Below are positions 1-64,000 of a stretch of DNA of 64,000 nt, piece by piece. Every line of letters starts with the position of its first letter. Position 1 is the stretch's first letter. The notes below the pieces were generated by a model. That model searched no databases. It worked only from the letters and a program-made list of their open reading frames with translations, and was not told where the DNA came from. The stretch comes from Trametes villosa. Lineage: Eukaryota > Basidiomycota > Agaricomycetes > Polyporales > Polyporaceae. The position numbers and the translations under genes are program-made. The stretch lies in contig PUDQ02000033.1 in NCBI GenBank assembly GCA_002964805.2, positions 434,001 through 498,000 of the forward strand. The letters are read 5' to 3'.

Positions 1-348
1 TACCTCAACAGCATCAAGTACCCCGCGGGCGGCAAGGCGCCGTACAGCGCGCGGTACATCGGCTCGATGGTCGCGGACGTGCACCGCACGCTGCTCTACG
101 GCGGCATCTTCGGCTACCCGGACGACAAGAAGAGCAAGAAGGGCAAGCTGCGGCTCCTCTACGAGGCGTTCCCGATGGCGTACCTCACCGAGCAAGCGGG
201 CGGCGTCGCGACGACGGGCACGAAGCGCATCCTCGACATCGTCCCCACCGGCATCCACGAGCGCTGCCCGGTCTTCCTCGGCAGCAAGGAGGACGTGCAG
301 GATTTGATGAAGTTCTACCAGGAGGCGGGCGGGGAGGCGAAGGCGTAG
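1..348 (+). CDS. FBP1: Fructose-1,6-bisphosphatase, C-terminal part
   Basis: Gluconeogenic enzyme that hydrolyses fructose-1,6-bisphosphate to fructose-6-phosphate in the cytosol. Only the last 115 codons lie in the window; the reading frame is open from base 1 and the gene begins upstream. The family's C-terminal core is visible: [13 protein letters not shown], then [10 protein letters not shown], then [14 protein letters not shown] followed by EQAGG. The Lys and Glu of the KLRLLYE stretch correspond to the substrate- and metal-binding residues of known FBPases. The end [15 protein letters not shown] is also typical. No intron is seen in this part. The gene converges on the Nur1-like gene, with 278 bp between the stop codons. 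Confidence 0.96.
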
Positions 349-626
349 GCTGTAGATGCGGACTGAGCGATGCGAAGCTGAGACGATGTAATATCCTGTA
401 TACTGTATGCATGATCTACCCTTTCCGTATGTGGCGTGCGCATTGTACCGATGGTGCAAGTGGGATGTGTGGTATGTGGAGAAACGAGCAACGTGAGCAA
501 CATGGGCATGGGAGTCCTGCTGGAAACCGGAGACATTATGTAGGAACCGTGGAGAAAACTACATCAAGACATAAGACGTGCATCCCGAGAGCATGGAACA
601 CATTAGCAAAACACGGCAGGGAGCCC
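349..626. other. Convergent 3' intergenic region
   Basis: This 278 bp gap separates the stop codons of FBP1 (+) and the Nur1-like gene (-). Short open frames cross it but none has codon bias, homology or splice signals I can support. It must hold the 3' UTRs and polyadenylation sites of both genes. Confidence 0.6.
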
Positions 627-2184
627 TCATTCCCAGACGTTCACCATCTCCGATTCGTGGGTCATGACCGCCGCGTCCTTCCGCACGGGGTTGACACGCG
701 GGTATACGAACTGTACTACGGTCAGCAGCCGTCGAGGAGGGAGAACGTGTGTACATACCTTCTCGTCATATTCGTGTAGCACTTCGGCAGCAATAATGGC
801 CTTGTCCTTGAGCAGGGCTTCGTAGGAACGCGACAGAGCGCGCGTCTGGGCAGATGAAACGTTCGGAACAGGACATAACTGCGAGCCTTGAAAAACACGC
901 ACCTGCACCCCAACCATAAACATGACCAAGAAGATCATCATCCAGTTCGCGCTCGAGAGCGCCATCCACAACAACGCATGCACAGGCGAGTACGTGCCGA
1001 ACAGCGCCATCTCGAGCGCGCCGGGCGTCCACACCTCGAGCTGCTGCACGCGCGCGTCCTCCTCCCACGGCTGCGGCGCGCGCGCCTTCGGCGGGCTCAG
1101 GTTCAGCAGGAAGCGCACGCTCACGCGCAGCCCGCGCCAGAGCGCGCTGAGGAACGCGGCGAGGAGCGCGGCGAGGGCGGCGGGGAGGGAGCGCCGCGGC
1201 ACGGCCTCGTCGGAGGACGCGCGGTGCGGCGTGCGGGGGCGCTTGATGAAGGAGGCGTGCGGGGAGGAGACGGGCTCGGCGGCGAGGTTGAGGTAGTAGA
1301 CGCGCGTGCGGGTGAAGAGGAAGAGCGCGTTCACGATGGAGGCGGAGACGAGGATGAAGGTCATCGGGACGGTCTGTCGGCGACATTCACGATCAGAAAC
1401 GGTAGGTGAAGATGAGGAGGGAATGTGGCGTACCCAGTCAAACCAGGACTCGCCCTCGCCTTCTCGGTACATGTCTTCCCATCCGAGGTCGGAGTCAGGA
1501 ACCCTGCGGATCTGCGAGACGCGCACACAGAGGTGGAGGAAATGCATGGTGCCGCCGATAATCCATGCTGAGTTTTCGGGCGACGGTAGAGGGAGGTTGT
1601 TGGGGAACTGCGAGATCTCGAAGGAAATTTGAGACGGTATCGACGTGATTCTAATTGGGGAATATAAGTTGAGCAGCTAGTTACAGCACGTGCATGAATC
1701 CGAATATTGTGTCGCAGAGTGCACGGGCGCGGATGTCGATCACCGTCCACTGCGGAACGTTGTGGCTAGTGCATATACCCCGGTATTCAACAATCTTGTG
1801 TTGACAGGATATACTGCTTTCAATAGAGACAGGAGTTTGCACAACTCACCTGTCGTACAGAGACTTTTTGCGTACCACCCGCTTGCCGGGAGTGCCCATA
1901 CCAGGAGTGCCGACATCGCTGCCCCGGCTTCTCCGTTTATTGGGGGTGGAGAACGGTGGAGGTCTCCTCGATCTCGCTGCTTCCCAGTCAAAAGGCTGAG
2001 ATGCCGACAGCGACGGTGAGGTAACTGGAGAGATGGGGTAGACTAGCCGTGCACGCGGCGTGGTCGGGTTACCGCGGACGGGGGTGGTGGGTGAGGCGGC
2101 TGTGGAGGCACTCGTCGAGCCGCCTGCTCTGGGCGAGGCGGAGACCGCAGCGTTGGTCTGGGCGAAGCGGCGGAGAGAGGACAT
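627..2184 (-). CDS. NUR1: DUF2418 nuclear-rim protein, Nur1/Mug154-like
   Basis: Probable inner-nuclear-envelope protein of the DUF2418 family (yeast Nur1, fission yeast Mug154), which in yeast tethers silent chromatin at the nuclear rim. The start at 2184 opens a basic, Ser/Pro-rich N-terminus beginning MSSLRRFAQ. Splicing at 1850 joins SLYD to SHNVPQWTVIDIRARALCD. Later exons hold HFLHLCVRVSQ, then WFDW joined (intron about 1372-1434) to TVPMTFILVSAS, a membrane segment (VNALFLF), a second one (MMIFLVMFMVGV), and the diagnostic C-terminus LLKDKAIIAAEVLHEYD joined to FVYPRVNPVRKDA and MTHESEMVNVWE. The intron between the FGFMH exon and the SFEISQF exon is ambiguous: it is either 34 nt (1646-1679), which is very short, or 82 nt with a different acceptor. 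The family call is good; nuclear-rim location is inferred from yeast. Confidence 0.78.
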
Positions 2185-2275
2185 GTCGGGCACAGTGGAG
2201 GCAGGCACCGACGGAGAGCACGGAGGGACGAGAGCGAGGGCGAGGACGCGACGGTGGCACGGCACGCGCGTGCGT

Positions 2276-2421
2276 GCGTGATTGGTGAGCGTGGGCAAAT
2301 TGTGACGTGACGTAATGTCGCGAGAATCACGCCCCCGTTATCAGTAGACCCCGCCTTATAACTCGCTTATGATGTCCTTGCCGAGGCATATGAGACGTGT
2401 ATAAGCGGACTATAAGGCGGG
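2276..2421. promoter_or_regulatory. Divergent promoter elements upstream of the Nur1-like gene
   Basis: On the minus strand a CCAAT box (2281-2285) lies about 95 bp above the Nur1-like start. Two overlapping CRE-like sites, TGACGTGA and TGACGTAA, occupy 2303-2315. Farther out, 2350-2370 and 2401-2421 form an imperfect inverted repeat (18 of 21 positions pair). Each arm carries a TATAAGGCGGG-like core pointing outwards' opposite strand: minus strand in the left arm, plus strand in the right arm. This looks like a divergent promoter between the Nur1-like gene and the gene at 2967. Use of these sites is inferred. Confidence 0.45.
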
Positions 2422-2966
2422 CGTCCGTTTATGATTCAATGATACGCTGGGGGCGGAAAATGCGACACTGTGTCCATCACAGCCTCGCACGTTCCGCCAC
2501 ATCAGCCACATCAGCCACCCTCTTTCCTGACTCCGCCTTCGGAGAAACAAAGGGCACCGCTCCCATTGGCCAGACCAAGCCAAACACGCGGTCGCCTCGT
2601 GAAACGAAAATCCAATGGGAAGAAAACAAGGCATGGTGTGACAATAAATCAGCGGGTGGGAAAATCTGCCGACACGTGTTGGGGTTATATTGTGACCTGT
2701 TTGTATGCCCGCTGCCTGAATAGGGAAAACGAACCAAGTTCAAAAGTCAACGAGCGCGCTCCGGCTGCTCCTTGCACTCCTTCCCCTTCCTCCTGCGCTC
2801 CCCCCTTTTGTTCCCTCCCCTTCATCTCAGGCGACCATTCCGTCCCCTCCTACATTCCAATAACCGCGCTACCCCCCGTCCCCCCGCTCCGTTTCCCACC
2901 ATAACGTCCACGCTCAGAGCCGCTACTTCCACATCCTTGTCGCCCTCGCACTCCGTCAGCGTCAGG

Positions 2967-4454
2967 ATGGCCCAGCCCTCTTCCTCCCACCGGGAACGGG
3001 AAAGGGAGCGCAGTGAACGCTCCTCCCGTCACCACCACCACCGCACCATCTCCTCCACGACCCTCCTCCTCGTCCTCTCCCTCGTCCTGGCCGTCTTGGC
3101 CGTCATGCTCTCACTCCCCTCAAATCAGAGCGCCAGCAACGCCGCCGCTGCAGCGGCCGGTGGCGAGCCCAACGCTCAAGGTTTCTGGGGAATCATCACG
3201 CCGAAGCGTACTCAAGCCCTCCTCGCTCGCGAGAGCAACGTCGCCGTCCGTGAGGCCGAGGTCGCCCGCCGCGAGGCCGAGATCCTCGTTGGTGCCCCCG
3301 GAGGCGTGATTGCCCCCACCCCCACTGCCATTGCCTGCCCCGTCTGCCCCACCGTCTACGAGAAGGTGACGGAGGCGCCCCTCCCTGTCCAGACCGTCAT
3401 CAAGGAGGTTGTCAAGGAGGAGTCTCTTACCCCGCCTGGATGGTGGGATCAGGCTCGCATCCGCGCTGAGGACATCCTCGATCGCGAGCTCAAAATCGCT
3501 GAGCGCGAACGCGAGATCAGCCGCCGCGAGGAGGCCGTCAACCGTCGCGAGCACGACGCGTCAAGACGTGAGGGCTGGATCATGGAACAGCTCGTGTATG
3601 TCTCATGTACTGTCATTCATATTCCTCTACTAACGTGCATTGACCTCCTAGTGCGCTGAACGAAGCCCAACCCGAGACGGTTGAGGAAGAGTACATTTAC
3701 AACGAGCCGCCACCTGTGGCAGCACCTGGCGGCGCGAGACGGAAACCCAAGGTACCCCCGACTCCACCCCAGCAGCGCCGCTCCGAGCTCTGAGACGAAG
3801 GGGGAATTCATGCCAACAATTTCCTTTCTATTTTGCTTGCCACTTATGTAGAGTTCGTATCCATCGTCCCTCCCCTCCCCTCCCTTCGTCCCGGGCTTGG
3901 GGGACCACGGTGTTTGTCAGCTTGTTCCCCCGCGTCCTTGTATGCTGATAGCCTGTCTGCACTTGCTTCATCGATCCTCCTGCCAGACGCGTGTCTTGGT
4001 CGCGCCCACGTGATGCGCGTCGCGGACAGTCACTGTGTGACTCCGCTTTCTCTTTCGAGTGCAGACAGGCTATCAGACTACGTTCCCCCTTCCATGTGTT
4101 GGAATAGCTCGCTGACATACATTTCTTTCTTTTTAGGCCCTCCCGCTCCCCCCTCCTATTATTCTTACTGAGACCGCCATCGAGATCGCGACCGAGACCA
4201 GGACCGTCACGCACACCCAACACCACACGGTTCCGACGCAGGTCACTGTTCCTCCGCCATCCAGCACTCGCCGTGTCGCTTCCCCGACTCCGAACATCGT
4301 GAGCTCTTCCTCTACCACCCACATCCCGAAGACCACGTCGGTCGAGGTTGTGGTTGAGGAAGAGGTCTTCGAGCCCGAGGAAGTCGAGACGACCGTCACG
4401 ATGATGCGCGGCCCCAGGAAGCGGCACCCGAAGAAGTGGTGGGGAGGCTGGTGA
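2967..4454 (+). CDS. Single-pass membrane protein with coiled coil
   Basis: I do not recognise a named family. The start at 2967 gives a short basic N-terminus with RERERER and HHHH runs. One hydrophobic segment follows (TTLLLVLSLVLAVLAVMLSL, residues about 33-52), then an extracytoplasmic or lumenal part. That part has two charged heptad-like blocks rich in REAEVARREAE and AEREREISRREEAVNRRE, consistent with coiled coils. Exons are 2967-3595, 3652-3751 and 4137-4454. The last exon encodes a Thr/Val-rich tail and ends RKRHPKKWWGGW. If the 385 nt second intron is retained, translation stops at 3793 instead, giving a short Pro-rich end. That intron carries a 19 bp perfect inverted repeat. Similar architectures occur in hypothetical proteins of other basidiomycetes; function is unknown. 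Confidence 0.6.
3945..4076. repeat. MITE-like 132 bp element with 19 bp perfect terminal inverted repeats
   Basis: CTGATAGCCTGTCTGCACT at 3945-3963 is matched exactly in reverse complement at 4058-4076. The arms enclose about 94 bp with no ORF. The element lies inside the second intron of the membrane coiled-coil gene, or in its 3' UTR if the short isoform is made. No target-site duplication is evident, so it could be a decayed MITE or a long RNA hairpin. Confidence 0.6.
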
Positions 4455-5411
4455 AGTGTCCCGCGAGGGAACGTGTTGACGAGCGTGTGACGAACGATCA
4501 TGTCCCGTGTACGAGGTCCTATCTCTTTTATTGCTTTCATTTCTACCCCCCTTCCTTGATGGCTGGCACTATTTGAACTACGTACCGCTGCTGTATTTTT
4601 GCTACCCCTGCCTCACGATACGACCCGCTGCGATACCTCCCCCCATACTCCGTACGCGCGCATGCTGCGCAGCCCACTAGCTAGTGCTTAGCTACCCCCG
4701 ACCCTCTCATCTCCTACTTACGACTACGACTGACTCGGATGGAGGTCCCAATCAGCATGGCATCTTACGGTTTCTCTCCTGCTTGTGTAACTGGTGATGA
4801 TGGCGACGATGCCGGATATACGTGTAGAGTAACCTATTGGGCTAGGAGTGCTGTTACGATACTTGCAGAATCTTAGACTTGGACTCTTGCCTATGCGGTT
4901 GCGGGACGGTGTCTGGTTGTGGTGGGACGGTGTCTGGTTGTGGTACTGTTGGACCGGTCTACCCTAACTGTCAGTTACGGAACAGATTTTCGTGTCCGTT
5001 GACGTGCGTCTGGTTCATGTTGGAAAGTTGCGACGCGGGGGATCGCGATAGCATTTCGTGCGATCTCGATCACCGAACGAGTGGATCTGCTTGCTTGCCG
5101 CGGAAGCGCCCGACTGGGAGGGGATGCGAGCCTATGCGAGCCTCGTTGTATGCGCCCTCCATCCCCTCGACGCTCCCGCCGCTCGCGCGAACAACAGTCC
5201 TTGTTCCTTGGTTGCTGGGGTCTGGCTCCTGTTTGAGCGGTTGGACCTGCCTTCTCTCTTGCTCAGATACCACTAGGAGGCGAAAAGCGGACGTCTACGG
5301 TCTACCGCAGCGCTAATCGGCCCTGCACCAAGTTCGCGTCCTTGTAGGCTTGCACCTCGCCGTCTATCATATCCACGCGAGGACCCCTGAATCACCCGCT
5401 GAACACCCAAA
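4455..5411. other. Intergenic region with a 2 x 21 bp tandem repeat
   Basis: No gene is supported in this 957 bp stretch. Two exact head-to-tail copies of GGGACGGTGTCTGGTTGTGG plus one T lie at 4903-4923 and 4924-4944. The 145-codon ORF over 4879-5316 uses these repeats as codons and has no family resemblance. The right part must include the promoter of the CCCH gene at 5412. Confidence 0.5.
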
Positions 5412-8154
5412 ATGCCGCACGTTCGATGCCGCGTGAGTCCTACTTACCTCCCTCGTCTCGGCCCTCGACGCCTGCCCTACGCTCGCTCACCGGTCGCCCG
5501 TTTCTACCGCTAGTTCTTCGACGAGGCCGGCAGCCCAATCGGCAGTGGGTGCCCTAAAGGCCCGGGCGAGTGCGCATTCATCCACCCAAGCTCACCACAG
5601 TGGCGCAGCGCGCCGAAACCAAGGACGTACTACCCATCCAGGGGCCGCGGCCGGGGAGGAGGAGGCGGAGGCGGATTCCCGCGCGGGGGCCGCTCGTGGG
5701 ACGGTGATTCAGGACGAGGCGGGGACGAACCAGCCGACGCGGGGTGGGGTGGGCGCACAGGCGGGGGGAGCAGCCGTGGATCTAACTGGGGAGGCTCAAG
5801 CAGGTCAGGAGGAGCAGCTGGGGTGTGGGGGGACGCGGGCGCGTCGTCGGCGTGGGGAAACTCGTTTGGCGGGTCCAGCTGGGACACTGGGAACGCCGCC
5901 AGCAGCTCGAACCAAGCAGGATCCAGCGCGAGTGCAGCTGCCTCGGGATGGGATACCCGCCCAACGGCGCCCACCGCTGCCCCTGCTGTCGACAACACCC
6001 CGGCCCTCGACTGGGGCGCGCCCTCCTCAGGCTGGGGCGAACCGTCTGGTGGATGGGGTGCGCCCGCGCCGCCTACTTCTGCCGATGCACCCCTCTCTGA
6101 GCCAGCAGCCGACTGGGGCGCGCCTCCTCCGCTACCGCAGGGCGGCGGTGGTTGGGGGGACCCTGCACCCACCACCGTACAACGGTCGCCGGATCGCGAG
6201 AAGCAAGCCGCTGAAGAGGCCATCTGGGGCGACTCCGCGATGGGCAAAAGCGCGAACACCCCGTCGATGTCTACCCCGCAATGGGCGACGCCGCGCACCC
6301 CGCGCTCGCCGGACCGGAGCCCGCAGAGAGAGCGCGTGCAACCCGCGGATCCGCGTCGACGATCAAGTACAGCGATAAACGCCCCTTCATCCTCGAAAGT
6401 CCCGACGGTGGCGGCGGCGATGTCACCCTCAGACGAGGCCGCACAGAGCATCATGGCGAAGGAGGGACCGGCGGAGGAGACGCGTCTCCTCAGCTGGGGC
6501 GTCCCGGCGCCCGTCTCTGCTGCAGGCCCGAGAGGGGAGTCGCCCGCCACCAATCCGTTTGTCTTCACCGACTACACACCCATGAGACGAATGGACATTG
6601 TACCCCCGGAGCAGGTGGAGGAGGGCGAGCAGCCTGAGAACGTGGTCCGTGAAGTCGACATGGAGGATGCTGGTGGCGAGTCGCGCACGGGCTCAAAAGC
6701 GCCGTCAAGGGCGAGTTCGCCTATCTCTCCCGCCACCGAGGGCCGTCCCAAGAACACCAACCTAGACAGGTGGAAAGAGTACACAAGGTGCGCGCAGCTT
6801 TCCCTTCGCGATCCGCGCCACAGCTCACCTGTGTTCTCTCTTTCTCTCTTAGACTCATCACGAAGGCCGTCGCGCTCAACCTCGACCTAACGGCGCTGAA
6901 CGAGACACAGGGCAAGCTCCGCGCGCTGCAGCGCTCCTCGCGGTACCGCAGCGCGTCCATGACGCGCGCGCACGACCACCTCTCCCGCCTGCGCACGGAA
7001 CACGACGCCAAGCTCCGCCGCGTGCAGCGCAAGTTCGACGACTGCCTCGACCGGCTCGCCAAGCTGCCCGTGGACGGCCCCCCAGCCGAGGCGGACCTGC
7101 CCCCGGAGGTCGAAAAGCTGCGGAAATGGGTGCTCGATACGATGGGGTGGGTCGACTCGGTGCGCCCTCTCGTGGAGACGCACGTGGTGGCGGAACGCGT
7201 GGCGGCCGAGGCGCGCGTGGCGGAGGAGGCGCAACGGCTGGAGGAGGAGGAGGCGAGGCAGGAGGAGGCGGCGCTCGTGGCTAAGGCGCGGGAGGCGGCC
7301 GCGGCGCGGGCTGAGCTCGTCGTGGCGCAGGTCGACAGCATCGAGGAGAAGGTTACGGACCTCGAGCTGCAAGTCGAGGAACTGCGGACGGCGCCGATGA
7401 ACACCGCCGACGTCGTGCTGAAGGTCCTCCGGAGCCGCAAGGACATCGTCTTCTCGTTCGATAATTCAGACGGGACGTCCCAGAAGTCCGTCGAAGAGGG
7501 CGACGTGCCCCCGCCCCCGCCGAAGACCCAGAAGCAGCTCGAGGAGGAGTGTACGCGGCTGGAGGCTGAGCAGAAAGAGGTCCAGGCGCGCTACACGGAG
7601 CTACTGGCGCAGATCAAGGACGAGCGGACGAAGATCCTGGAAAAGAAGGTCGCCTATCACCAGCTCGCCGCTGACATGGCGGAGATGCAGATCCAGCTGA
7701 GCAAGGTGCGCACTCGCTCCCTCACATTCACCCCTCGATACGCTAACCGCCTAACCCGCTCCTCTACCAGCTTAACGAGGAATTCAAAGCGAAGTCCGCC
7801 GCGATCGAGGAGAGCCGCGCGCAGTCCGCGGCGGTCGCCGCGTCGATCGACGCGATCCGACACCGCGAGCCCGCACCCCCGCCGCCCCCGCCGACGCTCG
7901 ACGAGCTCGCGACGCAGCTCATCCCGCTGGTGCGGCACGACCTGCGCGGCGCGCTGCACGAGGGGCTGAGCGCGATGCGGTGCGGGGTGGACGAGGCGCT
8001 CACGCAGCAGGAGGAGGACATCTCCGTGCAGGTGTGGCAGGCGTTCCAGCCGGTGATGCGCCTCATCCAGCAGGTGCGCAACCTCTCGGACCACCACCCG
8101 GGCGTGATGATGCCGCCGCCGCCGCCCCCGGTGCAGAGCGTGCAGCATTCGTAG
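5412..8154 (+). CDS. N-terminal CCCH zinc finger, Gly/Trp-rich, C-terminal coiled coil protein
   Basis: Probable RNA-binding or regulatory protein of unknown role. Exons are 5412-5432, 5514-6787, 6853-7705 and 7771-8154. The 7-codon first exon ends MPHVRCR and joins FFDEAGSPIGSGC, then GPGECAFIHPSSPQW, giving one C-x15-C-x6-C-x3-H finger. A Gly/Arg-rich (RGG-like) segment follows. Then come repeated WGDxA, WGAP and GGWG elements, a Ser/Pro linker, and from about 6850 a long alpha-helical region with charged heptads (residues about 460-720). The C-terminus ends in poly-Pro. The second CCCH gene at 30335-32679 has the same finger layout and the same phase-0 intron immediately after Cys-Arg, so the two are paralogues. 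WG-rich segments resemble Argonaute-hook motifs, but that link is speculative. Confidence 0.75.
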
Positions 8155-8457
8155 CGGGCGCGCTGTGGGGTGGACCTTCTGGACTTGCCGTTGTATCTTG
8201 GTCGTAGTGTCTCAGTCTCGTCGTCGCTCTTGTCTCGTGTTGTTGCTCCGCGTGTTTTCCTCGCAGCTGTCCGCCATCTTTGTAGCTAATTAGCCCTCGC
8301 TTTCCCATCATACTAGCAGTAGACCAATGCATTTGTATATGTAGGTATCTCCTGTACATATCTATTATTGCGCCTCCAGTGTCCAGTGAGCCACAACCCG
8401 TGCCCCAGAAGAAGATACATAATAAGTTAGCATGAAGGTGGAAGCGACTGTGCGAGG
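8155..8457. other. Convergent 3' intergenic region
   Basis: These 303 bp separate the stop codons of the CCCH gene (+) and the cis-prenyltransferase gene (-). It is AT-richer than its surroundings around 8320-8420, as expected for 3' UTRs. No other feature is seen. Confidence 0.6.
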
Positions 8458-9523
8458 TCACTGGCTTTTGGACCAAATTTTGCGCTGGTAGTCCAGGATG
8501 ATCGGCATGAAGTCCAAGAGACCGAACTCGGGCCAGTACGTGGATGAGAACTGCAACTGAGTGTCCTCAGAACACTACACCGTGATTGTGAGTACGGTGT
8601 TGTGGGCAAACGGGTGTATCGCGACGCACCTGCCAGAGCATATAATCGCTCAGTCGCTTGACGCCGCTGCTGCGGACAAGTATGTCCAAGGGCGGACTTC
8701 CTGCGATGGACGTCATGAGATGGGCTTCAATGTCGTCGGCAGTGATGTCGCTGCGAAGAAAGGTTAGTAAAAGCCATAGTTAATTCCGAAGAATGCTACG
8801 TACCTGTCATCCGCATCGTTGTCCAAGCGCGACTGGATCGCTTTGTGCACCGCGGTCGTAATCTCGTCCCGGGATGTATAAGGCATGCAGAGGTTGAACA
8901 CAGCCCTGGTACTACGTGAGCGTCGCGTACATTCGCAGAGCGATATGAGCGTACCTGTCGTTGTTCTTGGTCAGGTTCTCCGCCTTTTCTGCGGCGGCCA
9001 AGACCCTCTCCGGTAGCATATCCTTGTTACCGACAACGACCAGGCGGATACCATACTGGTCTAAGATAGCTCTACTAGCGGTCAGCATGCATGCACAAGG
9101 GGCCCGCTCAAACGTACGCACCCCTTCTCACAAAGCTCTAGCAGCTTCTCCTCGGCGAGGTCCATGAGCGCAGTCACTTCCTCTGGGGACCGCTTGAAGT
9201 TTTCGATGGAGAACGCGTACGCGCTCACGCAGCGCACATTCAGCTTGATACATATCTCAAGCATCTACACGAACGCCTTCAGTAACGCGTTTGGAACCCT
9301 AATACGATGAACGTACCTTCCGAAGCGTGTAGAATCCATCGGTGTGGCCCTGCTTGACCTGCATGCCCTTGCTCCGCGCGTACCGCCGATTGCCGTCCAG
9401 GATGAAAGCGACATGCTGGGGTATTGGGCCCGCACGTAGGACGGCGATGAGGGCATCCTCCGCTTTAGCGGACGCTTGGTCTCTGAGCCAGCCGAGGGAG
9501 GATGCGATGAGCTGTGGCAACAT
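8458..9523 (-). CDS. RER2: Dehydrodolichyl diphosphate synthase (cis-prenyltransferase)
   Basis: Makes the polyprenyl diphosphate precursor of dolichol by cis-condensation of isopentenyl units; acts at the ER or lipid droplets, usually with a Nus1/NgBR partner. Exon 1 (9317-9523) holds HVAFILDGNRRYARSKG with the catalytic Asp and phosphate-binding Asn-Arg-Arg. Exon 2 (9122-9264) holds SAYAFSIENFKRS. Exon 3 starts at 9074 with AILDQYGIRLVVVG. Later exons carry AVFNLCMPYTSRDEI and DILVRSSGVKRLSDYMLWQ, the conserved substrate-binding box, although fungal enzymes more often have RTSG than RSSG. The end is FSSTYWPEFGLLDF. Length, about 270 residues, fits the family. The gene is head-to-head with the SWIM-RING gene, with 139 bp between start codons. 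Confidence 0.92.
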
Positions 9524-9662
9524 GTCGTGGGAAACCTCGCGACGCGAAGCGCGCCCACAGTATTTCTCGGAGCGCGCGCTGCTTTGCCCTGATCCGCATC
9601 CTCATAAACGCGACCACAACGCGACACCCCGCCACATCCTCTAGCAACCACGTACACTCGCG
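9524..9662. promoter_or_regulatory. Short shared divergent promoter
   Basis: Only 139 bp separate the divergent start codons of the cis-prenyltransferase (-) and SWIM-RING (+) genes, so both promoters and 5' UTRs must overlap here. No clear TATA box is seen on either strand. Co-regulation is plausible but not shown. Confidence 0.6.
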
Positions 9663-11085
9663 ATGCCACCGCGCAAGAGAAAAGCAACGGACGACCCGTA
9701 CACCGACTGGCCTGCCACGGCGGCAGGCTCCTCAAGCTACGCCTACTCTGCTGTGCCTGGCGCCTCGAGCCAGCCCGCTGCAGCCGCGAAGAAGCCGGCA
9801 GCGAAGAGACAGCGCAAGGACCCCAACGCACCTGTTCCAGAGAAGCGCGGCGCGATCTTCAAGAAGACATGCCCGAAGAACATATATGAGCGCGTCGCCA
9901 GAGGCGAGGGGCAGAGGTGTGTCGCGCTTGTTGTGGCGCGTCTGCCTAGAGCCAATACTGATACGGACGCCGCACGCGACAGGTTCTTCATGATTGACCG
10001 GCGGCGGCAAGGCAATGAGCTCAGGGAGGAGTTCAGCGTGCTGGGATCCACGGGCAACGTGAATATCTTGCCACAGCTTCGGGCGCAGCCGATGTGGCCC
10101 TGGCTCACTGTCGTATTTGCAGGTTTATACGGTCGCTATCGACAAGAAGCCGTCCTGCACTTGTAAGTGCCTCAGAGGACCGCTGGTTACTCGGGAACTG
10201 ACTAGTCTGTAGGCCCCGACGCGATGAAAGGCAACCATTGCAAGCACATCGTAAGCCACTCGTTTTATGTGGCGCAGACCTAACACACTCACGCTTTCGT
10301 TTAGTTATTCATCTTCCTGAAAGGTACGGAGTGGCGCTCAGTAACTCGTCCCGGACTTATATCCTAACCCTTCACTTGGTCGCTCAGTCCTCCAGGTCAC
10401 CCAGGCATCCGGATACTGGTACCAGAAGTGAGCATTTTGTCTCCGCCCTGTTGTCCCATCACTCATTGGTCTGTAGGGCACTTCTCACCTCTGAACTGGA
10501 GATTATCTTTGCCGAGGCCCCACGTTCGCCGGCCGCCATCGCTCATGAACGTATCCGCAACGCGTACGCACAGGCCACCGGGAAGGCACTTGCATCCGGT
10601 TCCCAGAAGGGTAGCAAGAAGCGGCTGCCCGAAGCGGAGGACGACTGTCCCGTCTGCTACGAGAACATGCACGGCACCGCGGAGAAGCTGCTGGTATTCT
10701 GCGACGAGTGCGGCAATGGACTGCACAAGGAGTGCTTCCAGCAGTGTAAGCTTCGACATGTGAACGAGTACGCTGACTATCGGGCTTACACGTACGTATT
10801 GCAGGGACGAAAGCGGCGAAGGGCAATGCGACATGCGTGTTCTGCCGTGCGAAGTGGGTCACCCCTACCGCTGCCGGAACAGGGAAAGCCGCTGCGCGGT
10901 CGGTGGAGGGATACCTCAACCTGGCCGACGCCGCCGGCTTGAGCCCCGTTCGCGACACTAGCACTTGTAAGCCTTTACTCTGCTCTTTGTCTACGCCATA
11001 TTACTGACCGGTCGAGCTAGACTACCATGGTCCCACTCGAGGGCGTCGCTACTACGGCTTCCGGGAGTACGAGGATTACCTGTGA
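9663..11085 (+). CDS. SWIM zinc finger plus RING finger protein (putative E3 ubiquitin ligase)
   Basis: Likely ubiquitin ligase of the SWIM-RING type (ZSWIM2-like). The start at 9663 opens a Lys/Arg-rich N-terminus (MPPRKRKATDD, later KKPAAKRQRKDP) that resembles a nuclear localisation signal. After splicing, YTVAIDKKPSCT joins CPDAMKGNHCKHI, forming the CxC...CxH SWIM finger. Next comes LFIFLKVLQVTQASGYWYQK joined to ALLTSELEIIF, a linker typical of fungal SWIM-RING proteins. The RING begins DDCPVCYENMHG and continues VFCDECGNGLHKECFQQ, then CVFCRAKWV. The last exon encodes a short Tyr/Gly-rich tail ending YYGFREYEDYL. At least seven small introns are needed. Substrate and pathway are unknown. 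Confidence 0.82.
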
Positions 11086-11719
11086 CCTCGTCTATCCGGC
11101 GTCCAGATCCGCTCCAAGCCGTTACACTACGTCGCATCATAATCAGGGGTACAGTACTGTACATTGGTATACTCTTCTTGAATCGTGTTTCTTTTTCCTC
11201 CCCATGTCTCGCCGCATGTCTCAACGACAATCGCAAATCCCCGCCGCAATTCGCCGCTGATCTCGATCGAAGTTGCTTGGTTTGGCGTGGACGACGAGCG
11301 CAACCCAGTGGGCACAGCCTGTGACACAATTCCGTATGTCTAAACTTGGGCAGTGGGTGTGCTGTCGTTCACTCGGTGATGTGCATATACGCCCACGAGG
11401 TACTGTTTAGAACAAGCTGCAGCAAACCGGCATGTTGGCATTATGTTCGCGAGCGCCAGACGCTCGTCCAGGGCCGGGTATGGAAGCGCTCATGCTTCCG
11501 GTCATATGGACCACATGGCGCCCCTGGAAAGGGAGGACTTCTGGCAGCTGACGCTTCTATCCCGCCTCCAGCGCCCTCAACCGCCCGGCACCGGGCTCTG
11601 CGAACCTAGCGTGAGTTGCCGGCCGCAGTTATATACTTCCCACATGTCTCCGGTCCAAGACGCCCCTGGATCCAACGAGCCTCCACCACCCTCCCAACAT
11701 CCCCCCTACGTACATAGCG
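11086..11719. other. Intergenic region, no gene recognised
   Basis: About 630 bp between the SWIM-RING stop and the first aldolase start. Short frames exist on both strands, none with recognisable domains or splice structure. It presumably holds the 3' UTR and the promoter of the aldolase gene. Confidence 0.5.
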
Positions 11720-12956
11720 ATGTCTACCACCGTGAGCGACGCAGACTACATTGGTAACAGCCGCAATGTGGCTGTTGGTGCGCCGCCAATGCCGCACAAG
11801 TTCACCTCGAAAGAACACGAGCGCGAGTACCTGAAGTTCCGCCTCGCCCAGGCGTACAGGATCTTCGGTGAGTGACACGTTCTGTTCACTAAAGTATACG
11901 ACGGCTCACGCTCTATTCAGGGAAGCTTGGGTATGACGAGGGTGTCGCAGGGCACATCACCGTCCGAGTGCGTTGCCCGCAGCCCCGCATGTCGCCTTGC
12001 TGAGCGCCCGTATGGGTGATACAGGACAGCATCCGTCGGGACTGCTTCTGGGTGAACCCCTTCGTATGTTGCTCACACCCAGGAGATCGACTGTGTCCCT
12101 CACAGCCTTCTCTCCCAAGGGCAAACACTTCTCGCTCCTCCAACCGGAGGACCTCATCCTCGTCAACCACAACGCCGAGGTGCAGGCCGCAGAGTCGGGC
12201 CCGAACACGCTGCTCAACAAGGCCGCCTTCATGATCCACGGCGCCATCCACGCCGCGCGCCCGGACGTGCACTGCGCCGCGCACTCGCACTCGGTCTACG
12301 GCCGCGCGTTCTCGACGCTCGGCAAGGAGCTCTCGATGATCACGCAGGATAGCTGCGCGTTCCACGAGGTGAGCCCCGAGCGCGGCGGAGGTTTAGATCC
12401 CACAGCGCGCTTCGCGCGGACACCACAGTCACTGATCATCGAACCTTGTTGCGACAGGACCACGCCCTGTACAACCAGTACGGCGGCCTCGTCCTGGGCG
12501 AGGAAGAGGGCGAGCAGATCGCGAAGTCGTTGGGGTCGAAGAAGGTATGGCTCCCTCCATCCCAGCACGAGCGAGATATCTGACACGGTGTCTAGGCTGC
12601 AATCCTACAGGTGAGCGTCGGCGCTGGAAGCATACAGAGTTTGATTCACTGACGGAGGGCGTTAGAACCACGGCCTGCTCGTCGCTACGGACAGCATCGA
12701 GGCGACGCTGCACTTCTTCATCACGATGGAGAAGTCGTGCCAGGTCCAGCTCGCCGCCGATGCGGCCGCGGCGGGTATTGGGCGCAAGCCGATCGAGATA
12801 CCCGCTGAGGAGGCGGCGATGGTGTACAAGGTGACCGGGACGAACTACGCGGGCTGGTTCAGCGGGCGGGGGCACTTCGAGCTGCTGGAGAACCAGGAGG
12901 GAGTGAGCTTCGACTTTGAGCGCGGGCGGCCTGTTCGGGCGTTGTCGAGGTTGTAG
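11720..12956 (+). CDS. Class II aldolase/adducin domain protein, tandem copy A
   Basis: Zinc-dependent aldolase/epimerase-fold protein of the class II aldolase/adducin N-terminal family; the substrate in fungi is not established. The start at 11720 gives MSTTVSDADYIGN, then KFTSKEHEREYLKFRLAQA. Later exons give KLGYDEGVAGHITVR, DCFWVNPFGKHFS, SGPNTLLNKAAFMIH and the zinc-ligand motif AAHSHSVYGRAFS. DHALYNQYGG and QNHGLLVATDSIEATLHFF follow; the His of QNHG is the third ligand. A 15-nt microexon at 12596-12610 encodes AAILQ and is required to reach QNHG. Length is about 290 residues, normal for the family. The next gene is a close paralogue on the same strand. Confidence 0.9.
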
Positions 12957-13538
12957 AGCTTTGGGTCGGTTTGGACACAGTTGTGTAAGGGAATTTCTTG
13001 GAATTGGTGGCGTACTCGCTGGTGGACGGTGTCTGTGAATGCGCGTCGGTGTTGTATTGGGCAGGCGAACTGTATGTATTACCTCTGTACGTGTCTATCT
13101 TGTCAGGAACCACCAAGTACTACGAACTCGGGCTTGTAGCTCTGCGAGTCCGTGAAGCTCGGAATGTGCCGGCCTCTGTATTAGGCGCCTATACCCATGA
13201 CGCGCCGCCACAGCTGGTCGCGATGCCGTGGCTCTGCTCACTCTTCCTCCCACTTCCACCCTAACAGCCGAGCTCGAGCGTGACCACCGCCGTAAACTTT
13301 CCCCAATACAAGCGCACTTCTATCTCCCACCAGACGTTCAAAAATATGCTCGAAGGCCACCTGATGCGCCCAAGTTAGCCTCGCTCTTGACTTGCCTGAA
13401 TGTCTGTCGGCAAGTGCAGTTCTACAACTGCAGTGAGGGTTTCTACCGGCGCACCGTGCGAGGGTATAAGAGCCTACCTCTCGCGTGTGATGGACTCAGG
13501 AGGCTTGCTCCCCTGTCGTATCAGCCCCGCACACCGCT
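12957..13538. promoter_or_regulatory. Intergenic region with TATA box of aldolase copy B
   Basis: A TATAAG core at 13465-13470 lies 69 bp upstream of the copy B start codon at 13539, a plausible core promoter position. No additional gene is seen in the rest of this 582 bp gap. Confidence 0.5.
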
Positions 13539-14785
13539 ATGTCTCTCCCGCCAGTCGAAGTCCCCGTCGCGCCGTATGAGGGTGCAATGCGGCACGCTTC
13601 TGCTATCGGCGACTTACCTCTTCCTCCCAAGTTCACGTCTAAGCAGAAGGAGCGCGAGTACATCAAGTTCCGCCTCGCTCAAGCGTTCAGGATCTTTGGT
13701 GGGTCCGGACGTGCTCGGATTGTCAAACGCAGTCGGACAATAATCTCATCGTATATGCGCATTTCAGGGAAGCTTGGGTACGATGAGGGCATTGCAGGGC
13801 ATATTACTGTCCGGGTAAGCAGTAATGCACGGTGCTACACGCGTATGAACACGAGCACTCACGAGTTGCATCAGGACTCCATCCGTCCTGACTGCTTCTG
13901 GGTGAACCCATTCGTGCGTCTGAATCTTAACTATCACCTTTCGTACACCGACTTACATACGCGCGTCACAGGGCAAGCATTTCTCGCTAATTCAACCTGA
14001 GGACCTCCTGCTCGTGGACCACCACGCCAACGTTCAAATCGCCGAGTCGGGCCCTAACACGCTCCTCAACCGAGCGGCGTTCATGATCCACTCGACCGTC
14101 CACGCCAAACGCCCGGACGTGAACTGTGCCGCCCACTCCCACTCAATCTACGGACGCGCCTTCTCTGCGCTCGGCAAGGAGCTGGATATCATCACCCAAG
14201 ATAGCTGCGCGTTCTACGAGGTGAGGAACACGGGCGTGTCGGGCTTCGTCGGCACTGATCTCCACAACTTATGTTCACAGGACCACGGCGTGTACAACCA
14301 GTACGGCGGCGTCGTATTGAGCGAAGAAGAGGGAGAAAATATCTCGAAGGCGCTTGGGAACAAGAAGGTACGCCCCTATCCTACTCTTCAACGAAGCCAA
14401 GCATCACTACCCTGACGTCGTCCGCAGGCCGTTATCTTGCAGGTCAGCTGCGCGCACGGCTCATCTGCCGTATCCGCCTACTCACGAGACAATGCAGAAC
14501 CACGGCCTGCTGGTCGCCACGAATAGCATCGAAGCGACGCTCCACTTCTACGTCTCGCTGGAGAAGTCGTGCCAGGTGCAGCTCGCCGCGGACGCCGCCG
14601 CGGCGGGCACGGGCCGCCCGACGCGGAAGATCCCCCCGAAGGAGGCCGGGTTCACGCACGGGGTCGTCGGCACGATGTACGCGGGGTACTTCAACGGGCT
14701 GTCCCGCTTCCAGCTGCTCGAGGCGCAGGAGGGCGTGTCGTTTGACGCGGCGCGCGGGGTGGCGGTGGTGAAGGCGAAGTTGTGA
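13539..14785 (+). CDS. Class II aldolase/adducin domain protein, tandem copy B
   Basis: Paralogue of the gene at 11720-12956 with the same order of motifs: FTSKQKEREYIKFRLAQA, KLGYDEGIAGHITVR, DCFWVNPFGKHFS, SGPNTLLNRAAFMIH, AAHSHSIYGRAFS, DHGVYNQYGG and QNHGLLVATNSIEATLHFY. All putative zinc ligands are kept. The N-terminus (MSLPPVEVPVAPYEG) differs from copy A. The same 15-nt microexon is used here (14428-14442, encoding AVILQ), which dates it to before the duplication. The end differs (VKAKL versus RALSRL). The start at 13539 follows a TATA box by 69 bp. Confidence 0.9.
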
Positions 14786-15556
14786 GGGACGAGCTTCTGT
14801 ATAAACCGCTGAGTCAAAATGTGAGCGTAAGACCACTCGTCAGCAATTTTGGATCGATTGTATGCGCCGTTTCGCTGATGTTCTCTGCAGTCTTAAGACT
14901 GCTACATGCCCTCGCTCTGTGCCGTGTAAGATAGTGTGCATCATATGCTGCTGTGCTTCTGTGCAAGATACCGTGCGATCTCCCAGACCCGTTCAAATGT
15001 CGATGTAGGGCAAGCCATCACAAAGGTTGTATAGTTGATGTAGGTACTCGTCGCGGCTTGCCGCTAACTCATTGAACACATGGAAATGCGGTTCGATCTG
15101 GTCGTGTGAGTGACTATCTTTTAATCTCGTCCGTCCCGTACAGTTATTTCAGGATGCCCGTAGGCCACTTCGGTCCGCGCTGGACTTATCTGCAGAGTTC
15201 AATCGTCCACGGCCAACGGCCTGGAACCCTCTGCTCGACAAGCAAATAGCACCAAAAGCTTCGCCAGGTAAAGCAGCACGTAAAGGAAGACGTTCATGTG
15301 CTCTGCGATGCTCTCTCTTCGGAACCCTCCCTGCACAAACTTCTGCGCTTCTGCATATCTGACAGGTTCATCTCCTCAAGGTTAGAGCATTGTACCACCA
15401 ATAGCGATTTTCGTGAACGAACGTGCTTGCTGAAGGGTATTGACTCCCTTTTTATCTCTATTGCTTCCTGCGCATACCACGCTGTCAAGCAAGAGGCCTA
15501 TACTCTTCCGACGTGCTCCCTGCCCGCGTTGCCCAGTCTGTCTCAGCCCAGTCGCC
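14786..15556. other. Intergenic region, no gene recognised
   Basis: Nothing with coding character is seen in these 771 bp, which should hold the 3' UTR of aldolase copy B and the promoter of PhoD copy A. I found no CACGTG (Pho4-type) site here. Confidence 0.5.
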
Positions 15557-18500
15557 ATGAAGCTCTTCAAGCTACTGGCCGTCCTTTTTGCATGCGGGTT
15601 GGTATCTGCGACGGAGCTGTTTGATCGAAACTTGGCATATTCTTCGCCTTTTGTGAAGGCGCCGCAGGTGAGCGCCCGCCGTATACTTTCAATACCTACA
15701 GCTGACCAATTTGCGCACAATGTAGCTGTCGCACGACACCCGTTCGCTTCAGGCTCGCCACATAAACCATGTCAAGAGGCAGCTCTTGGATACGCAAAGT
15801 TCGGACGGCTTCAAGGACGAGCACTACCCGACGTTCTACGGCGGAGACTTCACCGACGTACGTGAACTGTTCACCAGGACGTCTTGTGCCCCTGCCTAAC
15901 CTTCCGCCACGGTACTAGAGTCCGTTTATCTACAACGGCGGAGTCAACTTCACACACTCAGGTTCATCGTTACGCTTGTTGCACTACGCTGCTAGTCGCT
16001 CAAGCATATACCTTGCTTTGACAGTGGCTAGCGTACGTATCCTCCGCGTATCATGCTTCTCGCCAGATGTCTCGACGTAGATTCAACGCACAGGGCGACC
16101 CATTCCACGACTCCGTTCTGCTCTGGACTCGCGCTGTTCCTCTTGGCAGACCCGACCAAAGCATCCCCGTCTGCGTCTCCTACAAGATTTTTGACAACCC
16201 GGAGCTGCATGGACAGCCACTTGACGCGAGCGACGCGAGCGACGCGTTCACGAGCTACGATGTCGACTTCACGCTCAAAGTGGAGGCGAAGAACCTGAAG
16301 CCCGATACGGCGTACTGGTACCAGTTTGCTGATTGTACGAACCCGAAGACGGTGAGCCCGGTAGGGAGGACTCGGACCATCGCGAGTAACGACAGTGCGT
16401 GGCTCTACATCGACGGTCTCTGTACCCTGACTTTCGAGCTCGCCGCAGCGCCTGCGCACCTCGTAAACCATGGCAAACCCCTCACATTCGCTGTGTTCAG
16501 CTGTGCGCGGTACCAGGACGGTGCGTACACCGTCAGTCGATGCTGCAGCTGCCGTGTTCAGAATACTCTGCCGCCCAGGTTACTTCAACGCGTATGGTGT
16601 GGCCGCCCACAACACATCTACAGACATCTTCGTGCATCTCGGAGACTACGTACGTGACTTGTCTGCCTTGCGGTCGATTGCAGTATCTTCTGAGCTTCAT
16701 GCCTCTAGATATACGAATCTCTGGGAGACGGGTACGGAGATGTCTCGTGCCGTTTAAATGGCGCCTGATGCTGCTGTTAACGCAGTGCTCCCATCGGGCG
16801 CGAGACTCTTGGTCGGGAACTTGCGACGATCGAGGACTACCGAGGTCGGTTGAATCAATACAGGACCGACGTTAGCTTGGTGTATGCGCACCAGAATGCA
16901 CCTTGGATCGCCGTTTGGTAAGCCCTCTTATCCCTCAGTGTCTTCATGTGGCCCTGTCAGCCTTGCTAAACGTTTGCCCATGTTTAGGGTGAGTGCAACG
17001 ACGCATTGAGTATTCCCCTCCACCACGAACACATCATCCTCTAGGACGATCATGAAGTCGCAGACCAAGCCTGGAAGGCCGGCACCGCTGACAGCAACGA
17101 CACGGAGGTCGGCTGCAGCTTCTCCCCCTCCGGCGCGTGCTTCACAGACCGGAAGCTCGCCGCCGTCCGAGCCTACCATGAGTGGATGCCTATCAGACAA
17201 GTCGACCCCGACGACAAGCTCCGCGTGTGGCGCAACTTCCAGATCGGCAAGCTGCTGGTAAGACGTTCGGCGGTGCCCGTAAATGCTGCGAAAGAACCAC
17301 TGACCTCGTATGTAGGACCTCACTATGCTCGATACCCGTCAGATATCTCGCTCGTTGCGTCGACATGTAGTCACTCAGCGGCCTTTACAGGTCAATACGA
17401 TCGAGATATCACGGATGTGAGTGTCGTAGGTTGGTAGACGTTCCTCGCCGACTAACATTTGACTGTCAAGTTGTACTACAACACTGGTGAGCACACCTCG
17501 TTGCGGATTAGACTCACATGACGATTGTGAGCATGCTTTGCCCGCCCTAGAATGTACGTGCAATACCTTCTATCATTGCAGGTGCGTGTTGACAGCGTCG
17601 TAGTCATCGACTCGATCGCCGACGAGAAGGAGCGTTCCCTGATGGGTGCACCACAGGAGACCTGTGAGTAATCAATGACCCGTCTATCCGCTTCCCCATG
17701 ACACTTCGCCGAAACCACTTGAAGGGTTCCGTAACACGCTTTTGGCGTCCAAGGAAAGGGGCGCGGTCTGGCGTATCGTTGGGCATGTGTATATCCCTTC
17801 CAGTCTGATACACACCCCTGACGGTAGAGTTCGCAGTCAACAGATCGTGTTCACGCAAATAAATCTCACCACGGGCTGTAAGCAGCCACTTACCCCTCGA
17901 TATTTTACGCTGATCACTGGCATGCTGTCCATAGACGATGTCGTGAGTAATCATGCGGCACAACCTGACTGCTCAACTCACAAGACACTGCCTAGGATGC
18001 GTGGGATGGCTACCGGGCGAACCGAAACCGCGTCCTCGACCATTTGTACGCCAACGATATCAGCAACACCATCATCCTCGCAGGAGACTCGCATGCAAAC
18101 TGGGCCAGCGACCTTGCCCGTGAGTATCAATGACTCGCACATTCGTACCCCTCTTACACATATTTTGTACTAGGTCCGAATGATACTGTCACGTACGTCC
18201 AACCGCGATACTCGCATGTCTCATCTTCACAACCCTTTCGCCTCTCCAGGTACGATTCTCGAACAGGCAAGGGTGCCGTCGGCGTCGAATTCGCGGGCAC
18301 AGCAGTGTCGTCCACGTCCACGTTCGGTGCCGGTATCTTGCCAGACGCCGCCAACGAGATCTCGCGGCACTACGTGCGGAACAACGCAGACTTGCAGTGG
18401 AGCGAAGGCTCGTACCGCGGCTTCTTCACGCTTACACTCAACACGACCACCGCCACCGCAACGTACTACGCGATGCGGAACGGCAGTGAGTGTAATTTAA

Positions 18501-18731
18501 TATATCGGTGAAAGTGGGAGACGCTAACGAGCCTGTAAAGGCTCCGCGAACCTGGATGCGTTTGCTAGTGCTTCCTTTGTCGTCGAAGCAGGTGAGTCGC
18601 CTTCCGTGATGGTTGTCCGTACGACTGTATAAAGCTGACAATGGCTCTGCCCTCTACCAGGCGAGAACAAGATATCTCGCCCTGTGGCCGGCGGGCGAGT
18701 CGCCGCGGGAGTCCTAAAGATACAAGGTTGA
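15557..18731 (+). CDS. Secreted PhoD-like phosphatase, tandem copy A (24 exons, microexons)
   Basis: PhoD-family metallophosphatase (alkaline phosphatase D or phosphodiesterase type). A signal peptide is present (MKLFKLLAVLFACGLVSA). Reconstructed motifs in order: FTHSVASGDPFHDSVLLWTR, YNAYGVAAHN-type region, VHLGDYIYESLGDG, APWIAVW-DDHEVADQAW (metal-binding DDHE), DPDDKLRVWRNF, LTMLDTRQYDRDITD, IADEKERSLMG, VGQQIVFTQIN, DAWDGYRANRNRVLDHL, GDSHANWASDL and LQWSEGSYRGFFTLTL. About 24 exons are needed. Very small ones are at 16025-16032 (8 nt), 16988 (1 nt), 17471-17486 (16 nt), 17551-17553 (3 nt), 17935-17942 (8 nt) and 18174-18192 (19 nt). The intron 17783-17836 has a GC donor. Family assignment is strong; enzymatic specificity and the microexon structure need RNA data. 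Confidence 0.88.
16988..16988 (+). other. Inferred 1-nt exon (G) in PhoD copy A
   Basis: The upstream exon ends GCC GTT TG at 16917 and the downstream exon begins GAC GAT CAT GAA at 17045. A single G at 16988, flanked by AG and GTGAGT, is the only base that restores the frame as TGG-GAC-GAT (W-D-D-H-E). The flanking introns are 70 nt (16918-16987) and 56 nt (16989-17044). Confidence 0.7.
17551..17553 (+). other. Inferred 3-nt exon (AAT) in PhoD copy A
   Basis: AAT lies between an acceptor (CCCTAG) and a donor (GTACGT). Inserted between the ACT-G end of the 16-nt exon and TC-ATC, it yields NTEFIDSIA. The same AAT exon occurs in copy B. Confidence 0.6.
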
Positions 18732-19628
18732 ACGCTGAAAGTTTGAGGCGCGCAGATCCGCGGCCAGAAGCAACAATTGACAGCAGCAGCGGAAAGGAAG
18801 TTTAGAGTTGCCCAAGTGACTACGAAGATCCGCAATGCCATTTCATACAGATTTAGAATGTCGGCGTTCTCAACATGAACTGCTTTTTGAGTTGCGTTCA
18901 TCTCAAGTTCCTCGCCCTCGGCCACCACGGAGGCAGCACCAGTGGACAATGCTGCATCCAGCTGCAACGCGTCTGGCACCTCTCTGCCAACTCTGCTGAT
19001 GTGCCAGGCATACCCGGAGAACAAGGGGTACTGATCGATTCTCTTGAATCTGAGAGACACAGAGAGGTATGATCAAACCTCTCGGATAGAGCCGCATCAG
19101 CTCGATCCCTCTGAGAAACTCTCGCCCCAATCAAGAGCGAGCTCTTTCTCAGCACGGGATCTTCTGGACTACTACATAGAGCTGTCCAGGCTTGAGATTC
19201 ATGTGCGTCCTTCTGCATGGCCGCCTTCTTACACCACTATCGAGACAGTGTGGGAGAGTACGGAGACAACGGTACGTACAACACCGTTCACGTGTATGAC
19301 GCTCTTCCGACCCACGAAGCTTTCAGCAGTAACCCCACCGCTCGCGGCCCGCGTCATCTTACTTTCACCGACCTGCGTCCATCAGCTGCAAACTCAGCCC
19401 GCTTCTTCAGGCAAAGACTACCAATAACCTGCGCAGCTAGCGAACGTGCGCACTACAACGTCCCGGATTGCGATATTCTATGTGATTCCGCCGGGCAACA
19501 ACCGCATGCTACTTCGTGGAGCATGCCTTCGTTCATGGTCCACGTTCATCTCTGCGACGCCCATAAAATGAGGAGCACTTCCGCCCATTGAGAACGTCCC
19601 CGTAGCGCTGCGGCAAGTTCTGGCTGGG
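18732..19628. other. Intergenic region between PhoD copies
   Basis: About 900 bp with no recognised gene. A 124-codon open frame (19217-19591) has no family resemblance and no splice context, so I do not call it. The promoter of PhoD copy B must lie here. Confidence 0.5.
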
Positions 19629-22600
19629 ATGATTTCTACGCTGCTCGCGAGTCTCGCACTGTGTGCCGTCGCAGGTGCAACAGAACTGTTCGATCGTAAC
19701 TTGGCGTATTCTTCGCCGTTCGTCAATGCGCCGCATGTGAGTGACCAGAATATAGCTGCAATGAAAACTTGATATTGACTGATGCCCTCCGGCTGTGTAA
19801 TAGTTGTCCCACAACACTCGCGCTCTGCATGCTCGTCACGTAGAATTCGCGAAGAGGCAGCTCTCCGACACGGAGAGTTCCGAAGGATTCAAGGATGAGC
19901 ACTATCCCACCTTCTACGGGGGTGACTTCGGCAGCGTGAGTGTGTCCTGCCGTTCTGTCACTGGAAAATTCTCTAACAGACGACCGACCGCGTCCAGAGC
20001 CCGTGGATCTACAATGGTGGCATCAACTTCACGCATTCAGGTAAGTCCCCGACTCTCCCCATCTCAAGGGATGATACTGAACCATTTCCCTCAGTCGCCA
20101 GCGTAAGCCAGAAGACAACGCTCGTGAGCCCGTGCTGATGATCGCGTAGGGCGATCCCTTCCACGACTCTGTGCTGCTCTGGACACGTGCGGTGCCCGAC
20201 GGCCCCACTCTCCCTTCGGACGTCAGCATCCCCGTCTGCGTCTCCTTCAAGATCTTCGACAACGCCGAGCTCTCAGGCCGCCCCGTCGACTCGGGCGACG
20301 CCTTTACAAGCTACGACGTCGATCACACGGTGAAAGTCGAAGCGAAGAACCTAAAGCCCGACACACATTATTGGTACCAGTTCGCGGACTGCACGAACTC
20401 AAAGACCGTCAGCCCGGTCGGCGCGACCAGAACTATCTCTACGCCGGGTAGTGAGTGCGCCCCCTAGGAGATGCAGGGAGCAGCGCTAACTGTATGCACG
20501 CGCGACAGCTCCCGCTCACCTCGTGAACGGTGGCAAGCCGCTTGAGTTTGCCGTCTTCAGCTGCTCTCAGTACCAAGCTGGTGCGCTCCGGGCCTACTCA
20601 ACTGATCGTTTCTTTGAATACTGACGTGCTTTGCGCATCACAGGTTACTTCAACGCTTACGGCGTCGCCGCACATAACACTACTGCTGAGATCTTCGTGC
20701 ACCTGGGAGACTACGTGAGCTTTTCTTCGCACCTATACCTTGGCGGTACGCTAGAGCTTCCTTCCTAGATCTACGAGTCTCTTGGTAACGGGTACGTCGG
20801 GTGGTGAACACCGATGCGAGAATATAGAGCTGACACTCGGTTTTAGTGCAAAGATTGGGCGCAAAACGCTCGGAAGAGAGCTGGCGACCATCGCGGATTA
20901 CCGTCTTCGCTTGAACCAATACAGGACCGACGTCAGCTTGCGGGACGCGCACGTCAAAGCGCCGTGGATCGCTGTTTGGTGAGTGTCTCCGTCTCGTAAC
21001 CTATCGAAATTTACTGACAAGGTCGCGCATAGGGTGAGTACAGGATACTATGATGGCGTGCAGCCTCCGACGCTAACACTCCTCAGGACGACCATGAAGT
21101 CGCAGATCAAGCCTGGAAGGCAGGCACCGCGAACAGCAACGACTCGAGCGTCGGCTGCAGCTTCTCCGCGTCAGGGGCATGCTTCACCGACCGGAAGCTC
21201 GCAGCTGTCCGCGCATACCATGAGTGGATGCCTATCCGACAGGTCGACCCGGACGACAAGCTTCGCATTTGGCGTAACTTCCAGATTGGCAAGCTCTTGG
21301 TGAGTGGTCTTGCATTCACCGAACGCTGCAAGCTCGGGCTCATCCTCTCACAGGACCTCACCATGCTTGACACTCGTGCGTAATAATCCGAGGTTGTATG
21401 GCGAGCGTAAGGTTACTCACGATGAACAGGTCAATATGATCGCGATATCACTGACGTACGTTAGGCACGCCGATCTGCCAAAAATCTCGCTGATGATTTC
21501 ATACTCCTCTAGCTGTACTACAACACTGGTAAGTGGGAGCGTAACAATGTGCCCAAGGTGTTGACGATACGATGGATGCGTATTCCACAGAATGTGAGTT
21601 CAATAACACAGTAATTGAGCGGGCGATGCTAACCATCCCCATAGTCATTGACTCCATCGCTAACGAGAAGGACCGTTCGCTTATGGGAAACGCCCAAGAG
21701 AACTGTACGTATCCGTGTACACAATGCCAGATCGAGGGGCAAAGCGGCTAACACCTTCCCGCAGGGTTCTTCGACACGCTGTCGAGCTCCAAGCAGCGTG
21801 GTGCTATCTGGCGCGTTGTAGGGTGAGCAGCAAATCTCGAGCCTTGGATGCTCGCAGTGTTACAGTGACGATTCTTTCCCAGTCAACAGATCGTGTTCAC
21901 GCAGTTGAACGAGACTGGTGGATGTGAGTCGCGATCACTCCCCGTCTGCATACCGGTGGAACTGACATACCTTCCCGTGATGAACCAGTCGATGTTGTGA
22001 GTGCTTTACGGCTCTACCAGCTTGGACTCGCCATAGAACATATCCAACAGGACGCTTGGGACGGCTACCGCGCCAACCGTGCTCGCGTGCTCGATCACCT
22101 GTACAATAACAAGATCAGCAACACGCTCATCCTCTCGGGCGACTCTCACGCTAACTGGGTTAGCGACCTCGCTCGTGAGTCGATATTCAAGTCGTCATTG
22201 TGATATGCAGCCGGACTTATCACGCGTCGCATATAGGCCCCAACGATACCACTACGTACGCCTCCCCCGCGAACGAGATACGTACTTACAAACACTAACA
22301 GCTCCATGCAGCTACAACCCCATCACCGGGCAGGGCGCGATCGGCGTCGAGTTCGCGGGGACGGCGGTCACCTCCGGCTCCGCGTTCGGCACGAACATCC
22401 AGCCCGCCGCGGCCGACAAGATCTCGCAGAACTACGTGCAGATCAACGATGACCTGCAGTGGAGCGAGGGCTCGTACCGCGGCTTCTTCACGCTCACGCT
22501 CAACACGACCGACGCCGTCGCGACGTACTACGCAATGCGCAACATCAGTGAGCGCTGTCCCTTTCTTTCTCCTTCGCGCTGCGAACCTGTGAGAGGGTGA

Positions 22601-22745
22601 GGTGCTGATGATGGTGTCTGCAGGTAACGCGAACTTGGACGCGTTCGCGAGCGCGACGTTCGTGGTCAAGGCGGGCGCGAACAAGCTGGAGCGCCCCGTC
22701 GCGGGTGGCAAGGTGTCTGCGGGCGTGCTCAAGGTTCAAGGCTGA
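19629..22745 (+). CDS. Secreted PhoD-like phosphatase, tandem copy B (24 exons, microexons)
   Basis: Close paralogue of the gene at 15557-18731. The signal peptide is MISTLLASLALCAVAGA, then ELFDRNLAYSSPF as in copy A. Motifs: HSVASGDPFHDSVLLWTRA, VHLGDYIYESLGNG, APWIAVW joined to DDHEVADQAW, DPDDKLRIWRNF, LTMLDTRQYDRDITD, IANEKDRSLMG, VGQQIVFTQLN, DAWDGYRANRARVLDHL and GDSHANWVSDL. Intron positions match copy A. Microexons are 20095-20102 (8 nt), 21033 (1 nt), 21513-21528 (16 nt), 21591-21593 (3 nt) and 21989-21996 (8 nt). Where copy A has a GC donor, this copy has a normal GTGAGC. Both copies keep all putative metal ligands, so both should be active. Confidence 0.88.
21033..21033 (+). other. 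Inferred 1-nt exon (G) in PhoD copy B
   Basis: This is the same arrangement as at 16988. The exon ending GCT GTT TG (20978) is followed by a 54 nt intron ending CATAG, a lone G at 21033, a GTGAGT donor, a 53 nt intron with its own CTAAC branch site, then GAC GAC CAT GAA from 21087. Confidence 0.7.
21591..21593 (+). other. Inferred 3-nt exon (AAT) in PhoD copy B
   Basis: AAT sits between CCACAG and GTGAGT. It connects ACT-G to TC-ATT-GAC, giving NTEFIDSIAN as in copy A. Confidence 0.6.
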
Positions 22746-23227
22746 GGCCTGAGGTCCTGAATGAGAAGAACGAAGTGAAGCCTGAAGCATTCGAGTTTAT
22801 AGTACAACCTGTTGTTCGATAGAGATGTGGCAACCTAGCGGAGCATTAGTCACTTTGTGGGACATGCACGTCCTTCACAACGACGGCAGCGTCAAGTACG
22901 TATATGAGCACCGCGCGCCCCTCATCCGTGAACAGAATTGTCCTCAAGGAGAAAACCACGCCTGGAGAGATAAACACATCCCAGCTCATCGCACGCGAAA
23001 GAACCTCGAAGTGCAAGTCGATGAGGATGGAGACGCATACATCGTCAAGTCTTCAAGCACACAACAGCAGACGCACACCGAGGTTGAGAGAGCGATAAGA
23101 AAAGCGTATGGTTCTAAAAGATGTGCCTAATATACATGCGAATGCTTTTGACTTCGTGTCCGCGAGAGCTCGTGAAGATCATAACCACCCAGCACCCAAG
23201 CCAGCCCGACCGGCGCGCGCGCTGCGC
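22746..23227. other. Convergent 3' intergenic region
   Basis: These 482 bp lie between PhoD copy B (+) and HSP70 (-), which converge. The ORF at 22825-23130 has no recognisable feature, and no other element is seen. Confidence 0.5.
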
Positions 23228-24836
23228 TTAGTCGACCTCCTCGACGCTCGGGCCGTCCTCGCCGCCTGCGGGCGCGCCGCCGGGGAACCCACCGGGTGCG
23301 CCGCCGGGGAAGCCGCCGCCGGGTGCGCCGCCCGCGCCCGCGTACAGCTTCTGCATGATCGGGTTCGCGATCGCCTCGAGCTCCTTCTGGTGCTCCTCGT
23401 ACTCCTCCTTGGACGCCTCCGACGACGCGTCGAGCCACGAGATCGTGTCGTTCACCGCGGTCTCGAGCTTCGTCTTGTCCGCCGCGTCGAACTTGTCCGC
23501 GAGCTTCTCGTCGGTCAAGCTGTTGCGCAGGTTGTACGCGTACGACTCGAGGCCGTTGCGCGCGGTGATACGGGCGGTCGCTGCCTCGTCCTCGGCTGTA
23601 AGAAGATGAAGTCAGTACGATGTTCGAGTGCATGTAGATGGTGAAGGTGACATACCCTTGTACTTCTCGGCCTCGTTGACCATGCGCTCGATCTCCTCCT
23701 TCGACAGACGGCCCTTGTCGTTGGTGATGGTGATGCGGTTCGACTTGCCGGTCGTCTTGTCGGACGCGGAGACGTTGAGGATACCGTTTGCGTCGATGTC
23801 GAAGGTGACCTCGATCTGAGGAACACCACGGGGCGCAGGGGGGATGCCGGAGAGCTCGAACTTGCCGAGGAGGTTGTTGTCCTTCGTCCGCGCACGCTCA
23901 CCCTCGAAGACCTGGATGAGCACACCGGGCTGGTTGTCCGAGTACGTCGAGAAGATCTCGGACTTCTTCGTGGGGACGGTGGTGTTACGCTTGATGAGGG
24001 GCGTCATGACACCACCAGCGGTCTCGATACCGAGGGAGAGAGGAGCGACATCGAGGAGGAGCAGGTCCTGGGTCTTCTCGGAGGTGTCGCCAGTGAGGAT
24101 GGCGGCCTGGACGGCAGCGCCGTACGCGACGGCCTCGTCGGGGTTGATCGACTTGTTGGGCTCCTTGCCGTTGAAGAAGTCCGACACGAGCTTGACGATA
24201 CGGGGGATACGGGTCGAGCCACCGACGAGGACGATCTCGTGGACGGCCGCCTTGTCGATCTTCGCGTCGCGGAGGACCTTCTCGACGGGCTCGAGGGTGC
24301 TGCGGAAGAGGTCCTGGCAGAGCTCCTCGAAACGCGCACGGGTGAGCGAGGTGTAGAAGTCGATGCCCTCGAAGAGGGAGTCGATCTCGATGGTGGTCTG
24401 CGCGGCCGAGGAGAGGGTGCGCTTAGCACGCTCGCAGGCCGTGCGGAGACGACGGAGAGCACGGGGGTTGGACGAGAGGTCTAGAGAAGGTGTAAGTCAG
24501 CATATAGTCGGAGTCGCACAGAATACCGTTAACAACGTACCCTTCTTGTGCTTCCGCTTGAACTCCTGGACGAAGTGGTTGACGAGACGGTTGTCGAAGT
24601 CCTCACCACCAAGGTGAGTATCACCAGCGGTGGCCTTGACCTCGAAGATACCCTCCTCGATGGTCAGGAGCGACACATCGAAGGTTCCTCCACCAAGATC
24701 GAAGATGAGGACGTTCTTCTCGCCGACGGTCTTCTTGTCGAGACCGTACGCGATGGCGGCCGCGGTGGGCTCGTTGATGATACGGAGGACGTTGAGGCCG
24801 GAGATGGTGCCCGCGTCCTTGGTCGCCTGACGCTGG

Positions 24837-24872
<36 letters not shown>

Positions 24873-25405
24873 GAGGTGACGGTACCGCCGAGGTAGGACT
24901 CGGCGATCTCCTTCATCTTCGTGAGGACCATGGAGGAGATCTCCTCAGGCGACTGCAAAGGCGCGTGGTTAGCGGCTGTGGCAAATCCCAAGCGCACAAA
25001 GGCGGACTTACGAATTCCTTGTCCTCACCGCGGTACTGGACGCGGATGTAGGGCTTGCTGCCCTTGTCGAAGACGGTGAAGGGGAAGTGCTTGATGTCGG
25101 ACTGCACCTCGGCATCCGCGAACTTGCGGCCGATGAGACGCTTGGCGTCGAAGACGGTGTTGTGGGGGTTCATCGCGACCTGATTCTTCGCGGCATCGCC
25201 GATCAACCGCTCGGTGTCGGTGAAGGCGACGTAGGAGGGCGTCGTGCGGTTACCCTGGTCGTTGGCGATGATCTCAACACGATCGTTCTGCCATACACCG
25301 ACGCAGCTGTAGAAGGAAAAGTCAGGACGCGGCTCGGGTGGCTGAAAGGAGGCTAAAAACTCACGAGTAGGTGGTACCAAGATCAATACCGATCGCCTTG
25401 GTCAT
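23228..25405 (-). CDS. SSA1: Cytosolic HSP70 chaperone (Ssa type)
   Basis: ATP-driven protein-folding chaperone of cytosol and nucleus. Five exons: 25365-25405, 25012-25306, 24541-24952, 23656-24480 and 23228-23595. All three HSP70 signatures are present: [30 protein letters not shown] and [17 protein letters not shown]. The substrate-binding part has [16 protein letters not shown] Gly-Gly-Phe-Pro-Gly repeat region precedes the terminal VEEVD, the TPR-cochaperone tail of cytosolic forms; there is no ER retention signal or mitochondrial presequence. Length, about 645 residues, is normal. The first intron interrupts the codon after TTY, as in other fungal HSP70 genes. The upstream region has heat-shock elements and a TATA box. 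Confidence 0.97.
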
Positions 25406-25510
25406 GATGGGCAAGAGTCGTGGGGGTGAAAATTAAGAGAAGCGGTAGGGGAGAGAGATGAGAGTACAAGAGTAGTCCGTCGTAAAACTGATCGTTGGGG
25501 GTGTCGAAGG

Positions 25511-25580
25511 CGGGCGAGGGCTTATATACACCCTCGCCCGCAGACATTCGACATCCTTCCGGCACATTCGACGTTCCTTC
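25511..25580 (-). promoter_or_regulatory. HSP70 core promoter: TATA box and step-type heat-shock element
   Basis: On the minus strand a TATATAAG core lies at 25521-25528, about 120 bp above the start codon. It sits in the loop of a perfect 10 bp inverted repeat (25511-25520 and 25531-25540). Directly upstream, TTC units (plus-strand reading) occur at 25547, 25557 and 25567, exactly 10 bp apart, which is the step-type HSE spacing bound by Hsf1. Further TTC units are at 25574 and 25578. Confidence 0.75.
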
Positions 25581-26451
25581 TTGCCCTTTCCAGACCTTTC
25601 CACCCGTCACGTCACCCGCACCAGTCACGTGTGTCACACCCCCGTTTCTTCCAGCCACTTCCCCTCTCTTCCCCTTTCCGCCCGCCCCATTGTCCTGACA
25701 CACGCTGGAACACCGCAGACAGTTCGTCGACGCGCTCGAACTCACCAATTTTTGCGAGATTTGTCTTTGTTCAGTTCAGCGCGGAGTGACGCGTCGCGTT
25801 CACCATCGGCGCTTGTCATGCAAAGAGACATGCCTTCTTTCATCTGTCTCGGGATCTTCGTGCGTGCGTGCAGCCACACCGGATCCTCGTCTTCTGAATA
25901 CGCCTAAGCACTGCAGGCATTCCCCGAAGATTTCTGGCCGCAAGGCGCGCACTGTGGCCTGTCGTATGTATTCGCAGTACGTCAATGATATCACCGGCCA
26001 TGCTAGCCTGGAATCATTGTCCATTCAGCGACCATCCGACGAGCAATCGATGCGATGGCCGGGGATAGACGAACATATGAACGAGGTACTCAGCGTGTTT
26101 TCAGCGTGCTCTGCGAGATCTTCAGTGGCGTAACGCCGTCCTCCCAAGATTGAGAACATAGCAGCGCGGCCGATTATCGGACATGAGGCACCGTAACAGC
26201 TCGCTGTCGTCACTGTACAAGTAGATAGCTCGACGTCGTGTGTGCTTTGGCAAAGATCAAGCCCAGACATGCTCCCCGCTCCTTGGTGGCCGTCGGACGC
26301 ATGCGCGTACGCGCCGGCAGGGCACCCGAGCGTCTAGGAGCGTGACGGTCGCGCCCGAGGGCGCAGCGTGGCAGCTGCCTAATCGAGCGGACTTGTGCGC
26401 CTGAATTTTTGGAGGTTACACCAGCGCGAGCGGACGCTGTCTGCAGTCGTC
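25581..26451. other. Intergenic region between HSP70 and TOM40
   Basis: This holds the upstream part of the HSP70 promoter, including a CACGTG at 25626-25631, and the TOM40 promoter. Open frames such as 25786-26133 show no family or splice support. I see no gene. Confidence 0.5.
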
Positions 26452-27776
26452 ATGTCTGTCCCCACCCCCGTCACCGTCGACCCGCCCCCCGTCTCGCTCC
26501 CTCCAGCGCCGGCGCCGGTCCCATCGTCCTCCTCATGGCCCTTCGGTAGCGTCTACAACCGCTTCGCCGCGTGGCGCAAGTCGCTCGACCTCCCTAACCC
26601 CGGCACCGTCGAGAACCTCTCCAAGGAGGCGAAGCGTATGTCGTGTCGCTGGCAATAGGCTCACAAGACTCACGGGTAGCCTCCAGAGACACTGCTGAAC
26701 AACTATGCGTTCGATGGCGCGCGGGCGGACCTCTCGAAGAGCCTGTCGATGAACCCGATGTTCCAGGTCACGCATTCGTTCCACCTGGGCTCGCAGGCCA
26801 GCCCGCCAACATACCACTTCGGTGCCATGTTCGCGAACGACAAGGTATGCGGACCGCTAGCAGAAGCCACTGTGCCACTCGTCCGGCCCGCTCACGTTCT
26901 CCGCAGCTCTTCATGCACGGTAACGTCGACAACGATGGGAACTTGTCGGGGCGGTTCAACCAGGGCTGGAGCGCGAACAACGTCTCAAAACTGCAGACGC
27001 AGGTACGTCGCGTCTCCCCGCACACCGCGCCTCAGAGACACGTCAGCAGCAGGAAGTGACCGCCACGTCCGCAGCTGTCGTCACAACCGGGCCAGAGCTT
27101 CCTGCAGCTCGAGCACGACTACCAGGGCTCGGACTACTCGCTCAACACCAAGGCCGTGAACCCCTCGCCGGCGGACTTCTCGGGCATCTACATGGGCTCG
27201 TACCTGCAGTCGGTCACGAAAAACCTCGCGTTCGGTGTGGAGACGGTCGTGCAGCACCAGGGGCCCGGGCTTTCTGACGTTGCTGCCGCGTACCTCGCCA
27301 AGTACACCAGCACGGACCGGAGCTGGATCGCGACCGCGCAGATGCAGGGCCCCGGCGTCCTCCAGGCGACGTACTGGCAGAAGCTGAGCGAGAAGGTCGA
27401 CGTCGCGGCGGACATCCAGGTCGTGGCGGCCCCTGGCCGGCGGGACGCGCTCGCGACGCTCGCAGCGCGGTATGAGCTCCGCATGGCGTCGTTCCGCGCG
27501 CAGCTCGACTCGACGGGCAAAGTGTCGGCGTACCTCGAGCAGCGGTTCGCCCCCACCTTCTCGTTCCTGGTCTCAGGGGAGATCGACCACTTCAAGGTGC
27601 GTTCTTTGTCGCCCCGTGTATACATGCACTGTCACTCATGCTGCGACCATCCCTTTGTGTAGAACGCGGCTAAGGTCGGCGTGGGTGTGATGATCGACAG
27701 CTCGAGCCTGACTCCCGAGGAGATGGGTATGGTCCCGCCGCCCGGCTCCCCCGCCGTCCCGATGCCTCAGCCGTAG
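26452..27776 (+). CDS. TOM40: Mitochondrial import receptor channel Tom40
   Basis: Beta-barrel pore of the TOM complex in the mitochondrial outer membrane. The start at 26452 gives a Pro-rich N-terminus, then WPFGSVYNRFAAWRKSLDLP and NPGTVENLSKEAK, a standard fungal Tom40 N-terminal segment. Spliced exons continue TLLNNYAFDGARADLSKSLS, MNPMFQVTHSFHLGSQ, MHGNVDNDGNLSGRFNQ and FLQLEHDYQGSDYSLNTKAV, then alternating hydrophobic beta-strand sequence to the end, with EIDHFK joined to NAAKVGVGVMIDS. It ends Pro-rich (PPPGSPAVPMPQP). Five small introns are needed. Length, about 350 residues, fits the family. Confidence 0.95.
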
Positions 27777-28134
27777 GACTCTTGAAGTACTTTACCATAG
27801 CGTAGAATATTAGGTGCCTGTGTGTGCCCGTACCCCCTCCTCATGCTCCGATAATACTTGCAATCACATCTTGCATCGCCTCGCATCGTATCGCCGCCGC
27901 AGTACTAAACTCTGGATCGACGGGCTGACGTTGTCCTTGGTTCGGGAGCGCGCTGCGCAGGGGATCCCCTGCACGTGTCGCCCGACGCGTCTGCCAGGAC
28001 GCGGAGGTTAGCGCCCGAGAGTGGCATGCAGCGAGCTATGACGACGTTCCCTCGAGAAGCCGCGCTAGACCGCGCTGCGCCTGTACACGAACCACTTTCT
28101 GCCCCTTCCCCACGAAACAATCGCATTTGCTAGG
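27777..28134. other. Intergenic region TOM40 to ABC ATPase
   Basis: 358 bp of 3' UTR and promoter. No feature beyond that is seen. Confidence 0.5.
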
Positions 28135-29166
28135 ATGCCCGACGCGCCGCTTCTTGAGCTGAAGAACGTCGGCTGGTACAAGGAGAAGGGCCAGCCCGTC
28201 TTCACCGGCGTTAACCTCAAGGTGAACGAAGGCGAGATCGTGGTCCTGCAGGGCAAGAGCGGTTCAGGGTATGTCGCACCACGATACACCCACGAGAACC
28301 AGCGCGAATTGACAATGTAATTACGCGTTTTTATTCTACGTTTAATGTAGGAAGTCGACACTTTTGAAGTGTATATCTCACCTGAACACCTACGAAGGGG
28401 AGGTGCAGTACCGAGGAAAGTGAGTTAGCATGTATGCTCCTGCTATGCGCCCAAATGCTGAATGATAGCTATTCAGGACCCCGCAATCCTACGGTATGCT
28501 TTGCGTGGCGATCTGCGTAGTTTTAAATAGGCTAACATGCGGTGTGTCGCGCAGGCATCCCGAAGTACCGCACACAAGTGCTCTACGTCCCGCAACGTCC
28601 ATCCCTCCTCCCCGGCTCCCCACGCGACTTCCTCCAAGCCGTCTCCACCTTTGCTGTGCACAAGCGTCCCTCCACAAAGGACAAGGCGGCGTCCACGCTC
28701 ACTGAGGCGCTCGGAATTCACCGGCAAGAGTCCGATATTGGGACACACGAGGCCATCTCAGTCGCGGAGTCCTGGGGCATCGAGCCGGAGCTGTGGGACC
28801 GCTCGTGGGCGAACCTGAGCGGTGGTGAGGCACAGCGCATCGTGCTCGCGATCGCTGTGGGGCTTGATACGGCGGAGGTTCTTCTCTTGGACGGTGCGTA
28901 CCTGTCACTGCCTTAGACGCAGCACGGCTAGCATGGCATACCCCTTGGCTGACCATTTCTCCGTAGAGCCTACATCGGCGTTAGACGCGGAATCCTCCGG
29001 CAAGGTGGAGAAACTCCTCGTGTCAGCCGTCAAGTCCCCGGACTCGAAGCTGAAAGCCGCCATCTGGATTACGCATTCCCCAGAACAGGGCGAGCGAGTC
29101 GGGACACGCTTTATTCGTGTAACGTCTGGCGGCGTTAAGGAAGACCAGCGGGATCCCGGGGTATAA
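28135..29166 (+). CDS. Stand-alone ABC ATPase, FetA/STAR1 type
   Basis: A single nucleotide-binding domain without membrane segments, about 250 residues. The Walker A motif GKSGSGKST is split by an intron after the second Gly (28269 onward). Then follow KCISHLNTYEGEVQYRGK, the Q-loop VLYVPQRPSLLPGS, the signature NLSGGEAQR, Walker B VLLLDEPTSALD (split by an intron at about 28893) and the H-loop WITHS. All catalytic residues are present. The YRxQVxYVxQ pattern and small size resemble bacterial FetA (YbbL) and plant STAR1, which pair with a FetB/STAR2 membrane protein. No such partner lies in the window, so its transport substrate, perhaps a metal, is unknown. Confidence 0.82.
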
Positions 29167-29299
29167 CACTACGCACCGTGGTTGTAATACCTCCTCGGTG
29201 GGAGGCTGTGGTATTGTTATGCATTTGTGTGTGTATTATTCGCTCTGAATGCCGATGCGGTAGCGTGTGCCTCCGGGGACTGCCTGCGTAAAGCTTCAT

Positions 29300-29960
29300 C
29301 CGGTGAGTCCTGCTACGTCTCGTTGAAGCTGACTAGTCTTGTCATAGCTCGATCCGTACTGGACATCTCCCGCTCACTGCTCGCGGCTCCGATTTCTCGC
29401 CTTGCGAAGCATCTTCCCAGAGGCCAGGCTACGCCTGCCGGATTTTTCAGTATCAGCGTCCAGCAACTGTGCAAGCCCCCACGGGTGGCTGACTAGGTCA
29501 GCCCCCGTCAACATTCAAGGCCGGGCTCAGCGTTAGCACGGGGTGCTAAGTCCCAGCCGCAATTCGATCCTATAAAGCTGGCTACCCAGGAAGGAAGGGG
29601 CTGCGATTCTCCGATCAATCTCTAGGGGGCGGGAGAAGATCCGTATATCAACTACTACCCAGCCTCTCCGTACTAGTCTCGCGGCTGACACTATTCCGCG
29701 GTGGGAGGATTCCTCATGCTCGCCCACCCACTAGCCGAGAGGCATTAGGGTTCTGCGGGGTTGACTGGCACATGCATTCCCTCTCTAAGTCCTTCGACGG
29801 GAGGGACTCCGGTCCTGAGGCATATGTCAGTTTGAACTGGGTGTTCGCATCGCGCGAACGGAGAACAATACGAGGTCCATAATCCCTACCCGCAATACCT
29901 GGGCTGTCAGGCTATCGAGTTCTCTATGCATCCATATTGTTTCTTCAGCAGAAACGGAAG
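29300..29960. ncRNA. Candidate structured non-coding RNA block (unidentified)
   Basis: There is no supported ORF on either strand, but many short perfect hairpins. 29481-29508 folds as a 12 bp stem with one bulged T and a TAG triloop. 29533-29549 is a 7 bp stem with a GGG triloop (TTAGCAC/GTGCTAA), flanked by GGCT/AGCC. A TTCTCC/GGAGAA pair, a nested GAGG-ATT-CCTC hairpin, a TCCCTC/GAGGGA pair and a GTTCGC/GCGAAC hairpin follow. It lies just upstream of a Pol III tRNA gene. I could not match it to U snRNAs, SRP RNA, U3 or RNase P/MRP from memory. The strand is unknown. It may be a genuine ncRNA or only palindrome-rich spacer. Confidence 0.35.
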
Positions 29961-30068
29961 GTTCAAGACTCGAGGATATGCGACTCCTGTGGGCGGGAGC
30001 TAGTGAAGATGGGGTTGAATATGTGTGTCCACAAAGTACACAAGCACAACCGGGGGAATCACGGTTAT

Positions 30069-30161
30069 GGTCCCTTAGCTCAACTGGTCAGAGCTTTGTA
30101 CTTATAGGGTTGCCTCTGCCTTGTCATGCAAGGGTTCCGAGTTCGATCCTCGGAGGGACCA
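30069..30161 (+). tRNA. tRNA-Ile(UAU) with a 19 nt intron
   Basis: All arms are readable. Acceptor GGTCCCT pairs with AGGGACC (7 of 7), D-stem GCTC/GAGC, anticodon stem TTGTA/TGCAA, loop CTTATA plus A, and T-arm CCGAG-TTCGATC-CTCGG; A is the discriminator base. The anticodon is TAT. A 19 nt intron follows position 37, the canonical place for archaeal/eukaryal tRNA introns. Isoleucine tRNAs reading AUA commonly carry introns in eukaryotes. Confidence 0.92.
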
Positions 30162-30163
30162 AG

Positions 30164-30168
30164 TTTTT
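30164..30168 (+). terminator. Pol III terminator of tRNA-Ile
   Basis: A run of five T begins three bases after the discriminator base of the tRNA, the usual Pol III stop signal. Confidence 0.8.
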
Positions 30169-30334
30169 GCTTTCGTGTCCTTGGCATCGTGCAGTCCAAC
30201 TCGTTTCGGCAGTCCAAAGCATGCAGACAAAGTACACTGCGTACAGTACAGTACACGTATAGCAACCAATAACAAGATAACAAGGTACACGTCGGGCGCA
30301 CGGCGCGAGACACAGAACATACAGCGATAGCCGG

Positions 30335-32679
30335 TCACCGCGCAACTCCCTTCCCCTTGTCTGTGGACGCAGAACCAACAGGGGTAGAAGTTGTAACGGT
30401 TGTAGTGTTCGGCCTCCGTACCCGGTCAATGAAGGCCGAGATGCTTTCGAATTCCGTTACGACGGGATTGATCTTCTTCATGAGCTCCCCGCTGACCATG
30501 GTCGACTGCTCCTGCAGCTCCTTCTGGATGTGCGCGTGCACCTCCATGAGGACCGGGGCGAGGTCTTCGCGTATGGCGTCGAGGAGCTTCGGGCGGATGC
30601 CCTCGAGGATCGCGTCGGCGGTAAGGGGCGGGGGAGGAAGGGGTGGATTCGAGACCCGCGCCGCGAGGGCTTTGATCGCCTCGCTCTGCGCGTCGTTCTG
30701 CTTGCTCTGCGTGGCGAGGGCCTCGGACATCGTCTGATGTTGCGCCCGGGTCTGCAAGACGTGTAAGGAATGGCAACATGTGGGACAACGGGAACGCCAC
30801 AGAGACGTACCTCTTCCAACACCTTCCGGAGCTCCTCGCGTTGCGTTTGTAGACGCTCATGTTCCTCGTCCAGCCTCTGAACTTCGACCTGCAACTCAGC
30901 CAGCGAGGTTTCGGCCTGTGTGACTTGTTCCTTCACCGACCCGTTGGAATCGGCGAGCTCCTGCACCCGCTCCTGGAGCTTGGGATCGACCGGCTTGTCA
31001 CCCTCGCCACCCACTCCCAACCGGAGGCCGGCCATCTTGTAATCCAGATGTGCGTCCACTTCGTCGGCGACCCTGCTGTCGTACTGGAGCAAATCGTTCT
31101 GCAGCTCGGAGACCGTGTGGGCGAGCGAGGCGAGGCGGTCCTTTATGCGCTCCGCATCTTCTGCCAGGAATTCGGGCACTTCTATCTCAGCATCGGTAGA
31201 GAGGCGACGCCGCTTCTTCGGACGAGCAGCCTGAGGGGCGTCGACGGGGATCTCGCCTGGTTCCGGCTTCGCCGCAGGCGCGGGCGCAGACGCAGACGCA
31301 GGAGCAGCTGCAGACGTAGAAGTCGTAGCAGGCGCCACCGCAGGGGGGTGAGAAGCCTGCGCACTGGTGAGGGCGTTGAGCAGGCGGTGGACGTCCTCCT
31401 GCGCGTCGACAAGTTTTCTGCTGATTTCTTGGTAGATGGGGTACGCGGCGTGCTGTTCGCGCTGGACGAAAGGCCAGAAGTCGTCGGGGATGAGCTGCCC
31501 CGTAAGGCGGTTCAGCTCCGTCTGCTTCTTCTGGAAGTGCGTGGACGTGGACGCGATGAGGTCCTGGAGAGCGGCCTTCTCCTCCTCAGGAAGGTTGTCG
31601 TGCTGCGCGGACTTCACGAGCCGTTCATACTTCTGCCGGTCCTCGTGGAGACGAACGCGCTCTTTGCATACCTGGATGCTCTGCGATAGGAGCCTGCACG
31701 GAGCGTTATAGGAGGCGTGCACTGATGATGATAAACGTGATAAACGCACTGGATGCGGTCTAGCCAGAGCTTGCGCCTTTCCTCCATCGTCAGCTCCTTG
31801 GGTGGGGGTTTCGCGTGATCCCGTTCGCGCGAGGAGGATCGCCGACGGTGGTGGGAGGACGAGGACGGGCGGCGATGGCGCGAGCTCGATCGACTCCTGC
31901 GATCCCTCGATCTGTCCTCCCTCCGCCGCCCCTCTCTCCGATATTCATCATCCCGGTACCGGTCCTCGTCCCTCCGTCTCTCGCGGTCCCTGCTCCGGTC
32001 CTCGTACCTCTTCTCGTCTCCCCGCCGCCGATCGTCGTCGTCCCTGTACCGCCCCCGCTCGCCCTCCTCCTCGTCCCGCAGGCGTGCGCCACTCGCGACG
32101 TAGGACGGCCGGCGCGTCGAAGAGGACGCAGTGGACTTCGTCGGGGAGTGCGCCCGCGGGCCGCGGGGGGCGGACATCTCGATGTCGCGGTCACGGTCGC
32201 GGTCGTGCGTAGAAGACGTGCTCGGGACGCGCTCCCTCGGGGCGCCTCTCGGCAGCCCCGGTGGGGGCGGCGGGCCGTACGGCGACGGCGCACGCGCGCT
32301 CGGGAACATGTGCGGCGCGACGGGTGGGCGCGACGGCGGCGGTAATTCGGTGGGGGGGTTGGCGTGGGCCCACTGCGGGTCGTCCGGATGTGCGTAGTTG
32401 CAGCTCGAGCCCTCGCGGCAGCCTGGCCCGCCGGGGTGTACGCGGGGGTCGCCGTTGTCTTCGAAGAACTATGGGCGTCCGTGGGCACGCGCCGGGCGAG
32501 GATCAGCGCGGACCCGAGGAGGCAAGAAAAAAGTCAAGATCAGCGCGCGGGCAGGCGAGGAAGAGAGTGGACGCGGCGTGCCGCTTGCTCTGATGCTCAG
32601 GGTCGGAAGGGCAAACTGGGAGACTTACTCGACATCGCCGCGACTTGTAAAACCGGGCAAGGTGGGGGCGCAGCGCCAT
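30335..32679 (-). CDS. N-terminal CCCH zinc finger, RS/RD-rich, coiled-coil protein (paralogue of 5412-8154)
   Basis: Probable RNA-associated protein. Exon 1 (32629-32679) encodes MALRPHLARFYKSRRCR. A 160 nt intron (32469-32628) follows in phase 0, then FFEDNGDPRVHPGGPGC and REGSSCNYAHPDDPQW. The finger is therefore C...C-x5-C-x3-H and matches the other CCCH gene in spacing, in the ending HPxxPQW and in intron position. A long RD/RE/RS-rich stretch typical of splicing-associated proteins (DRDRDRD, SRDRERRRDEDRYR) comes next. After an intron near 31695-31748 there is an alpha-helical, Ala/Gln-rich region with heptads to residue about 560. The last exon ends TDKGKGVAR. The finger plus RS domain suggests a role in mRNA processing; this is inference. 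Confidence 0.75.
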
Positions 32680-32940
32680 GGGTGGACGATGAGAGTGCGA
32701 CATCTCGCGAAAAGAAAGAGAGCAGGCACAAGGTGCAAGTATGTCGTTGGGGAAGTGAACCACTGCGCACACCGTAAATCAGCACTGCGTATGTAAGTAG
32801 CGCCCACGCCCTAAACATATTCTCTCCGAGTCTTCATCTCAGTGAGACCTGGCATGAGACAGGTCGAACACGCGCATATAATGAGTTAGATCGACGATGT
32901 GCAAGGTGTACATGGGAACCAAAGCTAGCGATATCGCGAT
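32680..32940. other. Intergenic region between two minus-strand genes
   Basis: 261 bp containing the promoter of the CCCH gene and the 3' end of SPB4. Nothing else is seen. Confidence 0.5.
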
Positions 32941-35357
32941 TCACAAATCCGCAAACTCGGCATCGAACTGGCCCTGGCTCAGGTGCCCCTTCTTCACCCT
33001 CTTCGCCAACCGCTCCTCCCGCGCGAGCTCTGCCCAGTCGTCCCCCTCGTCCCCGCTCCCCCCGCTCACGCCCTCCAGCGCACGCTTGCTCCCCGCAGGA
33101 TCGGCGACCGCAGCACTCTCCTGCGCCTTCAGCCACTTCTTCTTGCGATCCTTCTTCTCCTTCCGCTTGTCGCGCTCCTCCCGCTGCTTCGTCTTGTCGC
33201 TCCACGACGAGTTCTGCTTCTGCTTCTCAGCTTTGGCGGTTTTGCGCTTCTGGATGTCGTCTTCGGTCGGGGCGGATTTTTGGGCCGCCTCTGCGAGTCG
33301 CTTACTTTCCTGCGCCTTGTCGGTGTATGCGAAGTTGTCCCACTGAAAAAGCAAGACGTCAGCGACTGCATGAAAGAATCGTGGGGTGGGCTCTTACATC
33401 AACGTCGGCATCCTGCCATCCATCTCGCGACAGGTCTTTCAGCTCCGGCATGCGAGGTAGTCGTAGCAGCCCGAAGCTTTTCGCTAGTCCGACCAGGTCC
33501 AGATCCTTCAGTCGGAAGATATACGAAGCTTCATGCTTCGAATATGCTCGAGTAAATGACACAAACGCCTTGACAGCCTGGTACATGAAGAGTAACTGAG
33601 TATATGCGGACGAATTTGTGAGGATAAAAGCATACCTTGTCGTGAAGGGCGCGGTCGGTCACGAGAATTTGTCGGATTGTCTGCAGTGCCGTCTCCACCT
33701 CTGGGTCTTCGGCATCCATATCATCATCCGTTCTCGTAGACTCATCCTTCATGAACGGCCGCCGCTCCTTCATCGGAATCTTCCGCACGGACATGAACTC
33801 GACGTAGTCGACCTCACGCCCGACAAGGAGCACCCACGCCCTGCCGCTACGACCAGCCCGCGCCGTGCGCCCGCAGCGATGCGAGAACGCCTTCGGGTCG
33901 GCTGGGGGGTCGAACTGGATGACGACATCAACGTCGGGGAGGTCGAGACCGCGCGCGGCGACGTCAGTTGCGAGGAGGATGGAGGGCGCTGATGGGAGGG
34001 CGGCGGAGGTGGTGAAGTTGGCGAGAGTTCGTGTGCGTGCGTTGGGCGGGAGGTGGCCGTGCAGGGAGAAGAGCGAGGTGTTTGGGGGCATCAGGGGAGC
34101 AAGAACCTGGTACAAAGTGTAAGTATTCGTTCAAGGGCTGAGTGCGCGAAGGTCATCGTACTCGGTAGAAATAGTCTACGCATGCACAGGTTGCGAAGTA
34201 GACTATGAAGCGTGCCGACTGGTGATGCTTCACTTCATGCTGTATGATGCGAGCCATCTGCACCAGCTTCTCAGAGGCCCGGCAAGGCATGTAGTAGTTC
34301 TGCAGGCTGAACGGGACATAATACATGAGCATATAGCATAGATGCCCCGGGAGGTAAACACTCACTTCGCAGGTATTCGACGCTCTTCGATGACTTCTCG
34401 CTCCGCCTTGCCGGATGTAGCCGTTTTGCCCTTCAGCTTCTTCGCCTGCACCTTGACGACGATTCGCGCAGGATTACGCAAGCCAACGCGGACGAGTTCT
34501 GACAGAGCATCGGCATCTGTCATGGTTGCGCTGAAGAGCCCCGTGCGGCGTTGTTTAGGGAGGTGGGTTAATATCCGCGTCAGGGCTGCCTGGAACCCGA
34601 GGTCAAGCAGACTTCCCGCAAACGTGAGCTACAAAGTTTCAAGAGGGGAGAGATCGACGTACCGATCGGCCTCGTCCAGGACCAGTACTTCTAGCTCCTT
34701 GACGCTAACGACATTCTTCCCTTTCCCGAGCAGGAACTCCTCTACACGTCCCGGAGTGCCAATCACAATGTCCGCGCCTGTGGAAAGGAAGCGTTGTACA
34801 TCTTCTGTGGGTGGGGAGTCGGAGGATACGATCAGGAGCGGGGAGGGGTATTCCGGCTCGAGCTGGACATCTGAGCCTGAGGCTTCATCCGGAGACGGGG
34901 ATGCTGCGCGGCGGGACGGTTGGGATGATAGGAACAGGGAGAATATTGAGTGTATTTGTGTAGCCAACTCTCTATATCTACATGTGAGTCTTTACCGTTG
35001 TACGGATAGATCGGGAAACGTACCGGGTCGGGCTGATAATGAGAGCGCCGACTTCGTTTTTTGCCAGTTTGCGTTCCCTTCGGATGAGTTTCTCCAGGAT
35101 GGGTATGACAAACGCAAGTGTCTTCCCCGAGCCAGTGACGGCCTCCACGACGACGTCCTTGTGCTTCATGAAAAGCGGGATGGTGGAAGCTTGTACGGGC
35201 GTCATTTGAGTGTGTCCCATGGAATGTATAACGTCTAGACTGAGTAGAAGTTATGTCGGTTCCTCGCAAAGATATATTTGACTGAGACATACATCCATGG
35301 CGTGAGAGTGACTGGGAGACTGGCCCACTTGCCTGCAAAGGCTGTCGAGGCGGACAT
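32941..35357 (-). CDS. SPB4: DEAD-box RNA helicase SPB4/DDX55 (60S ribosome biogenesis)
   Basis: Nucleolar ATP-dependent helicase for 27S pre-rRNA processing. The start at 35357 opens [20 protein letters not shown], which joins [20 protein letters not shown] (Q motif). Motifs in order: [13 protein letters not shown] joined to [27 protein letters not shown] joined to [50 protein letters not shown] and [15 protein letters not shown]. The C-terminal extension contains [20 protein letters not shown] and [11 protein letters not shown], diagnostic of SPB4, followed by a Lys/Glu-rich tail ending [11 protein letters not shown]. Seven or so introns. The gene is head-to-head with SOG2, with 328 bp between start codons. 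Confidence 0.95.
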
Positions 35358-35685
35358 GTCGGAGGTCGAGAAGAGGTTATGGGCGCTTGCGGAAGAAAAG
35401 AAGCGCGTCAGATGGACGCGCCTGTCACGGTCACGAGGGGCGTGTGACGGTGACTGTTGAAAGGATGATGCGGGTTTGGACGCGGGCGCCTGTGCCTTGC
35501 CTGTGCAGGGACCGCGTCCTCTGCCTTCGTCTTCGGATCCCCCTCAGCTCTGCTGCAGTGCCCAGTGCCCGCCCTTCTCCCTCCCCGCCCCTTCCTCCCT
35601 TCATACTCCCACCGGGCTGCTGGTCGTCTCTCCCCCCTTCACCCCACTGCTGTCCTGGCTGGCTATTTCTTCAGCTCCTTGGCGA
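35358..35685. promoter_or_regulatory. Divergent promoter SPB4/SOG2
   Basis: 328 bp between opposite start codons. The stretch 35540-35640 is strongly C/T-rich on the plus strand (CCCTCCCC-type runs), a common feature of TATA-less basidiomycete promoters. No TATA box is seen. Confidence 0.45.
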
Positions 35686-38600
35686 ATGTCTGGTTCTGAT
35701 GGCGAACATTCTCTACGTAAATCGTCTGGGACGTTAAAGAATGCTGCCCTCTCTCCGCTGCCCTCGCTCTCCCTGACTCGCGACTACATAACCGAGGCTC
35801 TCGCAAAGTCTCCCGATGGAGGCGCCACTCTCGACTTGGCCTACAAGGGCCTCACCGATGTCGGGGAGTCTGGGGCGGAGGAGCTTGCAACCATTGGCCT
35901 GGACGAGGAGACCGGCTCGGATAGCTCGGTAATACGGTGCGTCTTCTTTGCTACTTTACGGCTTGTCGTGTATATTTTATACATGCCCTGCAGCATCGCG
36001 CTCGCGCACAACCGCCTCACCACTCTCCCCATGGCCTTCTCCCTGCTGTCACGTCTCCGCTATCTCGTTCTGAAGAACAACAGCTTCTCCGTATTTCCCG
36101 ACGTCGTATGTCGCGCTTTTGAGCAACCTATGCTTCGCCCGCTGAGCCCTATTTTCGTAGCTCACCGTTATGCCGTCCCTGGAGATACTGGACATTAGCC
36201 GAAACAAGATCAAGCGGCTACCATCCCAACCTGGTTCTCTCGTCCACCTGAGGGTATGCATCACTTTCCCCCGCTTCTCTGATCACACCCGCGAGTGGGC
36301 GAGTCTGTGCGCTATATATGCGTCCCCCCGCGTCTTGGCACTCTTTAGGCTTGGTGGGCGTTCTGCTAGGCTTGCCACGATCGGGTTGACTACTGTCGAT
36401 CCTGCCACGCTAGTGACAGACAAAGTTTACTCCAATGGCTAAAGGTTGATGTCATATTCTTCCCCCGCTTCTTGGAGGGCGCATCGCATACCCAGAGGCC
36501 TTACGTGCCTCGATGGGCCCATAACAAAATCGCTGTGATCGCGCAGCTGTTACCCATGACAGTTTCCCCGCCGCATGACATCTGACATGGCCTTCGCATT
36601 CTTCAGGTCTTTTCGCTATCGAGGAACAAACTACACCGACTTCCCCCTTACCTGGCACAGTTACGACAGCTAAACGTCTTCAAGGTCGACCACAATCCCC
36701 TGGAATGGCCGCCACCGTCTGTTTTGGCAGCACCCAAGAACCTCGACGACCCTTTGGTTATGAGCGAATGGATTCAACGCCTTCAAACATGGCTCGAAGA
36801 CAACACTACTACGGCAGGGGAGCGGAAGCATAGCGACGACTCCATGTCTAGTGATGCGGGGAACGACTCCAGCTTGTGAGTGGCGGATGCATGTGGTTTG
36901 TGGTGCCGCCGTTGATGTGGATATTCAGCTTGGATGCACCTCGAGATCGGACACCGCTCCAGACGGATATGCTGTATCACGCACGGTCGTTCTCCTTGGA
37001 GTCGGATGCGTCTTCATACTTCCAGATGGACCGCTCCCCTGCACCCTCCCGCTCCCATCCGGAGAACCCTCCGCGTCTTCACTTGGACCCGTTCTTCAAC
37101 CGCATTGCGGGGAAGAGCGCATCCCCATCCCCCTCGCGCTCCCCAGACGCGAGCGTATCTCCCAGCGACGAGTCCGTTGGCTCCAACGGTGTTCACCCTC
37201 ACCACGCCCGCATACCTTCACATATGAACGGACATAGCGGGACACGAATACCGTTGAAGGGGCCGTCCGTCAAGAAGAGCCTACCTGACATGCGACCACG
37301 ACTACACCTACCGAATGGGACACAACGAGCGGCGGCAGCCTCTGCGGACCACCTACCAAGGTGAGTGTTTCCCAAACACAACAACCAAATGAGAGGCTCA
37401 GCGTTGTTCAGTCACCCTCACCACCCATTCAACACTATCATGGACGAGCCGGTGTCAGCCTCTCCAATATCCATCGACCGGCCTGCACCTTCCATGGACA
37501 CGGAGCGGAACTCATACTTCCGCCGGCTATCCACCCTATCCGCCGCTACCATCTCGAAGGCGATCCCGGAGTCTCTCCTCGCGGTAGTCGATGCCGTCCG
37601 AGGTATTCTCTTCGCGCTTTCGCACATCTACCAGACCCTCCAGCACTACACGGTATATGCGATCGACGAGCGGCTCTCTGCTGTACTGCTGAAGGTTCTG
37701 GGTCCTGCCTGCACGTACATGTCGCAGTTGATCAACGCCCTAGACAAGTTCGATACGGTGAGCCGGCGAGCGCTGCCCAGTCCGTCGATATGCAGGGCGG
37801 TTGTGGAGAACTGCCGGGACAACGTCACGGTATTCGGGAAGGCGGTCGGGATGCTCGCGCTCCAGCTGAAGGTCCTAGCGAAGCATGACGACGTGCGCTA
37901 TACGCGACAGATGCTGCTCGTCCTGTATGGCGCCATGACGGAGATCTCGGCGGCGTGGCAGTCTATGGCAAGCCACGTAGAAGCGGTACGGCCATACCTC
38001 TGGGACTCTAGACCACCCCCACCGTCGAAGTCGTACGGCTCGAAGACCCCGACGTTGCGCGGCTCTGCATCGGTCGAGAAGCCGCGGCCACCTGCATCAG
38101 CACCAGCAGTGATGTCCCCAACATTTTCACCTACGACCGACACACCCTCACGCGCACACCTCCGGACGACGGCGACGCAGCGCTCGCTCGACCTGGGCAA
38201 GGTGCACATCAGCCGCCGGCACGCAGGCTCCTTCAGCTCCAAGGACGTCGAGATCGGGAAGATGCTGCCGTCGTACATCGACGTGCCCCCGCCGCCGTTC
38301 CCGTCCGCGTTCAGCGGCGGCGGCTTCAACCACTCGACGCCGCCGCAGCCGCGCACGATGCGCCGGCTCGTGCTCCCGCTCGGGCAGCACGCGCACCCGC
38401 ACGACGGCGGGCACTCGCGCCAGGGCTCGCAGAGCTCGCTGCTGCCCGGCTCGAACTCGTCGCCGCAGCTCGGCGGCGCGCTCTCCGGCTCGAGCACGCT
38501 CGTCGATCGCGAGGTGATCGGCGCGATGAAGGCCGCGGTGGAGGCTGCGCCGGAGATCTGGGAGATGATGGACGAGATGCTCGATGGCGAGGAAGCGGGT

Positions 38601-39349
38601 GCAGGTGGGGGCGCGAGTGGGAGGGACGAGTTCAGGGAGGTGCTCGGGCGGGCGAAGGACGTGACGGAGCGGCTGCGGCAGAGCATCGCTGCGGTGCAGG
38701 AGGGGGCGGCGCACCTGCAGCTGCAGGGGGCGGACGGGAAGGCGCTCCACGACGACGCCCATATATTCGTCAAGGTGAGTACGCCGCTGCCTCGTGCCTC
38801 GTGTCTGCCACCTCTGCCCCACCCGGCCGCGGCGTGCCTCCGCCGATTCCGTGGCGGCGGCTATCGATGCTGCATTCGTGCTAGTGCTCACTGCTGGATC
38901 GTGGTGGTGTGGGCCTGCCTCGCCCTGCTGAACGGCGCCGCTGACCTGCTTTTCTGCGTCAGACTGTCATCCAGCTGTCGAACGCGGTCAAGACGCGCGG
39001 CGTCCCCGGCGGCACCTCTACGCCAGCCGCAACGCCAGGCACCCCTGGCTCGCACACATCTTCACACCCGCCTCCACAGCACAGCGCGCTGTCGTCGACG
39101 CTGCGGACGAAGATGGTGCGGCTGACGAACGCGACGCAGGAGGTCGTCATGCTCCTCCACGTCTCCTCGTTCTCGCCCGCGCCGACGCCCGGCCTGCGCT
39201 CGTACTCGCCCATGGTCGGCCTCGGTGGCGTCCACGGGTCGCCGCTGCCGACGCCGCTGCTCACGCCAGGCATCGAGGACGGACGGCTGGGGTCGAACAT
39301 CTCGCGCAGCCGCGGCGCTAATCCGTCGTCGGGCTCGAAGCTGCTGTAG
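35686..39349 (+). CDS. SOG2: RAM-pathway leucine-rich repeat protein SOG2
   Basis: Scaffold of the RAM network (Cbk1/Mob2 NDR-kinase pathway) controlling cell separation and polarity. The N-terminus has TRDYITEALAKSP and a set of LRRs spread over small exons: IALAHNRLTTLPMAFSLLSR, LTVMPSLEILDISRNKIKRL and VFSLSRNKLHRLPPYLAQL. Then HNPLEWPPPSVL, a Ser/Pro-rich linker, and from about 37500 the SOG2 domain: YFRRLSTLSAATISKAIPES, RGILFALSHIYQTLQHY, YAIDERLSAVLLKVLGPA and KDVTERLRQSI. The final exon starts TVIQLSNAVKTRG and encodes VRLTNATQEVVMLLHVSSFS and GSKLL at the end. The large exon (about 37376-38775) carries most of the SOG2 domain. Length, about 980 residues, is typical for filamentous fungi. 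Confidence 0.93.
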
Positions 39350-39839
39350 TCGGCACCATGCTGGGGCGATCTGCCCTGCCTGCCCATAGGTATGGCAGCG
39401 GCGCCGATTGACTTGACATCAGGTGGAAGGAGTTGGTTTGAGGAAGAGAGGGAGGGAGGGAGGGGGGGAGGTGTGTGGTATAGCGCGAGTGGCCACGGTA
39501 ATACGGCGCTTTCGGAACCCTTTACGTCGCTCGGCCGACATAACTTATCCTCGCTAATGTTTCGCGATTCGTTTACTCCATCGTCACGCTGCATCCCCAC
39601 GTCCTGTACGCACCGTTCTAATGTCTTCATACGCACTGTCCCGTTGTTTGTTGTCCCACGCCGGATGCGAGACGTCCTCCTAATGAATGCGATCGATTCC
39701 TCCGCGTCCGCCTCCAAGCATGTGCAGTGCGATCGTCCAAGAAGCGAGGTACAACATAGATGCTCTAGCAAGAAGTCCAGTCCAGACTAGCACGACCCCG
39801 CTCTCTAAGCTCTACGCCCTGAACGTCCGTCGCGATGTG
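39350..39839. other. Convergent 3' region with G-quadruplex motif
   Basis: 490 bp between the SOG2 and PEP7 stop codons. The run 39450-39468 consists of four G-tracts of three or more separated by single A, a perfect intramolecular G-quadruplex motif on the plus strand, about 100 bp after the SOG2 stop. No gene is seen. Confidence 0.55.
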
Positions 39840-42602
39840 TCATGAAGACCTGCGCGCGGGCGACCCGCGCGCCTGCTCCTCCGCGTTCGCGAGGATGCGC
39901 TCGATCTCGGCGCGGATCTCGCGCAGGCTGCCCTTGAGCGTCTTCACGTCCTCGAACTTACGGTGCGCCTTCGCCTCCTCGACGAACGTCTCGAGCAGCG
40001 CCTCCTGCTCGAGCAGCGGCTGCAGCACGCGCGCGACCTCCGAGTCCGGGTCGATGATCTGCTCCTCCGCCGGCGGTGTGGGGCCAGTGGGTGACGTCGC
40101 GGGTGCCCCGGCTTTCTTGGGCTTCGGTAGTGCCTGAACGGATGGGGGGTACATGAGACTCTGCAATGCGGAGTGGGGTGAGTGGTACTGACCTGGAGCG
40201 GGAACATATGCTTCTGGAGGAAGAGGTTCGCGCGGGTGAGTACGGCGTTCTGGATGCGGTCTTGCGAGCTCCCGGGCGCGCAGGGGAGCTTGCGAATGCG
40301 CTTGGCGAGGCCATCGTACTGCGCGAAGGCCTCCAGCAGCCGTTTCCGCGCTGCACTTGCCTCGGGCGTTGGTCGTTCCTGCTTGCTGCTCTGTGGTGTG
40401 AGTATACGGCGAACATGGCACAGTAGAGCGAACCAACCTGAGGCTGATCATGAGCTCCTGGAAGACCGGCAGCTCGTCTTCGATCTCTTTCTCGAGGCTG
40501 ATGAAGGCCTTGTGCGACGCATCAGTGCCAGAGCTCGCTAGAGGTCAGCATGAAACTCCTACCTCGTAGAGTCTCGAAAACAAGGGCACGCTGACCATCT
40601 CCTGCCTGTACTGCTGCCGTCTGACCCGTCGTGAGCCTCACAGCACCATTCAATCGTGTGCAGATGAACGACCTACAGCAGGACCGGCCGGCAGTCGCGG
40701 CATATCCGCACGCCCTTGAGGAACTTCTCCTCCTCGGTGAGGGCGTCCGCCTTCTTACCTGCGTTCGAGGCGGTACGCCGTCGTACGCCGTAGTCGACGC
40801 CCTCGCCGACCTCCTCTATTCGACCGGTAGTCTGGTCGGCGACGAACAGGAGCGAACACGTCTCGGGACGTTGGGGATGCTTGACGGGCAACGAGCAGAT
40901 GATGCGGCCACATAGGCGACAGTGGTGCTTGCGGTTAGTGAGCGGATGGAACGACGCACTTACGGACAGCCAAGTTCAGGAGATGCGCTACACACGAAGA
41001 CAACACCACTTACTTGCAGAGCGGACACTGCGATACGGACGCATCGTCCTCCCAAGGCGTGATCTTCTGCTCAGCAGCTAGCACAGCATGTCACTCAAAG
41101 CCCCACACACACAGCGCTTCCCGTGCCTGACGTACCACGTATATCGTTCTTCGTCCCCTGCGCCGCCTGCGTCTGCAGCACGCCGCGCCACAGGTCGCCC
41201 GCGCTCCTGTTCTTGAGGTCCGCAAAGTCGAGGTCCCAGAACGACGACGCGCGCCGGTTCTGCGGCGCGGGGCGCGCGTCCACCCCCGCGCCCGCCTCCT
41301 CCTTGCGCTGCCCGGGGAGCGGGAAGTGCAGGTGGATGAGCTTCTCGAGCCGGCGCTCGAGGCGCGTGCGCTCGATCCGGCCGACGTCGCGGCTGTGCGC
41401 GCGCGCCTCGATGAACTCGTCCGTGCGCGGCCGGTAGACGCCTTTCGGCTGGAAGCCGGGCCTGTAGGGGGCGGGGGTGCGTGCCGGGGCGCGGGAGACG
41501 GCCGTGACGGTCGAGGAAGACGAGGTGGATGGGGTGAGTGCTGGGGATGAGGCGGTGTGCTGGAGGGGAATGGGCTGGTGCTGCGTGGCCGTTACGGCCA
41601 GGGACGATGTCCGTGGTGGCGGGATGGTCGGCCCAGGCGGCGCGGGGCTGGGTGAGTGTGCGGCGGAACGGGTGGGCGGTGTCTGTGAGTGCAGCTCGAA
41701 CGCGGGTATCGGGGGCAGCGCTCGATCGAGCGCAGGCATGTTGGGGGTCGAGACAGCCGAGGACACGCCGCTTGTCGGGTCGGGCAGGCGCGCTTCTGGC
41801 GGTCGCAGTGGGGAGGATATCATCGCAGAGGAGCTCCGCACATGGGTGCTCGCCGGCCGGAGGGGCGAGGATGGCGCGGATTGTCTGGCGGCCGGCGGTC
41901 GTATGTGTCGGAATGTCGACGACTTCCTCGGCGATGCAACGGGTCTGTCGGAGAGTGAAGGTGACAGCGTAGAGGGACCGGCAACAGGGGATGCCTGCGC
42001 GACTGCTTTGCCATTGGCCTTCGGCGAAGTGATCGGGGAAGCCTGCGAGAACGGAGATGGCGGCAGCGATGCTGTAGTAGATGGCGGAGTGTGCGCAGAA
42101 GGTGGCGGAGTAGCAACAGGCGCAATAGGAGCAGGGGGCGTCGCTGCGAAGCGCAAGTCGGAGGGGGACGTGGGCTGATCCAGATTGTGTAGCTCCGGGA
42201 CGGGTATGGGAGCAGGCGGAGGAAGAGGTTTGGATACGTTTGCCCGTACCACTTGTTGAGGGGGTGGCGATGGCTCCTGGCGAGGCACGGTGAGGGTATC
42301 TATCATGGAGACTGGCCTTTGGAGAGTCCCGCGGCCATTGATCATAGCAATCGACCGCTTCTCCGCGTCGGTGACCCCGTTGGCGCTCTGTGCCACGACG
42401 GGCTCGCTATACGTGTGCCCATTGCTGAGCGCGCCAGCGGGTCGCGGTTGTGTGGGCGTAGCGGCGCCATTGGAGGCTGATTGGTTAGAGAGGCCGCGGG
42501 AGTGTCGTTTTGACTGTCCGGCATGCTCAGCGCACGGAGGTGATACATTCCGCAGCCACGCACCTTGTAGGCCTGGTACGGGACGTATGGAGGGTTCTCC
42601 AT
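39840..42602 (-). CDS. PEP7: FYVE zinc-finger endosomal tether PEP7/VAC1 (rabenosyn-5)
   Basis: Links PI3P, Rab5/Vps21 and the SNARE machinery in Golgi-to-endosome transport. Exon 1 (42564-42602) encodes MENPPYVPYQAYK and joins SKRHSRGLSNQSASNG, then about 300 residues of Ser/Pro/Thr-rich disordered sequence. Then FQPKGVYRPRTDEFIEAR and SFWDLDFADLKNRSAGDLW. The FYVE finger is assembled from exons reading TPWEDDASVSQCPLC, NASFHPLTNRKHHCRLCGRI, CSLPVKHPQ and GVRICRDCRPV, with the R+HHCRxCG core intact. Then VSVPLFSRLYE, AFISLEKEIEDELPVFQEL and, at the C-terminus, LQPLLEQEALLETFVEEAK, matching the Rab-binding helical domain. A much longer ORF reaching 42930 ignores the first intron; the splice at 42563 gives a better N-terminus. 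Confidence 0.9.
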
Positions 42603-42972
42603 GGCGTGCGGCGAGCTGTGCTGAGACTAGCGGCGAGCAGGGCAGGTTATGTACGCACGCGCGGGGACAGCGCTGCGTAGAGCGATGAAGGGGGAAGCCG
42701 TGCTGGCCGGGGCCGCTCGCTGTCTTCGATAGATGGGTGCAAACCCTATCCGAGCGCTCACCGGGACCAGTCGAGAGCAAGGACGGCCTGCGTCGGCGGC
42801 GCGGGTCGCGGGGAGAAGGGCGGGAGAGAGAGGCTCGGACGGGCTCCAAGCCGAGGTGGCACCGTGTGCACTCGCGCGCACGTCCGAGAGCGGCGCCCGC
42901 AGAGCCGGAGCGCGTCTCCGGCGCGTCCATCCCAATCGCGCAGCCACCCTCCCCTCTTCGACGACGACGACG
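42603..42972. promoter_or_regulatory. Divergent promoter PEP7/twinfilin
   Basis: 370 bp between opposite start codons. GC-rich open frames cross it in both directions but have no homology. No TATA box is evident. Confidence 0.4.
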
Positions 42973-44303
42973 ATGTCTGCCCCGACCGGTATCGCTGTTT
43001 CTCCAGAGCTTGCCGCGGCATTCTCGGACGCGGTCGACGGCCGCAACGCACGCTTCCTCAAGGTCGCGATCGAGAATGGTCTCTGCCAGTCCTCTCTTCG
43101 AATCTCGCAGCGTCGCTCATCGTCCCGCCAGAATCGCTCGTGCCCAGCGACACTGTCGCCCCGTCTGGCACATTAGAAGAAGATCTGGATAGGCTTGCCG
43201 ACATCCTAGAGGACAACGTCCCGGCATACATCCTTGCGCGGCTAGACGATCCTCCGTCAGAATGGCTGGCCATATACTATGTACCCGACTCAGCCAAAGT
43301 TAGGGACAAGGTGCGATCGCAGTAGGAAGTACTTGAGACTTTGTGCTGAACTCCTCGTGTAGATGCTGTACGCTGCTACGCGCACAACGCTCACCAAGAG
43401 CCTCGGATCGGCGCACTTCACGGACAACATCTTCGCGACCTCGAAGGAGGATATCGGTGCGGCGGCATACGCCAAACACAAACGTCACGTTGCTGCGCCG
43501 CCTCCGATGAGCGCCAGGGAGAGGGAGATGGAGGCCGTCAAGGCGGCAGAACGCGAAGCCGGTGGACGAATGTACGAAGGCAGCCAGGCAAGGCAAAGTC
43601 ACGTCGGTCAAGGCGTTGGCCTGAAATGGACCGACGAGGCTGTCGACGCGATCAAGGAGCTCGGCGCGTCAGAGGATAGCCGTCTCGTCGTCCTTGTAAG
43701 CCCGTCTGTTCCCGCTCGCCATGCCCATCTCATGCCACGAAATAGTCAATTGACCCTGCGACGGAATCCTTGCTGCTCACCTCCGCGCAGGAGATTGATG
43801 TTGCTAACCTCGGGAGTTCATTACCCGCTTCCGACCCTTGTAAGCACGATGTCATGAGGATGCGTATATCTATGAGTAACCTCTCCGACACGCAGCATAC
43901 GCCTTCTTTGCCTGGCCGCAGAGCATCACGTCTCCACCGCGTAGGGATGTCGGTAAGTGCGCGTTCGTGAAACACGTTTACCCGCCCGCTAAACCCGCTC
44001 GCAGTGCCGATCTACTCCTGCCCGTCCTCCTCAGCGGTGCGACACCGCATGCTGTACTCGAGTGCAGTTCTCTCGGTTGTTCGTGAAGTCAGAGAGCTCC
44101 TCAGCTCGTCTGGAAGTACCTCCGCAGTCGCGTCGCGTAAGGTCGAGACGTCGGACCCTTCCGAGCTGGACGAGAAGTTCCTCGTAGCCGAGCTCGGGCT
44201 GGCATCGACGCCCGACGCGCCCGCGGGGACGGCAGGCGTTCCTACGGAGGGCTCGGACAAGAAGCCCTTCGCGCGGCCGAAGGGTCCCGGCAGGAGACGG
44301 TGA
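42973..44303 (+). CDS. TWF1: Twinfilin (two ADF-H domains)
   Basis: Actin monomer-binding and barbed-end capping protein. The start at 42973 gives MSAPTGIAVSPELAAAFSDA. An intron follows ARFLKVAIEN and the frame resumes ESLVPSDTVAPSG. The first ADF-H domain includes YILARLDDPPSEWLAIYYVP joined to MLYAATRTTLTKSLGSAHF. The second includes VGLKWTDEAVDAIKELGASE, then SYAFFAWPQS (split by an intron) and PIYSCPSSSAVRHRMLYSSA, the actin-binding helix. The C-terminal tail ends FARPKGPGRRR, the conserved basic capping-protein and phosphoinositide-binding tail of twinfilins. Length, about 330 residues, is normal. Confidence 0.93.
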
Positions 44304-44828
44304 AGGACGGCCACGCTAGTCGCAGGCTATGTGCGACCCGATGGACGGAGGGTCTGGGAGAAGTACATAACTAGGATGTAGCAAAGGACGCAGCTGTAGC
44401 TCGGATGTATATGTAGCTGCTCCAAACCACTCAATTCTGTACATCTACCAGTAACCAGTAGGCGCGGATGCCAAGTCCTGCCCCGCACTCTCCCGCAGCG
44501 TTTACCCCGCATTCGTGCCTGCCCGTGCCGCAATCCGGAACGCACGGAACTACGGAACGTTCATTGATGTCTACTGATGTCTGCCCAAATGCGTCACCGC
44601 GTTCCCTCACATGCGCCCTCACATGCGCACCTCCGCCTGATGAGCCGGCCAGCACTCGGGCGGACGGGCGCGTCTCGCGCTGTTTATAACCCTTGGTCGC
44701 GCGCCTCGGCGGCCCACATTGCTCTGGTTGCCGCCCTCGTCTCCTCTGCTGGATTCTGCGCCCAACACACGACTCGGGAGCGGGAAACTCGAACAACTCG
44801 CAGAAGACGCTAAGATCCAGAGGACAGG
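44304..44828. other. Intergenic region twinfilin to CoA transferase
   Basis: 525 bp with no supported gene. It carries the twinfilin 3' UTR and the promoter of CoA-transferase copy A. Confidence 0.5.
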
Positions 44829-47166
44829 ATGCTGCAGTGCGCCCGGAGAGCATACGCCTCGCGGCTTAGTCCGTCGCGCGCCCTGCTGCGCTCGCCGCGG
44901 AATGTGGGCGGAACGATCACGATTGTCCGCCGCGAGGACGCGCTCGGTCAGGTGGCGTACAGCACCGCGGCGGCGGACGCGGTGCCAAGGAAGACGAAGG
45001 TCTGGGACTCGGTCGATGAGGCGGTCGCGGATGTAAAGTCCGGGGATGTACTTCTGAGCGGCGGTAAGCGTGCATATGTCGGGGCGAGAGGACCAGTGTG
45101 CTAAGCGGAACGTCGGTGACAGGGTTCGGACTATGTGGTACACCTGGTGGGTTGTTCCACGTTCACCTAGCACAGCGCGCAAAGCTCCAATGCTACAGGG
45201 CTCCAGTCTGGCATAGTAAGGCTGTTGGACAGATCCTTGAGTCTTGTCCAAAGGAGTGCGAGACGAGCGAACGGCCCTGTTCCGAGGGGGGCGCCTTGTA
45301 CCATTGCGCGTCGTGCAGGAGAGGTATATATGCTGACGGTTCGATGTAGACACGCTCATTGAGGCCCTCTCGAAGCGGAGGGATGAAGTGAAAGACCTCA
45401 CTGCGGTCTCTAACAATGTAGGCTCAGGAGAGCTTGGACTCGGTGCGTAACAACTGTGTTGAACAGACCAGGGTATCCTCAAACTTGCAATACATCACCA
45501 GGAAAGCTGCTATACTCTGGCCAAATAGGCAAGGTCATGGCATCGTATATTGGAGGGTACGTACAACATAGCCCGCACAAACAGCTCTGTGAGCCTTTGC
45601 TGACGCTACGATCAGCAACAAACACTTCGAGTCCCTCTACCTGAACGGCCAGATCTCGCTCGAGCTCATCCCGCAAGGCACGCTCGTCGGCCGCCTGCAC
45701 GCGCACGCAGCCGGCTACCCCGCCTTCTACACACCTACGGGCGCGAACACTGCTGTGGAAGAGGGCTCGATCCCGATCCGCCTCAAGGAGGGCGGCATGA
45801 AGGCGGGCGTCGCCGTCCCGGGGAACAAGAAGGAGGCGCGCGAGTTCAACGGGCGGCGGTTCGTGCTCGAGCCCGCGATCGCGGGCGACGTCGCGTTCGT
45901 GCGCGCGTGGCAGGTCGACAAGGTCGGGAACTGCGTGTTCCGCTACACGGCGAACAACTTCTCGGCCACGATGGCGCGGAACGCGAAGCTCACCATCGTC
46001 GAGGTGCGTATCCCTGGCGCCGGTCCAGTCAGGGCAAGGGAGAGTTTGTGCTGAGCGTGCGTCTGCCACAGGCTGAGAATATCGTGCCGGTGGGGTCGCT
46101 ATCGCCGAACGCGATCCACCTCCCCGGGATCTACGTCGACCGCATTGTGAAGGCGACTGCGCCGAAGCAGATTGAGATCCTCACGGTTGCCGCCGACGCC
46201 GACGCGAAGGACGAAAAGCCGGTGGACCCCGCGAAGAAGGCGGCTGTCGAGCAGAGGCACCGGATTGCGCGCCGCGCAGCGAAGGAGCTCAAGGACGGCT
46301 TCCACGTCAACCTCGGTATCGGAATGCCTACGCTCGTACCCGAGGTTCGCCGTGTTCCGCCTCTTGTGCGTGAAGGTTGACTGAGCTTCTGCGCGCGTAT
46401 AGTTCCTGCCGCCAGGCGTCAAGGTGTGGTTGCAAAGCGAGAACGGAATTCTCGGAATGGGCCCGTACCCGTCGAAGGACAAGGTGGATGCGTGAGTGGT
46501 CCGGCTTCTTGCAGGAACTCGAGGCGCGCGTTATATATGCTGATCGGCGCGGCCCGGGCCACAGCGACATTATCAACGCCGGAAAGGAAACGGTCACGCT
46601 CCTCCCTGGATCGACCGTGTTTGGTACGGCTCCGATCGCGTCGGTTTCCGCCGGGAAGTAATATGAGAGCTGACATTCGTGGGATCTGCAGATTCGTACG
46701 AGTCGTTTGCGATGATTCGTGGCGGGCACATCGACGTTGCCATCCTGGGGGTAAGTCCGAGGTAGACCCACGCGGTGGACGTAGTGCGCTCATAAAGGGT
46801 GCGCGTTCGCAGGCCATGCAGGTCTCGCAGGCGGGTGACATCGCGAACTTCATGATCCCGGGCAAGCTCGTGAAGGGGATTGGCGGCGCGATGGACCTCG
46901 TGTCGAACCCGGACAAGACGAAGGTGATCGTGGTGATGGAGCACTGCGCAAAGGACGGGAGCCCGAAGATCTTGAAGGAGTGCGCGCTGCCGCTGACCGG
47001 GGCGCGGACGGTGAGCCAGATCATCACGGAGCTGGCGGTGTTCGACGTGGACCGGGCGGCGGGCGCGCTGACGCTGACGGAGCTCGCGCCGGGGGTGTCG
47101 CTGGAGGAGGTGAGGGCGAAGACGGGCTGCGAGTTCGAGGTGGCGAGCCAGCTTGGGCAAATGTGA
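44829..47166 (+). CDS. Succinyl-CoA:3-ketoacid CoA transferase, tandem copy A
   Basis: Mitochondrial CoA transferase moving CoA between succinate and acetoacetate-type acids. The basic, Arg-rich N-terminus ([20 protein letters not shown]) is a likely presequence. The alpha-like half has [25 protein letters not shown] (24-nt exon 45123-45146), [54 protein letters not shown] and [18 protein letters not shown]. The beta-like half has [28 protein letters not shown] with the catalytic Glu of [18 protein letters not shown] and [17 protein letters not shown]. It has one 203 nt intron (45147-45349) that copy B lacks. Length, about 530 residues, is normal. Confidence 0.93.
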
Positions 47167-47615
47167 CCTGGACGTGATATCGCCGCACCGTTTTGTACGT
47201 TTCTAGAGGACGCATGCGATGTGCCCTGATTGAATACAGTCGCTGGTTCTTTCTCCCATGCCTGCCGTGCGGGTTCAGCGAGGTCGCCCGCAGTGCGCCG
47301 TGCGAGGGCGTTGAGGGCAGACGCAGCGAGCAGGGCACACCGTCGGTGGCGGGGGACGGATGGCTGGGGTGCGGGGAACGGTTCCGGCTGAACGATCGCG
47401 TCGGGCGGTCTCGATCGTGGGGGATGCGCGATTGGCTGGATGGCGGAGGCGCCCGGGGGCGGCCGGCGCTCGCGGCCGAGCGGAGGTTGCGGTGGTTGGA
47501 TCGAGCAGGGCGAGTTGTTGACGAGCAGCAGCAGCCACACGAACTCCTGCCCGGGACTGCACACGGAAATATGGCGGAAGGGTCTGCTGCCCTCGTCCCC
47601 CCCTCCACCAAAACA

Positions 47616-47622
47616 TATATAA
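47616..47622 (+). promoter_or_regulatory. TATA box of CoA-transferase copy B
   Basis: TATATAA lies 197 bp upstream of the start codon at 47819, followed by a long C/T-rich leader, a common basidiomycete arrangement for a strongly expressed gene. Confidence 0.55.
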
Positions 47623-47818
47623 CACTCCCCGCCCTTCGATCGGCCTCTTTCCCCCACTTTACCCCACGTTTCGCTTCTCCGTACCCACCCCGCCCCTCGT
47701 CTCAGCCAGCCAGACGAAGAGCTCGTCTCGCTGACCGTGCACACCCCTCGCGCCGTTCTCGTGTCACATACCCCGCATTCCCACCCCGCATCCTTCTACT
47801 GCCTCTCACACTACAACC

Positions 47819-49810
47819 ATGATGATGCTGGCTCTTCGCCCCCGCGCTGTCGCCATCCCCCGCGCCCACACGAGCAGCAGGATCGCCATCGCGGCCCGCA
47901 TACGCTACTACTCCGTCGTCGCGAACGCGCCTATACCCAAGAAGACCAAGGTCTGGGACTCCGCAGACGAGGCTGTCAAGGATGTCAAGTCGGGCGACAC
48001 CATCCTGTCCGGAGGTGCGTTCGCTGTGCCGCCTCTAGTGATCTGCACGGCGCTCATGCTAACGTACACATAGGGTTCGGACTTTGTGGTATCCCTGAGA
48101 CGCTCATCACCGCCATGACAAAACGCACAGAGGTCAAGGGCCTCACCGCCATCTCGAACAACGCTGGTGCGGGTGACCACGGTCTCGGTATGTCCCCCTG
48201 CCTTGCACTTCGCTATCCCAGATGCTGACTCTTGCGTGACACGCACAGTTAAGCTCATTAAGACTGGCCAGCTCGACAAAGTTATGATCTCATATCTCGG
48301 AGGGTATGCCGTCACCATCCGGCTATATTCTTGACGCGCGTCTGACGGTCTTCCGCAGGAACAAGTACCTCGAGTCAGCCTACCTGAACGGCGACGTCGG
48401 CATCGAGCTCGTGCCCCAGGGCACGCTCGTCGCGCGTCTGCTCGCGCACGCGTCGGGCGAACCTGCGCTCTACACCCCCACTGGCGCGAACACGGAGGTC
48501 GAGCACGGCGGCATCCCCATCCGCTACAAGCCCGGCGGCCTGAACGCGGGTGTCCTGATCCCCGGTAACAAGAAGGAAGGGCGCGAGTTCAACGGCCGGC
48601 GCTTCATCCTTGAGCCCGCGATCGCGGGCGACGTCGCGTTCGTGCACGCGTGGAAGGCGGACGAGGTCGGCAACCTCGTCTTCCGCTACACCGCGAACAA
48701 CTACAACGGCGTCATGGCGCGCAACGCGAAGCTGACGATCGTCGAGGCGGAGGAGATTGTGTACGTGATCACGCTTTGTCCGGCCCGCGCGCGCGCGCTG
48801 ACGCCCATTATGCAGCCCCGTCGGAAGCCTCTCTCCGAACGCGATCCATGTGCCTGGCATCTACGTCGATCGCATCGTTAAGGCGACCGAGCCCAAGTCG
48901 ATCGAGGTCACAAAGCTCGCGCCGAGCAAGGAGGAGCAGGCGAAGGTGCCTGCGCCGGGCGAGAGCGACAGCAAGGCGAACCACGACTGGAGACACCGTA
49001 TCGCGAAACGCGCGGCGCGCGAGATCGGCGACGGCTTCTACGTCAACCTTGGTGTTGGTATCCCCACACTCATTCCTGAGGTAGGCAACCGTGTATCCCA
49101 ACGCATTTCAATCGACGGCTGACACATCATCTGTAGCACCTCGACACCTCCGTCAAGGTATGGCTCGAGAGTGAGAACGGCATGCTTGGCATGGGTCCCT
49201 ACCCCACGCCCGACCAGGTTGACGCGTACGTAGCCGCCGCTAAAGTGTTTCCAGTGCGGACGCTGACGACGCGCCCTCTTTCCAGTGATGTTATCAACGC
49301 GGGCAAGGAGACGACGACGATGCTCCCTGGCGCTTCCTGCTTCGGTGCGTCAATCTCGCGCTGGCGCATCACGGAGACCTGACTGACCGCCGTACAGATT
49401 CCGCCGAGTCGTTCAACATGATCCGCGGCGGGCACATGGACGTGACCTGCCTGGGCGCGATGCAGGTCTCGCAGGCGGGCGACATCGCGAACTTCATGAT
49501 CCCGGGCAAGCTCGTGAAGGGCATCGGCGGCGCGATGGACCTCGTGTCGAACCCGGACAAGACGAAGGTGATTGTGACGATGCAGCACGTCTCGAAGGAC
49601 GGCACGCCGAAGATCGTGAAGGAGTGCTCGCTGCCGCTCACGGGCGCGCGCGCGGTGAGCCTGATCGTGACGGACATGGCGGTGTTCAAGGTCGACCGCG
49701 CCGCGGGCACGCTCCTCCTCACGGACATCGCGGAGGGCGTCTCGCTTGACGAGCTCAGGGCGAAGACGGCGTGCGACTTTGAGGTCGCGAGCCACGTCGC
49801 GACGTTCTGA
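47819..49810 (+). CDS. Succinyl-CoA:3-ketoacid CoA transferase, tandem copy B
   Basis: Paralogue of the gene at 44829-47166 with the same domain order. The start at 47819 has three consecutive Met-type codons ([15 protein letters not shown]), followed by basic residues of a mitochondrial presequence. Motifs: [37 protein letters not shown] in one exon, [64 protein letters not shown] with the catalytic Glu, and [17 protein letters not shown]. The end is [10 protein letters not shown]. The TATA box, C/T-rich leader and strong codon bias suggest this is the more highly expressed copy. Confidence 0.93.
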
Positions 49811-50776
49811 CTCTGAGGGCGCTGTTGGGGCGAAGTTGTTCACGTTCATGGACCGGACCGTGCATACATCCATTCTTGCATACATCACGACCATTGCTAG
49901 CGTTTGAGTACGTTCTAGTGTATCATTTAGGGACCATAATATAGTGTAGTATATATATCGGACCGAGACCTGCCGGCATGAACCCCCGGGCTCATGTGAG
50001 TGGAATTCTGAGAACTACGGTAACCTCGGGAAAGACAGTCCAAGTCCAAGGTGTACACTAGCACGGCTAGTACTGTGTAGTACACATCAGAAGATGAATG
50101 CGAGTACGGCAGTACCTGTATACTCTCAGACCATCTCGCACCGCCCTCAGGAGTCAGATGCGCCCTTTTGTATGATGTATCGCCCCGACGCATGTGGTCC
50201 TCCGGGCACCCCATTAATTCAGTTGCTAATTCCGATCTGCCTCCACGCCAGGCCATGTACTCACGTAGTAAGAGCTTGCTATTACTGTCATTGGGCGCGC
50301 GTAATAAATGGCATGCGAGGAACGGGATGCGAGGGCAGCGCCACCGCACGGCGACGGCAAGGGGGGCCAGAACGCGGTCCTGAGAGAGGAACTGTGCGCG
50401 GAGGGCGGACAAGGCGGTTTATGCGGGCGCTTGTTATTAGGCGCCTGGAGACCGTGATATGTTTCAAGTCGCCCGGCGGCCCCTGCCCTGTTCGACCGAC
50501 ATCTGGCACCCCTCCTCGTCCCCTCTCGCAGCCCCGACGCCCTCGCAGCCACGCTCAGACGTCCTGCCTCGCTTGCGCGCACGCAGAGGCCCCGTTCCCC
50601 GCCCAGCACAGCCGATTCGTGTGATTGCGGCCACTTCGCCAGAGAACCCGAGTCTGGCGCTTCGCCGAGGCGCAGTTCTTCTGCCTCGCTCCACCGTCCG
50701 CTGTCTCTATCACGCTTGCCTCCTCACCACGACCGCCTCCCCCGCCCGGACTGCCCGCTAGGCTCGCACCGCGACC
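49811..50776. other. Intergenic region CoA transferase B to KNR4
   Basis: 966 bp without a supported gene. The frame 50094-50624 has no domain or splice support. The right half (50460-50770) is C-rich and is the likely KNR4 promoter and leader. Confidence 0.5.
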
Positions 50777-52902
50777 ATGAGCTGGCTCGCCTCCCTCTTC
50801 TCCTCGAACAAAAACTCGCGCAACTCCAGGAAGACCATGACGTCGACACACGAGGCCTTTAGCCTGCCGACGTCCTCCCCGAGCCAGGCTGCGCACCCGG
50901 ACGCGTTCAACCCGGAGACCATCGCAACGGCAGGATATGGCCCATCTTCCTCGTACTCGTACCCCCCTGCCTCGCCCTCGGGCCCGTACTACGATGTGCC
51001 CCCGTCGTACGTCTCCATTCATTGCACCCGTGCGGCCAGGGTGAAACTAACCGAATGATGATGCTACCTCAGCACAACGCGCACGACCCCGAACACGATC
51101 CTCCCACTGCATCAGCCCGCAGGGGCGGGTCACTCGTATCCCCCTCTATCGAATACGTGGAATCGCCTGCGCCTCTGGCTCGAGCGGGAGTACCCCGAGC
51201 TGGGCGATACCCTCAACTACGGCATCCTGCCGCAAGATCTCGCGCAGCTTGAGATGGCGTTCGGGTTCTCGCTGCCCGCGCCCGTGCGTGAGTCGTATCT
51301 CTGCGTGGACGGGCAGGAGCCGGAATCTGCAGCGGGATGCTCAGAAGGGCTGTTCTTCGGCTTAACCCTCCTGCCGCTCGAAGACGTGCTGGAGGAATGG
51401 CGGTTCTGGCGCGAGGTCGACGACGACCCGGCGACGGGCGCAAACCCCGCGCTGCGCGAGCTCATGCAGTCCATCCCGCCCGGGTGGGTGCGCAGGGAGT
51501 ACTCGTGTCGCGGCTGGATACCGCTTATAGCGGACAAGGCGGGGAACTACCTCGGCATCGACATGAACCCCGGCGAGGGCGGGGCTGTGGGACAGGTGAT
51601 TGTCTTCGGCCGCGACTTCGACACGAAGGTCGTGATGTGGAGGGGCGACGGCCCGGGTGGATGGGCGAAGTTCCTTGCCGGGGTCGTTGAAGACCTCGAG
51701 AGTGGTGAGGGCTTCGAGCTCGGTGGGACTGGCGGAGACGGCAGCGAGGGCAGCGAAGATGGCGTGGGATACAACTCGTACTTCTTCGACGGGGTGGGCG
51801 GTGGCCAGGGCGACACGGGAGGCGACGCGGGAACGGGTGGGCTCCGGTTGGCAGGGGAGTATAAGGGGTGGCCCGTCCTCGAGGCATGGGCAGACCGGAG
51901 CGTGCGGAGGTGGATCGATGCCGGCATAGTGCCTGAGAACATAATGCAGCCTCACCTGGAGAAGGGCAAGGTACGTCACGCTGTCCGTTCTTCTTGGTCT
52001 CCGCTAGAGCCGTTTCACAGGAAAAGGCCACGCTTGATCCCGTCTCGGTCACTGCGTCGGGCGCGGAGGTCCCTATACCTGTCCTTGCCGACTCGGAGTC
52101 GGAGAGCGAGAAGGAGACGTCTGCGCTCGACACGCTCGACGAGTCCTCCCTCCCGACGCCATTAGGCAATGTCACCAACTTCTCCCAGCGGCAGCAGCTG
52201 CCCACCATCTCTGTCACGAAGCCTCCCGCCCCCATGGCGCTTGACCTGCCCTCCCCCAGCAACATCGACTCAGACACAGAGGATAACTTCCCCCGGCAGG
52301 ACGATATCGAAGGCGCCCCGGCTGTCCAGGACTCGACATCTGCTGTTCCTCTCACGGCAGTGCCACCACGCAAAGTCCGGGCCCGGTCGCCGTCACCCAC
52401 GCCCGCCATCGACACCGTCATCACAGATTCACCACCAGTCATGCAGCCCACTGTGTCCGTGACCCCTCCCCCGATTCCCGACCTCCTTGTCGACGACGTG
52501 ACGCTCGCGGGCCCCTCGCAGACCCAGCCCGCGGTTGCCGCTACGGCCAAGTCGGAAGAGGATTCACCCGTCCTGGTGGACGCCCCGGATGTGTCAGTTC
52601 AGGAACAAGATCCCGATACCACCATCCGGCTCATCGGCGGCGGCGGCATCTCCGGCACCCTGGACGACGCGCTGCAGGCCGATGGCGTGCTAGTCGACGA
52701 GGCCGACACTGCGGAGGTCGCCGCGCCCGAGGACGACGTCGCGTCGATCCGGAGCGTCGACTCGAAGGCGTCGACGGCGAGCAAGAAGCACGGCAAGAAG
52801 AAGAGCATCTCGTCCGGCCTCAAGAAGCTCGGGCAGCTGGGGGCCGGGAAGCGGAGAACGGACTCGGTGACGTCGATCGACTCAAAGCACTCGCAGTCGT
52901 AA
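50777..52902 (+). CDS. KNR4: KNR4/SMI1 cell-wall assembly regulator
   Basis: Regulator of beta-1,3-glucan and chitin synthesis that interacts with the Slt2 MAP-kinase pathway in yeast. The start at 50777 gives MSWLASLFSSNKNSRNSRK. An intron near 51009-51073 joins the N-terminus to HSYPPLSNTWNRLRLWLERE, then YPELGDTLNYGILPQDLAQL. The SUKH/SMI1 core follows: LFFGLTLLPLEDVLEEW, MQSIPPGWVRREYSCRGWIP, ADKAGNYLGIDMNPGEGG and GQVIVFGRDFDTKVVM. The long C-terminal half is acidic and Ser/Pro-rich, consistent with the disordered tail of fungal Knr4. It ends in a Lys-rich stretch (KKHGKKKSISSGLKKLG) and DSKHSQS. Two introns in about 2.1 kb. Confidence 0.93.
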
Positions 52903-53632
52903 CCGCCGCGTTCTCGTCTGTCCGTCTGCCATTGGGTTAGGTTAGCGAGGGGCGCGGGGGAGCGCGCGCGCGGGACGGCTCCGCTCTCCTCTGTCTGTGT
53001 GGACGCTCATAGACTCTGCTCGTCAGTAACTTACTACCGTGTCCGTCCGCCATCCGCATCTGCATCCGTTTTGTTCGCCGCGTCGGTGCCCCCGTCATTC
53101 GTCGTTCGTTTGTACAGCTGCATTTCTTCGATACCCGTAATAACAATCTAGTGAGATGCGGTGTATGCATTCCTTCCAGTATTGAGCCAGGGGTTGTGCA
53201 CATAATATTATGCACGCTCTTGCACAAAAATCGGGCCGGTTCCAGTTGTGCTTGGGCCGCAGAATGTCAACGGATCTCGAGCTGGCAGGGGAGGTGACGA
53301 GCGTTTGGGATATTAAGCGCTCAATTGAACCAAGATGCATACTAAATCGGGGACGACACACATTCGGAAACAGCCGAACCACCTTTCCCTCCTACCCCCA
53401 CCTCTCTTGCTTTCCTTTGTGGCCGTTGTCTGCCTTATACCCCGACAGAGCACTGGAGAACGTGTCTTTGCTTCCCAGCCAACTACAAGGACTGAAGAAG
53501 TAGCGAAATACCTCTCGCTACCCCAATCCCGAGCCGCAAGTGTCTAGCGTGCTCCTCAGCCACCCGCGCGACTTCCCCGCAATCCCTCCGTGCATCCTTC
53601 CCGCTCTGCGCCCCCCCCGCCGCGTGAGCGCC
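52903..53632. other. Intergenic region KNR4 to VID21
   Basis: 730 bp. No gene is supported; the 3' UTR of KNR4 and the VID21 promoter lie here. A C8 run at 53611-53618 lies just above the VID21 start. Confidence 0.5.
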
Positions 53633-56600
53633 ATGTCTCAATCAGCCGAGTCGCTGGTCGAAGAGCGCGTGCTCCAGTTACAGTGAGTCCCGCTTCCGCG
53701 CGCACCGCCGTCCCGTTTGAGCCGTCGGTGACAGAGAGCCTGAACGGCAGGGAAATCAGCAAGCGGCGGAACGCGCTCCTCCGCGAGATGTACCACCTCG
53801 TCCAGCGGCGCGACAACCTTGGCTCTGTGATTGCGCTTGAAGAGGACGGCGAGGAGAGCCTCCAGCTATTCTTGGACAGGTTCGACCTCGAGAAACAGTG
53901 AGTGTCTGTCTAGCGTCCGGTACACTAGTTGCTCACTGTTGTGGCTAGTCCGGACACGGGCCGCATTGAGAACTTACAAGAGGAGGAAGTGGCTCTGCCG
54001 GTTACGCCTCCCGCGTATTCCCCAGTCATTGCGCATGAAACCGTTCACCGCGGCCCGGACAGTGATGTTCCCGAGCTGCAGGGTTCTCCAAGTCCTGAGC
54101 GCGCTTCGGCTGTGCCAGATATCAAGACAGAAGACCCTCATCCGCAGGATGCGGATATGGATGTTGACGAGACCACAGCCCACGATCCGTCCCAGCAGCC
54201 CGAGGTTTCGGAGCCACCGCGCGAGGAGGCCAGCCGGACAGTGTCTCGAGAGCCATCCTCAGTACGCGATATCAAGACCTCTGGAGAGCCCCCAGAGGAG
54301 CCCGCGGAAGTCTCGCAGCTTCATGTGGAGACACCTACTCCCCAACCTCCCCTTGTCGACACCAGCCTGGAATCGCCCATGCCTCAGTCGGTCGACCACT
54401 CCTCGACAGTGTCCTACACGGAAGCGTCCGTTACTCGCGAGCCCTCGTCTGCGCGCTTGTCGCCTCCGCGTCCACAGCGCTCGCCTTCTTCCGCGCCACG
54501 ATCGAGCGGCGTAGAAGGGAGCGCCGTCAAGGCTGAACCTCTTGACGATGAATCGATGGAGGTCGCCGAGAGCAGCCCTTCCGCAGTACAAGAACAGCTT
54601 CCTCCAGAGACTCGGTCGGTCCGAGCGAACGAGCTCACCCTTCAGCACAGCGAGGACCATGTCATGGATATCCTGGCACCCACCCAGCAGTTTCCCACTC
54701 GGGTGACTGGCGACCAGCACCATGTCATTGACTACTCCATACCTCGACCTCCTAAAGAGCCATCTACAGACTTCGCCTTCGAGGGTAGCGTACTGGAAGG
54801 ACTGGCAGACGTGGATGTCACGCCCGTTGAGCCCTTTGGCCCCGATCCTCCATACCCTCTTCCGCCTCTCAGCTTGCTGCCGATCGAGTTCAGTCGCAGA
54901 GGCAAGACGACATCGAAACGAGAGCGTAAGCGGGACAAGGAGCGAGGTGACGCCAAGGAGTGGACGCCAATGAGCCTCACCAAGTGGTCTGCCGTCCTAC
55001 GCGCCAATCCGGTGCACAAGAAGCTGTCGCGTGCGACGAAGTGTCTCAGCACGCGCGACTGGTCTGTAAGTGCTGCGCCGCGCGCCCTGGAACGCATGGT
55101 TGTCTGTATGGCTCGGCTGACGAAAATGCAGGTCGGCATGACGGAGGTGCGCTTGATCCGCACCTTCGAGCGGATTGAGCTGCTGAAGGACGCGGGCAGG
55201 TGGAGCTTCCGGCAGATCAAGAAGCAGCGTGGTGTCGGTGGCCTGACCAAGACGCACTGGGACTATCTCATGGACGAGATGGTATGGTAGAGTCGCACGT
55301 CTTCATCGAGTACGCGCAGCAGCTGACACTGGGGCCAGAAATGGATGCGTACCGACTTCCGCGAAGAGCGCCGGTGGAAGCTGGCTCTTGCGTACACCTT
55401 GGCCCACGCGGTGCTCGAATGGCACGAAGCAGGCACGTTTGAGGAGCGCGCTCGTCGCGGTATCTGCGTCCTGTGGAAGCCGCCACCACCGGAGGACGCG
55501 GAGATGGTTGAGGCGAGCGAAGCCGACGGTCCGTTCCGCGAGTCGCAAGAAGGCGACGACACGGGTCCCAACTCTGGGGAGACCGGGACGCCGCTCAACG
55601 ACTACGGCTCGGACGAGGAGAGCGAGGAAGAACAGGACAAGGAGCAGCAGGACGTCATCGATGCCCTGGAGCCCGGAACGGCGCTCCAAGATGCTCTGGA
55701 GCAGCTGGAAGAGCATGCGCAGACTCAGCCTGGTTCCCAAGAGGGTGTCAGCCTGAAGCCCAAGATGGAGGAAATCGAGGACACGAGCGCTTTGGGCGAC
55801 AGCAGCCAATCTCGCGATGAGAACTCGATGGACATCGATGGACCGAAGGCAGAGGCAGCCGAGGAGGCGAAACCCGAGAAGCCCAAGGATACGAAGCCGA
55901 TAGCCGCGGAAGCGGACGTATCTTCGGCCCTCAAGGCTACGTCTAAAAACCCCGTACTCGGGAAAGCGGACGGCGATGGAACACACGCGAAGTCGAAGGC
56001 CAAAGCGAGCACGTATGCTCCTCTGCGGGAAAACATCGTGTACTCCGAACTGGACAAGCTCTTCCTCGATCTGGACGACCTCGAGCTCGTGAAGGGGATG
56101 TCCGACCTGACCACCGACGACTTCTCACCCACAGCTCCTCCGCCGCCCGCCGACCTGACTTCCATCTTCCCCGACCTACCGCCGTATGAGATGCTCGACG
56201 TCGCGCCGCCTCCGCCTACTGGCCAGAAGAAGTCGGATCGTCGAGGCGACAAGGACGATCCGAACAAGCGGGCCGACGATGCGACGTACTCGAAGCTCGT
56301 GCCGATGAGCAAGTACATGCAGGTCAAGCCCACTCTGGTGGGCACGCTCAAACCCGCGAACAACTGGAAGGACGGACACTGGAAACGCATCGAGGAGACT
56401 CCAATATTCGCTGACATCGACGTTCCTCCCGCACGGCCAGTAGAGGAGAACCTTTGTGGTAAGCCGAACAAACGTCCGAGCAGGCGCATCACCCGGCTGA
56501 TAACTCCCTGCAGCTTTATTCGAGGGTGGCAAACCCAGCGGATCCGTGCCGCATCCGGTTGTCGCATCGGGGGCGAACCGCGACCAACGCAAGCGCCCAG

Positions 56601-58118
56601 CCGATCTTGTGTGGACCCCCGCCGACGACGCCCTCCTCAGGCGCCTGGCGGAGAAGTACCCGAACAACTGGACCCTCGTTGCGGAGGCGTACAACTCCTC
56701 GCGCGTCACGATCTCCACGGATAAACGCACCCCGCCCGACTGTTGGGAGCGGTGGTCGGCGCTCCTCAAGGGCGACGCGCGTGCGGCAGAAGAGGAGAAG
56801 GCCTCCGCGACACCTGCGGCTGCTTCGCCCCACATGGCGACGAGGAAGCGGACAGCGAGCCAGAGTGTGGCTGCCCCGAGTGGAAGCTCATCAAACGGCG
56901 GGAGCCAGTCGACAGAGTCCAAGAAGCGTGTTCGCCATAACCTCATGCACGAAACTCTCAGGAAGGCGGCGAAGCGGAGGGAAGCTGTGCAGAAATCGAA
57001 TGGTATGTCATCCGTCCGTTGGGTACGTGCGCCAGCGACTCATCGTATCACAGCTGCACCCCGGCCCAAGGCCACCGCCGTCCACGAGACACACGGGCAG
57101 GTCACCAAAATGACGCGCTATACACCATCCGAGCTCAGCCGGATGAAAGCCGAGAAGGAGGCGAGAGATGCTCAAGAACTACTTGCGCGACGGCAAAATA
57201 ACGAATTTGCTCGACAGCATCTCATGCGGGAACAGGCGCAGCGCGTCCAAGGCCTTCCCCCTGCGGTATGTTAGCGCCTGGAGAGCATACGCGTTGTGCT
57301 CATGCTGCCTCAGCAACAAGCCCAACAAGCCCAGACCCCGCTCGGACCTCAAGCGGCGGGGGCCAATGGGGTACCTCGGCCTCAACCCGGGGTTCCCCAG
57401 GCGCAGATGGTGCAGCCAAGGAGCCAGGTTGGCATATCGCAGCAGCAGCAACAGCAGCGGATCGCCGCTGCCCTTGCCGGTGCCAACTCCAGGATGTCTC
57501 CGCCACAGCTCACGCCGGCCCAGGCAGCGCACTTCCGAGCTATGGCGGCGGCGCAGGGGCAGGGACTGGTTCAAGGGCAGGTGCCGGGGCAACCGTCCGG
57601 GCAGCCTGGCAGCCAGGGCCCTGCGCAGATGCCACAGCCGTCAGCTGCGTCGGCGGCGCTCAGCGCGGCTGCCCCTGCACTCAGCGCTGCCCACCTGTCG
57701 CCGTCGTTCGCCGCACGGACGACGAGCTCCTCTCCCGGACTTCCCCAGCAGTCGCCCCCGCTCCCCGCTGCGAGCCCCGCGAACGTCCCCGTCGCCCGGC
57801 CTCCATCTGTACCTGGCCAACCCGTGCAAGGCGTGCCCATGAACCCGATGCTGCATGCGCAGAACGTGGCGCAATATTACATGCAGATGCAGCAGCGGGG
57901 GCTGACCCCGGACCAACTGCAGGCTATGGTGGCTCAGGTGCGTCCGGCGCACGGGTGTGCGCGTATATGATCTGAGCTCAGACTAGATCCAGGCGCAGCA
58001 GCAGCAGCGACAGGCTCAGCAGCAGCAGGCGCACCAGTACGCGGCGCACGCGCAGCAGCAACAGCAGGCTGGACAGCAGGGGCAGGGCCAGCAGGGCGGG
58101 GCGTACCAGCACTCATAA
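53633..58118 (+). CDS. VID21: NuA4 histone acetyltransferase scaffold VID21/EAF1
   Basis: Platform subunit of the NuA4 acetyltransferase complex in the nucleus. Exon 1 (from 53633) encodes MSQSAESLVEERVLQLH and joins LNGREISKRRNALLREMYHL. A long acidic, Pro/Ser-rich part follows. The HSA domain spans exons reading WTPMSLTKWSAVLRANPV, VGMTEVRLIRTFERIELLKD, GRWSFRQIKKQRGVGG and WMRTDFREERRWKLALAYTL. Further on come NNWKDGHWKRIEETPIFADI and a SANT/Myb domain: DLVWTPADDALLRRLAEKYP, NNWTLVAEAYN and TPPDCWERWSALLKG. The C-terminus is Gln/Ala-rich, with several CAG-type tracts (57990-58080) and the end GGAYQHS. About ten exons and about 1,300 residues, as in related fungi. Confidence 0.92.
57987..58085 (+). 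repeat. CAG-type glutamine repeat in VID21
   Basis: Interrupted CAG runs encode QAQQQQ, QAQQQQAHQ and HAQQQQQAGQQGQGQQ in the last exon. The tract is likely length-polymorphic. Confidence 0.7.
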
Positions 58119-58327
58119 GTTATCTTCGCATTGTAGTATATGTTGTCGCGCATGTTATCTGGCTTTCTGCACAATCTCAGGTAGTTTCTTGTACTCATCG
58201 CGGCGGGCGTGCATGCTCCGAAAACGGACGTCATGACGTATGCTCCCGGCATCCCATATCCCATATATACTCGCGGGGCCCCTTCGCATCCACTTACACT
58301 CGCCACTCACGCTAACTAACAATCCCC
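58119..58327. other. Intergenic region VID21 to IF1-like gene
   Basis: 209 bp. TATATAC at 58264-58270 lies about 60 bp above the start codon at 58328 and could be its TATA box. Confidence 0.45.
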
Positions 58328-58669
58328 ATGTCATCTGGAAAGACTGCTGAAGTACATTTATTGCCTACCACCCGCAACGCGTTAGCTAACTGTACACCAC
58401 GCAGGATTCGGCTTGGAAGTCGAGAGAGCAAGCCGCCGAGGCCCAGTATGCGCGCTCCAAGGTCCGAACCCACGCTTCTAGTATACCCTCTGCGCTCAGC
58501 CACTCATCGGGTACGAGAACAGGAGCAGGAGCAGCTGCAGGCGATCCGCGACGAGCTTGCGAAGAAAGAGTCCGCCAAGTCTGAGGAACCGGACAAGAAC
58601 TTCGAGGGCGGGTATGGCGGACAGGAGGATCTCGAGGACCGGTATGCCACCACCTACGGCATGCACTAG
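58328..58669 (+). CDS. Small charged coiled-coil protein, IF1 (ATPase inhibitor)-like
   Basis: The best splice model has three exons: 58328-58351 (24 nt, MSSGKTAE), 58405-58461 (DSAWKSREQAAEAQYARSK) and 58523-58669 (EQEQLQAIRDELAKKE onward, ending RYATTYGMH). This gives about 75 residues. The central helix W-K-S-R-E-x-A-x-E-x-Q-Y-A-R resembles the inhibitory and dimerising helix of the mitochondrial F1 inhibitor IF1/INH1. No clear mitochondrial presequence is present in this model, so either the start is further upstream, the protein is imported differently, or the resemblance is only a generic charged helix. The unspliced frame is also open, so the intron calls rest on codon pattern and splice sites. 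Confidence 0.5.
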   Translation: MSSGKTAEVHLLPTTRNALANCTPRRIRLGSRESKPPRPSMRAPRSEPTLLVYPLRSATHRVREQEQEQLQAIRDELAKKESAKSEEPDKNFEGGYGGQEDLEDRYATTYGMH

Positions 58670-59190
58670 TGCCTAGCATTTGCGGTGAATACTATGGAAC
58701 TACATGTCCTGCAACGCGGTGACTTCTGCAACGCATATGTTTTGAAGGGTTTAGAATACTTAGTAGCGCACCTCACCAGCACACAAGCGCCCGCCAGTCC
58801 AGGCTATAGTACTTGCTGATCTTCAACCGACTTTGGCAGGCCCATCTATCCTCCGAGTGCGACAGTGTACGGCGGAACACACCCAACCTTCGGCACTCCG
58901 ATGCGCAGACGACGACCAAGATCCAGAAGTCCATCTGATTCGCCAAGTGCTACCGGTACTGTACCAAACGAACACCCCCTGACTCGAGATCGTGGGTGAG
59001 TAACGTACGCCACGCTACTGTACGAGAATGTCCAAGCGCAGTACTACTACTGTCCTTCACGGCGGCGGCGCACGCAGCGCGCCGGCCGTGCCCTACCTGA
59101 TTACTAAAGAGTACCTATCCGTATCCACAGCCTACTTATCGTATGTAACAGCATCCATCATCCATCCACCCACTCATCCATCCGTTCCAT
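58670..59190. other. Convergent 3' intergenic region with ATCC repeat
   Basis: 521 bp between the IF1-like gene (+) and the GH5 gene (-). An irregular ATCC/CATC tetranucleotide tract occupies 59152-59190. No gene is seen. Confidence 0.55.
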
Positions 59191-61908
59191 TCATGACGAG
59201 CGCACAGGCGCGGCAGTGATGTGCGCGCGCGGCGCATACGCGCGGCGCGCGGGCGCGGCGGTCTGCGCGGGGCACGGGTCCGGCGACGCGTTCGGGCCCA
59301 TCCAGGGGTCGAGGTACCCGCACGTCGCGATCGGCACCCACATGCTCGCCGTGTCGCTGGGATTGTTCCAGCTGCCCTCCGCGAGCGTCGACGTCGCCTT
59401 CCCGCTCACCGCGGTCACCGTCGGCGCGGGCAGGCTCACGAGCGCGCCCGTCTGCGTGTACTGCGGGACGGCCGCGAGGTTCGCGACGTCCGTGAGCGAC
59501 TGCGGCGGCCACGCGAGCGCGGCCTGCACCGTCTGCGGGATCTGGCCCGCGCCCGCGCCGCCGGTCTGCCACGCCTGGAGCGGGCCCGCGAACGGCGCGC
59601 TGTTGTCGCACACGCCCTCGGAGAGGCGCGGGTCCGTCGGCATCCACCCCTGCTGGAGCCCGAGCTGGTACGACCACGCGGGCGACGGCGGGCGGCCGGT
59701 GACCGTCGAGTTCCCGATCTTCCACGTCCAGAAGAACCAGTTCTGGAGCGCGGACATGCTCTGGAGCGCGAACGTCTTCATGTCCGCCTTCCACTGGTCG
59801 TCGTACGTCGTGTAGTCCGTGTACTCGGTGCAGTCGCCGACGGCGTCGAAGTGGCTCGCCGCGAACGTCCCGTCGTAGCGCGCGCCGAGGTTCACGCCGT
59901 TCACCCACTGGCCGCAGTCGTTGATCGCGAGCGACCACTCGCCGACGTGCGTCATCCCGAACGCGGTCATCGACGCGTTCTGGCCGGCCGCCCACGTCTT
60001 GCACGCCTGGCCCTGCTGCACGCGCACGCCGTAGTTGTCCGCGGACTGCCCGCCGAAGCAGATGTACTGGTGGATGTCGAGCTGGGTGCGGTCCGCGTTC
60101 GGGAGGAAGCCGGACCAGTCGGTGAGACCGAAGAACGCGTCGTGGAAGACGACCCAAGGACCCTTGCCCTCGCCAGTGCCGCTCGCTGTGCGCACGGTGT
60201 TGTATGCCTGGAGGTAGCTATGGAGATCATGAGCTCTCACCGTAAGCGATGAGAGATAAACGCGGTGCTTACTAGCGGTGAATGGCGTCCTTGCCGATGG
60301 TAGGGCCGAACGGCTCGTTGGTCACACCAAACATGACAACGACGTCGCGGTACTCAGGCTGGGAGATGAACTCGGCAATGACACGGATGTAGTCGACCGA
60401 GCGTTCCGCGTTCGCGATACCCATGGGTCCGAGCAGCACGTTGATGTCGCCCAGACGACCGGAGTGGTTCCAGCCATTCTGAGAGCCGGGCAGCGAGTGC
60501 AGGTCGAGGTTGATGCGGAGACCGTACTTGCGCGCCCACTGAACGGCCTTGAGGAAATACCTGTGCACGACAGCGTAAGCATCACTGTTCACTGTGTCAA
60601 TTAGCAGTGGGCGGTGTGACGTACGTCCAGGACGTCTTCGCGAGGAAGGGCTCGTTCTCACGGACTTCAATGGCCCAGTACGCGATCGGGATACGGACGA
60701 AGTTGAGGCCCGCAGCGGCGATCTCGGCGAAGTCGGCCTCGGTCTGAACGGCAATGCTGTCAGCACGAGGCCACAGGAAATGCCACGGTTCGAACGCACG
60801 ATGAAGGTCTTGTAGTGGTTCTCGAGCTCGTCAATAGCACCGTCAGCAGTCAGACGCTGAGTGAGCGTCCACTCGTCGACCACGGGGTTAGAGGTGTTGA
60901 TGTACTTCTCGTAGAGTGCAGGAACACTGTTAACAACGTTAGTAACAGCGGCTTGCGGCGCATACAGCGCTACTCACATGAACTGCACCAAATCAATCAG
61001 CCACTGTCAGATCTGTCACATACAGACTACGAGAATGACGTACCGGCTCGGTAACCAGCCATCCGCCAAGGTTGACACTGTGAGTCCGCGTCAGTCAACA
61101 TGATCAACGGACGTGATGGTGGTGGTACACACCCTCGGATGGTGTCGACACCGAACTGGAAGGTTTCGTTAATGGCAGGGGTCCAAGAGTTTGGCCGGGC
61201 GCCGCTCGCGGTAGGGTTAGCGGGGTCGAAATACCAGGTTCCGCCGTGAGGGTTAGAGTACGTGAAGGTCGAGCCGTCGAACATGGTGACAGTGCTGCCA
61301 TCACCGCCGCTGACAGCCACCCGCGCAGAAGGAGTAGAGGTGCTGTCGCTGTTGTCGCCAGACGATCCATCCTTGGATGCGCCGCTGGCGGCGTTGCCAC
61401 TCGTGCTGTTGTGCTGCTTGGGCTTGATAACCGTGAAGTACAGTGCAACCACCACGCCGACAATAACGGCCGCGAGAGCAATGAGAGCGCCGATGATGAC
61501 CTTCTTGCGGGATTTCGAAGCTGTTGGCGGCGGGTACGCGGTGCGCTTCTCGTTCATGTAGGGAGAGCCGCCGGGAGGGCCATTAGAGCCGCCGAGGGCA
61601 GCCTGAGAAGCGTACTCGGAGTCGTTGTAGTTGAGACCATAGAAACCACCGTTCTTCTGGCCACCGTAGTCGTCGCCGACGACAGTGGGGATGCTATTCT
61701 GGGACGACGCGAAAGACGCGCGGTTTTCCTCATGGTAGGCCCCCATGAAGCGGGGGTTCGCAGCGCCGGCTGGGAGGTCATCGTGGTGGAGCTCTAGCGG
61801 CTGAGTCTCGGGGGTGTAGTACTGAGTATCACGGCCGTCATCGCGTTGGCTTGGGTGGAGGTTGGCGTTGCTGCTGTTGAATACGGGCTGGTAGGGCGTG
61901 CCAGACAT
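59191..61908 (-). CDS. exgD: Membrane-anchored GH5 exo-beta-1,3-glucanase
   Basis: Cell-wall glucan-remodelling enzyme with type II membrane topology. The start is at 61908 (MSGTPYQPVF), or 61923 if an upstream in-frame ATG is used. The cytosolic part is about 135 residues and polar. One hydrophobic segment (VIIGALIALAAVIVGVVVAL) follows, then a Ser/Thr stalk. The catalytic domain starts at VNLGGWLVTEP, then the 5-nt exon giving FI, then VPALYEKY. It continues NHYKTFITEADFAEIAAAGL, FVRIPIAYWAIEVRENEPF, INLDLHSLPGSQNGWNHSG, VVMFGVTNEPFG with the acid/base Glu, DIHQYICF, FGMTHVGEWSLAIND with the nucleophile Glu, and WFFWTWKIGN. The C-terminal exon (59191 to about 60223) is intronless. Strong similarity to Aspergillus ExgD-type enzymes is inferred from the motif order. 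Confidence 0.93.
60978..60982 (-). other. Inferred 5-nt exon (TTCAT) in the GH5 gene
   Basis: TTCAT is bounded by GGTGCAG and GTGAGT on the minus strand. It joins GAG CCG to T GTT CCT GCA and gives TEP-FI-VPALYE, the canonical GH5 exoglucanase sequence at this place. Confidence 0.75.
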
Positions 61909-64000
61909 CCTGGAGGAGAACACTGCAGAACACAGGAAGGGGGCAAAAGAGCGACGGGGAACGAAGCAAGGGGAACGGGGGAAAGGACAGGAAGAGACGG
62001 GTTAGCCGGTGGAGGAGATATAAGGCCGGGAATAAATGGGAAGCGACGTACTCACGACACGGCTGTCACGGCGGGGAGGACTAGTATCGTGCGAGCGCGT
62101 CGCTTGCAATCGGGAGCGAGGCTAACGGATCGCGGGGTATCGTGTCTTCGGCAAGTGCGGTGCGTCGGGGTCCGAGAGAGGCAAACTCGGCTAGCGAGAG
62201 CAGACGCAGGAGCACCAGAAGAGACCGGGCAAGTCGAAGAGAAAGGAGAGACGAGAGAAGAGAGGGAAGAGAGGCTCACGGACTGACACAACCAACTGAA
62301 CAAGCCCCCGCCCCACTCGCCCATTATTGTACCGTGCGAATCACAATAATCTCTGCCGCCCGTGCCGAGCCCCGCCACAACGTCGTCGATCGGGCGCCCG
62401 TCCACCCTCGACGGCAACTCGACGGCCTCCTCGTCCCTTCCCGGTCTCTTCCATTCCTCTTCTCTACCGATCAGGGCCTCAAAATCCTAAAAGTCTCCTC
62501 TCTACCTCTGCATTCTCCCCCTTACAGCCGTGCCTGCACCATACACATCCGCCATGCGCGAGTGCTGGGTGCAGGGAAGACGGCCGTTGCGCCGTTACGG
62601 AACAACAGCAAGCCGCCGCGACGGTGATCTCAATCACCGGCCGGTGCACTTGGAGTTGACACTCATCCGGCCAGCTGAGCCCTTGTGATCTCGGCACGGC
62701 CCCCATCCTTTCCTCTTCCTTCATCCCGCGAGCCAATCACAACGTCCGCCGCACGAGGCAACCATCGTTAAGAAGTTCATCTCCTCGGTCTGCTCGTCCC
62801 GCAATCGTGCGGAATTCAGCAGGCTGAGCACTGACTTGTCATGCGCGTGAGGCCAGGTGCTGGTACAACGCTAAAGCGGTATGACAACCTCGTGTGTATT
62901 CGAAGTCCTCTGAGTTGCGCTCAGTTATCAACAACTTGGTGAGTCTGATATATTATATTGTCCAGGTGCCACCATCTCGCCGCCGGGCCCGGAACAAACA
63001 CCGCGTTCTCTATTTTCTCTTCGGGGTGGCAGCGATGACTTCATGAGACCCCTATGTTCGGAATACACTGAAATAGCTCACAAACTCAAATACGGCCGCG
63101 CCTTCGGGATTTCGGACCAACGCCCACGCTTAACGAGACTTGGCGGCCGACTGGAAATGTCGGACAAGCCGCGGTAGTACATAGGTATGTTCTAATAGTG
63201 ATTAAACTTCAACACCTCCCATATATTAATATTCACCTCCTGGAGTGGCGGATAGAAAGAGATATTCGGACGTCGATGTATCGTCCTCGGCTGCAATTTG
63301 AGGCCACAGCGGGCTCGGCATGCCGTATCTGCAACCCTCATAACACGACTTTGATGACCGCTGGGCTGGAAGATGGCGAAATGTGCGCTCTGAGCTTATT
63401 CTTAGCCGTCTTGCTGTGGTCCTCCCAGCTGCCGTGCGGCAGGCATCCTCCTGTGTTGCTATTCCGGTCCCGTGCGGTGAGTAGCAGTGGTTTCGCTAGA
63501 ACATTCCTCGCCGCACGACGATGCCTGGTGTCCGGCCTCTACAGCGGGGGATAGAGATGCATTGACGCATTCATGTTCCTCGAACTGCCAACTGACGCAC
63601 CGTTCGCGCCCACTCAGCCCACCTAGTGCGCAAAGCATCATACTGCACTGCGTTCCAGGGCACATACGTCGTCGAGCTCGTGGTAACGGCCACTATCATG
63701 TTGTCAACTAGTATCGCAGTGACAGCCGGCGCTGGTGCGCATCCAGTCGAAGGGCTCCCAACCAGCGAAGGCGTCTGCTATTCTGATACAGCGCTATGTT
63801 GTTTTTATCCCTACTCCACTCGCATCGTTGCTGCGCTGATCTGCACCGGACAGCCTTAGATTGTCAGAGTTTGTAGGGCAGAGAGCGTATCCTTGTCATG
63901 CGAACGCTATCGATGCGCCTTTGAGTAGCGACACTCGTCGATGTGCGTCAACAATGTACATATAGCAAGAGGTATGTCGTTCGACACACACAACAGTAGA
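61909..64000. other. Long region without recognised genes
   Basis: About 2.1 kb. The first 600 bp are probably promoter and leader of the GH5 gene: purine-rich on the plus strand around 62160-62290, which is C/T-rich on the gene's strand. Frames at 62142-62627 and 63198-63554 have no domain or splice support. A 77-codon frame at 63626-63859 encodes a hydrophobic N-terminus (MLSTSIAVTAGAGA) and VCYSDTALCC. It could be the remnant of a small secreted Cys-containing protein, but the evidence is too weak for a gene call. Confidence 0.45.

Follow-up and report, generated by a model that had tools for sequence, protein, structure and literature searches.

Tandem PhoD genes and their exon structure

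The window, meaning the whole 64,000-nucleotide stretch of Trametes villosa DNA analysed here, contains two tandem genes for PhoD-type alkaline phosphatases, both on the forward strand. We modelled the two genes by hand with frame-keeping GT-AG junctions (and one GC-AG junction) that are consistent with the other copy. The model of copy A (15557..18731, 24 exons, 613 aa) was checked against reading frame, GT/GC-AG intron ends and the copy B protein, and copy B (19629..22745) has 23 exons and encodes 612 aa. Their coding sequences are identical at 1374 of 1827 aligned bases. Seven of the eight PF09423 (PhoD-type phosphatase) matches in the genome lie inside copies A and B, and the PhoD structure 2yeq was matched with an E value of 3e-69. 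A genome search with the exon that carries the DDHE motif returned these two places only.

Besides the site described below, each model contains three very short exons. The 3-nt exon 15 (AAT; 17551..17553 in copy A, 21591..21593 in copy B) has AG directly before it and GT directly after it in each gene, and the frame survives its skipping. The 8-nt exon 4, within the SVASGDP motif, is at 16025..16032 and 20095-20102, and the 8-nt exon 19 is at 17935..17942 and 21989-21996; both are conserved between the copies. A final intron of 69 nt (18592-18660) is present in copy A and absent from copy B, and intron 17 of copy A (17783-17836) has an apparent GC donor (GG/GCATGT) where the copy B counterpart has GTGAGC. 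No other in-frame donor for copy A intron 17 was found by eye.

A candidate single-nucleotide exon at the active-site motif

Exon 9 of copy A (16786..16917, 132 nt) ends in GCC GTT TG, in phase 2, and is followed by the donor GTAAGC (16918-16923). The next coding sequence is exon 11 (17045..17257, 213 nt), which begins with GAC GAT CAT GAA (DDHE; GACGATCATGAA starts at 17045) after an acceptor TAG that ends at 17044. Exon 9 and exon 11 cannot be joined in frame, and only G16988 restores the Trp of WDDHE. This base lies between a TTTAG that ends at 16987 and the donor GTGAGT at 16989-16994, all bases being as given in the preliminary description, which had proposed a 1-nt exon here. In our model exon 10 (16988..16988) is this single G, the third base of the Trp codon. 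It is flanked by intron 9 (16918..16987, 70 nt, GTAAGC...TTTAG; donor 7.4, acceptor 2.6), with a CTAAA 18 nt before its 3' end as a putative branch site, and by intron 10 (16989..17044, 56 nt, GTGAGT...CTCTAG; donor 9.7, acceptor 7.9). Both introns are of normal size, as had been claimed, compared with 47-76 nt for the 37 introns that belong to neither microexon gap. Exactly one base thus separates a usable acceptor AG from a donor GT, the copy A acceptor being weak.

Copy B has the same layout. The matching single G is exon 10 (21033..21033), between intron 9 (20979..21032, 54 nt, GTGAGT...CATAG, with CTGAC near the 3' end; donor 9.6, acceptor 6.3) and intron 10 (21034..21086, 53 nt, GTGAGT...CTCAG, with CTAAC near the 3' end; donor 9.7, acceptor 5.8). 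Exon 11 (21087..21299, 213 nt) begins with GAC GAC CAT GAA, and the lengths of exons 9, 10 and 11 are 132, 1 and 213 nt in both copies.

The Trp that this base would complete is also present in bacterial relatives. The solved structures 2yeq and 9uya (PDB chains) have it directly before DDHE, and VWDDHE is uninterrupted in bacterial PhoD genes. In a scan of genome contigs that yielded bacterial loci only, and that is therefore informative on the Trp and not on introns, Trp precedes DDHE in 19 of 19 DDHE matches and in 18 of the 19 loci, the remaining locus (L029) having stopped short of the motif. The base is thus needed for the frame and its residue is supplied in homologues that lack these introns. 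Loss of the base, or retention of either flanking intron, wrecks the protein in silico. Direct joining breaks the frame, as the preliminary description had stated, and gives a stop after residue 403 (A) or 428 (B). Retention of intron 9 gives a stop directly after the Trp in both copies, and retention of intron 10 a stop after residue 304 (A) or 446 (B).

Taken together, bases 16988 (copy A) and 21033 (copy B) very probably represent one and the same constitutive single-nucleotide exon in the two genes, a reading to which we give a probability of roughly 0.93 from the genomic sequence.

Splice-site scores, chance and intron divergence

Donor and acceptor matrices were trained on 41 other introns, for which the lowest donor score was -0.4 and the lowest acceptor score 2.3. 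The copy A acceptor at 16987 (2.6) is close to this minimum, which counts against the exon. Copy A intron 10 contains no match to the branch-site pattern.TRA[CTA] in the range searched, a property of 7 of the 23 copy A introns in all. Candidate internal exons were then enumerated at permissive scores with introns of at least 40 nt. The 1-nt exon was the one candidate in the copy A gap, and the copy B gap gave two, the 1-nt exon and a 12-nt exon that fails to restore the frame, so that the single base is the sole frame-restoring internal exon in either copy. Two longer exons were also rejected. An exon of copy A running from 16988 to a later donor meets an in-frame stop (the intron 10-retained product reads WVSATTH and then stops), and with an exon at 21033-21057 in copy B the remaining intron would measure 29 nt, whereas no modelled intron is shorter than 47 nt. 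Read as a single intron without the 1-nt exon, the gap would measure 127 nt (A) or 108 nt (B), against 47-76 nt for the 37 other introns.

We shuffled each gap 4000 times with approximate preservation of dinucleotides. A 1-nt exon with a donor score of at least 9 arose in 0 of 4000 shuffles for copy A and 1 of 4000 for copy B, but permissive cut-offs raised these numbers to 118 and 70 of 4000, respectively, which counts against the exon. The 10-nt word TAGGGTGAGT is present two times in the window, where shuffles predict 0.08 occurrences, and the second occurrence (21030-21039) falls at the homologous position of copy B. The word is also the longest one common to the whole gaps of the two copies, a length equalled in 6 of 1000 shuffled pairs. 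The introns have otherwise diverged, the longest common word in 22 matched A/B intron pairs being 5-7 nt. The one-base exon of this tandem pair would thus have persisted through the turnover of the surrounding intron sequence. A count of the 12-mer TTTAGGGTGAGT over the 46.7-Mb genome gave two occurrences, the same number as for its reversed control. Therefore, the 12-mer alone is no proof, and it is frame, position and duplication that carry the argument. The other genomic copy of TTTAGGGTGAGT is found just 3' of where the coding sequence of an unrelated gene stops, presumably the succinate dehydrogenase iron-sulphur subunit.

Gene models of fungal relatives

The preliminary description had suggested aligning orthologues to see whether TG^G^GAC is conserved. 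Copy B conserves it at the DNA level, and for other species conservation was read from gene models. A scan of viral contigs for the PhoD DNA of relatives found none. Two protein searches (best 120 of each) gave 142 distinct proteins, of which 131 are named gene models and 11 are jgi/lgn contig ORFs. The longest jgi/lgn contigs are of 1,978-9,722 bases, and we took these sequences as translated ORFs of cDNA or intronless genes. Among the matches listed, the motif xWDDHE is intact in 30 of 131 fungal gene models versus 11 of 11 contig ORFs. The intact gene models include all three listed from Ramaria, Sphaerobolus and Hysterangium.

The other 101 models, again among the matches listed, fall into several kinds. 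An exact loss of Val-Trp is found in 26 of them, 28 are without DDHE, 11 have one extra residue after the Trp, 11 have other inserts after the Trp, 6 carry 18-21 inserted residues of which the first is V and the last is Q, and 19 differ in other ways. The exact loss is what a predictor would produce on picking the GTTTGG donor, as phase-2 TTTG cannot be joined to phase-0 AG/GAY. The extra residue belongs to the set encoded by TNN codons in 9 of the 11 listed cases (three W, two C, three Y and one L) and is Q in the other two, which fits a donor shifted by four bases in TG/GTNN/GT. The six long inserts match an intron 10 of 54-63 nt kept in frame, with a GTN-NGT start and a CAG end. Moreover, in 17 of the 18 listed models that read VWV the next residue is S, R, G or C, the residues of the four NGT codons, and a donor GTNNGT directly after TGG would require an NGT codon at this place. 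Since a simple phase-0 or phase-2 intron is easy to annotate, we interpret these errors as the signature of a 1-nt exon; they are those expected of a predictor unable to place one, suggesting that the exon is also present in the species concerned. Such marks were found in Artomyces (Russulales), Coniferiporia (Hymenochaetales), Armillaria (Agaricales) and Trametes (Polyporales).

As a control, indels within four residues of each junction were counted in 113 gene models and 7 contig ORFs from the best 120 matches of one search. At the junction of the 1-nt exon they were found in 83 of 113 gene models versus 0 of 7 contig ORFs, and at the 3-nt exon in 80 of 113 versus 0 of 7, so that the 3-nt exon appears to show the same annotation-error behaviour. 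Of the two 8-nt exons, exon 19 had counts of 34-42 and exon 4 a count of 22 among the gene models, and the other junctions had 2-17; the seven contig ORFs had one indel at each of junctions 8, 18, 19 and 21. Across 297 off-junction windows the mean was 7.4 indel-bearing models, but one variable window reached 105 of 113, and the peak of indels alone is therefore no proof.

Alternative explanations and order of splicing

A single intron could instead run from the donor GCC/GTTTGG (16913; GCT/GTTTGG, 20974, in copy B) to exon 11; the protein would then lack Val-Trp, and the cDNA would lack TTTGGGAC. Such an intron preserves the frame, and the 26 of 131 listed gene models with exactly this deletion would agree with it. 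The donor, which the preliminary description had named as a possible refutation, scores -2.8 (A) and -3.2 (B), under all 41 training donors, and the intron would measure 132 or 113 nt. Furthermore, the Trp that it removes is present before DDHE in all 11 contig ORFs listed and in all 19 bacterial DDHE matches, and we consider this reading very unlikely. A one-base frame gap is also the typical look of a sequencing or assembly error, here a base lost at the end of exon 9 next to one ordinary intron. As both copies have the identical gap and the identical AG-G-GTGAGT, and as the merged intron would be long, an error is extremely improbable. Equally slight is the chance of a spliceosomal twin intron (stwintron) of the [D1,2] type. 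The site resembles one in that an inner intron lies near the outer donor and removal is sequential. In a [D1,2] stwintron, as defined in the available text on these elements, the inner intron sits between bases 1 and 2 of the outer donor and no base is left in the mRNA, whereas at 16988 a complete GTGAGT lies downstream and one G would be retained. The exon could also be real but alternatively included, with skipping or retention tuning phosphatase output. The frameshift on skipping and the immediate stop on intron 9 retention would allow this, but there is no sign of a useful second product, and we regard it as improbable, though the least so of these alternatives.

The constitutive 1-nt exon would be spliced by way of two ordinary introns of 53-70 nt that flank the single G in each copy. 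With the acceptor AG and the donor GT one base apart, splicing factors cannot engage both introns at once, and on these steric grounds introns 9 and 10 would be removed one after the other. The preliminary description had likewise argued for sequential splicing, and this part is retained. It had also supposed that the first reaction creates the donor TGG/GTGAGT for the second, which is not needed, since AGG/GTGAGT is already strong before splicing (9.7 in both copies); upstream-first removal is thus possible and not required. Either order would give TG-G-GAC, with the Trp of the conserved WDDHE.

Age and distribution of the exon

In a FastTree tree of 122 proteins, copy A grouped with proteins from Cubamyces, Trametes elegans and Pilatotrama (support 0.997), and copy B with proteins from Trametes, Lenzites and Cubamyces and another Pilatotrama protein (0.808); the node uniting the two groups was weak (0.193). 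The tree thus suggests that the duplication preceded the divergence of these genera, and the 1-nt exon would be of at least equal age. Its presence in both copies suggests that it predates the duplication itself.

The annotation errors in four orders suggest an old exon common to many Agaricomycetes. We somewhat favour the wider reading that it is ancient and constitutive in PhoD across Agaricomycetes (Polyporales, Russulales, Hymenochaetales and Agaricales), and that in part of the Agaricales the exon after it may consist of nothing but the 12 bases encoding DDHE, in which case two successive exons of 1 and 12 nt would make up the catalytic motif. The exon may be missing in some lineages, as the models from Ramaria, Sphaerobolus (Geastrales) and Hysterangium are intact. 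If the wider reading is true, a large part of the PhoD proteins in public databases for Agaricomycetes would be misannotated at the catalytic site, and PhoD would lend itself naturally to the study of how the spliceosome deals with an acceptor and a donor that overlap.

Comparison with known one-base exons

The preliminary description regarded 1-nt exons as very rare, with Arabidopsis as the example. The example stands, and the rarity is outdated by plant VPS55 and Fusarium CYP621A. According to the accessible text of each source, Arabidopsis APC11 has a constitutive 1-nt exon (base A, in a 422-nt span) proved by cDNA and mutant reporters (PMC4674806). The 1-nt microexon of VPS55 is supported by RNA-seq and RT-PCR, is conserved across land plants, is absent from reference annotations and has an intron-retained isoform in some species (PMC8831610). 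CYP621A (2026) has a 1-nt exon spanned by SRA reads and is described there as the first fungal case (PMC12940212). The PhoD exon would add to this class. As in APC11, one frame-essential base lies between AG and GT, although the plant exon was shown experimentally and the PhoD exon is predicted from sequence (PMC4674806); as in VPS55, a plant gene, the donor is GTRAGT (PMC8831610). The likeness to CYP621A extends to AG-G-GT within a conserved motif and short flanking introns in a fungus, but CYP621A is an ascomycete P450, whereas PhoD is a phosphatase of a basidiomycete, is present as a tandem pair and has one 3-nt and two 8-nt exons besides (PMC12940212). Fungal stwintrons share adjoining introns that need sequential removal and differ in leaving no base in the mRNA (PMC5639578), and the one-base exon of placozoan cox1 is mitochondrial (PMC5436844), in each case as far as the source text available goes. 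No 1-nt exon of a basidiomycete was found in the open-access literature searched. The PhoD exon would set the lower limit for exon size in a basidiomycete nuclear gene, amid the active-site motif of an enzyme.

Two observations concern more distant sequences. In Agaricales proteins such as P0059, P0090 and P0106 the models jump from PWIT to VADN, which suggests a separate DDHE exon of about 12 nt in some Agaricales. A distant third PhoD-like gene (L003, G000:C10:937692-938180) has by eye a Tyr, not a Trp, before DDHE, with an intron nearby.
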